DNA of 64,000 bases, from the NCBI RefSeq assembly GCF_033547095.1, contig NZ_CP137852.1:2411501-2475500 (forward strand). Direction: 5' to 3'. The notes beneath the pieces are model-generated. The model was not told the DNA's origin, searched no databases, and was given only the letters and a program-made list of their open reading frames with translations. Both the position numbers and the translations under genes were made by a program. Shown piece after piece: positions 1-64,000 of the stretch (positions are counted from its first letter, which is position 1; the number at the start of each line of letters is the position of its first letter). Source of the DNA: Sediminicoccus rosea (GTDB lineage: Bacteria; Pseudomonadota; Alphaproteobacteria; Acetobacterales; Acetobacteraceae).

Positions 1-201
1 CATTTCGAGACGCTGCTGCCCGCGCCGCCCTTCCTGCGCGCCGGGCGGTCCCTGCTGCTCAACCTCCAGCGCGTGCGGCGGGTGGAGGCCGAGGGGCGCA
101 ACCTCGCGCATGTGACAATGGAGGGGCTGGAGGCGCGGCTGCCGCTGGGCCGCGTCGCCGCCGCACGGCTGCGAGGCGCGCTCGCCGGGCGCGCGGGGTG
201 A
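1..201 (+). CDS. LytTR-family DNA-binding regulator, C-terminal fragment
   Basis: The window opens inside this gene; 66 codons remain before a TGA stop. The residues fit the end of a LytTR DNA-binding domain: a hydrophobic 'RSLLLNLQRV' strand (the family's 'vNl..V' signature), then a segment with an LPLGR turn and an arginine-rich C-terminus. LytTR domains bind direct-repeat promoter sites as response regulators or one-component regulators. The receiver or membrane part, if present, lies outside the window. The family call rests on this short stretch only. Confidence 0.6.
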   Translation, partial: HFETLLPAPPFLRAGRSLLLNLQRVRRVEAEGRNLAHVTMEGLEARLPLGRVAAARLRGALAGRAG

Positions 202-225
202 GGCGCGCCGGGTGAGGCGGGGCGC

Positions 226-1191
226 TCAGCCCGGGCGGATGTCGTTCTCGCGCACCACCTGGCTCCATTTCTCCCAGTCGGACGCATAGACGCGTGCGAA
301 GGCGGCGCGGCCACCGCTGGCGGGCTCGGCGCCGAAGCCGCGGATGCGGGTGATCACGTCGGGCTGCGCGAGGATCGCGCCCACCTCCTCGGCCAGGCGG
401 TCCAGGATCGGGTCGGGCGTGCCGCGCGGTGCCAGCAGCCCGCCCCAGAAGCCGACATCATAGCCGGGCAGCGTCTCGGCGAAGGCCGGCACGTCGGGAT
501 AGAGCGGCGAGCGCTGGGCGGTGGTGACCGCGATGGCGCGCAGCGTGCCCTCCTGCAATTGCGCGCGCGGCGTGAAGAGCCCGTCATGCGCGAGATCCAC
601 CTCGCCGCGGATCAGCGCGGTGATGGAGGGCTGGTTGCCCGAATAGGGCACGAGCGTTGGCTCGATGCCGGTGCGCCGCATGAGCAGCGCCATGGCGAGG
701 TGGTTCACCGCCCCCGTGCCGGGGTTGGAGATGGTCAGCCGTGCCCCGCGCTCGCGGGCGAGGGCCAGGAATTCCGGCACGGTGCGCGCCGGGAAATCCG
801 GGCGCGAGACGAGGGCGAGCGGCGCCGACTGCGCCATCACCACCGGGAGCAGCGCCTGCATGGGGTCGAGCGTCGTGGTGCGGTTCACCAGGATCGCGAT
901 CTGCGTGGAGGGCGAGGTGTAGAAGAAGGTGGTGCCGTCGGGCGCGGAGCGCGCCACGTGGTCGGCCGCCACCACCGTGCTGGCACCCGGCCGGTTCTCC
1001 ACGATGAAGCTGCTGCCGGGGATCCGCTCGGCCAGCTTCTGCGCCAGCAGGCGCGCGACGATGTCATTGGCCCCGCCGGCCGCGAAGCCGACGACGAAGC
1101 GAACCGGGCGCGCGGGCCAGGCTTGCGCCCGGGCGAGGCCGCCGGTGAGCGCGAGCGTGGGTGCGGCCAGCATGAGGGCGCGGCGTTGCAT
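226..1191 (-). CDS. Bug/TctC-family tripartite tricarboxylate-type solute-binding protein
   Basis: A 321-residue periplasmic binding protein. It has a twin-arginine-like signal peptide (MQRRALMLAAP...LARAQA), the first ligand loop 'VGFAAGGANDIVAR', and the 'VENRPGAST' strand typical of Bug proteins. These bind carboxylates or similar small anions. No TctA/TctB membrane partners are nearby. I chose the ATG at 1191 because GGGAGG lies 6 nt upstream; the ATG two codons earlier sits directly against that motif. It is the last gene of a minus-strand series with a second Bug gene (1252-2226), a lactonase-like protein and a dehydrogenase, so it may belong to the LacI-controlled unit. Confidence 0.9.
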   Translation of the reverse strand: MQRRALMLAAPTLALTGGLARAQAWPARPVRFVVGFAAGGANDIVARLLAQKLAERIPGSSFIVENRPGASTVVAADHVARSAPDGTTFFYTSPSTQIAILVNRTTTLDPMQALLPVVMAQSAPLALVSRPDFPARTVPEFLALARERGARLTISNPGTGAVNHLAMALLMRRTGIEPTLVPYSGNQPSITALIRGEVDLAHDGLFTPRAQLQEGTLRAIAVTTAQRSPLYPDVPAFAETLPGYDVGFWGGLLAPRGTPDPILDRLAEEVGAILAQPDVITRIRGFGAEPASGGRAAFARVYASDWEKWSQVVRENDIRPG

Positions 1192-1251
1192 GATCATCCT
1201 CCCGAATATTGCCGGAAGGCTGTCACGCACCGGCCGCGCCTGTCCACCGCG

Positions 1252-2226
1252 CTATTCGAGGCGGATGTTCAGGTCGCGCACCACGAGGTTCCAGCGCTCC
1301 CGGTCGGCGGCGATGAAGCGGCCGGTCTCCTCGGGCGTCATCATCACCGGGATCGCGGCCTGGGTGCGGAAGATCTCCTGCACGGCCGGTTGGCGCACCG
1401 CCTCGCCCGCCACGGCGGAGAGGCGCTGGGCGGCGGCGGCGGGCATGCGCGCGGGGCCGAGCAGGCCGAACCAATTGGCCGCCTCCACCGGCGTGCCGAG
1501 CTCGGCCATGGTCGGCACATTGGGCAGCAGGGCCAGCCGCTCGGTGGCGCCCAGGCCCAGGATGCGCGCGCGGCCATCGCGCGCGATGGCCTCGGCCGGG
1601 CCGGCGTTCAGGAACATCACATCCACCTGGCCGCCCAGGATGGCGGTGGAGGCGGGGGCGGCGCCGGTGAAGGGCACATGCAGCAGCTCGATCCCGGTCG
1701 AGCGCATCAGGCGCTCCATCGCGAGATGCGAGGTGGAGCCGATGCCCCAGGAGGCGAAGGTGAGCTGGCCGCGCCGCGCCCGCGCCATGGCGAGGAAGGC
1801 GTTGAGGTCCGTTGCACCCAGGCCCGGGCGGGTGATCAGCACGAAGGGGCCGCGCGCGAAGATGGTGACCGGCGTGAAGTCGGCCACCGGGTCATAGGCG
1901 AGGCGCGGATAGACCAGCGGGTTGATCGCATGCGTCTCGGCATTGGCCAGGATGAGCGTGTGCCCGTCGCCGCGCGCCTGCGCCACCGCCTGGGTGCCGA
2001 CCGCGCCATTGGCGCCCGCGCGGTTCTCGATCACCACGGGCTGGCCGAGCGAGGCCGTCATGACGGGGGCGATGGCGCGCATCACGACATCGGCGAGGCC
2101 GCCCGCATTCCAGGGGACGATGACGCGCACCGTCTGGTCGGGGAAGGCGAGCGCGGGGCTGGCGAGTGCGGGCAGGAGCGCGCCGGCGCCGAGCAGCGCG
2201 CGGCGGCTGGTGGTGAAACGGGTCAT
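1252..2226 (-). CDS. Bug/TctC-family solute-binding protein
   Basis: A 324-residue exported binding protein. The signal peptide (MTRFTTSRRALLGAGALLPALASPALA) has twin arginines. The ligand loop reads 'VPWNAGGLADVV', slightly off the usual GGxxD pattern, and 'VIENRAGANGAVG' follows. The ribosome-binding site GGGAGG lies 8 nt before the ATG. It sits 60 bp upstream of the next Bug gene and 83 bp behind the lactonase-like gene, all in one direction. Two binding proteins with different loops in tandem suggest related but distinct ligands. The ligand cannot be read from sequence. Confidence 0.9.
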   Translation of the reverse strand: MTRFTTSRRALLGAGALLPALASPALAFPDQTVRVIVPWNAGGLADVVMRAIAPVMTASLGQPVVIENRAGANGAVGTQAVAQARGDGHTLILANAETHAINPLVYPRLAYDPVADFTPVTIFARGPFVLITRPGLGATDLNAFLAMARARRGQLTFASWGIGSTSHLAMERLMRSTGIELLHVPFTGAAPASTAILGGQVDVMFLNAGPAEAIARDGRARILGLGATERLALLPNVPTMAELGTPVEAANWFGLLGPARMPAAAAQRLSAVAGEAVRQPAVQEIFRTQAAIPVMMTPEETGRFIAADRERWNLVVRDLNIRLE

Positions 2227-2309
2227 GGTTCTATCCTCCCAGGAAGGGCCGCCGGTTGTTCGGTCTGGCCGTGGTAGCGATCCCAGCCGAGGCGGCCGGG
2301 CTTCGGGTG

Positions 2310-3095
2310 TCAGGCGGGTGGCCGGTCGAGCCGGACGGCGATCCCCTCCAGCTCGGGCCGCACCGCGGGGTAGCGCGCCATGACCAGCGGATCATGGCCC
2401 GGGACGATATGCGCCTCGCTGTCGGCCACCGCGCGCAGCCGGTCGAAGCCTTCCAGCATCTCGCCCACATGGAAGGCGGTGCTGAAGGGGCGGCCCTGCT
2501 CCAGGTTCGCGTAGAAATGCGTGACGTCGGAGGCGAGCACGACCCGCCCGCGCGCGGTCTCGACCGAGACGAATTGCAGCCCGGCCGAATGCCCGCCCGT
2601 CGGGTGCAGCTTCAGGCCCGGCCAGGGCTCCACCACGCCGTCATGGAAGGCGACGCGGCCGGCGAAGTTCATCCGCACGATGCCGACCACATCCTCCACC
2701 TCGAAGGAGTGGGCGAGGTGCGCGTGCCGCATGTAGCGGCCGGTCGCGTACTGCATCTCCGGCTCGCGCAGGTGGAAGCGCGCGCGGGGGAAGAGGTGGA
2801 AGGAACCCACATGGTCGTAGTGGAGGTGGGTCAGCACCACATCCTCCACCGCCTCGGGCGCGATGCCGAGCAGGCGGAGCGATTCGACCGGGCAGCGCAG
2901 CCATTCGCGCTTGCGCTTCGCCGCCACCTCGGCGGTGAAGCCCGTATCCACGATGACCGCGCGGCCATCCTTCACGCAGGCCCAGACGAAGTAGTCCATG
3001 GGCATCGGCCCGTCATGCGGGTCGCCGCCGATGAAGTGCTGCGCGGCGGTGGCATCGCGCCGCGCATAGCGCAGCGCATAGACCTCCCAGCTCAT
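2310..3095 (-). CDS. N-acyl homoserine lactonase-like MBL-fold hydrolase
   Basis: A 261-residue metallo-beta-lactamase-fold protein with no signal peptide, so probably cytoplasmic. The dinuclear metal motif HxHxDH is at residues 90-95 (THLHYDHVG), and a later Asp sits in 'LASDVTHFY'. Length and the 'HFHGD..DYFVW' style N-terminus fit the AhlB/AttM lactonase group. Members of this group also open other lactones, so quorum quenching should not be assumed. Its ATG overlaps the stop of the upstream dehydrogenase gene by 4 nt (ATGA), implying translational coupling and a shared substrate route. Hydrolysis of a catabolic lactone is the likelier role here. Confidence 0.8.
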   Translation of the reverse strand: MSWEVYALRYARRDATAAQHFIGGDPHDGPMPMDYFVWACVKDGRAVIVDTGFTAEVAAKRKREWLRCPVESLRLLGIAPEAVEDVVLTHLHYDHVGSFHLFPRARFHLREPEMQYATGRYMRHAHLAHSFEVEDVVGIVRMNFAGRVAFHDGVVEPWPGLKLHPTGGHSAGLQFVSVETARGRVVLASDVTHFYANLEQGRPFSTAFHVGEMLEGFDRLRAVADSEAHIVPGHDPLVMARYPAVRPELEGIAVRLDRPPA

Positions 3096-3991
3096 GCCTT
3101 GCCCCCGATGGTGACGCCCGCCCATTCCTCGACGACGCGGGCGACATTGGTGAAGTCGCTCTCCGGGCCGAACTTGGCGCTGGTGACGGCGAGCATCTGC
3201 CGCACCGCGCTGCCCACCACCATGGGGATGCCCATCGCCTCCGCCTCGTCCACGCAGAGCCGCACATCCTTGTGCGAAAGGCCGATGGCGAAGCCGAAAT
3301 CGAAGCTGCGCGGGATGATCGCCTTGGGGAACTTGTCCTGCGTCGCGCTGTTGCGGCCGGAGGAGACGTTGATCACCTCGCACATCAGCTTGGGGTCGAG
3401 CCCGGCCTTGACGCCCATCGCGATGGCTTCCGAGGAAACGACGAGGGTGGCGGCGGCGAGCAGGTTGTTGCAGAGCTTCATGACCTGCGCGGCGCCCGGC
3501 TGCTCGCCACAGAAGAAGGGCCGGCCCACGATCTTGAACACCGCCTCCAGCGCGTCGTAGCGCTCGCGCGGGCCCGAGACCATGACGGCGAGTGTGCCGG
3601 CCGCCGCACCCGAGCGGCCGCCGCTGACCGGCGCGTCCAGCACGCTGCGGCCGAGCTTCCCGAAGGCCTCGTGCAGCTCGCCCGCCACGCGGGGGCCGGT
3701 GGTCGAGAAATCCACCAGCGTGCGCGCCCGCTGTCCCTCGATCACGCCGCCGGGGCCGATCGCCACCTCGCGCACGATGGCGGGTGTCGGCAGGCTGACG
3801 AAGACGACATCGGCGCGGTCCGCCACCTCGCGGATGCTGGATGCCGCCTGGGCGCCGAGCGCGACCAGCGCCTCCACCGCTTCCGGCACGCGGTCATAGA
3901 CCACCACGGCATGGCCCGCCTCCAGCAGGCGGCCCGCCATGGGCCGCCCCATCTGGCCCAACCCGACAAAGCCGATCACCTGGTCCTGCAT
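3092..3991 (-). CDS. 3-hydroxyisobutyrate dehydrogenase / tartronate semialdehyde reductase family enzyme
   Basis: A 299-residue beta-hydroxyacid dehydrogenase. The N-terminal Rossmann motif GLGQMG spans residues 10-15, the substrate-binding 'DAPVSGGRSGAAAGTL' segment follows, and the lysine of 'MKLCNNLLAA' fits the catalytic Lys region. The family oxidises or reduces beta-hydroxy acids with NAD(P); sequence alone does not separate HibD from GarR/GlxR. GGGAGG lies 6 nt before the ATG. A perfect 14-bp palindrome 27 bp upstream, together with the adjacent LacI-family gene, suggests repression of this gene and the coupled lactonase. Confidence 0.88.
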   Translation of the reverse strand: MQDQVIGFVGLGQMGRPMAGRLLEAGHAVVVYDRVPEAVEALVALGAQAASSIREVADRADVVFVSLPTPAIVREVAIGPGGVIEGQRARTLVDFSTTGPRVAGELHEAFGKLGRSVLDAPVSGGRSGAAAGTLAVMVSGPRERYDALEAVFKIVGRPFFCGEQPGAAQVMKLCNNLLAAATLVVSSEAIAMGVKAGLDPKLMCEVINVSSGRNSATQDKFPKAIIPRSFDFGFAIGLSHKDVRLCVDEAEAMGIPMVVGSAVRQMLAVTSAKFGPESDFTNVARVVEEWAGVTIGGKA

Positions 3992-4018
3992 GGCGTTCCT
4001 CCCTTTATGTTGCGGCGA

Positions 4019-4032
4019 TGATACCGGTATCA
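4019..4032. promoter_or_regulatory. Candidate LacI-family operator
   Basis: TGATACCGGTATCA is a perfect 14-bp CG-centred palindrome. This is the symmetry LacI-family repressors bind. It lies between the stop of the LacI-type gene (4054) and the start of the dehydrogenase (3991), so it would sit in that gene's promoter. A 12/14 match is found at 7011-7024. Confidence 0.6.
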
Positions 4033-4053
4033 GGCCCGCGGTGAAGGGGGTGT

Positions 4054-5070
4054 TCAGGTGCTGGCGCGCTGGATGATCTCGAAGCGCAGATCCACCGTCG
4101 CCGGCCCCGATTGCCGGCGCGCCAGCCGGTCCAGCAGCATCTGCGCCGAGCGCGTGCCGATCTCGTGCCGCGGCAGGTGCAGCGTGGTGACGGGCGGGTT
4201 CATGTGCGCCAGCAAGTCCACATTGTCGAAGGCGGCGATGGCGACCCGGCCGGGCACCGCCCAGCCGCGGCGCTGGCATTCGAGCAGCGCGCCCGCCGCC
4301 AGCACATCGCCCGCAAAGAAGATGGCGTCCGGCGCCTCGCCCTCCATCAGCCGCGCCACCGCCTCGGCGCCCGAGGCGAGGCCGGGGGGCATTTCCAGCA
4401 TCCAGCGCGGATCGAGCGGCAGGCCCAGCTCCGCCAGCGCCTCCTGGAAACCCAGGCGCCGGTCGCGCGAGCGGGCATTCACGCCGGCCGGCAGGGTGAC
4501 GAGCGCGATGCGCCGGTAGCCGAGCCGCGCCAGATGCCGCGTCATCGCCCGCGCCGCCTCGCGGTTGGAGTAGGAGACGACCATGTCGAGCGGCGTCTCG
4601 GTCAGCGTGCCGTTCTCCACCACCGGCACGCCGGCGCGGCGGATCATCTGCACCGTGCCCTCGGTGTGCAGCGTGTCATGCAGGATGAGGCCCGCCACGC
4701 GCTGCCCGAGGAAGGCGCGGATCGCCGCTTCCTCCGCCTCGGGCCCATAGCCGGAATCGGCGATCATCAGCTGGAAGCCCGCGCGGCGCAGCACGTCGGA
4801 AATGCCCTTCACCGTCGCGGCGAAGAGCGAATTCTCCAGCGAGGGGACGACCAGCCCCACCACCTCCGACCGGCGGGAGGAGAGCGACCCGGCGAGGCGA
4901 TTGGGCACATAGCCCACCTCGCGCACCGCGGCTTCGACGCGCGCGCGCAATTCGGGCGAGACGAGGGCCGGTTCGCGCAGCACGCGCGAGACGCTCATGG
5001 CGGAGACGCCGGCCGCGCGCGCCACGTCGCGCATGCGCGGGCCGGAGCGCGGTTCGGTCATGTCATCCAT
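4054..5070 (-). CDS. LacI-family transcriptional regulator
   Basis: A 338-residue one-component repressor. The N-terminal helix-turn-helix reads 'MRDVARAAGVSAMSVSRVL' near residues 12-30, followed by the hinge helix 'VGYVPNRLAGSLSS'. A periplasmic-binding-protein-like effector domain then runs to the C-terminus. It lies between the SDR/Bug pair upstream and the dehydrogenase/lactonase/Bug genes downstream, all on the same strand, so it likely controls both. The start could also be the ATG three codons in. Its upstream region consists almost wholly of a 27-bp tandem array. Confidence 0.92.
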   Translation of the reverse strand: MDDMTEPRSGPRMRDVARAAGVSAMSVSRVLREPALVSPELRARVEAAVREVGYVPNRLAGSLSSRRSEVVGLVVPSLENSLFAATVKGISDVLRRAGFQLMIADSGYGPEAEEAAIRAFLGQRVAGLILHDTLHTEGTVQMIRRAGVPVVENGTLTETPLDMVVSYSNREAARAMTRHLARLGYRRIALVTLPAGVNARSRDRRLGFQEALAELGLPLDPRWMLEMPPGLASGAEAVARLMEGEAPDAIFFAGDVLAAGALLECQRRGWAVPGRVAIAAFDNVDLLAHMNPPVTTLHLPRHEIGTRSAQMLLDRLARRQSGPATVDLRFEIIQRAST

Positions 5071-5074
5071 GCGG

Positions 5075-5263
5075 CCACTCCACTAGATTGCGCGCATCGC
5101 GCTCCGCGACCCGAACGCGCGCGTCCCGCTCCTCAACTCGGATGCGTGCGTCCCGCTACTCAACTCGAATGCGTGCGTCCCGCTCCTCAACTCGGATGCG
5201 TGCGTCCCGCTCCTCAACTCGAATGCGTGCGTCCCGCTACTCAACTCGAATGCGTGCGTCCCG
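5075..5263. repeat. 27-bp tandem array of seven units derived from the 3' end of the adjacent Bug gene
   Basis: Seven contiguous 27-bp units. Read on the minus strand, the first (5237-5263) is the last nine codons of the Bug gene, encoding RDARIRVE plus TAG. Units 5210-5236, 5183-5209, 5156-5182 and 5129-5155 are near-identical, differing mainly at ATT/ATC and at TAG versus GAG in the last codon. Unit 5102-5128 matches at 21/27 and unit 5075-5101 at 20/27. Because 27 is divisible by three, the phase is kept through the whole array. It fills the space between the Bug stop and the LacI start. Confidence 0.9.
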
Positions 5264-6202
5264 CACGACGCGCGCGATCTTCTCCACCTCCTCGCGATAG
5301 AAGCGGCCGAATTCCTCGGCGCTGCCACCCACCACCTCGGCCCCCATCTCGAGCAGGCGCGCGCGCTCGCTGGGCTCGGCGATCACGGTGTTGAAGGCGG
5401 CGTTGATGCGCTCCACCGCCCGCGGATTCATCCCCGCCGGGCCGAGGCAGGCATACCATTCCTCGATGGCGAAGCCGGGCAGGCCCTGTTCGGCCACCGT
5501 CGGCACATTCGGCAGATAGGCCGCGCGGCTCGCCGAGGTGACGGCGATGGCGCGCAGCGAGCCGTCCCGCACGAAGGGCAGGGTGGAGGAGGCATTGCCG
5601 AACATCAGCTGGATATGCCCGCTCACCAGATCCGCCAGGGCCGGGCCGCCGCCGCGATAGGGCGCGTGCACCATGTCCACCTGCGCTGCGAGCTTGAACA
5701 TCTCCCCCGAGATGTGCACGGCCGAGCCGATGCCGGGCGAGCCGAAGGTCAGCGCCCCCGGCCGAGCGCGGGCGAGCGCGATCAGCTCCGGCACGTTGCG
5801 CACCGGCAGCGAGGGATGCACGACGAGGATGTTGGCGACGCGCGCGAGGTTGATGATGGGGGCGAGGTCCCGCACCGGATCATAGGGCTGGCGCGTCAGC
5901 AGTGCCGCCGAGATCACGGTGGAGGTGACCATGCCGAAGGCATGGCCATCCGGGTTCATCCGCGCCATTTCCGCCGCCCCGATGGCGCCCGAGGCGCCGC
6001 CCCGGTTCTCCACCACCACCGGCTGGCCCAGCAGCGCGGCGAGGCGCGGCTGGAACTGGCGCGCCAGGATGTCCGTCGTGCCGCCCGGCGGCCAGGTGAC
6101 CAGCATGCGAACCGGGCGCGTCGGGAAATCCTGCGCCAGCGCCGGCGTCGCGAGCATGGCGCCGCCCAGCAGGGCCGCGCGGCGGGGTATCGGCATCACC
6201 AT
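5237..6202 (-). CDS. Bug/TctC-family solute-binding protein with 3' end tandemly amplified
   Basis: A 321-residue exported binding protein with signal peptide MVMPIPRRAALLGGAMLATPALAQ, ligand loop 'VTWPPGGTTDILAR' and 'VVENRGGASGAIG'. GGGAGG is 7 nt before the ATG at 6202. The final codons RDARIRVE-stop are the repeat unit of the downstream 27-bp array. Reading through the first TAG would add two in-frame copies (RDARIRVEE twice) before the next TAG. It lies 28 bp behind the SDR gene, so the two are probably co-transcribed. No cognate membrane subunits are present. Confidence 0.9.
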   Translation of the reverse strand: MVMPIPRRAALLGGAMLATPALAQDFPTRPVRMLVTWPPGGTTDILARQFQPRLAALLGQPVVVENRGGASGAIGAAEMARMNPDGHAFGMVTSTVISAALLTRQPYDPVRDLAPIINLARVANILVVHPSLPVRNVPELIALARARPGALTFGSPGIGSAVHISGEMFKLAAQVDMVHAPYRGGGPALADLVSGHIQLMFGNASSTLPFVRDGSLRAIAVTSASRAAYLPNVPTVAEQGLPGFAIEEWYACLGPAGMNPRAVERINAAFNTVIAEPSERARLLEMGAEVVGGSAEEFGRFYREEVEKIARVVRDARIRVE

Positions 6203-6230
6203 GGTCAATCCTCCCGTGTTGTTCTTCTGG

Positions 6231-7025
<795 letters not shown>

Positions 7026-7183
7026 GGTTGCGAGATAAGCGCGTCACTTCGCCGCCCGCAAGCAAGGAGTGAACGGCTTGTCGCACCTGCCGCCGCTGGT
7101 TAGCGTTACCAAAAATCCGGAGGCCCCGCCTTGCCACATCCGATCCAGCAGCCCCCCGCACCCCGCCGCGCGGCGAGCGCGCC

Positions 7184-8509
7184 ATGAGCCAGCCCCCCGT
7201 CGCCGTCGCATTGGGCCGCTTCGTGGCCGAGGCCGCCTGGGACCGCATCCCGTCCGAGATCCGCCGTGAGGCACCGCGCGCGCTGCTCAACCATGTCAGC
7301 TGCGCGCTCGGTGTGGCGCAAAGCCCGGTGGTGCGGGGCGCGTTGGCCGCGCTGCGCCCCTTTTCCGGCCCCGCCACCGCCACCGTCTTTGGCCAGGGCG
7401 TGAAACTCGACCCGATGTCGGCCGCCTTCGTCAACTGCATCGCGGGCAACCTGCTCGATTATGACGACACGCATCTGGCGACCGTGATCCACCCCGCGGC
7501 CCCCGTGGCGCCGGTGGCGCTCGCCCTGGCCGAGCAGCGCGGGCTCTCCGGCCGGGCGGTGCTGGAGGCGCTGCTGCTGGGCATGGAGGTGGAATGCCGC
7601 ATCGGCCTCGGCGTGGCGCCCGGGCATTACGACCGCGGCTGGCACATCACCTCCACCACCGGCGTCTTCGGCGCGGCGGCGGCGGCGGCGAAGCTCATCG
7701 GGCTGGATGCCGCGCGTACGGCGCATGCGCTGGGCCTGGCCGCCAGCCAATCCTCCGGCATCATCGAGAACCTGCCCAATGCCGGGAAGAACGCCAGCAT
7801 GGGCAATGCCGCCCGCAATGGCCTGCTGGCCGCGCTGCTGGCCGAGGCCGGCTGGGAGGCCGCGCCCACCGCCATCGAGGGCCGCAACGGCTGGGCGCGC
7901 GCCATGGGCGACGTGCCGGATGTCGCTGCCATGGCGGCCGATCTCGGCGCGCGGTGGGAGGCGCTTCGCATCACCTACAAGCCCTATCCCGCCGGCATCG
8001 TCTTCCACGCGGTGATCGAGGCGGCCATGCAGCTCGCGGGCCCCGCCGAGGCGGTGGCGCATGTGCTGGTGGAGGGCGATGCCCTGCTGCTGGAGCGCGG
8101 CGACCGCCTGGTGCGGACCGGCGGCGATTCCCGCGTCAGCATCCACCACGCCGTGGCGCTGGGGCTGGTGCGCCAGCGGGCCGGCGTCGCGGAGTTCGAG
8201 CAGCCGGCGGTGGAGGACCCCGCACTCGCTGCCATGCGCGCCCGCGTCGAGGCGCGGCTCAACGCCGGCCTGCCGCGCGGCGCGGCTCGCCTGACCGCGA
8301 CGCGGCGCGACGGCACGCGCCAGGTGGTGCTGGTCGAGCACCCCACGGGCAGCGAGGCGAACCCGATGAGCGACGCCGCGCTGGAGGCGAAGCTGCGCGA
8401 CAACCTCGCGATCGGCGGCTTCGCGCCGCGCGGCGATGCGCTGGTGGCGGCGCTGCGGGGCCTGGAAGGCAGCGCGAACACGGCCGGGCTGATGGCGCTG
8501 CTGGGCTGA
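7184..8509 (+). CDS. MmgE/PrpD family protein
   Basis: A 441-residue cytoplasmic protein of the 2-methylcitrate dehydratase / cis-aconitate decarboxylase / immune-responsive-gene-1 fold. Recognisable segments are 'LNHVSCALGVAQSP' near the N-terminus, 'NCIAGNLLDYDDTHLATVIHP' (about residues 83-103, with the conserved DYDDTH), and the glycine-rich 'GLAASQSSGIIENLPNAGKNASMGNAARNG'. Length is normal for the family. It is transcribed away from the SDR gene across a 158-bp intergenic region. No other propionate-cycle gene (prpB, prpC) is nearby, so a methylcitrate role is not supported and the substrate remains open. Confidence 0.88.
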   Translation: MSQPPVAVALGRFVAEAAWDRIPSEIRREAPRALLNHVSCALGVAQSPVVRGALAALRPFSGPATATVFGQGVKLDPMSAAFVNCIAGNLLDYDDTHLATVIHPAAPVAPVALALAEQRGLSGRAVLEALLLGMEVECRIGLGVAPGHYDRGWHITSTTGVFGAAAAAAKLIGLDAARTAHALGLAASQSSGIIENLPNAGKNASMGNAARNGLLAALLAEAGWEAAPTAIEGRNGWARAMGDVPDVAAMAADLGARWEALRITYKPYPAGIVFHAVIEAAMQLAGPAEAVAHVLVEGDALLLERGDRLVRTGGDSRVSIHHAVALGLVRQRAGVAEFEQPAVEDPALAAMRARVEARLNAGLPRGAARLTATRRDGTRQVVLVEHPTGSEANPMSDAALEAKLRDNLAIGGFAPRGDALVAALRGLEGSANTAGLMALLG

Positions 8510-8512
8510 GCG

Positions 8513-10276
8513 TCAGTCCGTGTCGAATTGCAGCGCGGCCAGGCGGGCATAGAGGCCACCCTCGGCCACCAGCGCGTCATGCGTGCCCATCGCGGTGATC
8601 CGCCCGCCCTCCATCACCACGATGCGGTCGGCCCGGCGCACGGTGGCGAGGCGATGCGCCACCACCAGCGTGGTCCGCCCCTGGGCGAGGCGGGCCAGCG
8701 CCTGCTGCACCGCCTGCTCGGATTCCGCGTCCAGCGCGCTCGTCGCTTCGTCCAGCAGCAGGATGGGCGGGTCGCGCAGGATGGCGCGCGCGATGGCGAT
8801 GCGCTGCCGCTGCCCGCCCGAGAGCATCACGCCGCGCGCGCCGAGCGAGGAGGCGTAGCCCTGCGGCAGCGCCATGATGAAGTCATGCGCCGCCGCCGCG
8901 CGGGCGGCTTCCTCCACCTCGGCATCGCTCGCATCGGGGCGGCCGTAGCGGATGTTCTCGGCCGCACTCAGGCTGAAGATCACGGGGTCTTGCGGGACGA
9001 GTGCCAGGCGCGCGCGCAGCGTGGCGGGGTCGAGGTCGCGCAGGTCCACGCCATCCAGCGTCACGCGGCCGGCGGCGGGGTCGTAGAAGCGCAGCAGCAA
9101 TTGCAGCACGCTCGTCTTGCCCGCCCCCGAGGGGCCGACCAGCGCCACCGTCTCGCCCGGCGCCACCGCGAGCGAGAAGCCGTCCAGCGCCGCCGCATCG
9201 GGCCGCGTGGGGTAGCGGAAGGTGACCTCCTCGAAGGCGAAGCGGCCCTCCGGGGGGTCGGGCAGGGGCCGGGGTGCGGCCGGGGGGGCGATGTCGGGGC
9301 GCGTCTCGATCACCTCCACCAGCCGGTCGGCCGCGGCGGCGGCGCGCTGGATCTCGCCCCAGAGCTCGCTGATCGTGGCGCCGCTGCTGGCCAGCAGCAC
9401 GGCGTAGAAGACGAAGGCCGAGAGCTGCCCGCCCGTCATCCGCCCCGCGATCACATCCTGCCCGCCCACCCAGAGGCTGAAGGTGATGGCGCCGAAGCAG
9501 AGCAGGATGACGATCAGGATCAGCAGCGCGCGGGAGGCGACGCGGCGCAGCGCCGCACCCACGGATTGCTCCACCTCGGCCGCGAAGCGGCGGCGGTCCT
9601 CCGCCTCATGGGTGAAGGCCTGGACGATGCGCAGGCCGTTCAGCGTCTCCTCCGCCGTCGCGGCCAGGTCCGCCACGCGCTCCTGCGCCGCCTTGGAGAG
9701 CCGACGCTCCCGCCGGCCGAAGAGCACGAGCGGCCCCACCACCAGCGGCACCACGACGACGACGATGCCCGCGAGCTTGGGGCTGGTCATGATCAGCAAG
9801 GCGAGCGCGCCGGTCGCCGTCAGCGCCGTGCGCAGGCCCATGGAGATGGCCGAGCCGATCAGCGCCTGCAGCAGCGCGATGTCGGCCGTCATCCGGCTGA
9901 GGATGTCGCCGGTGCGCGCGGTCTCGAAATAGGTGGGGGAGAGGGTGATCACGTGGTCGAAGACGGCGCGGCGCAGATCGGCCGCGACGCGCTCGCCGAG
10001 CCAGGAGACCAGGTAGAAGCGCGTGGCCGTGGCCACGCCGAGCGCCGCGACCACGGCGAACATGAAGAGGGCCGCGCTGTTCAGGCTGGCCGCGCTGCGG
10101 TCGCCGAAGCCCTGGTCGATCAGCCGTTGCAGCCCCTGGCCCAGCATCAGGACCAGCCCCGCCGCGATGACCAGCGCCGCCGCCGCCGCCGCGGTCCGCC
10201 CGGCATAGGGCCGCAGATAGGGGAGAAGCACGCCGAGCGAGGCGATGTTGCGGCGGCGGGAGGCGGGTTCGGGCAT
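8513..10276 (-). CDS. ABC transporter, fused permease and ATP-binding protein (MsbA-like exporter)
   Basis: A 587-residue half-transporter. An N-terminal six-helix exporter domain covers roughly residues 20-320, followed by a nucleotide-binding domain with Walker A GPSGAGKT (about 381-388), signature LSGGQRQRIAIARA and Walker B ILLLDEAT. It works as a homodimer or a heterodimer with another half-transporter. The MsbA/ABCB group exports lipids, peptides or drugs, and no substrate cue is present here. I chose the ATG at 10276; a start seven codons upstream is possible. Its 3' end converges with the MmgE/PrpD gene, 3 bp apart. Confidence 0.88.
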   Translation of the reverse strand: MPEPASRRRNIASLGVLLPYLRPYAGRTAAAAAALVIAAGLVLMLGQGLQRLIDQGFGDRSAASLNSAALFMFAVVAALGVATATRFYLVSWLGERVAADLRRAVFDHVITLSPTYFETARTGDILSRMTADIALLQALIGSAISMGLRTALTATGALALLIMTSPKLAGIVVVVVPLVVGPLVLFGRRERRLSKAAQERVADLAATAEETLNGLRIVQAFTHEAEDRRRFAAEVEQSVGAALRRVASRALLILIVILLCFGAITFSLWVGGQDVIAGRMTGGQLSAFVFYAVLLASSGATISELWGEIQRAAAAADRLVEVIETRPDIAPPAAPRPLPDPPEGRFAFEEVTFRYPTRPDAAALDGFSLAVAPGETVALVGPSGAGKTSVLQLLLRFYDPAAGRVTLDGVDLRDLDPATLRARLALVPQDPVIFSLSAAENIRYGRPDASDAEVEEAARAAAAHDFIMALPQGYASSLGARGVMLSGGQRQRIAIARAILRDPPILLLDEATSALDAESEQAVQQALARLAQGRTTLVVAHRLATVRRADRIVVMEGGRITAMGTHDALVAEGGLYARLAALQFDTD

Positions 10277-10358
10277 GCGGGGCGCAGCATCGCACAAAGC
10301 GAGGTGGCGCGCATGACGACGCTGTCATAGCCTCTCCGGAAAACCGTGAGGGCAAGCC

Positions 10359-11597
10359 TTGGACCAATCTCCCCCTGTGGCCCCCCCTGCGCCCCCGCTT
10401 TGGGCGCCACCGCTTCGCGATGCCGCGCCGCGCGGCCTCTGCACGGATTGCGGCGTCTCGCGCATGGCGAACCCCAAGGCCTGCGGCACCGCCTGCCAGT
10501 TCATCGCGCCCGACTACCCGAAGATGGAAGCCCGCGTGCATGGCCGCGCGCGCGACCCCGCCCGGCCGGATGAGCTACATTTCGGACCCTTCCGTAAGAT
10601 GCTGAAGGCGGCCCTGAAGGCGCCGCTGCCCGGCGCGCAATGGACCGGCATCACCACCCGCATCGCCGAGAAGCTGCTGGCGGCCGGCGCCGTGGAGGCC
10701 GTGCTGACCATGGCGCCCGACCCCGAGGATCACTGGAAGCCGGTGCCGGTGCTGGTCACCAGGCCCGAGGGCATGGCCCAGGTGCGCGGCATGCGGATGG
10801 GCTATGCGCCACTGCTGGCCTTGCTCGAACCGGCGCGGGCGGCGGGCTACAAGCGCCTCGCCGTCATCGGCATCCCCTGCCAGGTGCATGCGCTGCGGGT
10901 GCTGGAGGCGGAGCTGGGGCTGGAGCGCCTCTACGTCATCGGCACGCCCTGTTCCGACAACACGACGACGGAAAGCTTCCACACCTTCCTGGACCTGCTG
11001 GATGACGATCCGGCCAGCATCACCTACCTGGAATTCCGCGCCGACTACCATGTCGAGCTGCGCTTCACCGATGGGCGGACGCGCACCATCCCCTTCCTGC
11101 AACTGCCCATCTCGCAATTGCCGCCGGATTTCTTCCCGCTCACCTGCCGCAGCTGCGTGGACTACACCAATGTGCTGGCCGACATCACGGTCGGCTACAT
11201 GGGCGGGCAGGGCGAGCAATGGCTGCTGGTCCGCAACGAGCGCGGCGAGGAGTTGCTCAACCTCCTCGGCGAGGAGATCCGCGTGGAGGCGCCCGGCAGC
11301 AAGGGCAAGCGCGCGGGCGCCGTGCGCGGCTTCCTGGCCAATGTCGAGCGCGCCGCCGGTGGCCTGCCGCTGCGCCGCATGCCCGACTGGATCCGCCCCA
11401 TCGTCGGTTGGCTCATGCCGCGCATCGGCCCGCGCGGCCTGGAATTCGCCCGCACCCGCGTCGAGATGAAGGCCTGCGAGACGGTGGTGCATCTGCGCCG
11501 CGAGGAGCCGGCCAGCGTGAAGAACATGGTGCCCGCCCATGTCTGGACGCTGGTCGAGCCCTATGGCCTGATGCCCAAGGACGGCGAGCGGCGATAG
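10359..11597 (+). CDS. bciB: BciB-like 3,8-divinyl (proto)chlorophyllide 8-vinyl reductase (F420-hydrogenase beta-subunit family)
   Basis: A 412-residue iron-sulfur flavoprotein of the FrhB family. The N-terminal cluster motif has C28, C31, C42 and C46 (LCTDCG...ACGTACQF). Further cysteines are C174, C198 (TPCSDN) and the pair C263/C266 in 'TCRSCVDYTNVLADITVGYMG'. That last block closely matches the conserved CxxCFDYxNxLADxxVGYMG of BciB and 7-hydroxymethyl-chlorophyll a reductase. BciB reduces the 8-vinyl group of divinyl chlorophyllide using ferredoxin. The start is TTG with GAGGG 6 nt upstream. No other bacteriochlorophyll gene is in the window, so another F420H2/ferredoxin oxidoreductase function is possible. 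Confidence 0.7.
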   Translation: MDQSPPVAPPAPPLWAPPLRDAAPRGLCTDCGVSRMANPKACGTACQFIAPDYPKMEARVHGRARDPARPDELHFGPFRKMLKAALKAPLPGAQWTGITTRIAEKLLAAGAVEAVLTMAPDPEDHWKPVPVLVTRPEGMAQVRGMRMGYAPLLALLEPARAAGYKRLAVIGIPCQVHALRVLEAELGLERLYVIGTPCSDNTTTESFHTFLDLLDDDPASITYLEFRADYHVELRFTDGRTRTIPFLQLPISQLPPDFFPLTCRSCVDYTNVLADITVGYMGGQGEQWLLVRNERGEELLNLLGEEIRVEAPGSKGKRAGAVRGFLANVERAAGGLPLRRMPDWIRPIVGWLMPRIGPRGLEFARTRVEMKACETVVHLRREEPASVKNMVPAHVWTLVEPYGLMPKDGERR

Positions 11598-11616
11598 AGC
11601 GGCGCGCGCCCCGACC

Positions 11617-12876
11617 TCACGCCACCGCGTAGCGCGCCGGCGCCAGGTCCGTCGCCTCGATCTCCGGCGCGCGCGCGCTCATCAGGTCGGCCAGGACGCG
11701 GCCCGACCCGCAGGCCATGGTCCAGCCCAGCGTGCCGTGGCCGGTGTTGAGGAACAGGTTCTCGTAGCGCGTGGGGCCGACGATGGGCGTGCCATCCGGC
11801 GTCATGGGGCGCAGCCCGGTCCAGAACTGCGCGTGCTCGATGTCGCCGCCCTCGGGGAAGAGGTCGCGCACGGAATGGGCCAGCGTCTCGCGCCGGGGGC
11901 CGCGCAGCTTGAGCGAGAAGCCCGCCAGCTCCGCCGTGCCGCCCACCCGGATGCGATCGCCCAGCCGCGTGATGGCGACCTTGAAGGTCTCGTCCATCAC
12001 GGTGGAGACCGGCGCCGCGTCGGGGTTCGTCACCGGCATGGTCAGCGAATAGCCCTTCACCGGATAGACCGGCACATGCACGGCGAGCGGCCTGAGCAGC
12101 GCCGTCGAATAGCTGCCCATGGCCACCACATAGCGGTCGGCGGTGAAAAGGCCCTGATCGGTCTCGACGCCGGTGATGCTGCCGCCCAGATTGTGCAGGC
12201 GCCTGATGGTCACACCCTGGCGGAAGGTGACGCCGGCGGCGGCCGCCATCTCGGCGAGGCGCTGCGTGAAGATATGCGCATCCCCCGTCTCGTCGCCCGG
12301 CAGGCGCAGCCCGCCCACATACTTGCCCGCAACGCGCGCCAGCGCCGGCTCGGCCGCCACGCAGCCAGCCGCGTCCAGCACGTCATAGCGCACGCCGAAC
12401 TGCTCCAGCACGGTCGTGTCGGCGCCCACGGCGTCGAGCTGCTTCTGCGTGCGGAAGAGCTGCAGCGTGCCCTGCATGCGCTGGTCATAGGCGATGCCGG
12501 TCTCAGCCCGCAGGTCGCGCAGCGCGTCGCGGCTGTATTCAGCGAGGCGCACCATGCGCGCCTTGTTGGTGGCGTAGGCGGCCTCGGTGCAATTCGCCAG
12601 CATGCGCGCCAGCCAGCCATAGAGCCCGCCATCCGCCTGCGGCCAGACCACCAGCGGCCGGTGGCGCATCATCAGCCATTTCAGCGCCTTCATCGGGATG
12701 CCGGGCGCGGCCCAGGGGGCGGAATAGCCGGGCGAGACCTGGCCGGCATTGGCGAAGCTCGTCTCCATGCCGGGCGCGGCCTGCCGGTCCAGTACCGTCA
12801 CCTCATGGCCCGCGCGCGCCAGATACCAGGCGCTGGTCACGCCGACGACGCCAGAGCCGAGAACGAGGATGCGCAT
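11617..12876 (-). CDS. dadA: D-amino acid dehydrogenase, small subunit
   Basis: A 419-residue FAD-dependent oxidoreductase. The dinucleotide motif [20 protein letters not shown] sits at residues 7-26, followed by '[22 protein letters not shown]', characteristic of DadA, and a C-terminal '[19 protein letters not shown]'. It oxidises D-alanine and other D-amino acids at the membrane, passing electrons to quinone. GGAGG lies 5 nt before the ATG. It is divergent from an Lrp/AsnC regulator across 130 bp containing a palindrome, the classic arrangement for Lrp control of dadA. The usual partner racemase gene (dadX) is absent here. Confidence 0.93.
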
Positions 12877-12946
12877 GGAAGCCTCCGCCATTTGGTTGGC
12901 TGGAGGATAGGGACGCGAAGGCGGCATTTCCGCCGATTTCGCCGTG

Positions 12947-12997
12947 GATCCTGCGAAGGCGGGGTAGCTCTTGCACGATCCTGCGAACATATCGCAG
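12947..12997. promoter_or_regulatory. Candidate Lrp/AsnC operator region between dadA and lrp
   Basis: The 11-bp sequence GATCCTGCGAA occurs twice, at 12947-12957 and 12977-12987, exactly 30 bp apart (about three helical turns). The second copy runs into a perfect inverted repeat, CTGCGA-ACATA-TCGCAG, at 12981-12997. Its position between divergent dadA and lrp, with same-face spacing, fits Lrp octamer binding, autoregulation and control of dadA. Confidence 0.55.
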
Positions 12998-13006
12998 ATT
13001 CCACGC

Positions 13007-13453
13007 ATGCACGCCCTCGACGAGATTGACCTCGCCATGCTCCGCGAACTCCGCCGCGATGCGCGGATGAGCAATACCGCGCTGGCCGCGGCCGTGGGCC
13101 TGTCGCCCTCCGCCTGCCTGCGCCGCCTGCGGCTGATGGAAGGCCGCGGCGTCATCCGCGGCTACACCGTGGTGCTGGACGAGCCGGTGGAGAGCGCGGG
13201 GGTCACCGTGATCGTCCAGATCACGCTGGACCGGCAGACCGACCAGCACCTCGCCCGCTTCGAGGCCGCGGTGCGCCGCTGCCCCGAGGTGCGCGCCTGC
13301 TACCTGATGACCGGCATCGCCGACTATCAGCTCCGCGTCGAGGCGCGGGATGCGGCGGATTACGAGCGCATCCACAAGGAACAGCTCAGCCGCATGCCCG
13401 GGGTGGCGCGAATTCAGTCAAGTTTCGCCATCCGCGCCGTGATTCGGGGCTGA
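13007..13453 (+). CDS. Lrp/AsnC-family transcriptional regulator
   Basis: A 148-residue regulator. The N-terminal winged HTH reads '[42 protein letters not shown]', followed by a C-terminal RAM/AsnC ligand domain with '[21 protein letters not shown]'. Family members form dimers to octamers that respond to amino acids. The divergent dadA gene suggests D- or L-alanine or a related amino acid as effector. I take the ATG at 13007; an in-frame TTG at 12971 would place 12 extra residues across the candidate operator and seems unlikely. Confidence 0.93.
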
Positions 13454-13505
13454 ACCGCGTGTTTTTTGCTGGCGAAGGGCCTCTTCGCAGGTGCAGCATA
13501 AATGC

Positions 13506-16301
13506 ATGCCCGACGCCACCACCCCGCCCTCGCTGCTCGATGACCTGCTGGCCCGGCTGCACGCCGCGCGCGTCGGCGCCGCGCAGGACCCCTTTGGCGA
13601 CCCCGTGCTGCTGATGGCGCTGGCAATCAGCCGCCGCGTGGATGACGGCGCGCTGAACCTCGCGGCGCTCGAGGCCCTGGTGCAGGACCTGGCGGATGAC
13701 GCGGCGGCGGGCCGGGCCCGGCGCCTCGCCGCCTATCTCGGCCACACGCCCGGCCAGACCCCCGGGCTGGCGCTGGAGGGCATCGCGGCGCGGCTGGTGC
13801 GGCCCGATCCGCTGGACAGCCCCGTCCCCTTCGCCGCCTATCGCGAGGCGGTGGAGCGCACGCGCTTCTCCGCCGTCTTCACCGCGCATCCCACCTTCTC
13901 GCTGCCCGCCGACACCGGCCAGGCGCTCGCCATCGCCGCCAGCACGGGCGAGGCGCCGCCGCGCGGCCTGCCGCACCGCCCGGCGCCGATCGATCTCGCC
14001 GGCGAATTCGCCCAGGCCAATGCCGCCATCACCCGGGGGCGTGACGCGCTGGACGCCTTCGCCCGCGCCCTGTTCCAGGCCGCGCAATCCGTCTGGCCCG
14101 ACCGCTGGGCGACGCTGCGCCCGAGCCCCGTCACCCTCGCCACCTGGGTCGGCTACGACACGGATGGCCGCACCGATATCGGCTGGTGGGACACGCTGCG
14201 CCTTCGCCTCAACATGAAGCGCCTGCAGCTGGAGCGGCTTTCGGCCCAGCTCGCGCCGCTCGGCGAGGTGGCGGCGCCGCTCACCGCGCGGCTGGCCGAG
14301 GCGCTGGAGGCGGTGGCGGCGCAGATCGCCGCCGTGCCGGAAAAGCCCGGCCCTGCCTCGGTCCAGGCGCTCGCCGCCGAGATGGTGACGCGCCGCGAGG
14401 CGGCGATGACCGATCTCGGCCCCATCCTCGCGCTGTTCGAGGCGGCGCTGGCATCGGCACCCGATGACGCGACGCGCCTTGAACTCGCCGTCGCGCGCGC
14501 GGGCTTCGCGGCGCATGGCCTCTCGCTCGCGCACACCCATGTGCGGCTCAATTCGCTCCAGCTGCACAATGCGCTGCGCCAGCGCCTGGAACTCAGCACC
14601 GCGCCCGAGGACATGGCGATGCGGCGCGGGCTGCTCGCGCAGATCAATGCGGCGCTGGCCAGCGTCACGCCGCGCCCCGTGGATTTCGGCGCGCTGCTGG
14701 CCGAGCAGGCTTCCGCCGCCAAGCTCATGATGAACATCGCGCAGATCGCGAAGCATGTGGATGGCTCCGCCCCCGTGCGCTTCCTGATCGCCGAGACCGA
14801 GACGGGCTACACGCTGCTGGCCGCCTTGTGGCTCGCGCGGCATTTCGGCGTGGAGCGGCATGTCGAGATCTCGCCGCTCTTCGAGACTGCGAGTGCCCTC
14901 GAGCATGGCGAGCGCGTGCTGGACGAGGCGCTGCGCAGCCCGCATTTCAAGGACTACCTCCGCCTGCATGGCCGCCTCTGCCTGCAATTCGGCTATTCCG
15001 ATTCCGGCCGCTATGTCGGCCAGCTCGCCGCCTCCTACCTGGTGGAGCGCCTGAAGCTGCGCCTCGCCGAATTGCTGCGCCGGCACGGGCTTTCCGATGT
15101 GGAACTCGTCCTCTTCGACACGCATGGCGAGAGCATCGGCCGCGGCGCGCATCCCAAGAGCCTGCGCGATCGGCTGGAATACCTCTTCCCGCCCCAGGCG
15201 CGCGCGGCGCTGGCCGAAGCGGGCTTCGCCGTGCGCGAGGAATCGAGCTTCCAGGGCGGCGACGGCTACCTCCTCTTCGGCACGGAAGCCCTGGCGCAGG
15301 CCACCATCGCCCGCATCGCCGAGCACGCCTTCGCCAAGCCCCCTCGCGAGCGCGACCCGATCTATGCCGAGGCCGATTACGGCGCCGACTTCTTCGCGAC
15401 CCTTCGCCGCGAGGTGCAGGCGCTGGTCGAAGACCCCGGCTACGCCGCGCTGCTCGGTGGTTTCGGCCCGGGCCTGCTGGAGCGTACCGGCTCCCGCCCC
15501 GCCGCGCGGCAGACCGATGGCATGGGCGGGCCCGCGCGCATCAGCCACCCCTCGCAGCTGCGCGCCATTCCGAACAACGCGATCCTTCAGCAGGTGGGCT
15601 GGCTCGCCAACACCATGCACGGGCTGGGGGCTGCCGTCGCCGCCAACCCCGAGGCCTTCAACGACCTCCGCGCCCGTTCGCCGCGCTTCGCCCGCGCGCT
15701 GGCCATGGCGGCGCGCGCCGCCGAATGCTCCGACATCGGCGTGGTGCGCGCGGTGATCGGCACGCTCGACCCCGGGACCTGGCTCGACCGTGCCGCCGCC
15801 ACCTCGCGCCCTGGCCGCGCGCAGCAATTGCTGGCCGTCTCGGCGCCGCTGGATGAGCTGGACCTCCAGGCGCCGCTACGTCGCCTCTATCGCCGCTTCC
15901 AGTCGGACCATCTGGCCCTTCGCGCCGCCTGGCCCGAATTGCCGGTGATGCCGGAGCGCCTCGTGCTGCTGCACGCGCTGCGCCTCGCCCTCATCCATCG
16001 CCTCTGGCTGTTGGCCGTCAGCATCCCCGAATTCTCGCCCCGCCATGGTGCCACGCGCGAGACGGTGATCAGCCGCATCCTCGCGCTCGACGTGGAGCCG
16101 GCGCTCGCCCTGCTGGAGCAGGTGTTTCCCGCCGCACCCGACCCCGTCGCCGGCCTCGATTTCCACGAACCCTCCGTGCCGGGCGAGGGGGCGAGCTATG
16201 CGCGCGAGCATGCCGAGATCTTCCAGCCGATGCGGCAGCTGATCGGGCTGGTGCGCTTCTGCTCGGCGGCCGTTGCGGAGGAAGTCGGGTTCTTTGGGTG
16301 A
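13506..16301 (+). CDS. Phosphoenolpyruvate carboxylase homologue with altered active-site motifs
   Basis: A 931-residue protein aligning along most of its length with PEP carboxylase. Landmarks are 'VFTAHPT' (about 123-129, keeping the catalytic His), 'GYSDSGRYVG' (about 496), 'LFDTHGESIGRGA' (about 535), 'SSFQGGDGYLLFG' (about 580), and 'SRPA...LRAIPNNAI' (about 660-690). In classical PEPC these read TAHPTE, GYSDSxKDAG, FHGRGGSVGRGG, QGEMIRFKYG and LRAIPWIF, and the protein ends in (R/Q)NTG; this one ends in GFFG. So the fold is kept while several PEP/bicarbonate-contacting residues differ. Catalysis needs testing. An in-frame GTG at 13491 is the alternative start. Confidence 0.75.
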   Translation: MPDATTPPSLLDDLLARLHAARVGAAQDPFGDPVLLMALAISRRVDDGALNLAALEALVQDLADDAAAGRARRLAAYLGHTPGQTPGLALEGIAARLVRPDPLDSPVPFAAYREAVERTRFSAVFTAHPTFSLPADTGQALAIAASTGEAPPRGLPHRPAPIDLAGEFAQANAAITRGRDALDAFARALFQAAQSVWPDRWATLRPSPVTLATWVGYDTDGRTDIGWWDTLRLRLNMKRLQLERLSAQLAPLGEVAAPLTARLAEALEAVAAQIAAVPEKPGPASVQALAAEMVTRREAAMTDLGPILALFEAALASAPDDATRLELAVARAGFAAHGLSLAHTHVRLNSLQLHNALRQRLELSTAPEDMAMRRGLLAQINAALASVTPRPVDFGALLAEQASAAKLMMNIAQIAKHVDGSAPVRFLIAETETGYTLLAALWLARHFGVERHVEISPLFETASALEHGERVLDEALRSPHFKDYLRLHGRLCLQFGYSDSGRYVGQLAASYLVERLKLRLAELLRRHGLSDVELVLFDTHGESIGRGAHPKSLRDRLEYLFPPQARAALAEAGFAVREESSFQGGDGYLLFGTEALAQATIARIAEHAFAKPPRERDPIYAEADYGADFFATLRREVQALVEDPGYAALLGGFGPGLLERTGSRPAARQTDGMGGPARISHPSQLRAIPNNAILQQVGWLANTMHGLGAAVAANPEAFNDLRARSPRFARALAMAARAAECSDIGVVRAVIGTLDPGTWLDRAAATSRPGRAQQLLAVSAPLDELDLQAPLRRLYRRFQSDHLALRAAWPELPVMPERLVLLHALRLALIHRLWLLAVSIPEFSPRHGATRETVISRILALDVEPALALLEQVFPAAPDPVAGLDFHEPSVPGEGASYAREHAEIFQPMRQLIGLVRFCSAAVAEEVGFFG

Positions 16302-16380
16302 AAGAAGGCGGCCTCCGGCGGCTCCGGCCCCATCCTTTCAATGGGTGCCCCAGACGCCGTTCCTTGGCTAGGCTCAGGCC

Positions 16381-17244
16381 ATGGACATTCCGACCCAGAT
16401 CTACGCCGAGATTCCCGCCGCGCTCCGCCGGGGCGTCGTCACCGAATGGTCCCGCGCGAACAAGCGCGGCGAGGCCGTGGCGAGCTTCCTGGAAGGGCCC
16501 TGCTTCGACCCTCAGGGCCGCCTCTTCGTCACCGACATCCCGCATGGCCGCATCTTCCGCCTCGATGCGCCGGACGACTGGACCCTCATCGCCGAATATG
16601 ACGGCGAGCCGAACGGGCTGGCCCTCCATCCGGATGGCGAGCGCATGTTCATCGCCGACTACAAGCAGGGGATCCTGGCGCTCGACCTCGCCAGCGGGCG
16701 CATCACGCCCGCGCTGCCCCGCCGCAACAGCGAACGCTTCAAGGGCCCGAACGACCTGGTCTTCGCCCGCAACGGCGATCTCTACTTCACCGACCAGGGC
16801 CAGTCCGGCCTGCATGACCCGACGGGCCGCGTCTATCGCTGGCGCGCCGATGGCGGGCTCGACCTGCTGATCCAGAACGGCCCGAGCCCCAACGGCCTGG
16901 TGCTCTCGGCCGATGAGGAGGTGCTCTTCGTCGCGATGACGCGCGACAACTCCATCTGGCGCGTGCCGTTGATGCCCGATGGCGGCACCGCCAAGGTCGG
17001 CCGCTTCGCGAGCTTCCATGGGGTGAGCGGCCCGGATGGGCTGGCGATGGACGGGGAGGGGCGGCTGATGGTCTCCCACGCCTCGCTCGGCTGCGTGATC
17101 GTGCTGAGCCCGCAGGGCGAACCGGTGGCACGGCTGCGCTCCTGCCGGGGCAGCACCGTGACGAACCTGGCCCTGCGGGGTGGCCGGGCCTTCATCACGG
17201 AATCCTCCACGGGCGCCGTGATGGTGGCCGACTGGCCAGGCTGA
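16381..17244 (+). CDS. SMP-30/gluconolactonase/LRE family lactonase
   Basis: A 287-residue six-bladed beta-propeller hydrolase with no signal peptide. Family marks are 'EGPCFDPQGRLFVTDIPHGRIFRL' (Glu metal ligand, about residue 38), 'GEPNGLALHPDG' (Asn ligand), 'GPNDLVFARNGDLYFTD' (Asn/Asp ligands) and 'SGPDGLAMDGEG' (Asp). These enzymes open sugar or other lactones with a divalent metal. It sits 79 bp downstream of the PEPC homologue and converges on soxA with a 13-bp gap. No sugar dehydrogenase lies next to it, so the natural lactone is not evident. Confidence 0.9.
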   Translation: MDIPTQIYAEIPAALRRGVVTEWSRANKRGEAVASFLEGPCFDPQGRLFVTDIPHGRIFRLDAPDDWTLIAEYDGEPNGLALHPDGERMFIADYKQGILALDLASGRITPALPRRNSERFKGPNDLVFARNGDLYFTDQGQSGLHDPTGRVYRWRADGGLDLLIQNGPSPNGLVLSADEEVLFVAMTRDNSIWRVPLMPDGGTAKVGRFASFHGVSGPDGLAMDGEGRLMVSHASLGCVIVLSPQGEPVARLRSCRGSTVTNLALRGGRAFITESSTGAVMVADWPG

Positions 17245-17257
17245 CCGCCCGCGTCGC

Positions 17258-17989
17258 CTAACGCCTGAGCCCCGGCGCCTCCACCGGCATCCCGCGCGCG
17301 CGATGCGCGAGATAGAGCTCCAGCGTCAGATACTCGCGCGCGCCCAGCGGGAATTGCGTGGCGCGCACGCCCAGCGAACAGGCGCGCAGGCGCCGGTGCA
17401 GCGAGCCCATGCCGTTCCACTCCAGCCGATAGGCCGGATAGCCGGTGCCAAGGCCGTTGGAGATCACGTCGCCGCGCAGGTTCCGCCCGGCATTCTGGTC
17501 ATGGCACTGCCCGCAGGAGAGGTTGAGCTGTCCCTGGCGCGCTTCGTAGAAGGCGCGCCCCTCCTCCAGGAAGGCGGCGGCCGGGCCATCCACGGGAACC
17601 GACATCGGCATCCCGCGCGATCGGCGCGCCACCGCGGCGGTCAGCGCCAGCAGCGCCTCGCTCTCCGGGCCGAAGGGTGCCGCGCGCTGGTTCTCCACCC
17701 GGCAGCGCTCGATCCGCGCTTCCAGGTTGAGCAGCGCGCCATCCGCCGCCACCGCCGGATAGCGCGTGGCCACGCCCCGCATGCCCGCGATGTCGCCATG
17801 GCAGGACCGGCAGGAGGGCTCGCCCCGCCGCCACAGCGCCTCGCCCTCATCCACCCAGAGCCAGCCGGGATGGCGCGAAGGGTCCTCCTGCTGCGCGCGC
17901 AGCGCCGGCGAGAGGAAGTCCCGCGAGGGCCGCACCTCCTGCGCCGCCGCCGCCAGCGGCAGCATGGCGAGGAGAAGCAGCCACTTCAC
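17258..17989 (-). CDS. soxA: SoxA, diheme cytochrome c of the thiosulfate-oxidising SoxAX complex
   Basis: A 243-residue periplasmic protein with a Sec signal peptide (MKWLLLLAMLPLAAAAQ). It has two heme c sites, C60-R-S-C63-H64 and C159-G-Q-C162-H163. A free Cys204 in 'RACSLGVRA' corresponds to the cysteine-persulfide ligand of the active heme. SoxAX links thiosulfate oxidatively to the SoxY cysteine. The start is GTG overlapping the soxZ stop (GTGA), so the two are translationally coupled. It ends a soxXYZA run. soxB, soxCD and soxVW are not in this window. Confidence 0.92.
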   Translation of the reverse strand: MKWLLLLAMLPLAAAAQEVRPSRDFLSPALRAQQEDPSRHPGWLWVDEGEALWRRGEPSCRSCHGDIAGMRGVATRYPAVAADGALLNLEARIERCRVENQRAAPFGPESEALLALTAAVARRSRGMPMSVPVDGPAAAFLEEGRAFYEARQGQLNLSCGQCHDQNAGRNLRGDVISNGLGTGYPAYRLEWNGMGSLHRRLRACSLGVRATQFPLGAREYLTLELYLAHRARGMPVEAPGLRR

Positions 17990-18309
17990 GTGACGACGAG
18001 CCGTGCCTCGCGCCGGTAGACCGCGCCGCCATCCTCCTGCCATTCGAAGACCATCTCCCCCGTCTCCACCGCGAGCGTGGTGAATTCGACATAAGGGTTG
18101 GCGGTGATGCCGGAGGAGAGTGCCATGCGGAACACCTCCTCGCCCGCATAGGTCACGCGCAGCGTGTGCAGGATCTTCCGGGGCAGGGGCGTCAGGCCGG
18201 GGCCGTCGAAGCCGCGCTCCATCGGGTGGCGCACGATGACGCGCACATTCACCACCTCGCCACGGCGTGCGCTCTCGGGCAGGGTGATGCGGGCGATGAT
18301 GTCGCTCAT
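17986..18309 (-). CDS. soxZ: SoxZ, sulfur-carrier complex scaffold
   Basis: A 107-residue protein with the SoxZ immunoglobulin-like fold. Typical blocks are 'RGEVVNVRVIVRHPMERGF', 'ILHTLRVTYAGEEVFRMALSSGITANPYVEF' and 'GEMVFEWQEDGG'. It has no signal peptide of its own, as expected, because SoxZ is exported bound to SoxY. It is encoded 3 bp after soxY and overlaps soxA by 4 nt. The length is standard. Confidence 0.94.
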   Translation of the reverse strand: MSDIIARITLPESARRGEVVNVRVIVRHPMERGFDGPGLTPLPRKILHTLRVTYAGEEVFRMALSSGITANPYVEFTTLAVETGEMVFEWQEDGGAVYRREARLVVT

Positions 18310-18312
18310 GCG

Positions 18313-18741
18313 TCAGCCCCCATCCACGCAGGCGCCCAGGATGACGATCACCTCCCGCGCCGCGCGATGCATCTGGCCGCGGCTCGTTTCCGCCAGCACC
18401 AGGATGGTCTGCGTCGTCGCCAGGCGGATGCGCGTCGCCACCTCGGCCCGGCCCGACCGGGGGCCGAGCGTGAAGCTCGCCACGCGCGGGATGGGGTTCT
18501 TCTCGGCGAGGATATGGATCGCCGTCACATGGTCCGCCCGCGTATTGGGGCTCTCCACGCGGATCGAGATATCCACGGAATTGCCGTTCTCGGAGAGGGT
18601 CGGCATCTCGATCGTGATGCCGCTGGGCGAGGCGAGGCGCCCGGCCAGGATGGATTGCTCCGCCGCCTCATAGGTCTCCGCGGTCTGCGCCCATGCGGGG
18701 CCGGCGGCCAGCGGCAGGGCGAGCAGGGTTCGGCGTTGCAT
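18313..18741 (-). CDS. soxY: SoxY, covalent sulfur-carrier protein with atypical C-terminal tail
   Basis: A 142-residue exported protein with a short twin-arginine-like leader (MQRRTLLALPLAAGPAWAQ) and a SoxY domain (VDISIRVESPNTRADHVTAIHILAEKNPIPRVASFTLGP). SoxY carries intermediates on the Cys of a C-terminal GGCGG swinging arm. Here the end reads GACVDGG: Cys138 is kept, but two extra residues follow and the first Gly pair is broken. An in-frame GTG one codon upstream (18744) also lies behind the GGAG site. It is 4 bp after soxX, with soxZ directly downstream. Confidence 0.9.
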   Translation of the reverse strand: MQRRTLLALPLAAGPAWAQTAETYEAAEQSILAGRLASPSGITIEMPTLSENGNSVDISIRVESPNTRADHVTAIHILAEKNPIPRVASFTLGPRSGRAEVATRIRLATTQTILVLAETSRGQMHRAAREVIVILGACVDGG

Positions 18742-18745
18742 CACG

Positions 18746-19171
18746 TCACTCCTTCAGCCCCGCCAGATACGCCACCACATCCTCGATTTCCATCGCGGTG
18801 AGGACGGGCCGGCCCTGGTGGCGGGCATCCACGCGGGTCAGCCCCTCGACGCGATGATAGGCGGGCATCACGGCCTCGGGATTGAGTCGCGTCGGGTCCA
18901 CCACGCGCAGCCGGATCTGGCCGGGCGTGAGCCGCGAACCGACGCCCGCGAGCGAGGGCCCGACATCGCCCATGAAGCGCTCGCGCGCATCGGGGATGGC
19001 GTGGCAGATCAGGCAATTCGCCGTCTCCCGGTTCCGGACGATCGCTGCCCCGCGCGCCGCATCGCCGGGGCTCGCCGCGAGCGGCGTCTCGATCGCATCG
19101 CCCGTGACGAGGAAGGGCGCCACCCCGGCCAGCGCCGGGGTGGCGAGGAACAGCGCCAGGGCCCAGCGCAT
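18746..19171 (-). CDS. soxX: SoxX, monoheme cytochrome c subunit of SoxAX
   Basis: A 141-residue periplasmic cytochrome with signal peptide (MRWALALFLATPALA), a single heme site C53-L-I-C56-H57, and a likely axial Met102 in 'AVMPAYHR'. The 'GDVGPSLAGVGSRLTPGQIRLRVVDP' block is typical of SoxX. Its ATG begins immediately after the stop of the molybdopterin hydroxylase gene, with zero gap. Many IorAB-type hydroxylases use a cytochrome c as a third subunit, so a role in that complex is an alternative. The full soxXYZA run favours sulfur oxidation. Confidence 0.9.
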   Translation of the reverse strand: MRWALALFLATPALAGVAPFLVTGDAIETPLAASPGDAARGAAIVRNRETANCLICHAIPDARERFMGDVGPSLAGVGSRLTPGQIRLRVVDPTRLNPEAVMPAYHRVEGLTRVDARHQGRPVLTAMEIEDVVAYLAGLKE

Positions 19172-21340
19172 TCAGGCGCGGCGCAGGTCCTGGTCCTTCA
19201 GCGGGACGGAGCGGATGCGCTTGCCCGTCGCCGCGAAGATCGCGTTCAGCACGGCCGGCGCGGCCACCATGATGGTGGGCTCGCCCACACCGCCCCAGAA
19301 CCCGCCAGAGGGCATGACGATGGTCTCGACCTGCGGCATCTCCTCCATCCGCAGCACCGGATAGCTGTCGAAATTGGTCTCGGCGATCGCGCCGTCCTTC
19401 ACCGTGCATTCGCCATGCAGCAGGGCGGAGAGGCCATAGACGAAGCTGCCCTCCACCTGCATCTCGATCTGCTTCGGGTTCACCGCGACGCCGCAATCCG
19501 TCGCCGCCACGATGCGGTGGATCTTGAGCTGCCCCTGCGGGTTCACCGAGACCTCGGCGGCGGCGGCCACATAGCTGCCGAAGCCCATCTGCTGCGCGAT
19601 GCCGCGGAAGCGCCCCGCGGGCGGCGCCGAGCCCCAGCCGATGCGCTCGGCCACCGCGTTCAGCACGGCCAGGTGCTTCGGGTGGTTCGCCATCAGCTTG
19701 CGGCGCAGCGCCAGCGGGTCCTGGTTCGTCGCATGCGCCACCTCGTCCAGGAAGCACTCGAGGTAGATGGCGTTCTGGTTGTGGTTCACGCCCCGCCAGA
19801 AATGCGGCGGCACATGCGTGTTCCGCATCGCGTGATCAATCAGCAGGTTCGGGAAGCTGTAGCCGATGGCGCCTTCCGCCCCGCCCGCGTTCAGCCCCTG
19901 GAACTGCACCGGATCGCGCCCGTTCTGCAGCGCATTGGGGAAGACGAAGGAGAGGATGGACTGGCCCGAGATGCGCATGTGCAGCCCGGTGATCTCGCCA
20001 TTCGCATCGAGGCCCGCCGTCATCTTGGCCTTGGTGACGGGGTGGTAGCGCCCCTGCACCATGTCCTCCTCGCGCGTCCACATCGTCTTGATCGGCACGC
20101 CCGGAACCTGCTTCGCGATGAGCACGGCATCCATCAGCCAGTCATGCGTCGTGCGCCGCCCGAAGCCGCCGCCGAGATCCATGCGGTGCACGTCGCACTG
20201 GGTCTGCGGAAGGCCGGCGGCGGTGGCGGTGGCGACCAGCGCGGCCTCGCCATTCTGCGTCGGGCACCAGACGTCGCAGCGGTTGGGCGTCCAGACCACC
20301 GTCGCGTTCATCGGCTCCATCGGCGCGTGGTTCTGGAAGGGATAGGAATAGACCGCCTCGATCTTGCGCGGGGCGGCCGCGATGGCGGCGCGCGCATCGC
20401 CATTGCTGTTGCCCACGAAGGCCTCGGCGGCGTTCAGCCCTTCATCGAGGCGCGCCTCGATGTCGGATTGCTGGATGCGCGCATTCTCGCCGCCATCCCA
20501 GGTCACGGGCAGCGCGTCGAGGGCGGTCTTGGCCTGCCAGAAGGTCTCGGCGACGACGGCCACCGCATTCTCGCCCACGCGCAGCACATGCTTCACGCCG
20601 GGCATGCCGGCGACGCGCGCCGCATCCATGCTGGCCAGGCGCCCGCCGAAGACGGGGCAGCGCCGGGGCACCGCCACCAGCATGCCCGGCATCCTGAGGT
20701 CCGAGCCATAGATCAGCTTGCCGGTCGTCTTGTCCGCCGTGTCGAGGCGCGGGACGGACTGGCCGATCAGCGTCCATTGCCCCGGCTCCTTCAGCGGCAC
20801 CTGGGCGGGGGGTGAGAGGCGCGCGGCCTCGGTCGCGACGGCGCCATAGGTGAGCGTGCGGCCGGTCGGGCCATGCGTGATCACGCTGTCCTTCGCGGTG
20901 CAGGTGGCCGGGTCAACGCCCCAGCGGTTGGCGGCGGCCTGCACCAGCATGATGCGCGCGGCGGCGCCGCCCCGGCGGACATAGTCCTGGCTCTGCCGGA
21001 TGCCCTGGCTGCCGGCGGTCAGGAAATTCCCCCAGGCGCGATTGCGCGCGAGGCTCTGGCCCGGCGTCACATATTCGGTCGAGATCTTCGACCAGTCGCA
21101 ATGCAGCTCCTCCGCGATCATCTGGCAGAGGCCGGTGCGCGTGCCCTGGCCCATCTCGGTGCGGGCCATGCGCAGCACCACGCGGTCATCCGGGTGGACC
21201 ACCACCCAGGCGTTGATCTCGGGCGTGGCATTGGCGGCGGCGGCCTGCGCCAGCGCGCCGCGCGGCGCCAGGTGGAAGCCGACGACGAGCGCGCCCGCCG
21301 CCTGCATCAGGGAACGGCGCGAGGTCCGGATATGGTTCAT
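19172..21340 (-). CDS. Molybdopterin-binding aldehyde/xanthine dehydrogenase-type subunit (IorB-like)
   Basis: A 722-residue large subunit of a periplasmic molybdenum hydroxylase. It has a twin-arginine leader (TSRRSLMQAAGALVVGFHLAP, R8-R9). Cofactor and substrate segments are 'RTEMGQGTRTGLCQMIAEEL', 'GGGFGRRTTHDW' and the C-terminal 'GVGEPTIMVAAPAVLNAIF' containing the catalytic Glu. IorB/nicotinate-dehydrogenase-type enzymes hydroxylate N-heterocycles or aldehydes and pass electrons to cytochrome c. It lies 13 bp after the [2Fe-2S] subunit gene and abuts soxX. Tat export would place it in the same compartment as the Sox proteins. Confidence 0.9.
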   Translation of the reverse strand: MNHIRTSRRSLMQAAGALVVGFHLAPRGALAQAAAANATPEINAWVVVHPDDRVVLRMARTEMGQGTRTGLCQMIAEELHCDWSKISTEYVTPGQSLARNRAWGNFLTAGSQGIRQSQDYVRRGGAAARIMLVQAAANRWGVDPATCTAKDSVITHGPTGRTLTYGAVATEAARLSPPAQVPLKEPGQWTLIGQSVPRLDTADKTTGKLIYGSDLRMPGMLVAVPRRCPVFGGRLASMDAARVAGMPGVKHVLRVGENAVAVVAETFWQAKTALDALPVTWDGGENARIQQSDIEARLDEGLNAAEAFVGNSNGDARAAIAAAPRKIEAVYSYPFQNHAPMEPMNATVVWTPNRCDVWCPTQNGEAALVATATAAGLPQTQCDVHRMDLGGGFGRRTTHDWLMDAVLIAKQVPGVPIKTMWTREEDMVQGRYHPVTKAKMTAGLDANGEITGLHMRISGQSILSFVFPNALQNGRDPVQFQGLNAGGAEGAIGYSFPNLLIDHAMRNTHVPPHFWRGVNHNQNAIYLECFLDEVAHATNQDPLALRRKLMANHPKHLAVLNAVAERIGWGSAPPAGRFRGIAQQMGFGSYVAAAAEVSVNPQGQLKIHRIVAATDCGVAVNPKQIEMQVEGSFVYGLSALLHGECTVKDGAIAETNFDSYPVLRMEEMPQVETIVMPSGGFWGGVGEPTIMVAAPAVLNAIFAATGKRIRSVPLKDQDLRRA

Positions 21341-21353
21341 GATCCGCGCCCCC

Positions 21354-21812
21354 TCAGCCGGCCAGGCCGCGCGCGGCACGGTGAATGCCCTCGCGCACAC
21401 GGTTGTAGGTGCCGCAGCGGCAGATGTTCGTCATGGCGGCGTCGATGTCCTCATCCGTGGGCCGCGGCTTCTCGGCCAGCAGGGCGGCGGCCGCCATGAT
21501 CATGCCGGACTGGCAGAAGCCGCATTGCGGCACGTCCAGCGCGCGCCACGCGACCTGGATCGGGTGGTTGCCATCGGGCGAGAGCCCTTCGATCGTGACG
21601 ATCTTCTGCGCCTCGGTGACGGAGCCCAGGGTCACGCCGCAGGAGCGGGTGGGCACACCATCCAGATGCACCGTGCAGGCGCCGCATTGCGCGATGCCGC
21701 AACCATACTTGGTGCCGGTCAGGCCCACATGGTCGCGGATCGCCCAGAGCAGCGGCGTATCGGGCGAGGCATTCACCTCCACCACGCGTCCATTCACGTT
21801 CAGCTTGGCCAT
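21354..21812 (-). CDS. [2Fe-2S] subunit of molybdenum hydroxylase (IorA-like)
   Basis: A 152-residue small subunit with two [2Fe-2S] clusters. The plant-type ferredoxin cysteines are C38, C43, C46 and C58 ([10 protein letters not shown]...RSC). The helical-domain cysteines are C97, C100, C131 and C133 (QCGFCQSG...CRCGTYNR). It relays electrons from the molybdopterin site in the 722-residue partner encoded 13 bp downstream. It has no signal peptide, which is normal because it is co-exported with the Tat-tagged large subunit. First gene of the iorAB-soxXYZA run. Confidence 0.93.
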
Positions 21813-21886
21813 GAAGCCTCTCCCAGGAAGGTTCCGTTGCCCGCGGATATCGCCAGCGGGCCGTCTTGTTCAAGCCATTTGCGGCG

Positions 21887-23050
21887 TCAGAGCGTGCGCG
21901 CGATGATCTCGCGCATCACTTCGCTGGAGCCGCCATAGATGCGGCCCACGCGCGCATCCGCCCAGGCGCGGCCGATCTCGTATTCGGCCATGTAGCCATA
22001 ACCGCCATGCATCTGCAGGAAGTCATCCAGCAGGCGGTTCTGCATCTCGGTGCCCAGCAGCTTGGCCGCCGCCGCCTCCTCGCCCGAAAGCTCGCCCTGC
22101 ATGTGGCGCGCGATGCAGTCATCCACATAGACGCGGAACATGGCGATCTCGGCCTTGGCCTGGGCGAGCTTGAAGCGGTGCACCTGGAAATCGAACACCG
22201 AGTGCCCGAAGACCTGGCGCTCCTTCGTGTAGGCGATGGTCTTCTCCAGCATGGTCTCCATGCTGGTGGCCGCACGCACCGCGATCACGAGGCGCTCCTG
22301 CGGCAATTGGTGCATCAGGTGGCGGAAGCCGCCGTTTTCCTCGCCGATCAGGTTCTCCACCGGCACGCGCACATCCTCGAAGAACAGCTCCGACGTGTCC
22401 TGCGCGTGCATGCCGATCTTCTCGAGCTTGCGGCCCTTGGTGAAGCCTGGCGTGCCTTCCTCGACGGCGATGAGCGAGACGCCGCGCCGCCCGGCGGCAG
22501 GGTCCGTCTTGCAGACGACGATGACGAGGCCCGCATTCTGCCCCGACGAGATGAAGGTCTTGGAGCCGTTGATCACCCAGTGGTCGCCATCGCGCACCGC
22601 ACTGGTCCGCACCGCCTTGAGGTCGCTGCCCATGCCCGGCTCGGTCATGGCGATGGCGCCGATGATCTCGCCTGCGGCCATCTTCGGCAGCCATTCGCGC
22701 TTGCGCGCCTCGCTCGCATAGGCCGCGATGTAGGGCACCACGATGTCCGAATGGAGCTGGAAGGCGACGCCCGAGGCGTTCACCCGCGCCAGTTCCTCGA
22801 TGATGATGGCGGCATGGCCGAAATCGCCGCCCGCGCCGCCATATTCCGGGTCGAGCATGGTGCAGAGGAAGCCCTGCGCGCCCGCCTTGCGCCAGACTTC
22901 GCGCGGCACGATGCCGGCACGTTCCCAGTCGCGGTGGAAGGGCGCGATCTCCCGATCGACGAAGCGGCGCATCTGCTCGCGGAACATCTCATGCTCGGCG
23001 GTGAAGACGGTGCGCGGCCGGGGCGGGCGGGCGGCGGCATTGGTGTCCAT
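21887..23050 (-). CDS. Acyl-CoA dehydrogenase
   Basis: A 387-residue flavoenzyme with the complete three-domain acyl-CoA dehydrogenase layout. It shows 'AMTEPGMGSDLKAVRTSAVRDGDHWVINGSKTFISSG' (FAD/acyl binding, about 130-165), 'RQVFGHSVFDFQVHRFKLAQ', and the C-terminal 'MHGGYGYMAEYEIGRAWADARVGRIYGGSSEVMREIIAR'. The C-terminal arrangement resembles isovaleryl/long-chain types. GGAGG lies 6 nt before the ATG. It follows the CaiB-type CoA-transferase gene after 29 bp, so the pair probably activates and then dehydrogenates one acyl substrate. Confidence 0.92.
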   Translation of the reverse strand: MDTNAAARPPRPRTVFTAEHEMFREQMRRFVDREIAPFHRDWERAGIVPREVWRKAGAQGFLCTMLDPEYGGAGGDFGHAAIIIEELARVNASGVAFQLHSDIVVPYIAAYASEARKREWLPKMAAGEIIGAIAMTEPGMGSDLKAVRTSAVRDGDHWVINGSKTFISSGQNAGLVIVVCKTDPAAGRRGVSLIAVEEGTPGFTKGRKLEKIGMHAQDTSELFFEDVRVPVENLIGEENGGFRHLMHQLPQERLVIAVRAATSMETMLEKTIAYTKERQVFGHSVFDFQVHRFKLAQAKAEIAMFRVYVDDCIARHMQGELSGEEAAAAKLLGTEMQNRLLDDFLQMHGGYGYMAEYEIGRAWADARVGRIYGGSSEVMREIIARTL

Positions 23051-23079
23051 GATGGTTCCTCCTGGCTTTGGGCGCGAGG

Positions 23080-24207
23080 CTAGCGGGTCGCGCGCGCAGG
23101 TGCGAGCGCATTGATCTCGGCCTCGGAGAAGCCGAATTCCGCCAGGACCTCCCGGCTGTGCTCGCCGCGCAGCGGGGGCGGCGCGGTGAGGCCGCCCGGC
23201 GTGCGGGAGAAGCGCGGCGCGGGGGCGGGCTGCATGGCGCCATGATGATCCACGAAGCTGCCGCGCGCGGCATTGTGCGGATGCTGCGGCGCCTCCTCCA
23301 TGGAGAGGATGGGCGCCACGCAGGCATCGCTCTCGGCGAAGATCGCGGCCCATTCGTCGCGCGTCTTCGTCATGAAGGCGGCGGCCAGCAGCGCCTTGTG
23401 GGCGGGCCATCTCGCGGGTTCCATCCGTCCCTCGAAGAGGCTGGGGTCGAGGCCCATCTTCGCCACCATCTCGTCGAAGAAGGCGGGCTCGATGGGCCCC
23501 ACGGCCACGAAGCCGCCGCAGGCGCAGGCGTAGCTGTCGTAGAAGGAGGCAGCCCCATCCAGCAGGTTCGCCGCGCGCTCGTCGCCCCAGCGGCCACGGG
23601 CCTTCATGCCGAAGATCGGCGCCATCAGCAGCGCCGCGCCATCCACCATGGCGGCATCCACCACCTGGCCCTGGCCGCTCCGCTCGCGCTCCAGCAGGGC
23701 GGCGAGCAGTCCCATGGCCAGCAGCATGCCGCCGCCGCCGTAGTCGCCCACGAGGTTCAGCGGCGGCGCCGGCGGCTCGCCCGCGCGGCCCATGGCGTGC
23801 AGCGCGCCGGTGAGCGCGATGTAGTTGATGTCATGCCCCGCCAGCTTCGCCATCGGGCCTTCCTGGCCCCAGCCCGTCATGCGGCCATAGACGAGGCGCG
23901 GGTTGCGTGCGCGCACCGCCTCGGGGCCCAGGCCCAGGCGTTCCATGACGCCCGGCCGGAAGCCCTCGATCAGCGCGTCCGACGTTTCGGCCATGCGCAG
24001 CACGGCCTGGATGGCTTCGGGCTTCTTGAGGTCCAGCGCGAGGGAGCGGCGGTTGCGCAGCGAGACATCCTGGCGCGAGCCGGCCGGCCCCTCGGCGCGC
24101 TCGATGCGGATCACTTCCGCCCCCAGATCCGCCAGCAGCATGGCGCAGAAGGGGCCCGGCCCGATGCCGGCGATTTCCAGGATTTTCAGCCCGTGCAGCG
24201 GACCCAT
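23080..24207 (-). CDS. CaiB/BaiF (class III) CoA-transferase
   Basis: A 375-residue protein of the CoA-transferase III / alpha-methylacyl-CoA racemase family. The N-terminus '[31 protein letters not shown]' and '[36 protein letters not shown]' are typical. A later '[15 protein letters not shown]' contains the conserved Asp. The lead 'IAGIGPGPF' with 'DVSLRNRRS' is close to alpha-methylacyl-CoA racemase (Amacr), so racemisation of 2-methylacyl-CoA is as likely as CoA transfer. It precedes the acyl-CoA dehydrogenase gene in the same direction. Confidence 0.88.
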
Positions 24208-24269
24208 GATGACCTCCCTTTGTTGGCAGGGAGGCTAGGCGGAGAGGGCGGTTCCGTCGAGGCCGGCCG

Positions 24270-24611
24270 TCAGGCCGCCGGCAGGCCTTCCGCCCCGGCA
24301 TAGCGCTGGATGCTGGCCTCGGCCGCCACATGCGGATAGGCGCGCGCCCCCTTGGGCCAGGCACGGGCGAAGGCCGCGACCTCGGCATGGTCCATGCGGC
24401 GGATGGTGCGGACCAGCGCGCGCGCGGCCTTGGCCGGCTTCAGCTTTTCCTTTCGCAGCAGGTGCACATGCCATTCCTGCGCGCGCAGCGGGCACCAATC
24501 CACCAGCGATTCCCGGAGTGCGGCGCGCACCTCGGGCGGGAGCGCGTCATAGGCGCGCCAGGCGTCGCCCTTCAGCTTGCTGCGGGGCTTGGTGGCCGTG
24601 TTGTTGTCCAT
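24270..24611 (-). CDS. Small conserved-looking hypothetical protein
   Basis: A 113-residue basic, soluble protein with no signal peptide or transmembrane segment. It contains 'AYDALPPEVRAALRESLVDWCPL', faintly like DUF6525-type small proteins ('fDrLPpelR.wl..a...W.p'), followed by a lysine-rich stretch and an alanine-rich end. It lies 13 bp after the DUF6285-like gene and is probably co-transcribed with it. I do not assign a function. Confidence 0.6.
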   Translation of the reverse strand: MDNNTATKPRSKLKGDAWRAYDALPPEVRAALRESLVDWCPLRAQEWHVHLLRKEKLKPAKAARALVRTIRRMDHAEVAAFARAWPKGARAYPHVAAEASIQRYAGAEGLPAA

Positions 24612-24624
24612 GGTGGGACGGGGC

Positions 24625-24954
24625 TTACCCCAGGGCGCGCGGGTTTGTCACGGCGCAGCGCATCCGCACCATCTCGCGCAGCAGGGCCGCCGCACCCGCA
24701 TAGGCGGGCGTCCCGGGCTGGTAGGCGCCGGCGCGGATGCGCGCCGCGAAATGCGCGGTGTCCTCGGTGAAGCTCGCGATCCGCGCCTCCAGCGGCTTCG
24801 GGTCCACGCCGCCGGCCCGGGCCGCGATGGCCATGGCATTGGCCACCATCCGCGCCTCGTAATGCAGATGCGCGGGCAGGGCGGGCAGCAGCTTGTCCAG
24901 CAGCGCGGCGCGCGCGGTGGCCAGCAGATCCGCGGCGTCAGGCTGTTCCAGCAT
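24625..24954 (-). CDS. DUF6285-like small protein
   Basis: A 109-residue helical protein with no signal peptide. The start 'DAADLLATARAALLDKLLPALPAHLHYEARMVANAMAIAAR' matches my memory of DUF6285 proteins, which are usually encoded beside an APH-type phosphotransferase and an acyl-CoA dehydrogenase, exactly as here. Its start overlaps the end of the phosphotransferase gene by 17 nt. The function of the family is unknown to me. Its tight coupling suggests it acts with the kinase-like protein. Confidence 0.75.
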   Translation of the reverse strand: MLEQPDAADLLATARAALLDKLLPALPAHLHYEARMVANAMAIAARAGGVDPKPLEARIASFTEDTAHFAARIRAGAYQPGTPAYAGAAALLREMVRMRCAVTNPRALG

Positions 24955-25912
24955 CGAGCGCCTCCACCTGGGCCAGGATGTCCATCTCGAGTTCCGGGAT
25001 GATCTGCGCGGTCAGCGCGAGTTCCAGGCTGCGCTCCACGCCCGAGAGGTGGCGCGCCCCCTGGTCGGCTGCGATCACCGCCCAGCGGATGGTCGCCGCC
25101 AGCTCCCAGAAGGGCAGGCGTGACGCATCGGCGCCCGCGCCATAGCCCTCCAGGAAGGCCGCGCGGGAGCCGAGGCCACCCGCTTCCAGCCCGCGATTGC
25201 CGAAGCGCCAGCAGGGCGCGCAGAACCAGCCGAGATCGGCATGCGGGTCGCCCCAGGCGGCGAATTCCCAGTCGAGCACGGCGGTGACGGCGTGGCCCTC
25301 CACCATCAGGTTCCCGGTGCGGAAATCATTGTGGTTCAGCACGGGCGGCACGGGCGGCAGCAAATGCCGCTCCATCGCGGCCAGGCCCCATTCCACCGCC
25401 GGGCGCGGCGTGCCGGCATCATCGAGCCGCGCGCGCATGGCGGCGATGAAGGCGGCACCCGCATCGGTGGGCGGCGCGCCCAGGAAGGCGAGGTCGTCGC
25501 GCGGCGGCGTGATGCGATGGATGCGCGCCAGCTCCGCCCCCAGCGCCCGCACCAGCACGTCATCGCCGCCCTGCGCGGCGGCGGCCTTGGCGAGGCGGAA
25601 GCCGGTGGCCGTGCCGCGCACGCGGCGCATCACGAAGAAGGGCGTGCCGATCACGCCGCGGTCCTCGCAGAGCCGCAGCGGCTCCGGCACCGTGACGCCT
25701 TCCGCATGGGCCGCGCATAGCAGCGCATATTCGGCCGAGCGCGGGAGCGAGACGGCGAGTGTCGCGGCATTGTCGGTCCGCAGCACCCATTCCTCGCCGC
25801 CCTCCAGCGTCAGCGCCCAGTTCTGCTGGATCGCGCCGCCCGAGAGCAGGCTCGCCGCCGTGATGCGGCGGCCGAGCCAGGCCTCCAGCGCGGCGCGCTT
25901 GCCCTCATCCAT
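24938..25912 (-). CDS. Phosphotransferase (APH/choline kinase-like) family protein, ACAD10-type
   Basis: A 324-residue kinase-fold protein. The N-lobe 'GGAIQQNWALTLEGGEEWVLRTDN' carries the nucleotide loop. The catalytic segment is 'VLNHNDFRTGNLMVEGHAVTAVLDWEFAAWGDPHADLGW', with HND...N as catalytic loop and DWE as metal-binding Asp. Such proteins neighbour acyl-CoA dehydrogenases across alphaproteobacteria and resemble the kinase domain of ACAD10/11, which phosphorylate 4-hydroxyacyl-CoAs. It overlaps the acyl-CoA dehydrogenase stop by 8 nt and the DUF6285-like gene by 17 nt. An antibiotic-resistance role is unlikely in this setting. Confidence 0.88.
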   Translation of the reverse strand: MDEGKRAALEAWLGRRITAASLLSGGAIQQNWALTLEGGEEWVLRTDNAATLAVSLPRSAEYALLCAAHAEGVTVPEPLRLCEDRGVIGTPFFVMRRVRGTATGFRLAKAAAAQGGDDVLVRALGAELARIHRITPPRDDLAFLGAPPTDAGAAFIAAMRARLDDAGTPRPAVEWGLAAMERHLLPPVPPVLNHNDFRTGNLMVEGHAVTAVLDWEFAAWGDPHADLGWFCAPCWRFGNRGLEAGGLGSRAAFLEGYGAGADASRLPFWELAATIRWAVIAADQGARHLSGVERSLELALTAQIIPELEMDILAQVEALDAGTA

Positions 25913-27110
25913 GCGTGCGCCAGCCGAAGTATTCGCTGCCCTCGCGCCGCAGGAAATTCGCGATCACCATGCGATGCACCTCGGAGGCGCCATCCACCAG
26001 TCGCGCCTGGCGGGCATAGCGGTACATCCACTCGACCGGCGTGTCCTTGGAATAGCCGCGGGCGCCGAGCAGCTGGATCGCGGTATCCGTCGCGCGGTGC
26101 AGCGCGTCGGCGGCGATGATCTTGGCGGTGCTGACCTCCTTGCGGGCGAAATCGCCCTGGTCGAGCTTCCAGGCCGCGCGCATCGTGACCAGTCGTGCGA
26201 TGTCGAGCTGCATGGCGGCCTCGCCCACCATCATCTGCACGCTCTCCTTCTCGGCCAGCTTCTGGCCGAAGGCGTGGCGCTGCTCGATGCGCGCCATGGC
26301 GATTTCCAGCGCGCGGCGGCCCATGCCGGTCCAGCGCATGCAATGGGTGAGGCGCGCGGGGCCGAGGCGGATCTGCGTCATCTTCAGGCCGTCGCCCACG
26401 CCCATCAGGATGTTCTCATCGGCGACTTCGAGGCCGTCGAAGGTGATCTCGCAATGCCCGCCATGCTCCTCCGGGCCCATGATCGGGATGCGGCGCTCGA
26501 TCTTCCAGCCGGGCTGGTCGGCGTGGAACAGGAAGGCCGTCAGGCCCTTGCGCGGATCGTCGCTGGTGCGGGCCATGACGATGAAGTGCTTGCTCTCGCC
26601 CGCGCCGGTGATGAACCACTTGCGGCCATGGATGCGCCAACTGTTGTTGCTGGCGCGCTCCGCGTAGGTCTTGGTCATCCCCGGGTCGCTGCCCGCGCCG
26701 TCGGGCTCGGTCATGGCGAAGCTGGACTGCACCTCGCCGCGCACGACGGGCATCATCCACCACTCCTTCTGCGCCGCCGTGCCGACCTTGTTCAGCACCA
26801 TCATGTTGCCGTCATCCGGCGCGGCGGAATTGAAGCAGACGGGGCCGAAGATGGAGCGGTTCATCTCCTCGTAGCAGGCCGCCATGCCGGTGAAGGGCAG
26901 GCCTTGGCCGCCGACCTCCTCGGGCATCTGCAGGCACCAGAGGCCGGCCGCCTTCACCTCGGCGCGCAGCGTCTTCAGCAGCTCGGGGTTGATGTTCTCG
27001 TGGTGGTCGTAGCTCTTGGGGTCGGCCTCCAGCGGGATCAGCCGGTCATTCACGAAGGCGCGCACGCCCTGGCGCTTGGCTTCGCTCTTGGCGTCGAGGG
27101 TGAAGTCCAT
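25905..27110 (-). CDS. Acyl-CoA dehydrogenase (ACAD10/11-like group)
   Basis: A 401-residue flavoenzyme. Key segments are 'FAMTEPDGAGSDPGMTKTYAER' (acyl/FAD site, about 132), 'GRKWFITGAGESKHFIVMART', 'RHAFGQKLAEKESVQMMVGE' and 'GARGYSKDTPVEWMYRYARQARLVDGASEVHRMVIANFL'. The DGAS ending and 'CFNSAAPDDGNMMVL' insertion fit the ACAD10/11-like group that co-occurs with APH-type kinases. In mammals ACAD10/11 process 4-hydroxyacyl-CoAs by phosphorylation and elimination, so this pair may do the same (inference). It sits 12 bp after the SDR gene and overlaps the kinase gene. Confidence 0.9.
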   Translation of the reverse strand: MDFTLDAKSEAKRQGVRAFVNDRLIPLEADPKSYDHHENINPELLKTLRAEVKAAGLWCLQMPEEVGGQGLPFTGMAACYEEMNRSIFGPVCFNSAAPDDGNMMVLNKVGTAAQKEWWMMPVVRGEVQSSFAMTEPDGAGSDPGMTKTYAERASNNSWRIHGRKWFITGAGESKHFIVMARTSDDPRKGLTAFLFHADQPGWKIERRIPIMGPEEHGGHCEITFDGLEVADENILMGVGDGLKMTQIRLGPARLTHCMRWTGMGRRALEIAMARIEQRHAFGQKLAEKESVQMMVGEAAMQLDIARLVTMRAAWKLDQGDFARKEVSTAKIIAADALHRATDTAIQLLGARGYSKDTPVEWMYRYARQARLVDGASEVHRMVIANFLRREGSEYFGWRTHG

Positions 27111-27122
27111 GGAACGGTTCTT

Positions 27123-27860
27123 TCAGAGGGGATTGATGCTGTGGCCGCCATCCACGGTGATGACGCTGCCCGTCATATGCGCGCTGGCGGGCGAGGCCAG
27201 CAGCAGCACGGCGCCGTCCAGGTCCTCGGGCTTGCCGAGGCGGCGCTGCGGGATGCGCTTCACCATGGCCTGGCCCGCTTCGGAGGCGAAGAATTCGGCG
27301 TTGATGTCGGAGGCGATATAGCCCGGCGCGATGGCGTTCACCCGGATGTTGTGGCGCGCCAGCTCCACCGCCATCTGCCGCGTCATCTGGATCAGCCCGG
27401 CCTTGGCCGCGGTGTAGCCAACCACGCCGGGGATCACGCGCTCGCCCAGCACGGAGGCGATGTTGATGATGGAGCCGCCGGACTTGTTGGCCACCATCCG
27501 CCGCGCCGCCGCCTGGCCCACCAGGAAGGCACCGCGCAGGTTGATGGACAGCACCTGATCGAAATCGGCGGCGCTGTGCTCGAGGAAGGGCCTGGTGGCC
27601 GCGATGCCGGCATTGTTCATCAGGATGTCGCAATCGGGCACGGCCTCGAAGGCGGCGGCGATGCTCGCCTCATCCTGCACGTCGAGGCGGATGGCCTCCG
27701 CCTCGCGGCCCAGTTCGCGCGCCAGCTTCTCGCAGGATTCGATGCGCCGCGCGGCCAGCACCACATGCGCGCCGGCCGAATGCAGCAGGCGCGCGAAATG
27801 CGCGCCGAGCAGCCCGGATGCCCCGGTGACGAAGGCCTTGCGCCCCCTCAGTGAAAACAT
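27123..27860 (-). CDS. SDR-family oxidoreductase
   Basis: A 245-residue short-chain dehydrogenase. The coenzyme motif TGASGLLG is at 12-19, NNAG at 82-85, and the catalytic Ser136, Tyr149 and Lys153 are present (YTAAK). The basic 'AARR' after the second strand (about 36-39) favours NADP(H). GGAGG lies 8 nt before the ATG. It is the first gene of a five-gene run (SDR, acyl-CoA dehydrogenase, kinase-like, DUF6285-like, hypothetical) with gaps of 13 bp or less. A role in oxidising a hydroxyacyl-CoA intermediate is plausible. Confidence 0.88.
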   Translation of the reverse strand: MFSLRGRKAFVTGASGLLGAHFARLLHSAGAHVVLAARRIESCEKLARELGREAEAIRLDVQDEASIAAAFEAVPDCDILMNNAGIAATRPFLEHSAADFDQVLSINLRGAFLVGQAAARRMVANKSGGSIINIASVLGERVIPGVVGYTAAKAGLIQMTRQMAVELARHNIRVNAIAPGYIASDINAEFFASEAGQAMVKRIPQRRLGKPEDLDGAVLLLASPASAHMTGSVITVDGGHSINPL

Positions 27861-27906
27861 GCTGACACCCTCCTGCCGGCGAAGATCGGGGAGGGCCCCC
27901 GGATGG

Positions 27907-28869
27907 TCAACCCGGCGAGATCCGCGCCACGATCGGCGCCCAGCGCGCCACTTCCGCGGCCACATGCCGCGCCGCCGCCGCGGCCGAGGGATCGGGCCAG
28001 GTTTCCACATTGGCCGCGAGCAACCGCGCTTTCACGGCCGGGTCCGCCACGGCGGCGAGTGCGGCCGCCTGCACCGCGCGCCGCGCCTCCTCCGGTCCGC
28101 CCGGGCGCGTGAACAGCACCTGCCAGGCCGTCAGGTCATAGCCGGGCAGGGCGGAAGCGATGGGCGGCAGGCCGGGGGCGAGCGCCGAGGCCTCGGCACT
28201 CGTCACCGCGATGGGCTTGAGGCGCCCCTCGCGGATCAGCGGCATCATCAGCGTCGGGCTGTCGATGGAGAAGTTCATCCGGCCGGCCAGCAGGTCCTGC
28301 ACGGCGGCGGCGGCGGTGCGGTAGGGCACGATGGTGAATTGCGTGGCCGAGAGCTGCTTGAACAACTCGCCCGCCAGGTGGTTGGTCGCCCCGGGATTGG
28401 CCGAGCCGTAATTGGCGCGCTCGCCCTGCGCCCGCAGCCAGGCGATGAGTGAGGGCAGGTCATTCGCCGGCACGTCCGGGTGCACGGCGAGGACGAAGGG
28501 CTGCCGGCCGATGCCAGCGACCGGCACGAAGTCAGTGACCGGATCGAGCGGGAAATTGGGATAGACCGCGCGCATCACCGGGTGGTTGTTGGTGCCGATG
28601 AAGATCGTCTGCCCGTCATTGGCGGCGCGGTGGAAGGCAGCGGCCCCCACCGTGCTGCCCGCACCCACGACATTCTCGGGGATGATGGGCTGGCCGAGCT
28701 GCCCCTGCATGCCCTCGGCCAGGATGCGGCCCACCACATCCGTGACGCCGGCCACGCCGACGGGGATGATGAGGCGGAGGGGCCGCGTGAACTGCGCCCG
28801 TGCATCCGACAAAGGGGCCGCGACGGGTGCGAGGGCGGCGGCGGCGAGGAGGTGGCGGCGTTGCACCAT
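27907..28869 (-). CDS. Bug/TctC-family solute-binding protein
   Basis: A 320-residue exported binding protein with signal peptide MVQRRHLLAAAALAPVAAPLSDARA. The ligand loop is 'IPVGVAGVTDVVGR', where AGVTD replaces the usual GGxxD, followed by 'IPENVVGAGSTVG'. It lies 46 bp upstream of the SDR/acyl-CoA dehydrogenase run in the same direction, so it may supply the substrate for that pathway. It is transcribed away from the NMT1-like gene across only 47 bp. Confidence 0.88.
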   Translation of the reverse strand: MVQRRHLLAAAALAPVAAPLSDARAQFTRPLRLIIPVGVAGVTDVVGRILAEGMQGQLGQPIIPENVVGAGSTVGAAAFHRAANDGQTIFIGTNNHPVMRAVYPNFPLDPVTDFVPVAGIGRQPFVLAVHPDVPANDLPSLIAWLRAQGERANYGSANPGATNHLAGELFKQLSATQFTIVPYRTAAAAVQDLLAGRMNFSIDSPTLMMPLIREGRLKPIAVTSAEASALAPGLPPIASALPGYDLTAWQVLFTRPGGPEEARRAVQAAALAAVADPAVKARLLAANVETWPDPSAAAAARHVAAEVARWAPIVARISPG

Positions 28870-28916
28870 GGCGGGCCTCTCTTGGCTGAGCCTTAGCTGT
28901 GCCGCAGGATGAAGGA

Positions 28917-29825
28917 ATGCGCCAGATCATCCTGCAAGAGCCCTTCCGGGCCGTCTTCTACGCCCCCTATTACGCCGCCCTCGCGCGCGACGCCTATGCC
29001 AGGGCTGGCGTGAGCGTGACCGTGCGCGCGGGCACACAGCCCTCGCTTGCCAAGGATGCGGTGCTGGAGGGGCACGCGCATCTCGCCTGGGGCGGGCCCA
29101 TGCGGATCCTGCTGGCGCATGACGCCGACCCGGCATCGCCGCTCCGCAATTTTGGCGCGGCGATCCTGGCAGACCCCTTCTTCCTGATCGGGCGCACGCC
29201 GCGGCCTGGTTTCAAGCTGTCGGACCTGGCCGGCCTCAAGCTCGGCACGGTGAGCGAAGTGCCCACCCCCTGGTGGACCCTGCAGGACGACATCCGCCGC
29301 GCGGGACTCGACCCCGCGAGCATTGCGCGTGTCACCGACCAGCCCATGGCCGCCAATGCCGCCGCCGTGCTGGAAGGGCGCCTCGATGCGGCGCAGCTCT
29401 TCGAGCCTTTCGCGAGCCAGATGGAGCGCGACGGCACCGGCCATGTCTGGCATGCGGCGGCCAGCCGTGGCCCGACCAGCTACACCACCTACTACTCGAC
29501 CGCGGCCAACATCGCGGAATACGCGCCCGAGTTCCGCGCGATGATCCGCGCCCTGGCCGCGACGCAGCGCTGGTTCATGGCGGCCACGCCGGAGGAGATC
29601 GCCGCCACCATTGGCGCCTTTTTCCCCGGGATGGAGCCGGGCCTGCTCGCCGCCTGCATCGCGCGCTACCGCGGCCTTGGCATCTGGACGGAAGACCCGC
29701 ATTTCCCGCCCGAGCCGTGGAACCGGCTGGAATCGGCGATGCTCAGCGCCGGTGCCATCCGGCGCGCGCCCGGCTATGCACATTGCGTGGATGACGCCAT
29801 CGTGACGGCGGCGCTGCAAGACTGA
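28917..29825 (+). CDS. NMT1/THI5-like ABC-type substrate-binding domain protein without signal peptide
   Basis: A 302-residue protein of the SsuA/ThiY periplasmic-binding fold. It has 'FYAPYYAALARDAYARAGVSVTVRAGTQPSLAKDAVLEGHAHLAWGGPMRIL' and 'DLAGLKLGTVSEVPTPWWTLQDDIRRAGLDP'. It begins MRQIILQEPFRAVFY with no export signal, and the in-frame GTG six codons earlier adds none. No ABC permease or ATPase is adjacent. It ends 19 bp before leuC and is probably co-transcribed. Fungal THI5 shows the fold can be enzymatic, but nothing here proves that. A mis-called N-terminus is the main alternative. Confidence 0.75.
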   Translation: MRQIILQEPFRAVFYAPYYAALARDAYARAGVSVTVRAGTQPSLAKDAVLEGHAHLAWGGPMRILLAHDADPASPLRNFGAAILADPFFLIGRTPRPGFKLSDLAGLKLGTVSEVPTPWWTLQDDIRRAGLDPASIARVTDQPMAANAAAVLEGRLDAAQLFEPFASQMERDGTGHVWHAAASRGPTSYTTYYSTAANIAEYAPEFRAMIRALAATQRWFMAATPEEIAATIGAFFPGMEPGLLAACIARYRGLGIWTEDPHFPPEPWNRLESAMLSAGAIRRAPGYAHCVDDAIVTAALQD

Positions 29826-29844
29826 ATTCCCTCGGGAGGGGACC

Positions 29845-31242
29845 ATGTCCAAGACGATGTTCGACAAGATCTGGGACCGGCATGTCATCGCCGATCTCGG
29901 CGAAGGCTGGTCGCTGCTCTATCTCGACCGCATCCTTGTCCATGATCTGAGCGGCGGCCGCGCCATGGCGGAACTGGCCGAGGCCGGGCGCCACGTGGCC
30001 GAGCCGAAGAAGGTCTTCGCCACGCCGGACCACGCCGTCTCCTCCGCGCCCGGCCGCACGGCCGCCAGCTATCCGAAGGGCGAACGCCTCATCAACTCGC
30101 TGCGCGAACGCTGCGCCGCCGAGGGTGTTCGCATGTTCGACCTGAACAAGCCCGGCAATGGCATCGTCCATGTCATCGCGCCCGAACTCGGCATCGTCCT
30201 GCCCGGCCTGACGCTCGCCTGCGGCGACAGCCACACCTGCACCAATGGCGGCGTGGGGGCCATGGCCTTCGGCATCGGCGCCAGCGAGTTGGGTCATGCG
30301 CTCGCCACGCAGACCCTGCCGCAGCGCCGCCCCGGCACCTTCCGTATCCGCTTCGAGGGCGAGCGCCCGCCCGGCGTGACGGCGAAGGACATGATCCTCG
30401 CCGCCATCGGCCGCTTCAGCGCCGCGGCCGGCACCGGCATGGCGATGGAATATGCGGGCAGCGCGGTGCGCGCGCTCTCGATGGAGGAGCGCCTCACGCT
30501 CTGCAATCTCTCCATCGAGATGGGCGCCAAGGTCGGCATGGTGGCGCCGGATGAGGTCACCTTCGAATACCTGGCCGGCCGCGAATACGCGCCCAAGGGT
30601 GCCGCCTGGGAGGCCGCCTTGCGCGACTGGCGTGCACTCCCCTCCGACCCCGGCGCGACATTCACCCGCGACGAGGTGATCGAGATGCGCGACATCGCGC
30701 CGCAGATCACCTGGGGCACCAGCCCCGAGCAGGTTTCCGCCGTCACCGGCCATGTGCCCGACCCGCGCGAGGCGCCGAGCGACGCGAAGCGCGCCGCCTG
30801 GGAGGCCGCGCTGGACTATATGGGCCTTCAGCCCGGCCAGAAGCTGGAAGGCACGCGGGTGGACTGGGTCTTCATCGGCTCCTGCACCAATTCCCGCCTC
30901 TCCGATCTGCGCGCCGCGGCCGACGTGCTGAAGGGCCGCAAGAAGGCGGATCACGTCACCGCCTGGGTGGTGCCGGGCAGCGAGACGGTGAAGGCCGAGG
31001 CCGAAGCCGAGGGGCTGCATCTGCGCTTCCGCGAGGCGGGCTTCGAATGGCGCGAGCCGGGCTGCGCCCTCTGCGTCGCCGCCAATGGGGAGTCCGTGCC
31101 GGATGGCGCGCGCTGCGTCTCCACCTCCAACCGCAATTTCGTGGGGCGGCAGGGCACGGGCGCGCGCACGCACCTGGCTTCGCCCGCCATGGCCGCCGCC
31201 GCGGCGCTGGCCGGCGCCATCGTGGATGTGAGGAGCTTCTGA
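29845..31242 (+). CDS. leuC: 3-isopropylmalate dehydratase large subunit
   Basis: A 465-residue aconitase-family subunit. The [4Fe-4S] ligands are the Cys of 'IGSCTNSR' (about 347) and the pair in 'PGCALC' (about 407/410), matching the usual LeuC positions. 'LACGDSHTCTNGGVGAMAFGIGASELGHALATQTL' is the family signature. With LeuD it isomerises 2- to 3-isopropylmalate in leucine synthesis. GGGAGGGG lies just before the ATG. leuD starts 1 bp after its stop. A variant acting on another 2-alkylmalate (for example citramalate) cannot be excluded. Confidence 0.95.
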   Translation: MSKTMFDKIWDRHVIADLGEGWSLLYLDRILVHDLSGGRAMAELAEAGRHVAEPKKVFATPDHAVSSAPGRTAASYPKGERLINSLRERCAAEGVRMFDLNKPGNGIVHVIAPELGIVLPGLTLACGDSHTCTNGGVGAMAFGIGASELGHALATQTLPQRRPGTFRIRFEGERPPGVTAKDMILAAIGRFSAAAGTGMAMEYAGSAVRALSMEERLTLCNLSIEMGAKVGMVAPDEVTFEYLAGREYAPKGAAWEAALRDWRALPSDPGATFTRDEVIEMRDIAPQITWGTSPEQVSAVTGHVPDPREAPSDAKRAAWEAALDYMGLQPGQKLEGTRVDWVFIGSCTNSRLSDLRAAADVLKGRKKADHVTAWVVPGSETVKAEAEAEGLHLRFREAGFEWREPGCALCVAANGESVPDGARCVSTSNRNFVGRQGTGARTHLASPAMAAAAALAGAIVDVRSF

Positions 31243-31243
31243 G

Positions 31244-31867
31244 ATGGAAAACTTCCAATCCGTCACCGGCTGCGCCATCCCGCTGATGGAGGCCAATGTG
31301 GACACGGATGTGATCATCCCGATCCAGCGCCTCGTCGGCACCGGCCGCCAGGGCCTCGGCCAGCATGCCTTCGAGCGCCGCCGCTATTTGCCCGATGGCG
31401 CCGACAACCCTGACTTCATCCCGAACAGGGCGCCCTATCGCGAAAGCCCCATCCTGCTGGCGGCGGAAAACTTCGGCTGCGGCTCCTCGCGCGAGGGCGC
31501 GGTCTGGGCGCTGATGGGCATGGGCGTGCGCTGCGTGATCGCGCCCAGCTTCGGCGACATCTTCTTCTCCAACTGCTTCCAGAATGGGCTCCTGCCCGTG
31601 CGCCTGCCGATCGAGGTGATCCGCCGCATCGCGGAGGAGACCGAGGCCAGCCCCGGCAATGCCCGAACGACCGTCGATCTCGAGCGCCAGGTGGTCATCA
31701 CCCCCTCGGGCGAGGCGATCCCCTTCACCGTGGACCAGCGCAAGCGCGAGGCCATGCTGAACGGCCTCGACGACATCGCGCTCACGCTGAAGCACGCGGA
31801 CGCCATCGAGGCCTGGAAGGCGCGCGACAAGGCCGCGCGCGGCTGGGCCTGGGACTCCGTCGCATGA
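31244..31867 (+). CDS. leuD: 3-isopropylmalate dehydratase small subunit
   Basis: A 207-residue swivel-domain subunit. It shows 'EANVDTDVIIPIQRL', 'ENFGCGSSREGAVWALMGMGVRCVIAPSFGDIFFSNCFQNGLLPVRL' and a C-terminus 'DAIEAWKARDKAARGWAWDSVA'. It completes the dehydratase with LeuC. The ATG starts 1 bp after leuC, and its stop overlaps the leuB start by 4 nt (ATGA), so all three are translationally coupled. Confidence 0.95.
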   Translation: MENFQSVTGCAIPLMEANVDTDVIIPIQRLVGTGRQGLGQHAFERRRYLPDGADNPDFIPNRAPYRESPILLAAENFGCGSSREGAVWALMGMGVRCVIAPSFGDIFFSNCFQNGLLPVRLPIEVIRRIAEETEASPGNARTTVDLERQVVITPSGEAIPFTVDQRKREAMLNGLDDIALTLKHADAIEAWKARDKAARGWAWDSVA

Positions 31868-32958
31868 AGGTGGTCGTCCTGCCCGGCGATGGCGTGGGCC
31901 CCGAGGTCACGGAACAGGCTGTGCGCGTGCTGCGCTGGTTCGCCCAGCATCGCGGCCTCGACCTCACCCTGGTCGAGCGCGATTTCGGCATCGTGAACTG
32001 GCACAAGCACGGCACGCTGATGCCGGACGAGACCTGGGCGCAGATCGAGGGCGCCGACGCCATCCTCTTCGGCGCCACCGGCTCCATTGACCAACAGGGC
32101 GTGGTGCCGCCGGAGGAGCGCCGCAAGGGCTCACTGCTCCGCATGCGCAAGGCGCTCGATCTCTTCGCCAACCTCCGCCCCGTGCGGATGCCGCCGGCGC
32201 TGACGGAAGCGAGCCCCTACAAGCCGCGCATCACCGCGGGCGTGGATCTCTGCTTCGTGCGCGAACTGACGGCGGGGATGTATTTCGGCACGCCGCGCGG
32301 CGTGGAGACGCTGCCCGACGGATCACGGCGTGGCATCAACACGCACAGCTACACCGAGGCCGAGATCGCCCGCGCGGCGCGCTTCGCCTTCCAGCTCGCG
32401 CGCACGCGCCGCAACCATGTGACCAGCGTGGACAAGGCCAATGTGATGGAGGCGGGCGCCCTGTGGCGCGAGGTGGTCGGCAGGATCCACCGCGAGGAAT
32501 TCCCCGATGTGGGCTTCGAGAACATGCTGGCCGACAATTGCGCCATCCAGCTCGCCCGCGCGCCCACGCGCTTCGACGTCCTGGTCACGGACAACCTGTT
32601 CGGCGACCTGTTGAGCGATGCAGCCGGCGCCATCATCGGCTCGCTCGGCATGCTGCCCTCGGCCTCGCTCTCCGCGCCCGATGCCGCGGGCCGGCGCCGT
32701 GCGCTCTACGAGCCAATCCATGGTTCGGCGCCGGACATCGCGGGGCAGGGGATCGCCAATCCGCTCGGCGCCATCCTCTCCGTCGCGCTTCTGCTGCGCT
32801 GGAGTGCGGGGCGGCCGGCCGATGCGGATCACCTGGAGGCGGCGGTGGCGGCGGCCCTGGCCCGCGGCGCCCGCACCGGCGACATCGCCGCCCCTGGCGA
32901 GGCGGTGATCGGCACCTCCGCCATGGGCGACGCCGTCCTGGCCGCCCTCGCGGCCTAG
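31864..32958 (+). CDS. leuB: 3-isopropylmalate dehydrogenase (isocitrate/isopropylmalate dehydrogenase family)
   Basis: A 364-residue decarboxylating dehydrogenase. Marks of LeuB are 'LLRMRKALDLFANLRPVRM' (substrate-side helix and ANLRP), 'DLCFVRELTAGMYFGTPRG', the 'VTSVDKANVMEAGALWREVV' Lys region, 'VTDNLFGDLLSDAAGAIIGSLGMLPSASL' and the adenine-binding 'EPIHGSAPDIAGQGIANPLGAILS'. It oxidises 3-isopropylmalate with NAD. Position behind leuCD supports leucine synthesis, although leuA is not here. Tartrate/malate dehydrogenase relatives lack the ANLRP-type helix, so I prefer leuB. Confidence 0.9.
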   Translation: MKVVVLPGDGVGPEVTEQAVRVLRWFAQHRGLDLTLVERDFGIVNWHKHGTLMPDETWAQIEGADAILFGATGSIDQQGVVPPEERRKGSLLRMRKALDLFANLRPVRMPPALTEASPYKPRITAGVDLCFVRELTAGMYFGTPRGVETLPDGSRRGINTHSYTEAEIARAARFAFQLARTRRNHVTSVDKANVMEAGALWREVVGRIHREEFPDVGFENMLADNCAIQLARAPTRFDVLVTDNLFGDLLSDAAGAIIGSLGMLPSASLSAPDAAGRRRALYEPIHGSAPDIAGQGIANPLGAILSVALLLRWSAGRPADADHLEAAVAAALARGARTGDIAAPGEAVIGTSAMGDAVLAALAA

Positions 32959-32968
32959 CCGGTGGGGT

Positions 32969-32987
32969 CTGGGGCCCATGGCCCCAG
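32969..32987. terminator. Stem-loop between convergent leuB and fabF1-like genes
   Basis: CTGGGGCC-CAT-GGCCCCAG forms an 8-bp GC-only stem apart from its A/T ends, with a 3-nt loop, 11 bp after the leuB stop and 21 bp from the stop of the convergent gene. It has no strong U-tract on either strand, so it may help termination or protect 3' ends in both directions rather than act as a textbook intrinsic terminator. Confidence 0.45.
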
Positions 32988-33007
32988 CCGCCGGAGGGCC
33001 TTTCCCC

Positions 33008-34231
33008 TTAGTCGGCGGCCCCGATCACCACCGCCACATTCTGCCCGCCAAACCCGAAGCTGTTGGACAGCGCCGCACGGAAGGCGTGCGGCCGCGCGAC
33101 GGGGATGGTGTCCACGCCGAGATCAGGGTCCACATCCGCCTGGTTGATCGTGGGCGGCAGCATCTGGTGGCGGAGCGCGAGCAGGCAGATCCCCGCCTCG
33201 ATCGCGCCCGCGGCCGAGAGCGTGTGGCCGATCATGGATTTGGTGGAACCCACGGGCGGCGGTGGCAATTCGCCGAAGAGGGCGCGCACCGCCATCGCCT
33301 CCATCTTATCGTTCTCGGGCGTCGAGGTGCCATGCGCGTTGACGTAGCCGATCTCGCCAGGCGAGAGGCCCGCATCATCCAGCGCGCGCTGCATGCAGCG
33401 GATGATGGCCGAGCCATCGGGCGCCGATCGGGTGCGGTGGAAGGTGTCCGCCGCTTCGCCGGCACCCAGCACGTAGCCGAGGATGGTCGCGCCCCGCGCG
33501 CGGGCATGCTCCTCATCCTCCAGGATGAGCGCGCCCGCGCCATCGGCCATGACGAAGCCATCGCGCGAGAGCGTGAAGGGACGGGAGGCGCCCTCGGGGT
33601 CGTCATTGCGCGTGGACAGCGCCTGGAGCAGGCCGAAGCGGATCAGCGTCTCGGGCTGCAGGCTCGCCTCGCTGCCTGCGGCGATCGCCATCTTCGCCTC
33701 GCCACGGCGGATCGCTTCCAGCGCCAGCTGGATGGCCGAGGCGCCGGAGGCGCAGGCGGTGGTGACCACCTGCGGGACGCCCCTGGTGCCGAAGCGCTCG
33801 GCGATGCGGGTGGCGGCACCGCCGAAGAGGAACTCCTCATACAGTGCCTGCTGGCCGGTGGCCGACGCGATCAGCGCGGGATAGGTCGTGCCGCTGAAGC
33901 TCGCGCGCTGCGGCCATTCGATCTCGACCGGCGGCATGCCGATGCAGAGCGGCCCGTCGAAGGGGGCGGCGAGGCCCGCCTGGGCCAGCGCCTCACCCAC
34001 CGCGGCCTCGCCCAGGCGCTGGGCGCGGGCGGAGACGGAGAGCGGCAGGCCGGGCTGGTCCTCGGGCAGGTCCACGCAGCCGGCGATGCTGGCGCGCATG
34101 CCGGTCGTGTCGAAGCGGGTGATGCGACGGATGCCCGAACGGCCGGCGACCAGGGCCGCCCAATTCGCCTCGGCGCCGAAGCCGAGCGCGGTCACCATGC
34201 CAAGCCCGGTGATGGCGGTGCGCTTGTTCAT
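33008..34231 (-). CDS. Beta-ketoacyl-ACP synthase, FabF1XL-like, catalytic
   Basis: A 407-residue condensing enzyme with an intact triad: Cys160 (TTACASGASAI), His300 (NAHGTST) and His336 (IGHTLSAAG). It extends acyl chains on an acyl carrier protein. Its ATG overlaps the stop of the partner KS gene by 4 nt. The gene order AcpXL-FabZ-KS-KS matches the rhizobial acpXL-fabZXL-fabF2XL-fabF1XL locus for very-long-chain (C28) lipid A fatty acids. That assignment relies on the strongly AcpXL-like carrier. A FabF of another specialised lipid pathway is the alternative. Confidence 0.88.
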   Translation of the reverse strand: MNKRTAITGLGMVTALGFGAEANWAALVAGRSGIRRITRFDTTGMRASIAGCVDLPEDQPGLPLSVSARAQRLGEAAVGEALAQAGLAAPFDGPLCIGMPPVEIEWPQRASFSGTTYPALIASATGQQALYEEFLFGGAATRIAERFGTRGVPQVVTTACASGASAIQLALEAIRRGEAKMAIAAGSEASLQPETLIRFGLLQALSTRNDDPEGASRPFTLSRDGFVMADGAGALILEDEEHARARGATILGYVLGAGEAADTFHRTRSAPDGSAIIRCMQRALDDAGLSPGEIGYVNAHGTSTPENDKMEAMAVRALFGELPPPPVGSTKSMIGHTLSAAGAIEAGICLLALRHQMLPPTINQADVDPDLGVDTIPVARPHAFRAALSNSFGFGGQNVAVVIGAAD

Positions 34232-35295
34232 GGGGGCGCCTCCAGCAGGGCCACGGCCTCGCCGCGCCATTGTCCGGCACCGGTCACGAGGACCTGCTTC
34301 GCGCGCCCCTCCGCGATGGCGATGGCGCCGAGCGCGACACCGGCGGGGAAGGCGGGCTCCACCAGATGGCCCAGGATGTCGGCCGAGAAGAGGTCGGGCG
34401 TCACGCCAAGCGCCGCGAGTTCGTCCCGCGTCGCGGCCTCGGCGCCGCTGGCGGTGGAGATGACGAGGCAGCCGGGCTGGCGCGCGGGCGTGGCGGCCAG
34501 CAGGGCCGAGAGGCGCGCCACGCGGCCCTCGGGCCGGCCCTGGTCGGTCGCGACATGGCGCAGGATGGCCTGGGGCTTCGCGGCCCGCTCCAGCGGCTCC
34601 AGCGTCAGGAAGGCGCCGGCGCTGCCGAAGACCATGCCGCGCCGCTCGGGCAGGGGCACCCAGGGTCCGGCATGCAGCACGCCGCCCATGGCGAAGAGCA
34701 GCAGCACCTCCGGCCGCTCGGAGATGAAGGCGCCGCCCACCAGGCAGAGGTCGGAGGTCGCGGTCGCCACGCGCGCGGCGGCGACGCGCAGCGCCTCGGC
34801 GCCCGAGATCTCCTCGCCCAGGAAGGTGCGCGAGGAGCCGGCCACGTTGTGGACGATGGAGATGGAGCCCGCCATCAGGTTGGAAAGCTGCGCCAGGAAG
34901 AGCGTGGGGCGCAGCCCGTCCAGCAGCATGCGGTGGCGTTCCACCTCGCCGGGCGCGGCGGTCAGGATCTGCTCGTCCAGCTTCCAGTCGCGCTCGCCGC
35001 CGCCGGCCGCCACCAGCAGGTCCATCTCCGCGACGCGCTCGCGCAGCCCGCCATCGTCAATGGCGAGGCCGGCGGCATAGACGCCCAGGCGCTGCCACTG
35101 CTCCATCTGGCGCATCTCGCGGCGCGGGATCGCGGCCTCGAAGGGCAGGGCGGGCAGGGGGTGCACCGGATGGGGGGCGAAGCGCAGCTCGTCCAGGACG
35201 GGCGGCGCGCCGCCGAGCAGGGCGGCATGCACGGCCCGCCCCTCGCCATGCGAGGAAGCGATGCCGATGCCGGTGATGGCGACCGGGCGCATCAT
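34228..35295 (-). CDS. Beta-ketoacyl synthase-like protein lacking the active-site Cys (FabF2XL-like / chain-length-factor-like)
   Basis: A 355-residue thiolase-fold KS homologue. The region where the Cys nucleophile should sit reads 'HNVAGSSRTFLGEEISGAEAL' (about 149-169), with no Cys. The C-terminal His motif is altered to 'LGHLVEPAFPAGVALG'. It cannot be an ordinary condensing enzyme and resembles the non-catalytic partner in KS/chain-length-factor pairs. It overlaps both neighbours by 4 nt (FabZ-like upstream, catalytic KS downstream), which suits a 1:1 heterodimer with the 407-residue KS. Confidence 0.82.
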   Translation of the reverse strand: MMRPVAITGIGIASSHGEGRAVHAALLGGAPPVLDELRFAPHPVHPLPALPFEAAIPRREMRQMEQWQRLGVYAAGLAIDDGGLRERVAEMDLLVAAGGGERDWKLDEQILTAAPGEVERHRMLLDGLRPTLFLAQLSNLMAGSISIVHNVAGSSRTFLGEEISGAEALRVAAARVATATSDLCLVGGAFISERPEVLLLFAMGGVLHAGPWVPLPERRGMVFGSAGAFLTLEPLERAAKPQAILRHVATDQGRPEGRVARLSALLAATPARQPGCLVISTASGAEAATRDELAALGVTPDLFSADILGHLVEPAFPAGVALGAIAIAEGRAKQVLVTGAGQWRGEAVALLEAPP

Positions 35296-35741
35296 GCCGC
35301 AAGCCCGATCACGGCGGCGCGGGCGCGCACGGCGGCTTCAAGCTCGGGCGCCGGGAAGGGCAGGGTCTGCAGCCGGAGCGTCGCCTCGGCGACCTTGCGG
35401 CCGGCCTCGCTCAGCACGCCGCGCAGCTCGGCATAGCCCGAGCTCTCCTGCAGCAGTTCGACCGCGATGGTCAGCGCGGCGCCCGGTTTCACCATGCCGC
35501 GCATCTTGGCCTCGCGTGTCTGCGCCAGCAGCGCCATGCGGGTGAAGCCGCTGCGCGCCACCATCAGCCAGCCGCTGGCCTGGGCCATGGCCTCGATCAT
35601 GAGCACGCCGGGCAGGATGGGAAAGCCGGGGAAATGGCCCTCGAAGACCGGGCTCGCCTCGGGCACGCGCGCCTCGGCGGTGAGTGTCGTCGCGTCATGC
35701 GCCAGCACCCGGTCCACCATCTCGAAATACTCGAGGCGCAA
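35292..35741 (-). CDS. 3-hydroxyacyl-ACP dehydratase, FabZXL-like
   Basis: A 149-residue hot-dog-fold dehydratase. Catalytic residues His36 (FEGHFPGFPILPGVLMIEAMAQ) and Glu50 are in place. I chose the TTG at 35741, 5 bp after the ACP stop, because it gives the family's usual start '(M)RLEYFEMVDRV'. The ATG at 35789 would overlap the ACP gene and add 16 untypical residues. Its stop overlaps the downstream KS start. It probably dehydrates the 3-hydroxyacyl intermediates of the AcpXL pathway. Confidence 0.85.
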   Translation of the reverse strand: MRLEYFEMVDRVLAHDATTLTAEARVPEASPVFEGHFPGFPILPGVLMIEAMAQASGWLMVARSGFTRMALLAQTREAKMRGMVKPGAALTIAVELLQESSGYAELRGVLSEAGRKVAEATLRLQTLPFPAPELEAAVRARAAVIGLAA

Positions 35742-35746
35742 GGCCC

Positions 35747-36043
35747 TCAGCCCTGCTTGGCCGCGACCAGCTCGTCGATGCGATCGCACAGCGCGCCGAG
35801 GACGAAGAACTGCTCGGCCGGGGCCTTGCCGCTGTTCACCTGCTCGGTCCAGGCCTCGACAGGGACCTTCACGCCGAAGCGCTTGTCGATCTCGAAGACG
35901 ATGTCGAGGAAGTCGAGGCTGTCGATGCCGAGGTCGTTGATGACATGGGCCTGGGGCGTGATCTTCGCCCGGTCCACGCTCGCGGTCTCCGCGATGATGT
36001 CGGCGATGGTCTCGAAGGTCTGGGCAGACGCGGCCGGGGACAT
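35747..36043 (-). CDS. acpXL: Acyl carrier protein AcpXL-like
   Basis: A 98-residue acidic carrier with phosphopantetheine Ser42 in '[23 protein letters not shown]'. The flanks '[21 protein letters not shown]' and '[37 protein letters not shown]' follow rhizobial AcpXL nearly position for position, including the long C-terminal helix absent from housekeeping AcpP. AcpXL carries 27-hydroxyoctacosanoate destined for lipid A. First gene of the four-gene set. The adh2XL and lpxXL genes that normally follow are missing here. Confidence 0.85.
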
Positions 36044-36143
36044 GGCGGCGGACTCCGTAGGGATGATGGATTGGCAGGCGGTTTGGCGCGGATGGCCGCC
36101 AATGTCCAGCCGGGCGGGGCTGCAGAGGGGGCCGGGTGGCCGC

Positions 36144-36725
36144 TCAGGCGGCGACGCGGGCGGCCGCCAGGAAGTTCTTCAGGATCGCATGCCCATGCTC
36201 CGAGGCGATGCTCTCCGGGTGGAACTGCACGCCATGGATGGGCAGTTCCCGGTGGGAAAGCCCCATGATCAGCCCATCCTCCGTCTCCGCGGTGATCTCG
36301 AGCTCGGCCGGCAGGCTCGATCGCTCGACGATCAGCGAGTGGTAGCGGGTCGCGCGGAACGGCGAGGGCAGGCCCGCGAAGACGCCGCGCCCCTCATGCA
36401 GCACATCCCAGACCTTGCCATGCACCGGCTCGGGCGCGCGGATGACGTTGCCGCCGAAATTCTGGCCGATCGCCTGGTGGCCGAGGCAGACGCCCATCAG
36501 CGGCAGCTTCGCCTCGGCGCAGGCGGCGATGAGGGGAAGGCAGATCCCGGCCTCGTTCGGCGTGCAGGGGCCGGGCGAGAGCATCACCGCATCCGGCCGC
36601 ATGGCGAACACGTCCTGCACGGTCAGCGCGTCATTGCGGCGCACCACCGGCTCCACCCCCAGATCGCCCAGGAAGTGGTAGAGGTTGAAGGTGAAGCTGT
36701 CGTAATTGTCGATGAGCAGGAGCAT
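36144..36725 (-). CDS. trpG: Anthranilate / aminodeoxychorismate synthase glutamine amidotransferase subunit
   Basis: A 193-residue class I glutamine amidotransferase. Triad residues are Cys80 ([10 protein letters not shown]), His169 and Glu171 (QFHPES). '[21 protein letters not shown]' and '[12 protein letters not shown]' are TrpG/PabA hallmarks. It delivers ammonia to TrpE (38091-39587) and may also serve PabB. The ATG at 36725 is preferred over one 12 codons upstream. trpG is separated from trpE by a lipoprotein and a hypothetical gene, and trpDC do not follow. Confidence 0.92.
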
Positions 36726-36791
36726 GCGGGCAAACTGCCCGCCCGGCCCCGCTTGCGTCAACCTCGCGCATGATCCGCGCGGCCGGAGGCC

Positions 36792-37109
36792 TCAGCCCGC
36801 GGGCCGGTCCTGCCGGATGGCGATGCAGTTCGGATCCCCGAGCGGGCAGGCGACGATATAGACGCCCCGCTGGCCGCAGCCCGCGACACCCACCGTATAT
36901 TCGGCGCGATCCACCGCGCGGCGCAGATCCTCGGGGATGACGACGCGGCTGGAGAGCACGCTGCCGCTCGCGGCCGGGCAGTTCATCTCGAAGCGCGCCC
37001 GCGCCTCGGCCGTGCGGATCGCCGCCGCGTCGCCGCCCGCCAGCAGCTGGTCGGTGGATTGGCAGGCGGCAAGGCCGAGAAGCAGGGCGAGGGGGGCGAG
37101 GCGACGCAT
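36792..37109 (-). CDS. Small predicted lipoprotein
   Basis: A 105-residue protein starting MRRLAPLALLLGLAAC; the lipobox LAAC places the lipidated Cys at residue 16. The mature part has further cysteines ('MNCPAA', 'AGCGQRGVYIVACPLGDPNCIAI') that could form disulfides in the periplasm. I do not recognise a family. An ATG 12 codons upstream would mask the signal peptide. It lies between trpG and the unrecognised 297-residue gene, all on the minus strand. Confidence 0.7.
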   Translation of the reverse strand: MRRLAPLALLLGLAACQSTDQLLAGGDAAAIRTAEARARFEMNCPAASGSVLSSRVVIPEDLRRAVDRAEYTVGVAGCGQRGVYIVACPLGDPNCIAIRQDRPAG

Positions 37110-37154
37110 GGGAAGGGCCCTTTCGGAGGTCTGATGCCGGATCATCCGCCCGGC

Positions 37155-38048
37155 TTACGCGGGGCGCAATCCCGCCTCGGCCTCCATCTGGCGAAGCGCC
37201 ACGCGCGCGGCGCCACGGGCGTGGCGATCCTCGCCGGCCTCGGCCCCGGTTTGCCGCGCCAGGGCCTTGGCGGCCAGCATCTCCGGCAGGCCGAAGCGGG
37301 CCAGCAGCGCCTGGAAGGCCGCATGCCGCGCCACGTCGAAGGCGCGCGGCTCCAGCATCGGCGTGCGCAGCGGATGGGCGGGGAAGATGTCGAGCACGCT
37401 CACCCAGCCCTCGGGGATGGGGCTGGTCGCCGCATGGGCGCGGCCGGTCGCAAGCAGCTTGGGCAGGAGATGCGTGTGCGGCCCCTCGGGCGAGCGGCCA
37501 TCGGGCGGCGGGATGGGCTGGAACACCTCGATCCGCGCGAGCTTGGAGACGAAGACGCGGTGCGGCGAGGCATGGATGATCGCCATGCCGGCCGGGTTGG
37601 CCGGGTCCAGCAGGGGCATGCCGCAGGCATCGCGCAGCACGCGGATCAGCGCGGGGTCCGCGGTGCGGACGCAGGCGCGCAGATGCGGGAAGCCCACGCC
37701 CATGTCGAACAGCTCTGCCGTGCGGTCCTCCTCGCGCAGCGCCTGGTTGTCGGGGCCGAGCTCGGTGACGACGGCATTCCCGCCGATGGCCGCTTCCTCC
37801 TCCGGCAGGATCAGCGCGGCCGCCTGCTTCCAGAGGCGCGGATCGGTGGAGGGCTCCTCCCAGGCGATGAGGCGCGGCTCGGCCCGGTTCAGCCGGATGG
37901 CGACGCCGCCGCGCGCCGTGAGGCGGCCGAGCGGCGTGGCCATCACCGGCTCATCCGCATCGCGGATGAATTCGCCGATCGCACCCAGCACGCCGATGGC
38001 GAAGCCGGTCTCGGGCTCGTTCAGGAGGTCGGTCAGGGCGTCTTGCAT
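37155..38048 (-). CDS. Conserved-looking hypothetical protein
   Basis: A 297-residue soluble protein, with no signal peptide and no membrane segment. It begins 'MQDALTDLLNEPETGFAIGVLGAIGEFIRDADEP' and contains 'VVTELGPDNQALREEDRTAELFDMGVGFPHLRACVRTADPALIRVLRDACG' and 'SPEGPHTHLLPKLLATGRAHAATSPIPEGW'. I cannot name a family or catalytic motif. It lies 42 bp downstream of trpE on the same strand and may share that transcript, but nothing ties it to tryptophan synthesis. Confidence 0.7.
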   Translation of the reverse strand: MQDALTDLLNEPETGFAIGVLGAIGEFIRDADEPVMATPLGRLTARGGVAIRLNRAEPRLIAWEEPSTDPRLWKQAAALILPEEEAAIGGNAVVTELGPDNQALREEDRTAELFDMGVGFPHLRACVRTADPALIRVLRDACGMPLLDPANPAGMAIIHASPHRVFVSKLARIEVFQPIPPPDGRSPEGPHTHLLPKLLATGRAHAATSPIPEGWVSVLDIFPAHPLRTPMLEPRAFDVARHAAFQALLARFGLPEMLAAKALARQTGAEAGEDRHARGAARVALRQMEAEAGLRPA

Positions 38049-38090
38049 GGGCGCATGCTGGCGCGCCCAAGCGGCCTGGACAAGCCGCGC

Positions 38091-39587
38091 CTAGCGGCCC
38101 CCGGCCGCGAAGCGCACCGCTTCCTCGGCGGCGCGGAACAGCGCCTTGGCCTTCTGGATGCATTCCTCATGCTCGGCCCGCGGGTCGCTGTCGGCCACCA
38201 CGCCGGCGCCGGCCTGGACGTGCAGCACGCCCTCCTTCACCAGCGCGGTCCGCAGCGCGATGCAGACATCCATGTTGCCATCCACGCCGAAATAGCCAAG
38301 GCCGCCGGCATAGAGGCCGCGCCGCGAGGGCTCCAGCTCCTCGATGATCTCCATCGCGCGCACCTTGGGCGCGCCCGAGAGCGTGCCGGCCGGGAAGCCC
38401 GCCTGCAGCGCATCCAGCGCGGAAAGCCCCTGGCGCAGCCGCCCGCGCACCTCGGAGGCGATGTGCATCACCTGCGAATAGCGCTCGATGCGGAACTGCG
38501 CCGTCACCTTCACCGTGCCGATGGCGGCGACGCGGCCCACATCGTTGCGGCCGAGGTCAAGCAGCATCAGATGCTCGGCGCGCTCCTTCGGATCGGCCAG
38601 CAGCTCGGCCTCCAGCGCCAGGTCCTCCTCCGGCGTGGCGCCGCGGCGACGGGTGCCAGCGAGCGGACGGATGGTAACTTCCCCCTCCTTCACGCTCACC
38701 AGGATCTCGGGCGAGGCGCCGACCGTGGCAAAGCCACCGAAATCGAAGAAGGTCAGGTAGGGGGCCGGATTGATCCGGCGCAGCGCGCGATAGAGCGCGA
38801 AGGGCGGCAGCGCGAAAGGCGCCGAGAAACGCTGGCTCGGCACGATCTGGAAGGCATCGCCCGCGCGGATGTATTCGCGGGCGCGCTCGACCGCCGCCAT
38901 GTAGCCCTCGGCCGTGAAGTTGGAGGCGGGGGCGGGCGGGCTGGGCAGCCGGGCGGGCGGCGCCGGGCGGGGCAGGGGGCGGTCCAGCGCCACCTCCGCC
39001 TCGTCCAGGCGGGATTGCGCCAGCGCCCAGGCGGCCTCGGCCTCCAGGCCGCAATCGGCCCAGACGGGCGTCACCAGCGTCAGCGCGTCGCGCACATGGT
39101 CGAAGACGGCGACCAGGGTGGGACGGATCATCACCGCCTCGGGGATGCCGAGCACATCGGGCTTGGTGGCCGGCAGGCGCTCCATCTGGCGCACCATGTC
39201 ATAGCCGAGATAGCCGAAGAGGCCGGCCGCGATGGGCGGGAGCCCGGGCGGCAGCGTGGTGCGGATGGCGGCGATGCGCTGGGCCAGCGCCTGCAGCGGT
39301 GGCAGGGCCTCGGGCTCGAAGGCATGGGGCGCGGCGAGCGCCTGGGTGTTGCACTCGGCCTTGCCGTCCCGGCAGCGCCAGATCAGGTCGGGCGCCATGC
39401 CGATGGCCGAGAAGCGGCCGCGCGCGGCCCCGCCCTCGACGCTCTCCAGCAGGAAGGAATGCGGCTGCCCGTGGGCGAGCTTGAGGAAGCTGCCGACGGG
39501 TGTCTCGAGGTCGGCCACGCGTTCGCGCCAGAGGAGCTGGGATTGCCCGGCCTCGAAGCCCGCGCGGAATTCGGCGAAGCCCGTCAC
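38091..39587 (-). CDS. trpE: Anthranilate synthase component I
   Basis: A 498-residue chorismate-binding enzyme. The N-terminal domain carries 'SFLLESVEGGAARGRFSAIG' (Trp-feedback site, LLES). The catalytic domain has 'AGDAFQIVPSQRFS', 'NPAPYLTFFDFGGFATVGASPEILV', 'RPLAGTRRRG', 'LMLLDLGRNDVGRV' and 'FPAGTLSGAPKVRAMEIIEELEP'. It makes anthranilate from chorismate with TrpG. The start is GTG at 39587, 1 bp after the ppiD stop. The trpE-ppiD-tpiA neighbourhood is common in alphaproteobacteria. PabB is less likely given the feedback motif. Confidence 0.93.
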   Translation of the reverse strand: MTGFAEFRAGFEAGQSQLLWRERVADLETPVGSFLKLAHGQPHSFLLESVEGGAARGRFSAIGMAPDLIWRCRDGKAECNTQALAAPHAFEPEALPPLQALAQRIAAIRTTLPPGLPPIAAGLFGYLGYDMVRQMERLPATKPDVLGIPEAVMIRPTLVAVFDHVRDALTLVTPVWADCGLEAEAAWALAQSRLDEAEVALDRPLPRPAPPARLPSPPAPASNFTAEGYMAAVERAREYIRAGDAFQIVPSQRFSAPFALPPFALYRALRRINPAPYLTFFDFGGFATVGASPEILVSVKEGEVTIRPLAGTRRRGATPEEDLALEAELLADPKERAEHLMLLDLGRNDVGRVAAIGTVKVTAQFRIERYSQVMHIASEVRGRLRQGLSALDALQAGFPAGTLSGAPKVRAMEIIEELEPSRRGLYAGGLGYFGVDGNMDVCIALRTALVKEGVLHVQAGAGVVADSDPRAEHEECIQKAKALFRAAEEAVRFAAGGR

Positions 39588-39588
39588 G

Positions 39589-41481
39589 TCAATTCCCCGC
39601 GATCTGGTCGATGAGGCGCGGGTTGATCCGCACATTGGCGCGGGCGCGCAGCGCCGCCTGGTACTGCGTCTCGAAATCCTCGGCCATGGCCTGCGCCGCC
39701 TCGCTGCGCAGGGCGGTCAGCGCCGCGCCCGCGCCCGAGAGATCGGCCGGCGTCACGCTCAGCAGCTGCATGACGGCGAAGGATTGCGCGCGCTCGACCA
39801 TGGTGGTGGCGTTGGGCGCCAACTCGAAGACCGGGGCCAGCAGGTCGCGCGGCATGGGGTTGCCGCCGCCCGGCTCGCGCGGGAAGGGGCCAAGTTCCTC
39901 GGCCTTGATCCCGGCGGCCTCGGCGGCCGCGGCGAGCGTCTGCCCCGCGCGGGTCGCGGCGAGCAGGGCAGCCGCGCGCTCCTCCTGCCAGCGGCGGCGG
40001 GCATCGGCCAGGAAGCCGGCGACGACCTGCTCCCGGACCGTGTCCAAGGGGCGCAAGGCGGGCGGCGTGATCTCGCGGACATCCATGGCGATGAAGCCCC
40101 ATTCGCCTTCCTGCAGCCGGGGCGGCGCGCCGCGCTCGGCGGCGAAGATGGCGCGCAGCACGGCCGGGCGCACGGTGGCGGCCACGGGCAGCGCCACCTC
40201 GGTGCCATCCGGCGCGCGGCCCGTCGCGTCCAGTCGCGCCTCGACATAGCCGAGCGAGTAGCGGCGCGCCGCCTCGGCCAGGCTGGCGCCGCCGGCCAGC
40301 GCATCCTCGACGCGGTTCACCCGCTCGAAGGCGAGATCGGCGGCGCGCTCGGCCTGGATCTCGGCGCGCAGCTCGTCGCGCACCTCATCCAGGCTGCGCT
40401 GGGCGCCGGCCTCGACGGTGCCGACGCGCAGCACATGCCAGCCGAAGGGCGTGCGGACGGGGGCGGAGACATCACCGGGCGTGAGCGCGAAGGCGGCATC
40501 CGCCAGCGCGGGCAGCGGCAGGTCGGCCCGGCTGGAGAGGCCGAGTGCCGTCGCCATGCCGCCGGCCGCCTGGGCCGCCTGCTCGATCGCGGCGAAATCG
40601 GCGGCCTGGCGCCAGGCGGTGGCGATGGCCTGGGCCGCCGCCTCGTCCTGCATCACGGCCTGGAAGACCTCGCGCTTCTCCGGCGTTTCGTAGCGGGCGC
40701 GGTTGGCGGCGTAGCCGTCCTCGATGTCGCGCTCGCTGACCTCGATCTCGCCCATCAGGCGCGCGGCGTTGAGCGTCGCCAGCGCCACGTCCCGGTATTC
40801 GGGGGTGGAGAAGAGGCGGGCATTGTTCTCGTGGTAGCGGACGAGCTGCGCCTCGGTCGGCGGCTCGGGCTCGGGCGCCTCGGCGAAGGGGAGTTCCACC
40901 AGCATGGCGGTCCGGCGCTCCAGCGCCCAGGCCAGCATGCGTAGGCCCAGCGCCTCGGGCGCGGCCGCGCCGGCGCGCACCGCGCCGGCCAGCTGCTGGC
41001 GGCCGAGATCGGTGCGCAGCAGATCGAGGAAGCGCGCCTCCGTCATCTCGTTGCTGCGGAGGAAATTGTTGAAGACCTCGCGCGAGAAGCGGCCATCCAG
41101 GCCGGCGAAGCCGGGAATCTGGAAGATGTAGTCCCGCACCACGTCATCCGGCACCGCGATGCGCATGCGGGCCTGCTCCTGGCGCAGCACGCGGTCGAGG
41201 ACGAGGCCTTCCAGCGCCTGCTCGGCCACCGCGCGGCGGATGCGGGCATCCATCTCCATGCGGCCCTGCAATTGGCGCTGGATGCGTTGCAGCTCGCGCC
41301 GCGCCGCCTCCTGTGCTTCCTCGACCTCGATCGCGTCGTCGCCCACGCGGGCCACGGCGGTGTCGCGCCCGATGTTGCGCAGCATGTCCTCGATCCCCCA
41401 GACCGCGAAGGAGAGGATCAGCAGGACGAAGAGGAGCTTGGCGAACCAGGTGCCGGCCAGCCGGCGCATTGCGGTGATCAT
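39589..41481 (-). CDS. ppiD: PpiD/SurA-type periplasmic peptidyl-prolyl isomerase, membrane-anchored
   Basis: A 630-residue protein with one N-terminal transmembrane anchor (about residues 12-30, FAKLLFVLLILSFAVWGIED), a SurA-like N-domain, and a parvulin domain ending 'ALTPGDVSAPVRTPFGWHVLRVGTVEAG' (about 290-350). A long C-terminal chaperone-like region with repeated 'LPVAATVRPAVLRAIFAAERG' type segments follows. PpiD works at the inner-membrane surface on newly exported outer-membrane proteins. It is divergent from tpiA across 84 bp and directly precedes trpE. Confidence 0.9.
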   Translation of the reverse strand: MITAMRRLAGTWFAKLLFVLLILSFAVWGIEDMLRNIGRDTAVARVGDDAIEVEEAQEAARRELQRIQRQLQGRMEMDARIRRAVAEQALEGLVLDRVLRQEQARMRIAVPDDVVRDYIFQIPGFAGLDGRFSREVFNNFLRSNEMTEARFLDLLRTDLGRQQLAGAVRAGAAAPEALGLRMLAWALERRTAMLVELPFAEAPEPEPPTEAQLVRYHENNARLFSTPEYRDVALATLNAARLMGEIEVSERDIEDGYAANRARYETPEKREVFQAVMQDEAAAQAIATAWRQAADFAAIEQAAQAAGGMATALGLSSRADLPLPALADAAFALTPGDVSAPVRTPFGWHVLRVGTVEAGAQRSLDEVRDELRAEIQAERAADLAFERVNRVEDALAGGASLAEAARRYSLGYVEARLDATGRAPDGTEVALPVAATVRPAVLRAIFAAERGAPPRLQEGEWGFIAMDVREITPPALRPLDTVREQVVAGFLADARRRWQEERAAALLAATRAGQTLAAAAEAAGIKAEELGPFPREPGGGNPMPRDLLAPVFELAPNATTMVERAQSFAVMQLLSVTPADLSGAGAALTALRSEAAQAMAEDFETQYQAALRARANVRINPRLIDQIAGN

Positions 41482-41565
41482 GCAGAGGCGAATAGCGGTT
41501 TGCCGGGCGGTTGCCAAACGCGGGCGGTTTCTGTCCAATGGGTGGAAGTCAAGAAGAGCAAAGCC

Positions 41566-42315
41566 ATGACACCCGGGATTCGACCGCTCATTGCGGGCAA
41601 TTGGAAGATGAACGGCAACCAGCGCGAGGCCGCCCGGCTGGCGGAGGCCCTCAGGGGCGGCGCGGAGAACGCCGATCTCCTCATCTGCCCGCCCTTCGTC
41701 CACATCCACCAGGTCGCGGCACTGATGCTGGGCAGCCGCGTCGCCGTGGGCGCGCAGGACTGCCACGCGGCCCATCACGGCGCCCATACCGGCGATGTGA
41801 GCGCGGCCATGCTGCGCGACGTGGGGGCCACGCATGTCATCCTCGGCCATTCGGAGCGCCGGACCAACCACGGCGAGAACGACGCCGCGGTGCTCGCCAA
41901 GACCGAGGCGGCGCTGACGGCGGGCCTCATCCCCATCATCTGCGTGGGCGAGACCGAGGCGGAGCGCCTTTCGGGCCTCGCCGATTCGGTCGTGGAGAAG
42001 CAGCTGGGGGGCTCGATCCCCTATGGCTTCATCACCGCGGGCGGGATCGTGGCCTATGAGCCGGTCTGGGCCATCGGCACCGGCCGCACGCCGACCGACC
42101 GTGACATCGCCGCCATGCACGCCACCATGCGAACCGCCCTGGTGGAGCGCTTCGGCCCCGCCGCGCGGACCACGCGGCTGCTCTATGGCGGTTCGGTGAA
42201 GCCTTCCAACGCGGCCGCGATCATGGCCCTGCCGGATGTGGATGGCGCGCTGGTGGGCGGTGCGAGCCTCGTCGCCGAGGATTTCCTCGCCATCGCGGGC
42301 GCGGTCCCCGAGTAG
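41566..42315 (+). CDS. tpiA: Triosephosphate isomerase
   Basis: A 249-residue TIM barrel with catalytic Lys14 (GNWKMN), His95 (ILGHSERR) and Glu165 (AYEPVWAIGTG), plus phosphate loops 'GGASL' and 'LLYGGSVKPSNA'. It interconverts dihydroxyacetone phosphate and glyceraldehyde 3-phosphate. The ribosome-binding site is weak (AAGAAGAG about 8 nt upstream). Divergent from ppiD, a conserved alphaproteobacterial arrangement. secG, which often follows tpiA, is replaced here by Bug genes. Confidence 0.96.
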   Translation: MTPGIRPLIAGNWKMNGNQREAARLAEALRGGAENADLLICPPFVHIHQVAALMLGSRVAVGAQDCHAAHHGAHTGDVSAAMLRDVGATHVILGHSERRTNHGENDAAVLAKTEAALTAGLIPIICVGETEAERLSGLADSVVEKQLGGSIPYGFITAGGIVAYEPVWAIGTGRTPTDRDIAAMHATMRTALVERFGPAARTTRLLYGGSVKPSNAAAIMALPDVDGALVGGASLVAEDFLAIAGAVPE

Positions 42316-42389
42316 CGCCGGGCCGGAAGCCGCTTGCTTCCGGGGGCGCCGGCGCGCCACGCTGCCTCCCAAGACAGGGAGGACAAGCC

Positions 42390-43385
42390 ATGACCGATCG
42401 CACCCACGGGGTGAAGCGCCGGGCGCTGCTCGCCGGCGGCGCCAGCCTTGGCCTGGCGCGCCAGGCGGCCGCGCAGCCCGCCGCCAATTGGCCGGACAAG
42501 CCCTGGCGCGTGCTGGTGGGCGGGGCGCCGGGCGGTGCGAGCGACATCTTCATGCGCATCCTGGAGCCCAGCCTGCGCGAAAGCCTGGCCCATGGCTTCT
42601 GGCTGGACAACCGGCCTGGGGCGGGCGGCATGCTGGCCGCCGAGATCGCCGCCCAGGCGCCGGCCGATGGCTACAACTTCTTCATCAACCACATCGCCAG
42701 CAACGGGATCGGGCCGCATCTGCACCGCCGCGCCGGCTTCGAGCCGAACCGCGACCTGACCGGCGTGGCCCGCATCGCCTCCATGCCCAATTGCCTGATC
42801 ACGCTGCCCTCGCGCGGGTTCAACAGCGTCTCCGACCTCGTCGCCTTCCTCCGCGCCAATCCGCGCGCCGGCACCTTCGGCTCGGCCGGGGTGGGCACCT
42901 CGTCCCACCTCAGCGGCGTGATGTTCGGCCAGAGGATCGGCGTGGAACTGACGCATATCCCCTATCGCGGCACGGCGCCCAACATGCAGGCGGTGCTCTC
43001 GGGCGAGATCCTCTTCGCCATCGACAATGCCCCCGCCTCGGCCCAGCAGGTGCGCGCGGGCATGCTGAAGGCGCTGGCGGTGAGTTCCGCCACGCGCTGG
43101 TCCCAGCTGCCCGATCTGCCGACCATGCAGGAGGCCGGGATCGCCGATTTCGACGTCTCCTCCTGGTACGGGCTGGTGGCGCCGAGCGCCACGGCGCGCC
43201 CGGTGATCGAGAAGCTGAGCGGCGCCATCCTGCGGGCGCTGGCCGACCCGGCGACGATCCAGCGCCTGCGCGAATTCGGCGCCGACCCCTGGCCGCTCGG
43301 CCCGGCCGAATACAACGCCTTCATGCGGGCGGAGGAGGCGAAATGGGGTCCCATCGTGCGTGCCGCGGGCGCCACGGCGAATTGA
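42390..43385 (+). CDS. Bug/TctC-family solute-binding protein
   Basis: A 331-residue exported protein with a twin-arginine leader (VKRRALLAGGASLGLARQAAAQ). The ligand loop is 'VGGAPGGASDIFMR', followed by 'WLDNRPGAGGMLAAEIAAQAPADGYNFF'. GGGAGG lies 8 nt before the ATG. It is followed 72 bp later by a second Bug gene and then a class II aldolase in the same direction. A 12-bp palindrome begins directly after its stop. Confidence 0.9.
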   Translation: MTDRTHGVKRRALLAGGASLGLARQAAAQPAANWPDKPWRVLVGGAPGGASDIFMRILEPSLRESLAHGFWLDNRPGAGGMLAAEIAAQAPADGYNFFINHIASNGIGPHLHRRAGFEPNRDLTGVARIASMPNCLITLPSRGFNSVSDLVAFLRANPRAGTFGSAGVGTSSHLSGVMFGQRIGVELTHIPYRGTAPNMQAVLSGEILFAIDNAPASAQQVRAGMLKALAVSSATRWSQLPDLPTMQEAGIADFDVSSWYGLVAPSATARPVIEKLSGAILRALADPATIQRLREFGADPWPLGPAEYNAFMRAEEAKWGPIVRAAGATAN

Positions 43386-43397
43386 GGACAATTGTCC
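43386..43397. promoter_or_regulatory. 12-bp palindrome between tandem Bug genes
   Basis: GGACAATTGTCC is a perfect palindrome starting at the base after the TGA of the first Bug gene and 60 bp before the start of the second. It could be an operator for the second Bug/aldolase unit. It is too short and lacks a loop, so a terminator is unlikely. Confidence 0.3.
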
Positions 43398-43457
43398 GCT
43401 TGTTGCACCGGCTGGGACGCGCCTAGCATCGAGCCGCCCTGAAGGAGCGACCGCGTG

Positions 43458-44426
43458 ATGAGCCTGAAGCGCCGCCATCTCCTGCTCACGCCGCTGGCCA
43501 TGCCGGCCTTGGCGACGGCCCAGACCGACGAGCCCTGGCCCAGCCGGCCCATCCGCTGCATCGTGCCCTTCCCGGCGGGCGGCGGCACCGACCTCGCGGC
43601 GCGGATCGCGACGCGGCGGCTCTCCGAGGCGTTGGGCCAACCCATCGTGATCGAGAACCGGCCCGGCGCGGGCGGCACCATCGGCAGCAACGCGGTGGCC
43701 CGCGCGGCGCCTGACGGCTACACCATCGGCGTCGCCACCACGAGCACGCATCCCGTGGCCACCGTGCTGCAGCGCGACGTGCCCTATGATCCCGTCACCT
43801 CCTTCACCGCCATCACCATGCTGGGCACCACGCCCTATGTGCTGGTGGCCGGGCGCGCCGTGCCGGCGGGCAACCTGGCGGAATTCCTGGCCCATGCGCG
43901 GGCGCGGCCGGGGCAGGTGAGCTATGCCTCGGTGGGGGTGACGACGCTCGGCTACCTGCTGACGCGGCAATTCGAGATGCTGACCGGCATCTCGATGCAT
44001 CACGTGCCCTATCGCGGCTCCTCGCAGGTCTATCCGGACCTGCTGAACGGCACGGTGGGCGTGCTGCTGGACAATCCGCCCGCCTCGGCCGCCATGGTGC
44101 GTGACGGCCAGCTCAAGGCCTTTGCCGTGACCCAGCGCTCCAACCTGCTGCCCGGCGTGCCGACCTTCGAGAGCCTGGGCGTGGCGGGCTTCGACGCCGT
44201 CTTCTGGTATGGGCTGGTGGCGCCCGCGGGCCTGCCGCCCGCCATGGCGGCGCGCATGCAGCAGGCGCTGGCCGCGCATTTCCTCACCGATGCCGGCCGC
44301 GCGGAGATGCGCGCGAGCGACATCGAGCCCGTCATGTCCGCGCCGGCCGCCTTCGCCGCGAGCATTGCCGCCGATTCCGCCCGCTGGCGGGCGCTGGCCC
44401 AGCGCCTCGACATCCGCCCCGAATAG
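43458..44426 (+). CDS. Bug/TctC-family solute-binding protein
   Basis: A 322-residue exported protein: leader MSLKRRHLLLTPLAMPALATAQ, ligand loop 'VPFPAGGGTDLAAR', then 'IVIENRPGAGGTIGSNAVARAAPDGYTIG', the most canonical Bug sequence in the window. AAGGAG lies upstream. GTG at 43455 is an alternative start one codon earlier. It ends 31 bp before the aldolase gene and is probably co-expressed with it, hinting at a sugar-acid or hydroxy-carbonyl ligand (inference). Confidence 0.9.
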   Translation: MSLKRRHLLLTPLAMPALATAQTDEPWPSRPIRCIVPFPAGGGTDLAARIATRRLSEALGQPIVIENRPGAGGTIGSNAVARAAPDGYTIGVATTSTHPVATVLQRDVPYDPVTSFTAITMLGTTPYVLVAGRAVPAGNLAEFLAHARARPGQVSYASVGVTTLGYLLTRQFEMLTGISMHHVPYRGSSQVYPDLLNGTVGVLLDNPPASAAMVRDGQLKAFAVTQRSNLLPGVPTFESLGVAGFDAVFWYGLVAPAGLPPAMAARMQQALAAHFLTDAGRAEMRASDIEPVMSAPAAFAASIAADSARWRALAQRLDIRPE

Positions 44427-44457
44427 GCCCGAACAGGCCCGAACAGGAGAGACCGCC

Positions 44458-45207
44458 ATGGATGGCATCACCCCGCCCTATCGCGTGAACGAACTGACGC
44501 CCGACCCGCGCGTGAGCTTCGACCCCAAGGTGAGCGGCGACTACGTGAAATACGCCCACCGCCTCGCCGCGCGCGGCCTCGTCAACAGCAGCGTGGGCGG
44601 CATGGTGATCCGCGTGCCGCATCCGGATTACGAGCAGGGGATCTGCTATGCGAAGCCCCAGGGCATCAGCCTGGAGGAGGTGGAGGTCGAGGACCTGGTC
44701 ATCACCGACATCCCCTATGGCCGCATCCTGGCGGGGGAACGCGCCACCACCGTCGGCCACCAGATGAACCGCGAGATCCTGCGGCTGCGCCCCGACGTGA
44801 ACTGCGTGATCCATCTGCATCACGACGAGACCATCGCCTTCCTCGCGGCGGGCTACGAGGAGTTCCGCTCCTTCAGCCTGACCTACGGCTTCCTCATGCA
44901 GAAGCCGGCGCACTACCTGCCGGCGAGCATCAACGTCGAGGAGGATGTGGCGCCGATCAAGACCTTCATCCAGGACACCAACTGCATCATCATGCGCCGC
45001 CACGGCTTCACGGTGCTGGGCCGCACCCTGTCCGAGGCCTATCACCGCACCTGCGTGCTGGTGAGCGAGGTGAAGCGCAACATCATCGTCGAGACGCTCT
45101 GCGCCGTGAACGGCAAGACGCCCGAATACATCTCGGACGAGGACCTGGCGAAGATGGGAACCTATGGCGACAAGGTGATGTATCCGGAGCTGATCAAGCG
45201 GGCCTAG
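44458..45207 (+). CDS. Class II aldolase/adducin family protein
   Basis: A 249-residue zinc-dependent aldolase-fold protein. The metal ligands are probably in 'VNCVIHLHHDETIAFLAAG' (HxHH) and 'IIMRRHGFTVLGRTLSEAYHR'. 'RGLVNSSVGGMVIRVP' forms the phosphate/anion loop (usual SGN.S pattern, here NSSVGG). Relatives cleave fuculose- or ribulose-phosphates or decarboxylate oxo-tetronates. The canonical catalytic Glu is not obvious, so this may be one of the many uncharacterised members. GGAGAG lies 6 nt before the ATG. It is last in the Bug-Bug-aldolase unit. Confidence 0.85.
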   Translation: MDGITPPYRVNELTPDPRVSFDPKVSGDYVKYAHRLAARGLVNSSVGGMVIRVPHPDYEQGICYAKPQGISLEEVEVEDLVITDIPYGRILAGERATTVGHQMNREILRLRPDVNCVIHLHHDETIAFLAAGYEEFRSFSLTYGFLMQKPAHYLPASINVEEDVAPIKTFIQDTNCIIMRRHGFTVLGRTLSEAYHRTCVLVSEVKRNIIVETLCAVNGKTPEYISDEDLAKMGTYGDKVMYPELIKRA

Positions 45208-45662
45208 CGCCCGATCGCCCCCGGTGGCGACCTCGGGGACATGCATCCGCCCCTCAGTCCTTCCCGCGGGCCCGGCGTGGCCTGGTCCGCGCCTCGCATC
45301 CGACAGCTTCCTCAGACCTGCGATCGGTTTTCGCCCGTGCGGCCTGGCCGGCGCGGTGACCTGCGGCGGGCGGACAACCCTGCCGCGACGGGAAAGTCCG
45401 ACCCTCGCGGGAGGGAATTCCTAACGCGGTTGAATCGAATTTTCACTTAGGTTTGCCCAAGGTTGCAGCAAATATAAATATTAGAAAACGCTGATAACAT
45501 CATGAATGTCTTGTGAATCGGGTCTCAAACCACAGGTATAACAATTCCATAGAATATAAAATAATGAAAAAAAGCGGAGAAAAAGCCTAAATTCGCTTGC
45601 GTCATGCGACGGAAAACGCATTCTTCTCTCATAGGTTGTGTTTTTTCCCAGGAGGCGTTGTC
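45208..45662. other. 455-bp noncoding region with AT-rich second half
   Basis: The longest gap in the window. Bases 45208-45420 have ordinary high-GC composition with no convincing gene. From about 45421 to 45655 the sequence becomes strikingly AT-rich, with runs such as AAATATAAATATTAG, TATAAAATAATGAAAAAAA and GTTTTTTCCC. It ends in a strong ribosome-binding site (CCAGGAGG) for the gene at 45663. I see no tRNA, clear riboswitch or terminator. The AT-rich half probably holds the promoter and leader of that gene. Confidence 0.6.
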
Positions 45663-46364
45663 ATGGTTGCGGGGGCGCGGCGCAGGCAGGATGAGAGACT
45701 GGACCATCAGGTCCGGCAAAGCCTTGGCCAATGGCCCCAGCGCCCGCCCGGCCTCGAACCTTCCTTCAAGCAGCCGGGAACCTGGCTGCGCGCCCGGCCC
45801 GACCTCGAGCGCAAGGTGACCCAGCCCTACCTGAAATTCCCGGGGGCCGACCGGCTGAAGACCCTGCCCGATGGCCTCTATCTCCATTTCAGCACCAAGG
45901 CGGCCGAGCCCTATGTGGACATCCTCTGCATCGAGGCCTGCGGCACCTACCAGAACCTGCTCGACAAGCGCTCGCGCTTCGCGCCCAGCACCGGCTCGCT
46001 GCTCGCCGTCTGCCCGGTCGAATGGCTGCTGCAGCCCGGCATGCCCGGCAACAACATCCCGCGCTGGCGGCTGATCCGCATGCTCAGGGCCGAGCCGCGG
46101 GCCGACCTCGTGCTGCCCGTGCGCGATGCGCGCGTGCTCTTCGCGCTGAAGCCCAGCCACTTCCGCGGCTTCATGGCGACGCAGACCGCCCATGCGCACG
46201 AATTCTTCTGTCCGATGGACGTGCTGACGGCCGAGGATGGCGCGAAGAACCCGGCGCTGCGCGCGCTGCTCGCCCGTGCCTCCTCCGCCGCCAACTACAT
46301 GGAAGTCCCTGAGGGCCCGAGCGGCGCGGGCCCCGCGCGCGCCTCCCGCGCGGCCCAGGGCTGA
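45663..46364 (+). CDS. Unrecognised 233-residue protein behind an AT-rich leader
   Basis: GGAGG lies 8 nt before the ATG, one of the best ribosome-binding sites here. The protein is soluble and very basic at the N-terminus (MVAGARRRQDERLDHQVRQ). A probable globular core 'VTQPYLKFPGADRLKTLPDGLYLHFSTKAAEPYVDILCIEACGTYQNLLDKRSRFAP...' is followed by a low-complexity Ala/Gly/Pro tail. I recognise no domain or catalytic motif. Its 3' end meets the convergent VOC gene with a 6-bp gap. Codon use looks like the host, in contrast with its upstream region. Confidence 0.75.
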   Translation: MVAGARRRQDERLDHQVRQSLGQWPQRPPGLEPSFKQPGTWLRARPDLERKVTQPYLKFPGADRLKTLPDGLYLHFSTKAAEPYVDILCIEACGTYQNLLDKRSRFAPSTGSLLAVCPVEWLLQPGMPGNNIPRWRLIRMLRAEPRADLVLPVRDARVLFALKPSHFRGFMATQTAHAHEFFCPMDVLTAEDGAKNPALRALLARASSAANYMEVPEGPSGAGPARASRAAQG

Positions 46365-46370
46365 TCCGCC

Positions 46371-47273
46371 TCAGCCCGGCTCGGGCGGCAGGGCGAAGGG
46401 CCAGGCCTCGTGGCCCGGCCGGTAGTTGCGGTTGTTGATGGACGCGTTGCGGTTCACCAGCGGCCGGGCATAGAGCGGATGGGTCATGCTCCGCACCTCG
46501 TGCTCCACGCGGAACAGCGCCACGCCCGTCCCGGGGTCCACGATGTCGAGGAAGCGATACTGCCAGGGGTTGCTTTCCTCGCTGATCAGCCCGGCCTGCT
46601 TCAGGCGCGCATGCGGCCCGCCGAAATCCGCCAGCGTGATCTGGATGTGGTGGCCGTCATAGTCGGGCTGCGGCGCATCCGTCTCGCGGAAGACGAGGTA
46701 TTGCCCATTGGCGACCAGCGCGCGCGCAACACCGCCCTCCGCCGTGGCGGGGGCCTGCAGGATCTCGCGGTAGAAGCGCGCGATGCCGGGCGTGGTGCCG
46801 GCCGGCACGTCGAACTCCACATAGGGCATGCCGAGGCTGATCGCCCCGAAGCGCGCCGCATCCGGCGCATGCACGCGGATGCGGTTGCCCCAGGGGCAGA
46901 TGGTCTCCACCGCATCCTCCGTCTCGCGGAAGGCGAAGCGCGTGCCCTCGAGGTTCCGGCGCTGGCCGGCCAGCCGCCGGAGCAGCGCCGCGCGGTCGGG
47001 CAGCACCAGCGCGGTGGTGCCGCGCAGCACCTGCGGCGCGCCGGAGGGCAGGTGGAACTGGCTGATGCCCACATTGGCCCACATGTTGTCCGTGCCGGTC
47101 ATCAGATAGGGGTCGCGCGTCAGGCCGAGCCCGCTGATGTAGAAATTCGTGGCCGCGATCTGGTCCGGCACGCGGATGTTCACATGCTGCAGCTCGACCA
47201 CATGGCCCAGGGACTCGGCGTGCCGGTCATAGGCCTCGTTGGTCGCGGCCCTGTTCATCGAGGGCTGGTTCAT
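46371..47273 (-). CDS. VOC-superfamily (glyoxalase/dioxygenase-like) protein
   Basis: A 300-residue protein with two vicinal-oxygen-chelate modules. The first starts at about residue 28 (VVELQHVNIRVPDQIAATNFYISGLGL), the second at about 145 (ISLGMPYVEFDVPAGTTPGIARFYREILQAPA). Candidate metal ligands include His in 'LQHVN', His in 'DGHHIQITLADFG' and Glu in 'ALFRVEHEV'. The two-domain length suits extradiol dioxygenases or related ring-cleavage/isomerase enzymes. No aromatic pathway gene is adjacent. GGGAGA lies upstream of the ATG. Confidence 0.82.
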   Translation of the reverse strand: MNQPSMNRAATNEAYDRHAESLGHVVELQHVNIRVPDQIAATNFYISGLGLTRDPYLMTGTDNMWANVGISQFHLPSGAPQVLRGTTALVLPDRAALLRRLAGQRRNLEGTRFAFRETEDAVETICPWGNRIRVHAPDAARFGAISLGMPYVEFDVPAGTTPGIARFYREILQAPATAEGGVARALVANGQYLVFRETDAPQPDYDGHHIQITLADFGGPHARLKQAGLISEESNPWQYRFLDIVDPGTGVALFRVEHEVRSMTHPLYARPLVNRNASINNRNYRPGHEAWPFALPPEPG

Positions 47274-47388
47274 CGCGCATTCTCCCTTTGCGCCAAGCTT
47301 CGCGCGGCCCCGCCCGCATCACAAGCGCCCTCGACACATGCGCCGCGCGGGCGGAAAACTCCATCCGCCGCGCCAGGGGAGATTCGGG

Positions 47389-48090
47389 ATGCGCATGCTG
47401 GGTGTGCTGGGGGGAATGGGGCCGCTCGCCTCGGCCGAATTCATGAAGGCGCTGACGCTCGAAACTCCCGCCGAGCGCGACCAGGACCATGTGCCCGCCA
47501 TCCTCTGGTCCGACCCGCGCGTGCCCGACCGCACCGCCGCCCGCAAGCATGGTGGCGAGGACCCGCTGCCCTGGCTGCTGCGCGGCATCCGCGGGCTGGA
47601 GGCGGCGGGCTGCGGCGCCATCGCCATTCCCTGCAACACGGCGCATGGCTGGTTCGCCGAGATGCAGGCCGCGACATCGCTGCCCATCCTGCACATCGTG
47701 GACGCGGCGGCGGCCGATCTGCGCCGGCAAGGCGTCACCTCGGGCCGCATCGGGCTGATGGGGACCACGGCGACGCTCGACATGCGCCTCTACCAGGAGC
47801 GGCTCGGCATCGAATGCATCACGCCTGGCGATGCGCTGATGCAAAGCCACGTCATGCCCGCCGTCGGCCTCGTGAAGGCCAATCGCGTGGCGGAGGCCTA
47901 TGCCCCGCTGGCCGAGGTCGCGCGCCGGCTTCGGGCCGAGGGGGCGGATGCCGTCGTGCTCGGCTGCACCGAGATTCCGCTCGGCGTGGCGGCTGGCCCC
48001 GCGCTCGAATTCCCCGTGGTGGACACGGTGGCCGCACTGGCCCGCGCCGCGATCGCCTGGGCGCTTGCCGAGCGGGATCGCGCTGGCTAA
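47389..48090 (+). CDS. Aspartate/glutamate racemase family protein
   Basis: A 233-residue cofactor-independent racemase. The two catalytic cysteines are Cys82 (IPCNTAH) and Cys192 (LGCTEIP), and the N-terminus 'MLGVLGGMGPLASAEFMKAL' is typical of aspartate racemase. GGGGAG lies 7 nt before the ATG. It likely interconverts L- and D-aspartate or a close analogue. A cupin gene follows after 45 bp in the same direction. Confidence 0.92.
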   Translation: MRMLGVLGGMGPLASAEFMKALTLETPAERDQDHVPAILWSDPRVPDRTAARKHGGEDPLPWLLRGIRGLEAAGCGAIAIPCNTAHGWFAEMQAATSLPILHIVDAAAADLRRQGVTSGRIGLMGTTATLDMRLYQERLGIECITPGDALMQSHVMPAVGLVKANRVAEAYAPLAEVARRLRAEGADAVVLGCTEIPLGVAAGPALEFPVVDTVAALARAAIAWALAERDRAG

Positions 48091-48135
48091 CCCTTCGCCG
48101 CCATTCCATCCAGCCATTCAAAAAGGGAACGCCCG

Positions 48136-48507
48136 ATGAGTCAGGCCCAGCATTTCCACAACCTCGCCGATGTCACGCAGGGCATCGCGCGCGAATTGGC
48201 GCCGGGTGTGACCACGCGCATCTTCCCGGGCGAGCATGCCATGCTCTCCGTCGTCACCATCGCGCCCAATGGCGAGGGCACGCTGCACGCGCACCCCGAG
48301 GAACAATGGGGCGTCTGCCTGGAAGGCAGCGCGATCCGCATCCAGGGCGGCGAGGAGATCCCGGTGAAGAAGGGCGATTTCTGGCGCACGCCGGGCGGCA
48401 TTCCGCACACCATGCGCGCCGGCCCCGAGGGCTGCCAGGTGCTGGACATCTTCGCGCCGCCGCGCGACGCCTACCGCGTGGCCGGCTCGGGTTTCGGGAC
48501 GACCTGA
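48136..48507 (+). CDS. Single-domain cupin protein
   Basis: A 123-residue cupin. Motif 1 is 'GTLHAHPEEQWGVCLEGSAIRIQG' with His-His-Glu metal ligands, and motif 2 is 'PGGIPHTMRAGPEG' with the third His. A metal ion (Fe, Mn or Zn) is probably bound. Small cupins act as isomerases, dioxygenases or binding proteins, and the sequence does not discriminate. It lies 45 bp after the racemase gene and 70 bp before the patatin gene. Confidence 0.88.
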   Translation: MSQAQHFHNLADVTQGIARELAPGVTTRIFPGEHAMLSVVTIAPNGEGTLHAHPEEQWGVCLEGSAIRIQGGEEIPVKKGDFWRTPGGIPHTMRAGPEGCQVLDIFAPPRDAYRVAGSGFGTT

Positions 48508-48577
48508 GCGAATCCTTGGCTTGACGGCCGCTCCGCCGCGCGGCGCAATCAGGTCATCGCATTCCCAGGACCTGACC

Positions 48578-49774
48578 ATGCTGCCCAACCTGACGCGCCG
48601 CGCCGCCCTCCTTCTGGGGGCGGCGAGCCTGCCCGCCTGCTCCGCGCTGGAACGCGGCCCCGCCGTCCCGCGCGGGCAGACCGGGCGGGCCACCGTGCTG
48701 GGCATTCCCAATGAGCGGTTCTTCCCGGCCCTCGGCACGCGGCCCCTGGTGGCCGAGTTCATGGCGGCGATGGAACGGCGGCACGCGACGCTGGGCATCC
48801 CGCCCGGCGGCATGATGCCCGCGCTCGATCTGCTGGCTGTCTCGGGCGGCGGGGATGATGGGGCCTTCGGCGCGGGGCTGCTCACCGGCTGGACGCAGGC
48901 CGGCACGCGGCCGGAATTCGCGCTGGTCACCGGCGTCAGCACCGGCGGGCTGATCGCGCCCTTCGCCTTCGTCGGCTCCGACTATGACCCGGCGCTCAGG
49001 CGCGTCTACACGCAGAGCACCCTCTCGGACATCCTGATCCAGCGCAGCCTGATCAGCGGCGTGCTGATGGATGGGATGGCCGACACCACGCCGCTCTTCC
49101 GCACCATCTCGCGCGAGCTGGACGCGACGATGATCGCGCGCATCGCCGACGGCTACCGCCGCGGCCGCCTGCTGCTGATCGGTACCACCGATCTCGACGC
49201 GCAATTGCCGGTGATCTGGAATGTGGGCGCCATCGCGGCGAGCGGCCATCCCGGGGCGCCGGCGCTGATCCACCGGATCATGCTCGCCTCCGCCTCGATC
49301 CCCGGCGCCTTCGCGCCCGTCCTGTTCGACGTCACGGTGGATGGCGTGCGGCACCAGGAGCTGCACGTGGATGGCGGCGCCTTCGCGCAGGCCTTCCTCT
49401 ATCCGGTGGCGGTCACCCAGGCGCGGCGCGCGCGGCTGGCCCGCCGCCAGCCGGTGCAGCCGATCCGCGCCTGGGTCATCCGCAATGCGCGGCTCGATCC
49501 CAACTGGGCCGCGACCGACCGGCGGACCATGAGCATCGCCGGCCGAGCGGTGGAGACGATGATCGCCTCCAGCGGCTTCAACGACGTGATGCGCATCTGG
49601 TTGAACGCGCAGCGCGATGATGTGGAATACCACCTGGCCTATATCGGCTCGGATTTCGACGTGCCCTACACCACGCCGTTCAACCCGGCCTATATGGGCC
49701 CGCTCTTCGAATATGGCCGGGTGCGCGCGGCGCGCGGCTATGACTGGGCGCGCCAGCCGCCGCTGGTGGAGTGA
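48578..49774 (+). CDS. Patatin-like phospholipase, predicted lipoprotein
   Basis: A 398-residue protein with signal and lipobox 'MLPNLTRRAALLLGAASLPAC' (Cys21). The patatin domain has an oxyanion loop 'VSGGGDDGAFGAG' (about 89-100), nucleophile Ser121 in GVSTG, and the dyad Asp near residue 264 in 'LHVDGGAFAQ'. It probably hydrolyses phospholipid acyl esters at an envelope membrane. CAGGA lies 8 nt before the ATG. The downstream gene converges with only 1 bp between stops. Confidence 0.92.
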   Translation: MLPNLTRRAALLLGAASLPACSALERGPAVPRGQTGRATVLGIPNERFFPALGTRPLVAEFMAAMERRHATLGIPPGGMMPALDLLAVSGGGDDGAFGAGLLTGWTQAGTRPEFALVTGVSTGGLIAPFAFVGSDYDPALRRVYTQSTLSDILIQRSLISGVLMDGMADTTPLFRTISRELDATMIARIADGYRRGRLLLIGTTDLDAQLPVIWNVGAIAASGHPGAPALIHRIMLASASIPGAFAPVLFDVTVDGVRHQELHVDGGAFAQAFLYPVAVTQARRARLARRQPVQPIRAWVIRNARLDPNWAATDRRTMSIAGRAVETMIASSGFNDVMRIWLNAQRDDVEYHLAYIGSDFDVPYTTPFNPAYMGPLFEYGRVRAARGYDWARQPPLVE

Positions 49775-49775
49775 A

Positions 49776-50021
49776 TCAGTCGTCCCCGCACTCGCAGCCC
49801 GGGGCGGGGGCGGTGCTCTGCCGCGTCACATGATGATCCACCCATTCGGCGACGAGCCGCCGCGCCTCGGCGATCGAGGCCTCGGGGTGATGGACGCGAT
49901 ACAGCGTGGTGCAGGCCTGGAAGGCGGCCATGTCCGTAGTCCCGACATCGCGGAGCTCGCGATAGGCGGTGACGACGGCGCGCTCGCAACGGCGGGCGAT
50001 ATGGCTGAAATCGCGACCCAT
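49776..50021 (-). CDS. Unrecognised small protein
   Basis: An 81-residue protein (MGRDFSHIARRCERAVVTAYRELRDVGTTDMAAFQACTTLYRVHHPEASIAEARRLVAEWVDHH...GCECGDD) with a helical core and a cysteine-containing acidic tail. I chose the ATG at 50021 because GGAGA lies 5 nt upstream; a start at 50087 would read through two palindromes. No family is recognised. The two inverted repeats in its promoter suggest specific regulation. Confidence 0.65.
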   Translation of the reverse strand: MGRDFSHIARRCERAVVTAYRELRDVGTTDMAAFQACTTLYRVHHPEASIAEARRLVAEWVDHHVTRQSTAPAPGCECGDD

Positions 50022-50033
50022 GATGCTCTCCAG

Positions 50034-50050
50034 TTGCGAATCACTCGCAA
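50034..50050. promoter_or_regulatory. Inverted repeat upstream of the 81-residue gene
   Basis: TTGCGA-ATCAC-TCGCAA, with 6-bp arms and a 5-bp spacer, has the same geometry and core (TGCGA-N5-TCGCA) as the inverted repeat between dadA and lrp at 12981-12997. It lies 13 bp upstream of the chosen start codon. Confidence 0.4.
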
Positions 50051-50072
50051 CGCCACGAACGATAGCGACATC

Positions 50073-50086
50073 TGAACAGGCGTTCA
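50073..50086. promoter_or_regulatory. Second inverted repeat upstream of the 81-residue gene
   Basis: TGAAC-AGGC-GTTCA is a perfect inverted repeat with a 4-bp spacer, of a form often bound by TetR-type repressors. It lies 52 bp upstream of the chosen start, near where a promoter would be expected. No TetR gene is adjacent. Confidence 0.35.
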
Positions 50087-50103
50087 AGTGATGCCGTGGT
50101 GGG

Positions 50104-51435
50104 TCAGCCGGTTTTTCGCGGGATCAGCGCCAGGGCCAGCAGCGGCAGGAGCCCCGCCACCCAGAAGCCGTCCGAGAACCCGGCCAGGAAGGCCTCCGCC
50201 GGCGGGGCGCCTGCCGCCAGCGCGGCCCCTTCGCCCGCGCCGAAGACCAGCGTCAGCAGGGAGGCCGCCAGCACCACGCCGAGCGTGCGGGTCAGCAGCG
50301 TCAGGCTGCCCGCGACGCCGCGATCCTCCCGCCGCATGATTGCCGTCACCATGTCCGTATAGGCCAGGGTGAAGAGGCCGATGCCGATTCCCTGCGCCAG
50401 CAGGCAGGCCAGCAACAGGGCAGGGGGCGTGCCCGGCCCCCAGAAGGCCACCGAGAGCAGTCCGAGCCCCGCCAGCAGCGCGCCGGCCAGCGCCACGCGC
50501 GGCCCGCCGCCGAGCCGCCCGCCCAGGGCCGAGCCGAGCATCGCCCCGCCATGCCCGCCCGCCAGCACGAGGCCAAGCCAGAGCGGCGCCAGCCCCGCGA
50601 CGCGTGTGAGGTAGAAGGGCACCAGCAGCATCACCGCGAAGCCCGCGAGGTTGATGAAGAGGCTGGCCAGGTTCAGCCGCGCGAAGCCCGGCCGGCGGAA
50701 CAGCCGCAGCTCCAGGATCGGCCGGGCGACGGAAAGGCTGCGCCAGATGAACCCCCCCAGCGCCAGCGCGGCCAGCCCGAAGAGCGGGGGCGAGGCGCGG
50801 TTGATCGCCAGCAGCAAGCTCGCCATGCCGAGGGCGAGCAGTGCCGCGCCCCCCGCATCGAAGCTCTCGCGCGCGCCCTCGCGCGGCGGCGGCGTCTCAT
50901 GGCGCATCCACCAGAGCGCGGCCAGCGCCACCGGCACGCGGATCCAGAACACGGCGGGCCAGCCCCAGAGCTCCACCAGCACCCCGCCCAGCAGCGGCCC
51001 GAGGGCCGCACTCGCCGCGAAGCTCGCCGCATAGGCGCCGAGCGCCCGGGCGCGCATCGCCTCGGGATAGAGGCTCGTGGCCAATGCGGCGCCGCAGCCG
51101 ATGACCAGCGCCGCGCTGATCCCCTGCAGCACGCGCGCGGCCAGCAGCAGCGGGTAGCTCGGCGCCAGCGCGCAGAGCAGCAGGGCCACCGCGCTGGTGA
51201 TCAGGCCCAGGCGGAACACGCGCGCATGGCCCCAGATGTCGCCGATGCGCCCCACCGCCAGCATCAGGCTGCCATAGGTCAGCACATAGGCGATGATGAG
51301 CCACTGGATCGCCGGCAGGGGCAGGGCGAAGGCCGCCGTCACCGCCGGGAAGGCCACGTTCAGCGCGCTGTCGAAGGGCACGACCAGCGTGCCCAGCGCG
51401 AGCGGCGCGAGGCGAAGGAGGCTCTGCTCCCTCAC
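50104..51435 (-). CDS. MFS transporter, DHA2-like
   Basis: A 443-residue polytopic membrane protein. Hydrophobic segments run through its whole length, and the MFS signature between helices 2 and 3 reads 'GRIGDIWGHARVFRLGLI'. 'RVLQGISAALVIGCGAALATSLYPEAMRARALG' is typical of drug:H+ antiporters of the DHA2 group. The start is GTG overlapping the stop of the Bug gene by 4 nt (GTGA). The substrate is unknown. Coupling to a Bug gene suggests metabolite traffic as much as drug efflux. Confidence 0.9.
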   Translation of the reverse strand: MREQSLLRLAPLALGTLVVPFDSALNVAFPAVTAAFALPLPAIQWLIIAYVLTYGSLMLAVGRIGDIWGHARVFRLGLITSAVALLLCALAPSYPLLLAARVLQGISAALVIGCGAALATSLYPEAMRARALGAYAASFAASAALGPLLGGVLVELWGWPAVFWIRVPVALAALWWMRHETPPPREGARESFDAGGAALLALGMASLLLAINRASPPLFGLAALALGGFIWRSLSVARPILELRLFRRPGFARLNLASLFINLAGFAVMLLVPFYLTRVAGLAPLWLGLVLAGGHGGAMLGSALGGRLGGGPRVALAGALLAGLGLLSVAFWGPGTPPALLLACLLAQGIGIGLFTLAYTDMVTAIMRREDRGVAGSLTLLTRTLGVVLAASLLTLVFGAGEGAALAAGAPPAEAFLAGFSDGFWVAGLLPLLALALIPRKTG

Positions 51436-52406
51436 CCGTCCAGGCGGATATTGTTGGCGCGCACCACACGCGCCCAGCGCTCGGTCTCGGCCGCGGCGAA
51501 ATTGGCGAAGCCCTCGCCGGAGACGGCCAGCACGTCCATCCCTTGCTGCTCGACCCGCGCGCGGGTCTCAGGCTCGGCGAGGATCTGCGCGAGCAGCCCG
51601 GCCATGCGGTCGCGGATGGGGGCGGGCACGCCGGCGGGCGCGAAGACGGCCCACCAGGTCGGCGCCTCGAAGCCCGCGATGCCCTGCTCCTGGAAGCTCG
51701 GCACGCCGGGCAGGTCGCGCCAGGCCGTCGCGGTCGTCACCCCCAGGCCGCGCAGCGCGCCGCTGCGGACATGCGGCCCGCCCACGGGTGCATTGGTGAC
51801 GAAGAGCGGCACCTGGCCCGCCAGCGCATCGGCCAGCGCGGGCGCGCCGCCCCGATAGGGCACATGCGTCAGCTCCACGCCCGCGAGGTTGCAGAGCTGC
51901 ACCATCGCCACATGCATCATCGTGCCGACGCCCGCGGTGGCGTAGGTGATGCGCCCCGGCGGCTGCGCGCGGGCGGCGGCCATCAGCGCCTGGAAGCTCG
52001 GCCAGGGCGTCGCCGAATGTGCCGTCACCACCAGCGGCCCACGGCCGATCAGCGTGATCGGCGCGAAATCCCGCCGCACGTCATAGGGCAGGTTCATGAT
52101 GGCGGGCGTGATGACCTGGCTGTCCTGCGCGATCAGCCAGGTGTGGCCATCGGCGCCGGCCCGCGCCACTTCCGCCGCGCCCACCGTGCCGGTCGCTCCC
52201 GCGCGGTTCTCCACCACCACGGGCTGGCCGAGCAGCGCCTGCAGCCGCGGTTGCAGCAGCCGGGCGACGATGTCCACCGAACCGCCGGGCGGCCAGCCGA
52301 CCACGAGCCGGACCGGCCGGCTCGGCCAGGCCTCCTGCGCGCGGGCGACCGAGGGAGCGGCCAAGGGAGCGGCGAGCAGCCCGAGCGTGAGGGCGCGACG
52401 TTGCAT
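51432..52406 (-). CDS. Bug/TctC-family solute-binding protein
   Basis: A 324-residue exported protein: leader MQRRALTLGLLAAPLAAPSVARAQ, ligand loop 'VGWPPGGSVDIVAR', then 'VVENRAGATGTVGAAEVARAGADGHTW'. Unlike the other seven Bug genes it overlaps a transporter gene (DHA2-type MFS, 4 nt), an unusual pairing that may link sensing or capture to transport. It lies 81 bp downstream of the hydroxyacid dehydrogenase gene on the same strand. Confidence 0.9.
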   Translation of the reverse strand: MQRRALTLGLLAAPLAAPSVARAQEAWPSRPVRLVVGWPPGGSVDIVARLLQPRLQALLGQPVVVENRAGATGTVGAAEVARAGADGHTWLIAQDSQVITPAIMNLPYDVRRDFAPITLIGRGPLVVTAHSATPWPSFQALMAAARAQPPGRITYATAGVGTMMHVAMVQLCNLAGVELTHVPYRGGAPALADALAGQVPLFVTNAPVGGPHVRSGALRGLGVTTATAWRDLPGVPSFQEQGIAGFEAPTWWAVFAPAGVPAPIRDRMAGLLAQILAEPETRARVEQQGMDVLAVSGEGFANFAAAETERWARVVRANNIRLDG

Positions 52407-52487
52407 GCGGGAATTCCTCCTGGATGGCCGGTATGTGTCCGGCTTGTCAGGTCAGCGTGCCGGAAAGGCCCGCGTGCATACAAGCGC

Positions 52488-53447
52488 TCAATAGCCGATG
52501 CGGCGGTCCACCACCTCGCGCATCGGCTGGCCATCGAGGAAGCGGCGCAGATTGTCGGTGAAGAGACCTGCCACCACGCGATCCCGCTCGGGATGCAGGC
52601 CGCCGATATGCGGCAGCACCATGATGCCGGGCGTGGTCCAGAAGGGATCGCTCGCGGGCAGGGGCTCGACGCGGAAGACGTCGAGGATGGCGCCCGCGAT
52701 GCGCTTCTCCGTCACGGCGGCGATCAGGTCGGCATCCACGATGGCGCTGCCGCGGCCGAAGTTCAGCAGCCAGGCGGAGGGCTTCATCCGCGCGAGGCGG
52801 GCCGCGTTCATGAAATTGTCGGTCTCGGGCGTGGACGGCAGCAGCAGCAGGACGAAGTCGGCGCGGGCCAGCACCTCATCCGTGCGCTCGGGCGGCAGCA
52901 CCTCGGCCACATGCGGCATGGGCACCGGGTTGCGCCGCGTGCCGATCACCTCCATCCGCAGCGCCGAGGCGAGGCGCGCCACCTCCGCGCCGATGGCGCC
53001 GAGCCCGAGGATGCCGAGCACCTTGCCGTTCAGCGGCATGGTCACGCGGCGCTTCCAAGCGCTGTCCTTCTGCGCCTCGGCGATGGCGGCATAGCCCTTG
53101 GCGATGTGGAACAGCCCGCCCAGGATGTTCTCGGGCATGGAATCCGTGTGCGTGCCGCGCGCGCAGGTGAGCGTCAGCCCCTCCGGCAGGTCGGGCAGGG
53201 CGAGCCAGCCCTCGACGCCGGCCGTGAGCGATTGGGCCCAGCGCAGGCGCGGCATGCGGGGTAGCAGGCCGGCCGGTGCGCCCCAGCCCAGGATCACTTC
53301 CGTCCCCGCCATCTGCGCCTCGGAAGGCTGCGTGGCGCGGCCGAGCGATTCGACGGCGACGCGCGGCTCGAGCCCGGCTGCGGCGATGGCCTCGATGTAG
53401 GGGCCGGGCGTGTCGGTCCAGAGCAGGATGCGGGTGCGGTTGGTCAT
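52488..53447 (-). CDS. D-isomer specific 2-hydroxyacid dehydrogenase
   Basis: A 319-residue NAD(P)-dependent enzyme. The nucleotide motif is 'VLGILGLGAIGAEVARLASALRMEVIGTRRNP' (GLGAIG; the following TRR suggests NADP(H)). The catalytic set is Arg in 'NFGRGSAIVD', Glu in 'LDVFRVEPLP' and His in 'LPHIGG'. This is the glyoxylate/hydroxypyruvate reductase (GhrA) style. It is divergent from the ptx operon across 128 bp carrying two overlapping palindromes. It is a distant relative of PtxD but lacks the PtxD-specific residues. Confidence 0.9.
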   Translation of the reverse strand: MTNRTRILLWTDTPGPYIEAIAAAGLEPRVAVESLGRATQPSEAQMAGTEVILGWGAPAGLLPRMPRLRWAQSLTAGVEGWLALPDLPEGLTLTCARGTHTDSMPENILGGLFHIAKGYAAIAEAQKDSAWKRRVTMPLNGKVLGILGLGAIGAEVARLASALRMEVIGTRRNPVPMPHVAEVLPPERTDEVLARADFVLLLLPSTPETDNFMNAARLARMKPSAWLLNFGRGSAIVDADLIAAVTEKRIAGAILDVFRVEPLPASDPFWTTPGIMVLPHIGGLHPERDRVVAGLFTDNLRRFLDGQPMREVVDRRIGY

Positions 53448-53493
53448 GCGGGGTCTTCCTGGCTGCGTCGCGCCATGCTGCCACCGCCACGCG

Positions 53494-53522
53494 CTTTCAC
53501 GAAATGGCAGCAAATCCGTCAC
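53494..53522. promoter_or_regulatory. Possible degenerate PHO box upstream of ptxABCD
   Basis: Three 7-mers spaced 11 bp apart and separated by A/T-rich 4-mers: CTTTCAC-GAAA-TGGCAGC-AAAT-CCGTCAC. The first and third match the PHO-box unit CTGTCAC at 6 of 7, the middle one only poorly. Phosphate control would make sense for phosphite use, but the site is weak. Confidence 0.25.
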
Positions 53523-53525
53523 GCG

Positions 53526-53551
53526 GCGGACCCGTCCGCTGACTAGTCAGC
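53526..53551. promoter_or_regulatory. Tandem overlapping palindromic operator upstream of ptxABCD
   Basis: Two 14-bp palindromes share two bases: GCGGAC-CC-GTCCGC (53526-53539) and GCTGAC-TA-GTCAGC (53538-53551). They fit one consensus, GCKGAC-NN-GTCMGC, with centres 12 bp apart, and end 24 bp before the ptxA start codon. This is a strong candidate for cooperative binding by a dimeric regulator controlling ptx and perhaps the divergent dehydrogenase. Confidence 0.6.
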
Positions 53552-53575
53552 CCCGTCGCTGGGCAAGGGGTCGGC

Positions 53576-54328
53576 ATGATCGTCGTGGATGGGGCGCGGG
53601 TGATCTACCCGAACGGGACGGAGGCGCTGCAACCCTGCGCGCTGCGCTTCGCGCCGGGGGCCTTCACCGTGCTGCTGGGCGCGTCCGGCGCCGGGAAATC
53701 CACCCTGCTGCGGAGCCTGAACGGGCTGGTGCGGCTGAGCGAGGGCCGGATCACCGCCGAGGGGCGGGACATCACCACGGCGCTGCGCTGGCACCGCGCG
53801 CGCACCGGCATGATCTTCCAGCAGCACCAGCTCATCGGCCGCCGGACCGTGCTCGCCAATGTGCTGATGGGGCGGCTTGGCCACCACTCGGCGCTGCGGA
53901 CCCTGCTGCCCTGGAGCCTCGCCGAGAAGCGCCTGGCGCTCACCGCCATCGAGCGCGTGGGCCTGCTGGACTATGCGCTGCGGCGCGCGGACCAGCTCTC
54001 GGGTGGGCAGCAGCAGCGCGTGGGCATCGCCCGCGCCCTGGTGCAGCAGCCGAGCACCATCCTGGCCGATGAGCCCGTCGCCTCGCTCGATCCCGCGACG
54101 GCCGAGCGCGTCCTGGCGCAGCTGCACGCCATCTGCCGGCAGGACGGGCTGACCGCCATCGTCTCCCTTCATCAGCTCGACCTCGCGCGCCGCTTCGCCG
54201 ACCGGATCATCGGCATCGCGGGCGGCGCCGTGGTCTTCGACGGCCCGCCCCATGCGCTGGGCGGCGCCGAGACCGCCCGCATCTACGGTACCACGCCGCA
54301 ACCCGAACATGCCCTGGAGATCGCCTGA
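53576..54328 (+). CDS. ptxA: Phosphite (phosphonate-type) ABC transporter ATP-binding protein
   Basis: A 250-residue ATPase of the PhnC/PtxA group. Walker A GASGAGKS is at 35-42, the Q-loop is '[22 protein letters not shown]', the signature [15 protein letters not shown], Walker [14 protein letters not shown] and the switch His in '[10 protein letters not shown]'. It powers uptake through PtxBC. AAGGGG lies 5 nt before the ATG. Its stop overlaps the ptxB start (TGATG). Phosphonate import is the family alternative, but ptxD at the end of the operon favours phosphite. Confidence 0.93.
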
Positions 54329-55188
54329 TGCTTCGCCGTCCCCTGATCCTCGCCGGCCTCGCCACCCCCTCGCTCGCCTTCGCGCAAGCCCGCGATCCGC
54401 GCCGCCTGCGCGTGGCGCTGCTGCCCGACGAGAATGCCGGCACCATCATCCAGAACGCCCAGCCGCTGCGCGCGCATCTGGAGCGCACGCTCTCGCGCGA
54501 GATCGAGCTGGTGGTGACGACCGACTATTCCTCGATGATCGAGGCGATGCGCTTCGGCCGCATCGAGATCGCCTATTTCGGTCCCTTCTCCTATGTGCTC
54601 GCCAAGTCCCGCGCGCCGGCGATCGAGCCCTTCGCGGTGGGGATCGAGCGCGGCTCGCCCACCTACAACTCCATCATCATCGCGGGGCAGGAGAGCCCGG
54701 TGCGCGTGCTGGAGGATATCCGCGGCCGCCCCATGGGCTTCGGCGACCAGGCCTCCACTTCGGCGCATCTCGTGCCGCGCGCGATGCTGCTGACGCGCGC
54801 CCAACTGGTGGGCGAGCGCGACTACCGCGTCGTGCATCTCGGCACGCATGACGGCGTGGCGCGGGCGGTGCAGGCGGGGCAGGTGGCGGCGGGCGCGCTC
54901 TCGCAGAGCATCCTGCGCACGCTGGTGGCCCGCAACGTGATCGACGCCGCCCGCATCCGCGAGGTGGCGGTGAGCGACCCGATCCCGAACTACCCCATGG
55001 TGATGCAGGGCAACCTGGCCGAGCCGCTGAAGGCCGCGATCCGCAGCGCCTTCCTCGACGTGCGCGACCCCGAGGTGCTGCGCGCCTTCCGCGTCGAGGG
55101 CTTCGCCGCCACGGATGACGCCGCCTACAACATCCTGCGCGAGACGGCGCGGGTGCTGGAGATGGACCTGACGCGGATGCGCGGATGA
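54328..55188 (+). CDS. ptxB: Phosphite/phosphonate-binding periplasmic protein
   Basis: A 286-residue PhnD/PtxB-type binding protein with signal peptide [20 protein letters not shown]. It has 'VALLPDENAGTIIQNAQPLRAHLERTLSREIELVVTTDYSSMIEAMRFGRIEIAYFGPFSYVLAKSRA', and the phosphoryl-binding serines/threonines are probably in 'GFGDQASTSAHLVPR'. It delivers substrate to PtxC. Its ATG overlaps the ptxA stop by 1 nt, and its stop overlaps the ptxC start by 4 nt. Confidence 0.92.
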   Translation: MLRRPLILAGLATPSLAFAQARDPRRLRVALLPDENAGTIIQNAQPLRAHLERTLSREIELVVTTDYSSMIEAMRFGRIEIAYFGPFSYVLAKSRAPAIEPFAVGIERGSPTYNSIIIAGQESPVRVLEDIRGRPMGFGDQASTSAHLVPRAMLLTRAQLVGERDYRVVHLGTHDGVARAVQAGQVAAGALSQSILRTLVARNVIDAARIREVAVSDPIPNYPMVMQGNLAEPLKAAIRSAFLDVRDPEVLRAFRVEGFAATDDAAYNILRETARVLEMDLTRMRG

Positions 55189-55976
55189 ACGCGGCCTCCA
55201 TCCTCGCGGCCGACCGCGCGGCCGGGCTGCGCGGCGGGGCCCTGGCGGCGGCCATCATCGCGGTCTGCCTCGTGGCGCTGGCCATCACCGGCTTCTTCGA
55301 TGCGGAGCGCTTCGCCGATGGCCTTCCCGCCATGGCGCAACTCTTCTCCGAGATGGTGCCGCCCGATTTCTCGCGCTGGCGCAGCTGGCTGAAGCCGCTG
55401 CTGGACACGCTCGCCATGTCCATCGCGGGCACGGCGCTGGCCGTCGTGCTCTCGCTGCCGCTGGCCCTGCTGGCGGCGCCCAATGTCTCGCCCCATCCGG
55501 TGGTGCAGCACGCGACGCGTACGCTGCTCGCCTTCCTGCGCTCGGTGCCCGAGATCATCATGGGCATCCTCTTCGTCGCTGCCGTGGGCTTCGGCGCGCT
55601 GCCGGGCGTGCTGGCCCTGGCGCTCCATTCGGTCGGCATGGTGGGCAAGTTCTACGCGGAAGCGATCGAGCATGTGGACCCGAAGCCGCTGGAAGCCGCG
55701 CGCGCGGCGGGCGCCACGCGCTTCCAGGTCATCACCCATGCCGTGCTGCCGCAGGTGATGCCGCAGCTCTCCGACATCACCATCTATCGCTGGGAGTATC
55801 ACTTCCGCGCCTCGGCGGTGCTGGGCATCGTCGGCGCCGGCGGCATCGGCTTCGAGCTGATCGCGGCCCTGCGCCTCATGTCCTATGACCAGGTCTCCGC
55901 CATCCTCCTCGCCATTCTCGCCTGCGTGCTGGTGGTGGACGGCATCGGCGCGCGGCTCCGGGCGGCGCTGAAGTGA
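55185..55976 (+). CDS. ptxC: Phosphite/phosphonate ABC transporter permease
   Basis: A 263-residue inner-membrane protein with about six hydrophobic segments and the coupling 'EAA' loop 'PLEAARAAGATRFQVITHAVLPQVMPQ', close to PhnE/PtxC. It forms the pore with PtxA as motor. The four-nt overlaps with both neighbours (ATGA at its start, GTGA at its end) indicate tight stoichiometric translation. Confidence 0.92.
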   Translation: MNAASILAADRAAGLRGGALAAAIIAVCLVALAITGFFDAERFADGLPAMAQLFSEMVPPDFSRWRSWLKPLLDTLAMSIAGTALAVVLSLPLALLAAPNVSPHPVVQHATRTLLAFLRSVPEIIMGILFVAAVGFGALPGVLALALHSVGMVGKFYAEAIEHVDPKPLEAARAAGATRFQVITHAVLPQVMPQLSDITIYRWEYHFRASAVLGIVGAGGIGFELIAALRLMSYDQVSAILLAILACVLVVDGIGARLRAALK

Positions 55977-56944
55977 CGCGTCCGCGCATCCTCGTCACGC
56001 ACTGGGTGGAGCAGGAGGTGCTGGACCTGCTGGCCAGCGCCGGCGAGGTCGAGGCCAATCCGACGCGGGAAAGCTGGACCCCGGCCGAGGTGCGCGCGCG
56101 CGCCGCGGACAAGCACGCGATCATGGCCTTCATGCCGGATCGCGTGGATGCCGCCTTCCTGGCCGCCTGCCCGGACCTGCGCATCATCGCCTGCGCGCTG
56201 AAGGGCTTCGACAATTTCGACCGCGCGGCCTGTGCGGCGGCGGGCGTGCAGCTCTCCATCGTGCCGGATCTGCTGACGGCACCAACCGCCGAATTGGCGA
56301 TCGGCCTCGCCATCGGCCTCGGGCGCCAGATCCGCGACGGCGATGCCCTGGTGCGGGCGGGCGACTTCGCCGGCTGGCGGCCCATCCTCTACGGCTTCGG
56401 CCTGGATGGCGCGACGGTCGGGCTGCTCGGCCTCGGCGCCGTGGGGCGCGCCATCGCCGACCGGCTGGCGGGCTTCGGCTGCCGCGTCATCGCGCATGAT
56501 CCGGGCGCCGCGCCGCGCGCGGATGTCACGCTGCTGCCCTTCCCGGAGCTGCTGGCGCTGTCCGACCTGCTGATCAGCGCGGCACCGCTGACGCCCACCA
56601 CGCGCCACATGCTGGACGCGCGTGCGCTGGCGGCGACGCGCCCTGGCGCGCTGCTGGTGAATATCGGCCGCGGTTCGGTGGTGGAGGAGGCGGCGGTGCT
56701 GGCCGCGCTGCAATCGGGCCATCTCGGCGGCTATGCGGCCGATGTCTTCGAATTCGAGGATTGGCTGCTGCCCGGCCGGCCCCTGGAGATCGCGCCCGCG
56801 CTCCGCACCCATCCGCGCACGCTCTTCACACCGCATCTGGGCTCCGCCGTGGCGCGGGTGCGGCGGGAGATCTCGCTTCGGGCCGCGCACAACATCCTGG
56901 ATGCGCTGGCAGGCTGCACCCCGCGGGACCTCCTGCCGCCTTGA
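55973..56944 (+). CDS. ptxD: NAD-dependent phosphite dehydrogenase
   Basis: A 323-residue D-hydroxyacid-dehydrogenase-family protein matching Pseudomonas stutzeri PtxD from memory over long stretches (AFMPDRVDAAFLAACPDLR, ALKGFDNFD, VPDLLTAPTAELAIGLAIGLGR). Residues important in PtxD are all kept at a constant offset: Met54 (M53), Lys77 (K76), Arg233 (R237), Glu262 (E266) and His288 (H292). GLGAVG (153-158) binds the cofactor, and 'AHDPG' after the second strand suggests NAD preference. It oxidises phosphite to phosphate. The start is GTG. Ordinary glycerate-type dehydrogenases lack the MPDR/KGFDNFD set. Confidence 0.93.
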   Translation: MTRPRILVTHWVEQEVLDLLASAGEVEANPTRESWTPAEVRARAADKHAIMAFMPDRVDAAFLAACPDLRIIACALKGFDNFDRAACAAAGVQLSIVPDLLTAPTAELAIGLAIGLGRQIRDGDALVRAGDFAGWRPILYGFGLDGATVGLLGLGAVGRAIADRLAGFGCRVIAHDPGAAPRADVTLLPFPELLALSDLLISAAPLTPTTRHMLDARALAATRPGALLVNIGRGSVVEEAAVLAALQSGHLGGYAADVFEFEDWLLPGRPLEIAPALRTHPRTLFTPHLGSAVARVRREISLRAAHNILDALAGCTPRDLLPP

Positions 56945-56995
56945 TGGGCCGCGCCGCGCGGCGCAAGCTCGCCGGAACACCAACAGGAGCGTCCC

Positions 56996-57595
56996 ATGGC
57001 TGAATCCATCCTCTTTCCGGGCCAGGTCGAGTGGTCCGGCGAGAATCCCGGCATCTCCCTGAAGGAGGACCCGGCCGGGCCCTTCACCACGCTCGCCTCC
57101 TTCTTTCGCGTCGTGCTCTCGCCGCATGGGCGAGGCCATGCGCTGGTGCTGCTGCAGAACCCCGGCAGCGAAGGCGAGGGCAACATCTGCCTGACCGACA
57201 ATGAACCGCTCGCGCGCTGGCTCGTCGCCGACTACGTCTCGCATTTCGGCGCCTGGCGCGGCCTCGCGGGGCTGAAGAACCTGGCCTATCGCCCGCTGGA
57301 CAGCGTCACCGCCGGTGGCGATGCCATCACCCATTACAGCGAGACGGTGACGGGCGCGGGCATGACCGTGGCGCTGGAATGGACCGGCCTCGGCAAGCCC
57401 TTCTGCTTCGCCCTCGCCCCCGCCCAGTCGGCCACGGGCAAGCACCACATGCCGAGCCTCTTCGTCGGCTGCGCGGCGGCGACCGTCACGGTGAACGGCA
57501 TGCAGCGGCCGGGCGCGCCGATCCCGCGCGAGATCGTGGGCCAGCACATCTCCACCGCGATGCTGGCCTTCTCGGAGACCTGGCTGCGCGTCTGA
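56996..57595 (+). CDS. Unrecognised protein downstream of ptxD
   Basis: A 199-residue soluble protein beginning MAESILFPGQVEWSGENPGISLKEDPAGPFTTLASFFRVVLSP and containing 'ICLTDNEPLARWLVADYVSHFGAWRGLAGLKNLAYRPL' and 'HHMPSLFVGCAAATVTVNGMQRPGAPIPREIVGQHISTAMLAFSETWLRV'. It is probably mostly beta-sheet, with no signal peptide. It starts 51 bp after ptxD in the same direction, behind a possible GGAG site, so it could be the fifth gene of the ptx transcript or an independent gene. No function is assigned. Confidence 0.75.
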   Translation: MAESILFPGQVEWSGENPGISLKEDPAGPFTTLASFFRVVLSPHGRGHALVLLQNPGSEGEGNICLTDNEPLARWLVADYVSHFGAWRGLAGLKNLAYRPLDSVTAGGDAITHYSETVTGAGMTVALEWTGLGKPFCFALAPAQSATGKHHMPSLFVGCAAATVTVNGMQRPGAPIPREIVGQHISTAMLAFSETWLRV

Positions 57596-57617
57596 GCGTT
57601 GCCGCGAGACAGATTCA

Positions 57618-57641
57618 CGCCCTTGGCACGTGCCAAGGGCG
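57618..57641. terminator. Perfect 24-bp palindrome between convergent genes
   Basis: A fully symmetric 24-bp sequence centred on CAC|GTG, with outer arms CGCCCTTGGC and GCCAAGGGCG, lies 22 bp after the stop at 57595 and 8 bp before the stop of the convergent binding-protein gene. As RNA it would form a 10-bp stem with a 4-nt loop in either direction. No U-tract follows, so bidirectional termination is likely but not certain. Confidence 0.55.
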
Positions 57642-57649
57642 ATCAGGCT

Positions 57650-59146
57650 CTACCCGCGCACGCGAAGCCCCTGCAGCCGGATCAGGCCATCCGGGACCAT
57701 GCGCAGCCCCTGCACGGCGGCGCCGGTGCCGGTGAAGTTCGTGGGGTGCCAGAGGTAAATGTAGGGCCGGTCGCGCAGCAGAACCTCCATTGCGCGGCCA
57801 TAGGCGGCGAGGCGTGCGGCGGGCTCCACCTGCGTCCGCCCCTGGCGCAGCGCGGCATCGGCGGCCTCGCTGCAATAGCGCCCGCCGTTCAGCGCCTCGC
57901 CGCAGGCGTTGAAGCCCCAGAGATTGCCGTCCACATCGGTGCGGCCCGACCAGGCGATGATCAGCATCTCGAAATCGCCCGCCGTCCATTGCCGCAGCAG
58001 CGTCGCCACCTCGATCACCTGGATCTCGAGCGCGATGCCGGCCTCGGCCGCCATGGCCTGGATCACTTCGGCCGCCTGGACATATTCGGTGGTGTTGGGG
58101 ACCGAGAAGCGGATGCGGATGCGCTCATGCCCCGCCTCGCGCAGCAGGGCCCGCGCCCGCGCCAGGTCACGCCCCGGCACCGCGATGCCCGGCACATGCT
58201 GCGGATGGCCGGGTGGCGTGGACTGGTTGCCGGGGCGATAGAGCCCCTCGAAGGCCACGCGGTTCAGCGCGGCGCGATCAATGCTCGCCTCCAGCGCGGC
58301 GCGGATGCGCGGATCGCGCGCCAGCGGCGTATTGGCGCGCTCGCCATTCGCCATGTTGATGGCGAGATACACCACGGCGAGGGAGGGCCCCTCCAGCAGC
58401 CGCACGCGGCGGTCGCCCTTCAGCGTGGAGACGTCCGATGGGTTCACCCGCTCGATCACGTCCAGCGTGCCGGCGCGCAGGTTGGCCGCGCGCACCGTCG
58501 TGTCGGGGATGGGGCGATAGGTGACCCGCTCGGCCTGGATGGCCGCACGGTTCCAGTAATCCTCGAAGCGCTCCAGCTCGATGCGGTCCTGCGCCACGCG
58601 GCGCGTGAGGCGGAAGGGGCCGGCACAGGCCGGCGCGGCCTGGAACTCGGCGCCCAGCACATTCGCCTGGCGCGGCGAGACCAGCATCCCCGCGCGATCG
58701 GACAGGGCCGCCAGCAGCGGCGCGAAGGGCTCGCTGAGGCGGATGCGCAGCTGCATGGGCCCTGCCACCTCGATGGCGGTGACCGGCCCCAGCTCGCCCC
58801 GCCGGGTGGAGCCGGGCGCGGTGCGGTGCCGTTCGAGCCCGATCCGCGCGGCCTCGGCGTCCAGCGCCACGCCGTCATGGAAGCGCACGCCCTCGCGCAG
58901 CGTCAGCAGGAGCGCGCGGCCCTCCTCCTGCCACTCCCAGGCGGTGGCGAGTTGCGGGACGAGCGCGCCTTGTTCATCCACCTCCACCAGCTTGTCGCAC
59001 ATCGCCATGAAGACCTGCCGTGCGGCGACCGAGCGCGAGAGCGTCGGGTCCAGCACATCGGGGTCGGAGGCGATGCCGATGCGGATATGCTGCGCGGCGG
59101 CGGGCAGGGCGAGCAGGGAGAGGAGGGCGGCGGTGAGGAGGCGCAT
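57650..59146 (-). CDS. Peptide/nickel-type ABC transporter substrate-binding protein (SBP family 5)
   Basis: A 498-residue periplasmic protein with signal peptide MRLLTAALLSLLALPAAAQ. The family-5 start is 'IRIGIASDPDVLDPTLSRSVAARQVFMAMCDKLVEVDEQGALVPQLATAWEWQEEGRALLLTLREGVRFHDG', and the C-terminal lobe has 'LIIAWSGRTDVDGNLWGFNACGEALNGGRYC'. It binds oligopeptides, opines, glutathione or similar. I chose the ATG at 59146 because it gives a clean signal peptide with AAGGG upstream. No DppBCDF-type partners are adjacent. Confidence 0.92.
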   Translation of the reverse strand: MRLLTAALLSLLALPAAAQHIRIGIASDPDVLDPTLSRSVAARQVFMAMCDKLVEVDEQGALVPQLATAWEWQEEGRALLLTLREGVRFHDGVALDAEAARIGLERHRTAPGSTRRGELGPVTAIEVAGPMQLRIRLSEPFAPLLAALSDRAGMLVSPRQANVLGAEFQAAPACAGPFRLTRRVAQDRIELERFEDYWNRAAIQAERVTYRPIPDTTVRAANLRAGTLDVIERVNPSDVSTLKGDRRVRLLEGPSLAVVYLAINMANGERANTPLARDPRIRAALEASIDRAALNRVAFEGLYRPGNQSTPPGHPQHVPGIAVPGRDLARARALLREAGHERIRIRFSVPNTTEYVQAAEVIQAMAAEAGIALEIQVIEVATLLRQWTAGDFEMLIIAWSGRTDVDGNLWGFNACGEALNGGRYCSEAADAALRQGRTQVEPAARLAAYGRAMEVLLRDRPYIYLWHPTNFTGTGAAVQGLRMVPDGLIRLQGLRVRG

Positions 59147-59209
59147 GGCAGGCCCTTCGCGGTGATGGCGCGAGCCTAGCACTCCCGCTTCGGCGCGGGG
59201 CAAGCGCCG

Positions 59210-59992
59210 TCAGCGCGGCGGCGCGACGCTCGCCCCTTGGATTCCATGCCGTGCGAGGGCAGCCGCGACGAAGCCGCTCGCCTTCATCTCCTCGACGAAG
59301 GCCGTCAGATAGGCGAGCGCTGCCGGGTCGCGCCCCGCGGCCAGGCCCATCGCCTGCTGGATCACCATGAAGCGCCCGGGCAGCAGGCGAAGCCCCGGGA
59401 TGCGCGCCGCATCCATCTCCAGCTGCTGCCGCACGCCGGCCGCGACCTCCACGCCCTGGCGCAGGAATTCCTCCACCACAGCGGGCGAGGTCTGCGCGCG
59501 CAGCAGCGTCGCCTGCCGGATCTCGCGCGTCAGGAACAGGTCATAGGCGCTGTTGAGCCCGACCATGATGCGCGTGCCCGGCCGGTCCACCTCCGCGATG
59601 CGGGTGAGGGGGGAAGCGTCGCGCACCAGGTAGGCGCCCTCGATCTCGATATAGGGCGCAGTGAATTCGATGCCCTGGCTGCGCGCCGGGTCCACCGCGA
59701 AGAAGCCGATATCCGCACGGCCGGAGCGGATCGTCTCCACCGCGCGCCCGGCGGCGGGCACCACCACCATCTCCAGCTCGACGCCGAGCCTCTGCGCCAG
59801 GGTCTGCGCCAGATCCACCGAGACGCCATGCGGCGGTCCGGATTCACTCGCGCGCCCCGCCAGGATGGGGTTGCCCAGGTTGATGACGGCGCGCAGCCGC
59901 CCCTCCGGCGCGAAGGCGCGCGCGAGTGGGGAGGGGGCCTGCGCCAGGGCGGGTGTGGCCGCCAGCGCCAGGAGGGCCGCGCGCCGGCGCAT
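59210..59992 (-). CDS. Amino acid-type ABC substrate-binding protein (SBP family 3)
   Basis: A 260-residue periplasmic protein with leader MRRRAALLALAATPALAQA. Family marks are 'GPPHGVSVDLAQTLAQRLGVELEMVVVPAAGRAVETIRSGRADIGFFAVDPARSQGIEFTAPYIEIEGAYLV', with the binding Arg/Asp in 'SGRADIGF'. Typical ligands are polar amino acids or small organic acids. Its ATG overlaps the stop of the upstream tartrate dehydrogenase-like gene by 1 nt, so it may import that enzyme's substrate. No permease is encoded nearby. Confidence 0.9.
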   Translation of the reverse strand: MRRRAALLALAATPALAQAPSPLARAFAPEGRLRAVINLGNPILAGRASESGPPHGVSVDLAQTLAQRLGVELEMVVVPAAGRAVETIRSGRADIGFFAVDPARSQGIEFTAPYIEIEGAYLVRDASPLTRIAEVDRPGTRIMVGLNSAYDLFLTREIRQATLLRAQTSPAVVEEFLRQGVEVAAGVRQQLEMDAARIPGLRLLPGRFMVIQQAMGLAAGRDPAALAYLTAFVEEMKASGFVAAALARHGIQGASVAPPR

Positions 59993-61062
59993 CAGGCGCG
60001 CGCCACCGCGTCCGCGATGGCCTTGCCCACTTCCACCGTGCCCGACTGGCCACCGAGGTCGCGTGTGCGCGGCCCACCCTCGGCCAGCAGCTTCTCGATG
60101 GCGGTCGTGATGGCGGCCGCCGCCTCATGCTCGCCCAGGTGATCGAGCATCATGGCGCCCGACCAGATCTGGCCGATCGGGTTCGCGATGAAGCGGCCCG
60201 CGATGTCCGGCGCGGAGCCGTGCACCGGCTCGAACATCGAGGGGAAGGCCTTTTCCGGGTTGATGTTGGCGCTGGCCGCCACGCCGATGGAGCCGGCGAC
60301 GGCCGGGCCGAGATCGGAGAGGATGTCACCGAACAGGTTGGAGCCCACCACCACGTCGAACCAGTCCGGGTGCTGCACGAAATGCGCGCAGAGGATGTCG
60401 ATGTGGAACTGGTCGGTCTTCACCTCGGGGTAGTTCTTCGCCATCGCCTCGAAGCGCTCATCCCAATAGGGCATGGTGAAGGTGATGCCGTTGGACTTGG
60501 TGGCGCTGGTCACCTTCTTGCGCGGCCGCTTCATCGCGAGCTCGAAGGCGTATTTGATGATGCGGTCCGTGCCGGTGCGCGTCAGGATGCTCTGCTGGCT
60601 GACGAATTCACGATCCGTGCCCGGGAACATGCGCCCGCCGACGGAGGAGTATTCGCCCTCCGTGTTCTCGCGCACCACGTAGAAATCGATTTCGGCCGGC
60701 GTGCGGTTGGCGAGCGGCGTGGCCACGCCCGGCAGCAGCTTGCAGGGCCGCAGCGAGACATATTGGTCGAAGCCGCGGCGGATCGGGATCAGCAGGCCCC
60801 AGAGCGAGACATGGTCCGGCACGCCGGGCCAGCCCACGGCGCCGAGGAACACGCTGTCGCTGTCCTTGAGCTGGTCCAGCCCATCCTCCGGCATCATGCG
60901 GCCGGTCTTCACATAGGTCTCGCAGGACCAGTCGTAATGGGTGAGCTTGAGGTCGAAGCCGAAGCGGCGGGCGGCGGCGTCCAGCACGCGCAGCCCCTCG
61001 GGCGTGGTTTCCTTGCCGATGCCGTCGCCGGGAATGACGGCGATGCGATGTGTGCGGGCCAT
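59992..61062 (-). CDS. Tartrate dehydrogenase / D-malate dehydrogenase (decarboxylating)
   Basis: A 356-residue beta-decarboxylating dehydrogenase. It has 'IAVIPGDGIGKETTPEGLRVLDAAARRFGFDLKLTHYDWSCETYVKTGRMMPEDGLDQL', 'VGWPGVPDHVSLWGLLIPIRRGFDQYVSLRPCKLLPG' (the DHxSLWgLll-IRr-F-qY-NlRP pattern of TtuC/DmlA), and 'EPVHGSAPDIAGRFIANPIGQIWSGAMMLDHLG'. It oxidises tartrate, D-malate or related 2-hydroxy diacids with NAD. The 'WGLLIPIRR' helix separates it from the leuB at 31864-32958. It is translationally coupled to a family-3 binding protein. Confidence 0.9.
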   Translation of the reverse strand: MARTHRIAVIPGDGIGKETTPEGLRVLDAAARRFGFDLKLTHYDWSCETYVKTGRMMPEDGLDQLKDSDSVFLGAVGWPGVPDHVSLWGLLIPIRRGFDQYVSLRPCKLLPGVATPLANRTPAEIDFYVVRENTEGEYSSVGGRMFPGTDREFVSQQSILTRTGTDRIIKYAFELAMKRPRKKVTSATKSNGITFTMPYWDERFEAMAKNYPEVKTDQFHIDILCAHFVQHPDWFDVVVGSNLFGDILSDLGPAVAGSIGVAASANINPEKAFPSMFEPVHGSAPDIAGRFIANPIGQIWSGAMMLDHLGEHEAAAAITTAIEKLLAEGGPRTRDLGGQSGTVEVGKAIADAVARA

Positions 61063-61130
61063 GGGGCTTCCTCGGGTGATTCGTGGCGCGAATGCATCAC
61101 GCGCGGGGCCGCGGGGCAAGATGAGGGCGC

Positions 61131-61856
61131 TCAGAAGCGCCGCGGCCTGAGCCCGGCATGGAACCAGTTGATCATGGAATAGATGTCGTGCACCGGCAGC
61201 CCGGTGGCCTCGGCCACATCGGCCGCATAGGGCGGCATGTTGGTGCATTCCAGCACGATGGCGCCGACCTCCGGGTGGCGGGCGGTGAGGCGCGCGGCCG
61301 CATCCAGGATATCCTGCCGGGCGAGGTCCACGTCGAGGTCGGTCTTCTCCGCCCGGATCAGCACACGGAAGAACTCGCGCCCGCCCTCGGTGCCCTCCAT
61401 CGGCACGTCGAGCGGGACGCCCGCCGCCTCCAGATGGCGCGCGGTCACGCCCGCCTTGTTCACCGTGATGACGCCGACGCGCTGGCCCGGCGGCAGCGTG
61501 GCCTGCACCCAGGGCACCTGCATGAGCGAGGAGGTGGCGACCGGCACCCGCACGGCCTCGGCCAATTCGCGCTGGAAGAGCGAGAGGAAGCCGCAATTGG
61601 TTGTGATGCCCTCGGCGCCCAGGTCCACCAGATCCCGCGCCGCCTCGATGAAGGCATCGAGCAGGCCGGTCGCCCCCTGTTCCACCACGCGCGTCGGCGA
61701 TGCGCCGCGCACCACGCGGAACAGCACCGGGAAATTCCAGGTGAGGCCATTGCCCATGTCGCCCAGGATGCGCGGAAAACGGGCTTCCAGCATGAGGATG
61801 CCAAGCGGCGCGCCATAGATCGATTTGCCGCCGCGCGCGATCTGTCCCGGCATCAT
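61131..61856 (-). CDS. Aspartate/glutamate racemase family protein
   Basis: A 241-residue protein with the racemase fold. Candidate catalytic cysteines are Cys88 (ITTNCGFLS) and Cys204 (LECTNMPPY), as in hydantoin racemase/maleate isomerase relatives rather than classical glutamate racemase. It is 68 bp upstream of the tartrate dehydrogenase-like gene on the same strand, suggesting work on a dicarboxylic acid or its amino derivative (inference). It is divergent from a Bug gene across 57 bp. Confidence 0.85.
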   Translation of the reverse strand: MMPGQIARGGKSIYGAPLGILMLEARFPRILGDMGNGLTWNFPVLFRVVRGASPTRVVEQGATGLLDAFIEAARDLVDLGAEGITTNCGFLSLFQRELAEAVRVPVATSSLMQVPWVQATLPPGQRVGVITVNKAGVTARHLEAAGVPLDVPMEGTEGGREFFRVLIRAEKTDLDVDLARQDILDAAARLTARHPEVGAIVLECTNMPPYAADVAEATGLPVHDIYSMINWFHAGLRPRRF

Positions 61857-61913
61857 TCCCTCCTGGCGCCTGCGCCCCTACATAAGCGCCCAATCGCCGG
61901 AAGGAGAACCCCG

Positions 61914-62906
61914 ATGCGCCGCCGCTCCCTGCTTGCCCTGCCGCTCGCAGCACCCGCCCTCGCGCCCATGGGCGCCGCCGCCCAGGACAATTGGCCGAAC
62001 CGGCCCATCACCATCATCAGCGGCTTCCCCAATGGCTCGGGCATCGACATCTACATGCGCCGCATGGCCGAGCCGCTGGGCCGCGCGCTGGGGGGCGCCA
62101 CCATCATCGTGGACCACCGCACCGGGGCCGGGGGCAATATCGGCTCGGACTTCGTGGCGAAGGCGCGGCCGGATGGCTACACCTTCTACTTCGGCACGGC
62201 CGGCACGCATGCGATCAATGCGAGCCTCTACCGCACGCTGCCGTTCGATGTGGTGCGCGACTTCACGCCCATCGCGCATCTGGGCGATGTGCCCAACGCG
62301 CTGACCGTCAGCATCGAGCGCCGGCCGCAATACACGGATTGCGCCGCGCTGCTGGCGGCCGCCCGCGCCAATCCGGGGCGGCTGAATTATGCCTCCACCG
62401 GCAATGGCGCTTCCACGCACCTGGCCGGCGCGCAATTCGCGGTCGCTGCCAATGTGGACCTGACGCACGTGCCCTATCGCGGCCAGCCCGGCGCGCAGAC
62501 GGCGCTGCTGGCGGGCGATGTGGATTTCTTCTTCAACCAGGTGGGCCCCGCACTCGGCCCCATCCGCCAGGGGCAGACCCGCGCTCTGGCGGTGACGACG
62601 GCGCAGCGCCTCTCCATCCTGCCCGACGTGCCGACGGTGGCCGAGGCCTGCAACCTGCCGGGCTTCGTCAGCACCACCTGGTACGGCATGTTCGGCCCGG
62701 CCAACCTGCCGGCTCCCATCGTGGAGCGCTTCTCGAACGCCCTCACCACCGTGCTGCGCGACCCCGAGTTCAGCAACTGGCTGGTGACCACGCAGGGCAT
62801 CGCGCTGCCGCCGGTCTTCACGCCGGCCGAATTCGCCGCGATCCAGCGGCGTGACATCGCGAGCTGGGCCGAGATCGTCCGCCGCTCGGGCGCCTCGGTG
62901 GATTGA
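61914..62906 (+). CDS. Bug/TctC-family solute-binding protein
   Basis: A 330-residue exported protein: leader MRRRSLLALPLAAPALAPMGAAAQ, ligand loop 'SGFPNGSGIDIYMR' (NGSGID, more divergent than the usual GGxxD), then 'IVDHRTGAGGNIGSDFVAKARPDGYTFY'. AAGGAG lies 7 nt before the ATG at 61914. The following hydrolase gene starts 1 bp after its stop, so the two are coupled. Divergence from the racemase/tartrate-dehydrogenase unit suggests a shared substrate class. Confidence 0.9.
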   Translation: MRRRSLLALPLAAPALAPMGAAAQDNWPNRPITIISGFPNGSGIDIYMRRMAEPLGRALGGATIIVDHRTGAGGNIGSDFVAKARPDGYTFYFGTAGTHAINASLYRTLPFDVVRDFTPIAHLGDVPNALTVSIERRPQYTDCAALLAAARANPGRLNYASTGNGASTHLAGAQFAVAANVDLTHVPYRGQPGAQTALLAGDVDFFFNQVGPALGPIRQGQTRALAVTTAQRLSILPDVPTVAEACNLPGFVSTTWYGMFGPANLPAPIVERFSNALTTVLRDPEFSNWLVTTQGIALPPVFTPAEFAAIQRRDIASWAEIVRRSGASVD

Positions 62907-62907
62907 G

Positions 62908-63744
62908 GTGCGGCGGCGCGCGCTGGTCGGTGGCCTTCTGATGGCGCCGCTCATCGGCCAGGCCGCCGGGCCGGCTCGCGTCAGCTTCGAGGAGCCGAGC
63001 GGTGCCACGCCCGGCCCGATGAACGTGTTCCTGCACCGCCCCGCCGCCTGGCGGCCGGGCGGGCCCGTCGCGGTCGTCATGCACGGCATGGGGCGCAACG
63101 CCGATGGCTATCGCGACGCCTGGATCGCCCCGGCCGAAGCGCATGGATTCCTGGTGATCTGCCCGGAATTCTCCAATGCCAAGTTCCCGGGCGTGGAGTT
63201 CTACAACTACGGCCATGCCCGCGCGCCCGAGGCGGCCTGGACCTTCTTCGCCCTGGACCGCGCGGTGGCGGCGGCGCTGGCCGCGGTGGGTGCGCCGGCG
63301 CAGCCCTTCGCGCTCTATGGCCATTCGGCCGGCGCGCAATTCGTGCACCGCTACCTGCTGCTCACCGGCGCGCCGCACGCGAGGCGCATCGTGATCGCCA
63401 ATGCCGGCTGGTATTCCTGGCCCCGCTTCGACATCGCCTTCCCGCATGGCCTGGGCCAATCCTCGGCCACCGAGGCGGGGCTGCGCGCGGCGCTCGGCCG
63501 GCCGGTGACGATCCTGCTGGGCGAGGCCGACAACGATCCCACCCATTTCCAGCTGCGGCGCGACGCGGCGACCGATATGCAGGGGCTGCACCGCTTCGAG
63601 CGCGGGCAGAACTTCTTCGCGGCGGGCCGGGCGGCGGCGGCGGAGCGCGGCGTGCCCTTCGGCTGGACCCTCGCGACCGTGCCCGGCGTCGCCCATTCCA
63701 ACAGCGGCATGGCGGCGGCCGCCGCGGCGATCCTCGCCGTCTGA
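62908..63744 (+). CDS. Exported alpha/beta hydrolase
   Basis: A 278-residue serine hydrolase with a short leader (MRRRALVGGLLMAPLIGQAAG). The nucleophile is Ser140 in GHSAG, the oxyanion region is 'VVMHGMGRNADGYRD', the Asp is probably in 'GEADNDPTHF' and the His in 'GVAHSN'. The fold suits an esterase or PHB-depolymerase-like enzyme. GTG is chosen as start because it follows the Bug stop by 1 bp and gives a signal peptide. Periplasmic hydrolysis of an ester whose product the coupled Bug protein captures is a reasonable hypothesis. Confidence 0.82.
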   Translation: MRRRALVGGLLMAPLIGQAAGPARVSFEEPSGATPGPMNVFLHRPAAWRPGGPVAVVMHGMGRNADGYRDAWIAPAEAHGFLVICPEFSNAKFPGVEFYNYGHARAPEAAWTFFALDRAVAAALAAVGAPAQPFALYGHSAGAQFVHRYLLLTGAPHARRIVIANAGWYSWPRFDIAFPHGLGQSSATEAGLRAALGRPVTILLGEADNDPTHFQLRRDAATDMQGLHRFERGQNFFAAGRAAAAERGVPFGWTLATVPGVAHSNSGMAAAAAAILAV

Positions 63745-63789
63745 ATCGCGCGAGTTGACGCTTGCGTGACAGGGGTGCCTTTGCGTATT

Positions 63790-63809
63790 GTCATTGACAT
63801 GTCAGTGAC
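63790..63809. promoter_or_regulatory. Candidate operator of the GntR-family gene
   Basis: A perfect 10-bp palindrome TGACATGTCA (63795-63804) is extended on each side by GTCA / TGAC, giving a 20-bp inverted repeat with one mismatched pair. It ends 12 bp before the start codon of the GntR gene, a typical autoregulatory position. Confidence 0.5.
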
Positions 63810-63821
63810 CGCCACAGCCCC

Positions 63822-64000
63822 ATGTCGTTGGTGACCTCCCTGGAAGTGCCACCCTCGCTCACCGAGCGGGCCGTCGCGGCGCTGCGCCGTGAGATCCTGA
63901 CCACGCGCCTCGCCCCCGGCGAGACCGTGTCAGAGGCCGCGGTCGCGGCCCATCTGGAACTCGGCAAGGCGCCGGTGCGCGCCGCCCTTGCGCGCCTGGC
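63822..64000 (+). CDS. GntR-family transcriptional regulator, N-terminal part
   Basis: The gene runs off the window; 59 codons are visible. The residues 'SLTERAVAALRREILTTRLAPGETVSEAAVAAHLELGKAPVRAALARL' match the winged HTH of FadR/FCD-type GntR regulators (usual 'LA..LgvSr.pVReAL..L'; here GKAPVRAALARL). An ATG at 63799 opens a frame that stops after 11 codons, so the ATG at 63822 is used. It may regulate the Bug/hydrolase or downstream genes outside the window. Confidence 0.85.
   Translation, partial: MSLVTSLEVPPSLTERAVAALRREILTTRLAPGETVSEAAVAAHLELGKAPVRAALARL

Follow-up and report, generated by a model that had tools for sequence, protein, structure and literature searches.

A stop-codon-overlapping 27-bp minisatellite that was probably born from the 3′ end of a Bug solute-binding protein gene

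The junction between a Bug/TctC solute-binding protein gene and a LacI-family regulator gene carries a tandem array of seven 27-bp units, at positions 5075-5263 of the window (the whole 64,000-nucleotide stretch of DNA that was analyzed), and the array is in phase with the Bug gene. With a probability that we put at roughly 0.85, this is a minisatellite overlapping a stop codon, born by tandem duplication of the Bug 3′ end, whose units exchange sequence with one another, the coding unit included. In the proposed course of events, the last 27 bp of the gene (eight codons and the TAG) would have been duplicated in tandem into a short Bug–LacI gap in a common ancestor of this lineage and Roseococcus sp. 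SDR, and slippage or unequal recombination would then have altered the copy number, to seven here and three in SDR. Unit 1 would have stayed the gene end under protein selection, the remaining units being non-coding. Exchange that takes in the coding unit would cause units 1-5 to evolve together and would leave the units on the LacI side to drift.

Both genes lie on the minus strand. The Bug gene, taken from the ORF list, spans 5237-6202 and matches Pfam PF03401 (TctC) with an E-value of 1.3e-67; its start at 6202 is assumed, an in-frame ATG being present further upstream at 6253. Its TAG stop codon (5237-5239) falls inside unit 1 of the array. Downstream of the array lies the LacI-family gene (4054-5070; Pfam PF00356 and PF13377). 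Tandem Repeats Finder (TRF) reports a head-to-tail array with a 27-bp unit, within the range of about 10-60 bp considered, at 5078-5264 with 6.9 copies and a score of 269; the second-best score among the 27 TRF rows for the window is 70. A genome-wide similarity search placed the array at a single genomic location at E ≤ 0.001, and a dispersed element of the MIRU or REP type was rejected on this ground.

Read on the minus strand, units 1-7 spell RDARIRVE*, RDARIRVEE, RDARIRVEE, RDARIRVE*, RDARIRVEE, RDARVRVAE and RDARNLVEW, after which come PHG and a TGA overlapping the start of LacI. Unit 1 (5237-5263) consists of the last eight codons of the Bug gene, RDARIRVE, and its TAG. Unit 2 (5210-5236) differs from it at one position and unit 3 (5183-5209) at two; unit 4 (5156-5182) is identical to unit 1, and unit 5 (5129-5155) is identical to unit 3. 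Drift is evident in unit 6 (5102-5128; six differences from unit 1, a 21/27 match) and in unit 7 (5075-5101; seven differences, 20/27), which adjoins LacI. The last codon is TAG in units 1 and 4, GAG in units 2, 3, 5 and 6, and TGG in unit 7. A first-pass annotation of this DNA had described seven 27-bp units that start with the gene's own RDARIRVE-TAG and continue in the same phase, some ending in TAG and others in GAG, with the two units next to LacI diverged to 21/27 and 20/27. TRF and our reading of the units agree with this description, and a recount returned the same two values. Its statement that units 2-5 are near-identical also holds, but the homogeneous block is wider than stated and takes in the coding unit, because units 1-5 differ mutually at no more than two of 27 positions.

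The origin of the array was sought in homologous loci. Eighty were kept, of which the 34 at ≥60% identity form the comparison (two of them, L063 and L064, with less than 300 nt of downstream sequence); 46 loci at 39-48% identity were set aside, as was L032, a second match in genome G008. The Bug C-terminus reads RDARI in 13 relatives and REARI in seven, so that 20/34 share R(D/E)ARI and the remainder have other forms; the genes end at the same place or within about one codon. In 33 of the 34, the gene tail does not recur within ≤300 nt downstream (best ungapped matches, 12-17 of 27). The gene end is, as judged from this comparison of relatives, ancestral and older than the array, and the units derive from it, since the same tail is conserved where the array is absent. 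This bears out the earlier proposal that the 3′ end of the gene itself, with its stop codon, gave rise to the array.

The sole array among the 34 relatives is that of Roseococcus sp. SDR (L047; L003 is the same place), where three units are present and the tail is matched downstream at 21/27 positions. Within the genus, a Bug orthologue was detected in 12 of 21 genomes (E ≤ 1e-110), and just two of these 12, the window's genome and SDR, carry an array. We infer a single origin common to both. Variation in copy number (seven units versus three) is thus seen between species; no second strain of the window's species was found among the relatives, a list that may omit records very near the window's genome. 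Microhomology was considered as the source of the 27-bp step and rejected: near the stop codon of the 33 array-free relatives, offset 27 gives no longer identical runs than the other offsets from 15 to 60 do, and such a run reaches five bases in one of the 33.

Several features indicate that the array has turned over, as the first-pass annotation had supposed. Unit 1 and unit 4 are identical down to the TAG, whereas their neighboring units end in GAG, and the copy number differs from that of the closest relative. The SDR array looks to be decaying rather than homogenized, because its three units differ from one another at 6-9 positions. Two differences (25/27) separate its unit 3 from window units 3 and 5, against six (21/27) from SDR's own gene end, so the array-type states G3, A18, T21 and G25 are probably older than the split between the two lineages. 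Three of these (G3, A18 and T21) are present in the window's gene end, and SDR's gene end has none of the three. Of 15 outgroup gene ends, hand-picked from the 33 array-free relatives, two have G3 but none has A18 or T21; by eye, A18 and T21 are found in no other same-length tail of the array-free relatives, and T15 is seen in L061 and L006.

The third codon positions of the Bug gene bear on the direction of copying. Of 313 third positions in the gene body, 8 pair A/T in the window with G/C in SDR and 21 show the opposite arrangement. Over the final eight codons, A/T in the window faces G/C in SDR at three of eight, a value reached by none of the 306 other eight-codon windows. Based on this excess and on the A18 and T21 states peculiar to the window's gene end, we favor a reading in which non-coding units were copied back into the last codons of the gene and the result was filtered by protein selection; the encoded protein end is unchanged. 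Differences from unit 1 fall at third positions in 9 of 13 cases in the window (units 3 and 5 share one) and in 6 of 10 in SDR. This lean fits copies that have passed through the coding position, and past translation of the units could also cause it. The fuller proposition, in which gene end and array evolve as one concerted unit across the stop codon, the non-coding copies drifting A/T-richer and rewriting the last codons and protein selection at unit 1 filtering the array, is one that we put slightly above even odds. Codon rarity alone was rejected as proof of overwriting. The combination of ATT, CGA and GTT in the last eight codons occurs in none of 563 sampled genes, and CGA is absent from seven neighboring genes, but at least three low-use codons are found in the last eight of 37 of the 563, which makes the argument too weak.

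The same minisatellite could also have arisen with the gene end always acting as the source: the ancestral end would have carried CGA and GTT, units would have budded from it, and the SDR end would later have regained G+C-rich codons, with no overwriting at all. Turnover from the coding unit would likewise yield the identity of units 1 and 4 and the third-position excess, and few sites decide the matter. However, this account requires A18 and T21 to have been both gained and lost in the SDR gene although none of the 15 outgroup gene ends possesses them, and the rest of the window's gene drifts the opposite way, toward G/C (the 21 versus 8 third positions given above). Reversion of the SDR gene end would, on these few sites, need more changes than back-copying. 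We regard a gene end that was always the source as a possible but tentative alternative. Because only one relative has an array, the evidence on both origin and copying direction comes from two genomes and few sites.

A rival of another kind would make the array a maintained regulatory spacer, its copy number tuning LacI (or Bug) through distance, RNA structure or translational coupling. The array does separate the two genes by a wider gap than some relatives have: LacI lies within 300 nt downstream of Bug in 13 of the 34 relatives, and in seven of these loci (L033, L034, L037, L045, L046, L062 and L079) its presumed start is, by our own reading, 2-11 nt past the Bug stop, which suggests that Bug and LacI share one transcript. 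Translational coupling works best over short distances (PMC12548453), so wider spacing could weaken it at this junction. The array region folds better than dinucleotide shuffles of itself (z = −3.84; 1 of 200 shuffles as good), which leaves room for a role at the RNA level. On the other hand, repeats often fold well without any function, 33 of the 34 relatives examined have no array, and two of them (L044 and L058) have long Bug–LacI gaps without one. A search of 4900-5500 returned no terminator-like sites and no promoter-like sites by the sigma-70 consensus, from which promoters of the host's bacterial class may depart. The suggestion that the array forms the LacI promoter therefore finds no support in the sequence, and we set a promoter within the array aside, with the same reservation about the consensus. 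Tuning of either gene by copy number is possible but unsupported, and a maintained spacer seems unlikely to us. The minisatellite appears instead to have no specific function beyond widening the gap, whose length from the Bug stop to LacI is 166 nt in the window, against 58 nt in SDR. GGAG at 5078-5081, in unit 7, is by eye a possible Shine-Dalgarno site for LacI. In SDR (L003/L047), the last unit reads, again by eye, GAG-GAG just before the LacI ATG in place of the GAG-TAG of the gene end, and this could serve as a candidate Shine-Dalgarno site there.

Less probable still is a coding reservoir, in which loss or readthrough of the stop codon would add RDARIRVE octapeptides to the Bug protein stepwise. 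The period is divisible by three, the frame is closed by TAG only in units 1 and 4, and the SDR frame likewise has no further stop inside its units. Such an extension, which the first-pass annotation had raised, is therefore possible on paper, as is translation of the units beyond unit 1 as a protein C-terminus, with TAG closing unit 1 as it stands. It is nevertheless unsupported: the genes of the relatives end at this position or about a codon away at most, conserved residues have been lost in unit 7, and a 23-bp stop-spanning array elsewhere in the genome (described below) shows that the period need not keep the frame. As for an assembly artifact, tandem repeats can be misassembled, but another genome has, at the corresponding junction, a related array with variants of its own, units 6 and 7 can be told apart, and in a two-contig genome a misassembly would be expected to involve more than 189 bp. 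We consider an artifact very improbable.

The first-pass annotation knew of no described element of this kind, a view contradicted both by published repeats and by further stop-spanning arrays in the same genome. In Yersinia pestis, 16 of 88 VNTRs overlap ORFs, ten of them at stop codons, and the ORF-overlapping VNTRs are less diverse than the authors had expected (PMC3689786). As in the Bug array, the ORF stop lies inside the repeat and several units carry a stop triplet. The Y. pestis VNTRs, with units of 8-41 bp at the ten loci, vary in copy number among strains, whereas here a between-species difference is what is seen, and derivation from the gene end is shown by array-free relatives. Arrays of Borgs can also start in gene ends, with the first unit wholly or partly within the gene and the others intergenic, but their units are perfect copies, rich in A, and abound throughout archaeal extrachromosomal elements (PMC9879509), in contrast to an imperfect array on a bacterial chromosome. 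In a marine Beggiatoaceae genome, TAACTGA repeats overlap the upstream stop codon in 13 cases (PMC4679880); these are one dispersed 7-bp motif that brings its own stops and is not made from a gene. MIRUs, too, occupy junctions of neighboring genes, and they are dispersed, seemingly mobile and carry a coupled ORF (PMC12548453), in contrast to the single place of the Bug array.

The array belongs to a known and ordinary kind of bacterial repeat, and the notable part is the apparent concerted change of the last gene codons with the non-coding copies. Word searches of the open-access literature returned no description of concerted evolution between a coding end and a downstream array, and no publication on Roseococcus and tandem repeats. 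Taken together, the array-free relatives, the three-unit relative and the seven-unit window make a clean case of a minisatellite born at a gene 3′ end. If back-copying is true, the codon use of a gene end can be set by turnover of adjoining non-coding repeats, which would matter when codon bias and divergence are interpreted near the ends of genes; if it is not, the case is one of ordinary repeat turnover.

To place the array within its genome, we sampled 780 kb as 39 stretches, each 20 kb long, with 563 genes in all. Gene counts are rough, since genes were called with a simple filter of our own on G+C by codon position, with a minimum length of 240 nt in one survey and 450 nt in the other. 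Eight TRF rows (six distinct arrays by coordinates) score at least 269, none containing a called stop codon, so the strength of the Bug array is unexceptional in the genome. A called stop codon does lie within four distinct arrays, which score between 54 and 113; stop-containing arrays therefore recur in this genome, in weaker form than the 27-bp array. At L139 6777-6845 (G000:C1:1696777-1696845), the last codons of another gene and its TGA are present three times in tandem with a 23-bp unit; the protein of this gene contains TTTGYGD, a putative potassium-channel filter motif. A 17-bp array of 3.4 copies at L149 14340-14396 (G000:C1:4564340-4564396) starts about at the stop codon of a gene. 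The relation to a gene end is less clear for the stop-containing array at L125 5138-5220, and L139 2855-2881 is also among the four.

Other repeats were seen along the way. Three intergenic arrays (L136 2737-2964, L144 8530-8964 and L148 9162-9736) have units of 117-146 bp, and that of L136 looks like a dispersed repeat family because nine further loci of the 39-stretch sample give BLASTN matches to it. A second 27-bp array, with 6.7 copies and 98% matches, lies outside called genes at L148 16556-16735 (G000:C1:4306556-4306735) and has no match in the other sampled loci of the 39 stretches. Within the window, a 10-bp, three-copy array at 44418-44447 covers the stop codon of one called ORF (43455-44426) and lies inside another that overlaps it. 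Finally, at the relative locus L017 (G055), a G-rich tandem repeat of the GGCAGGCCAGGGAGG type, about five copies by eye, is located near the start of the Bug relative, at about 1330-1420 from the start side of the gene.
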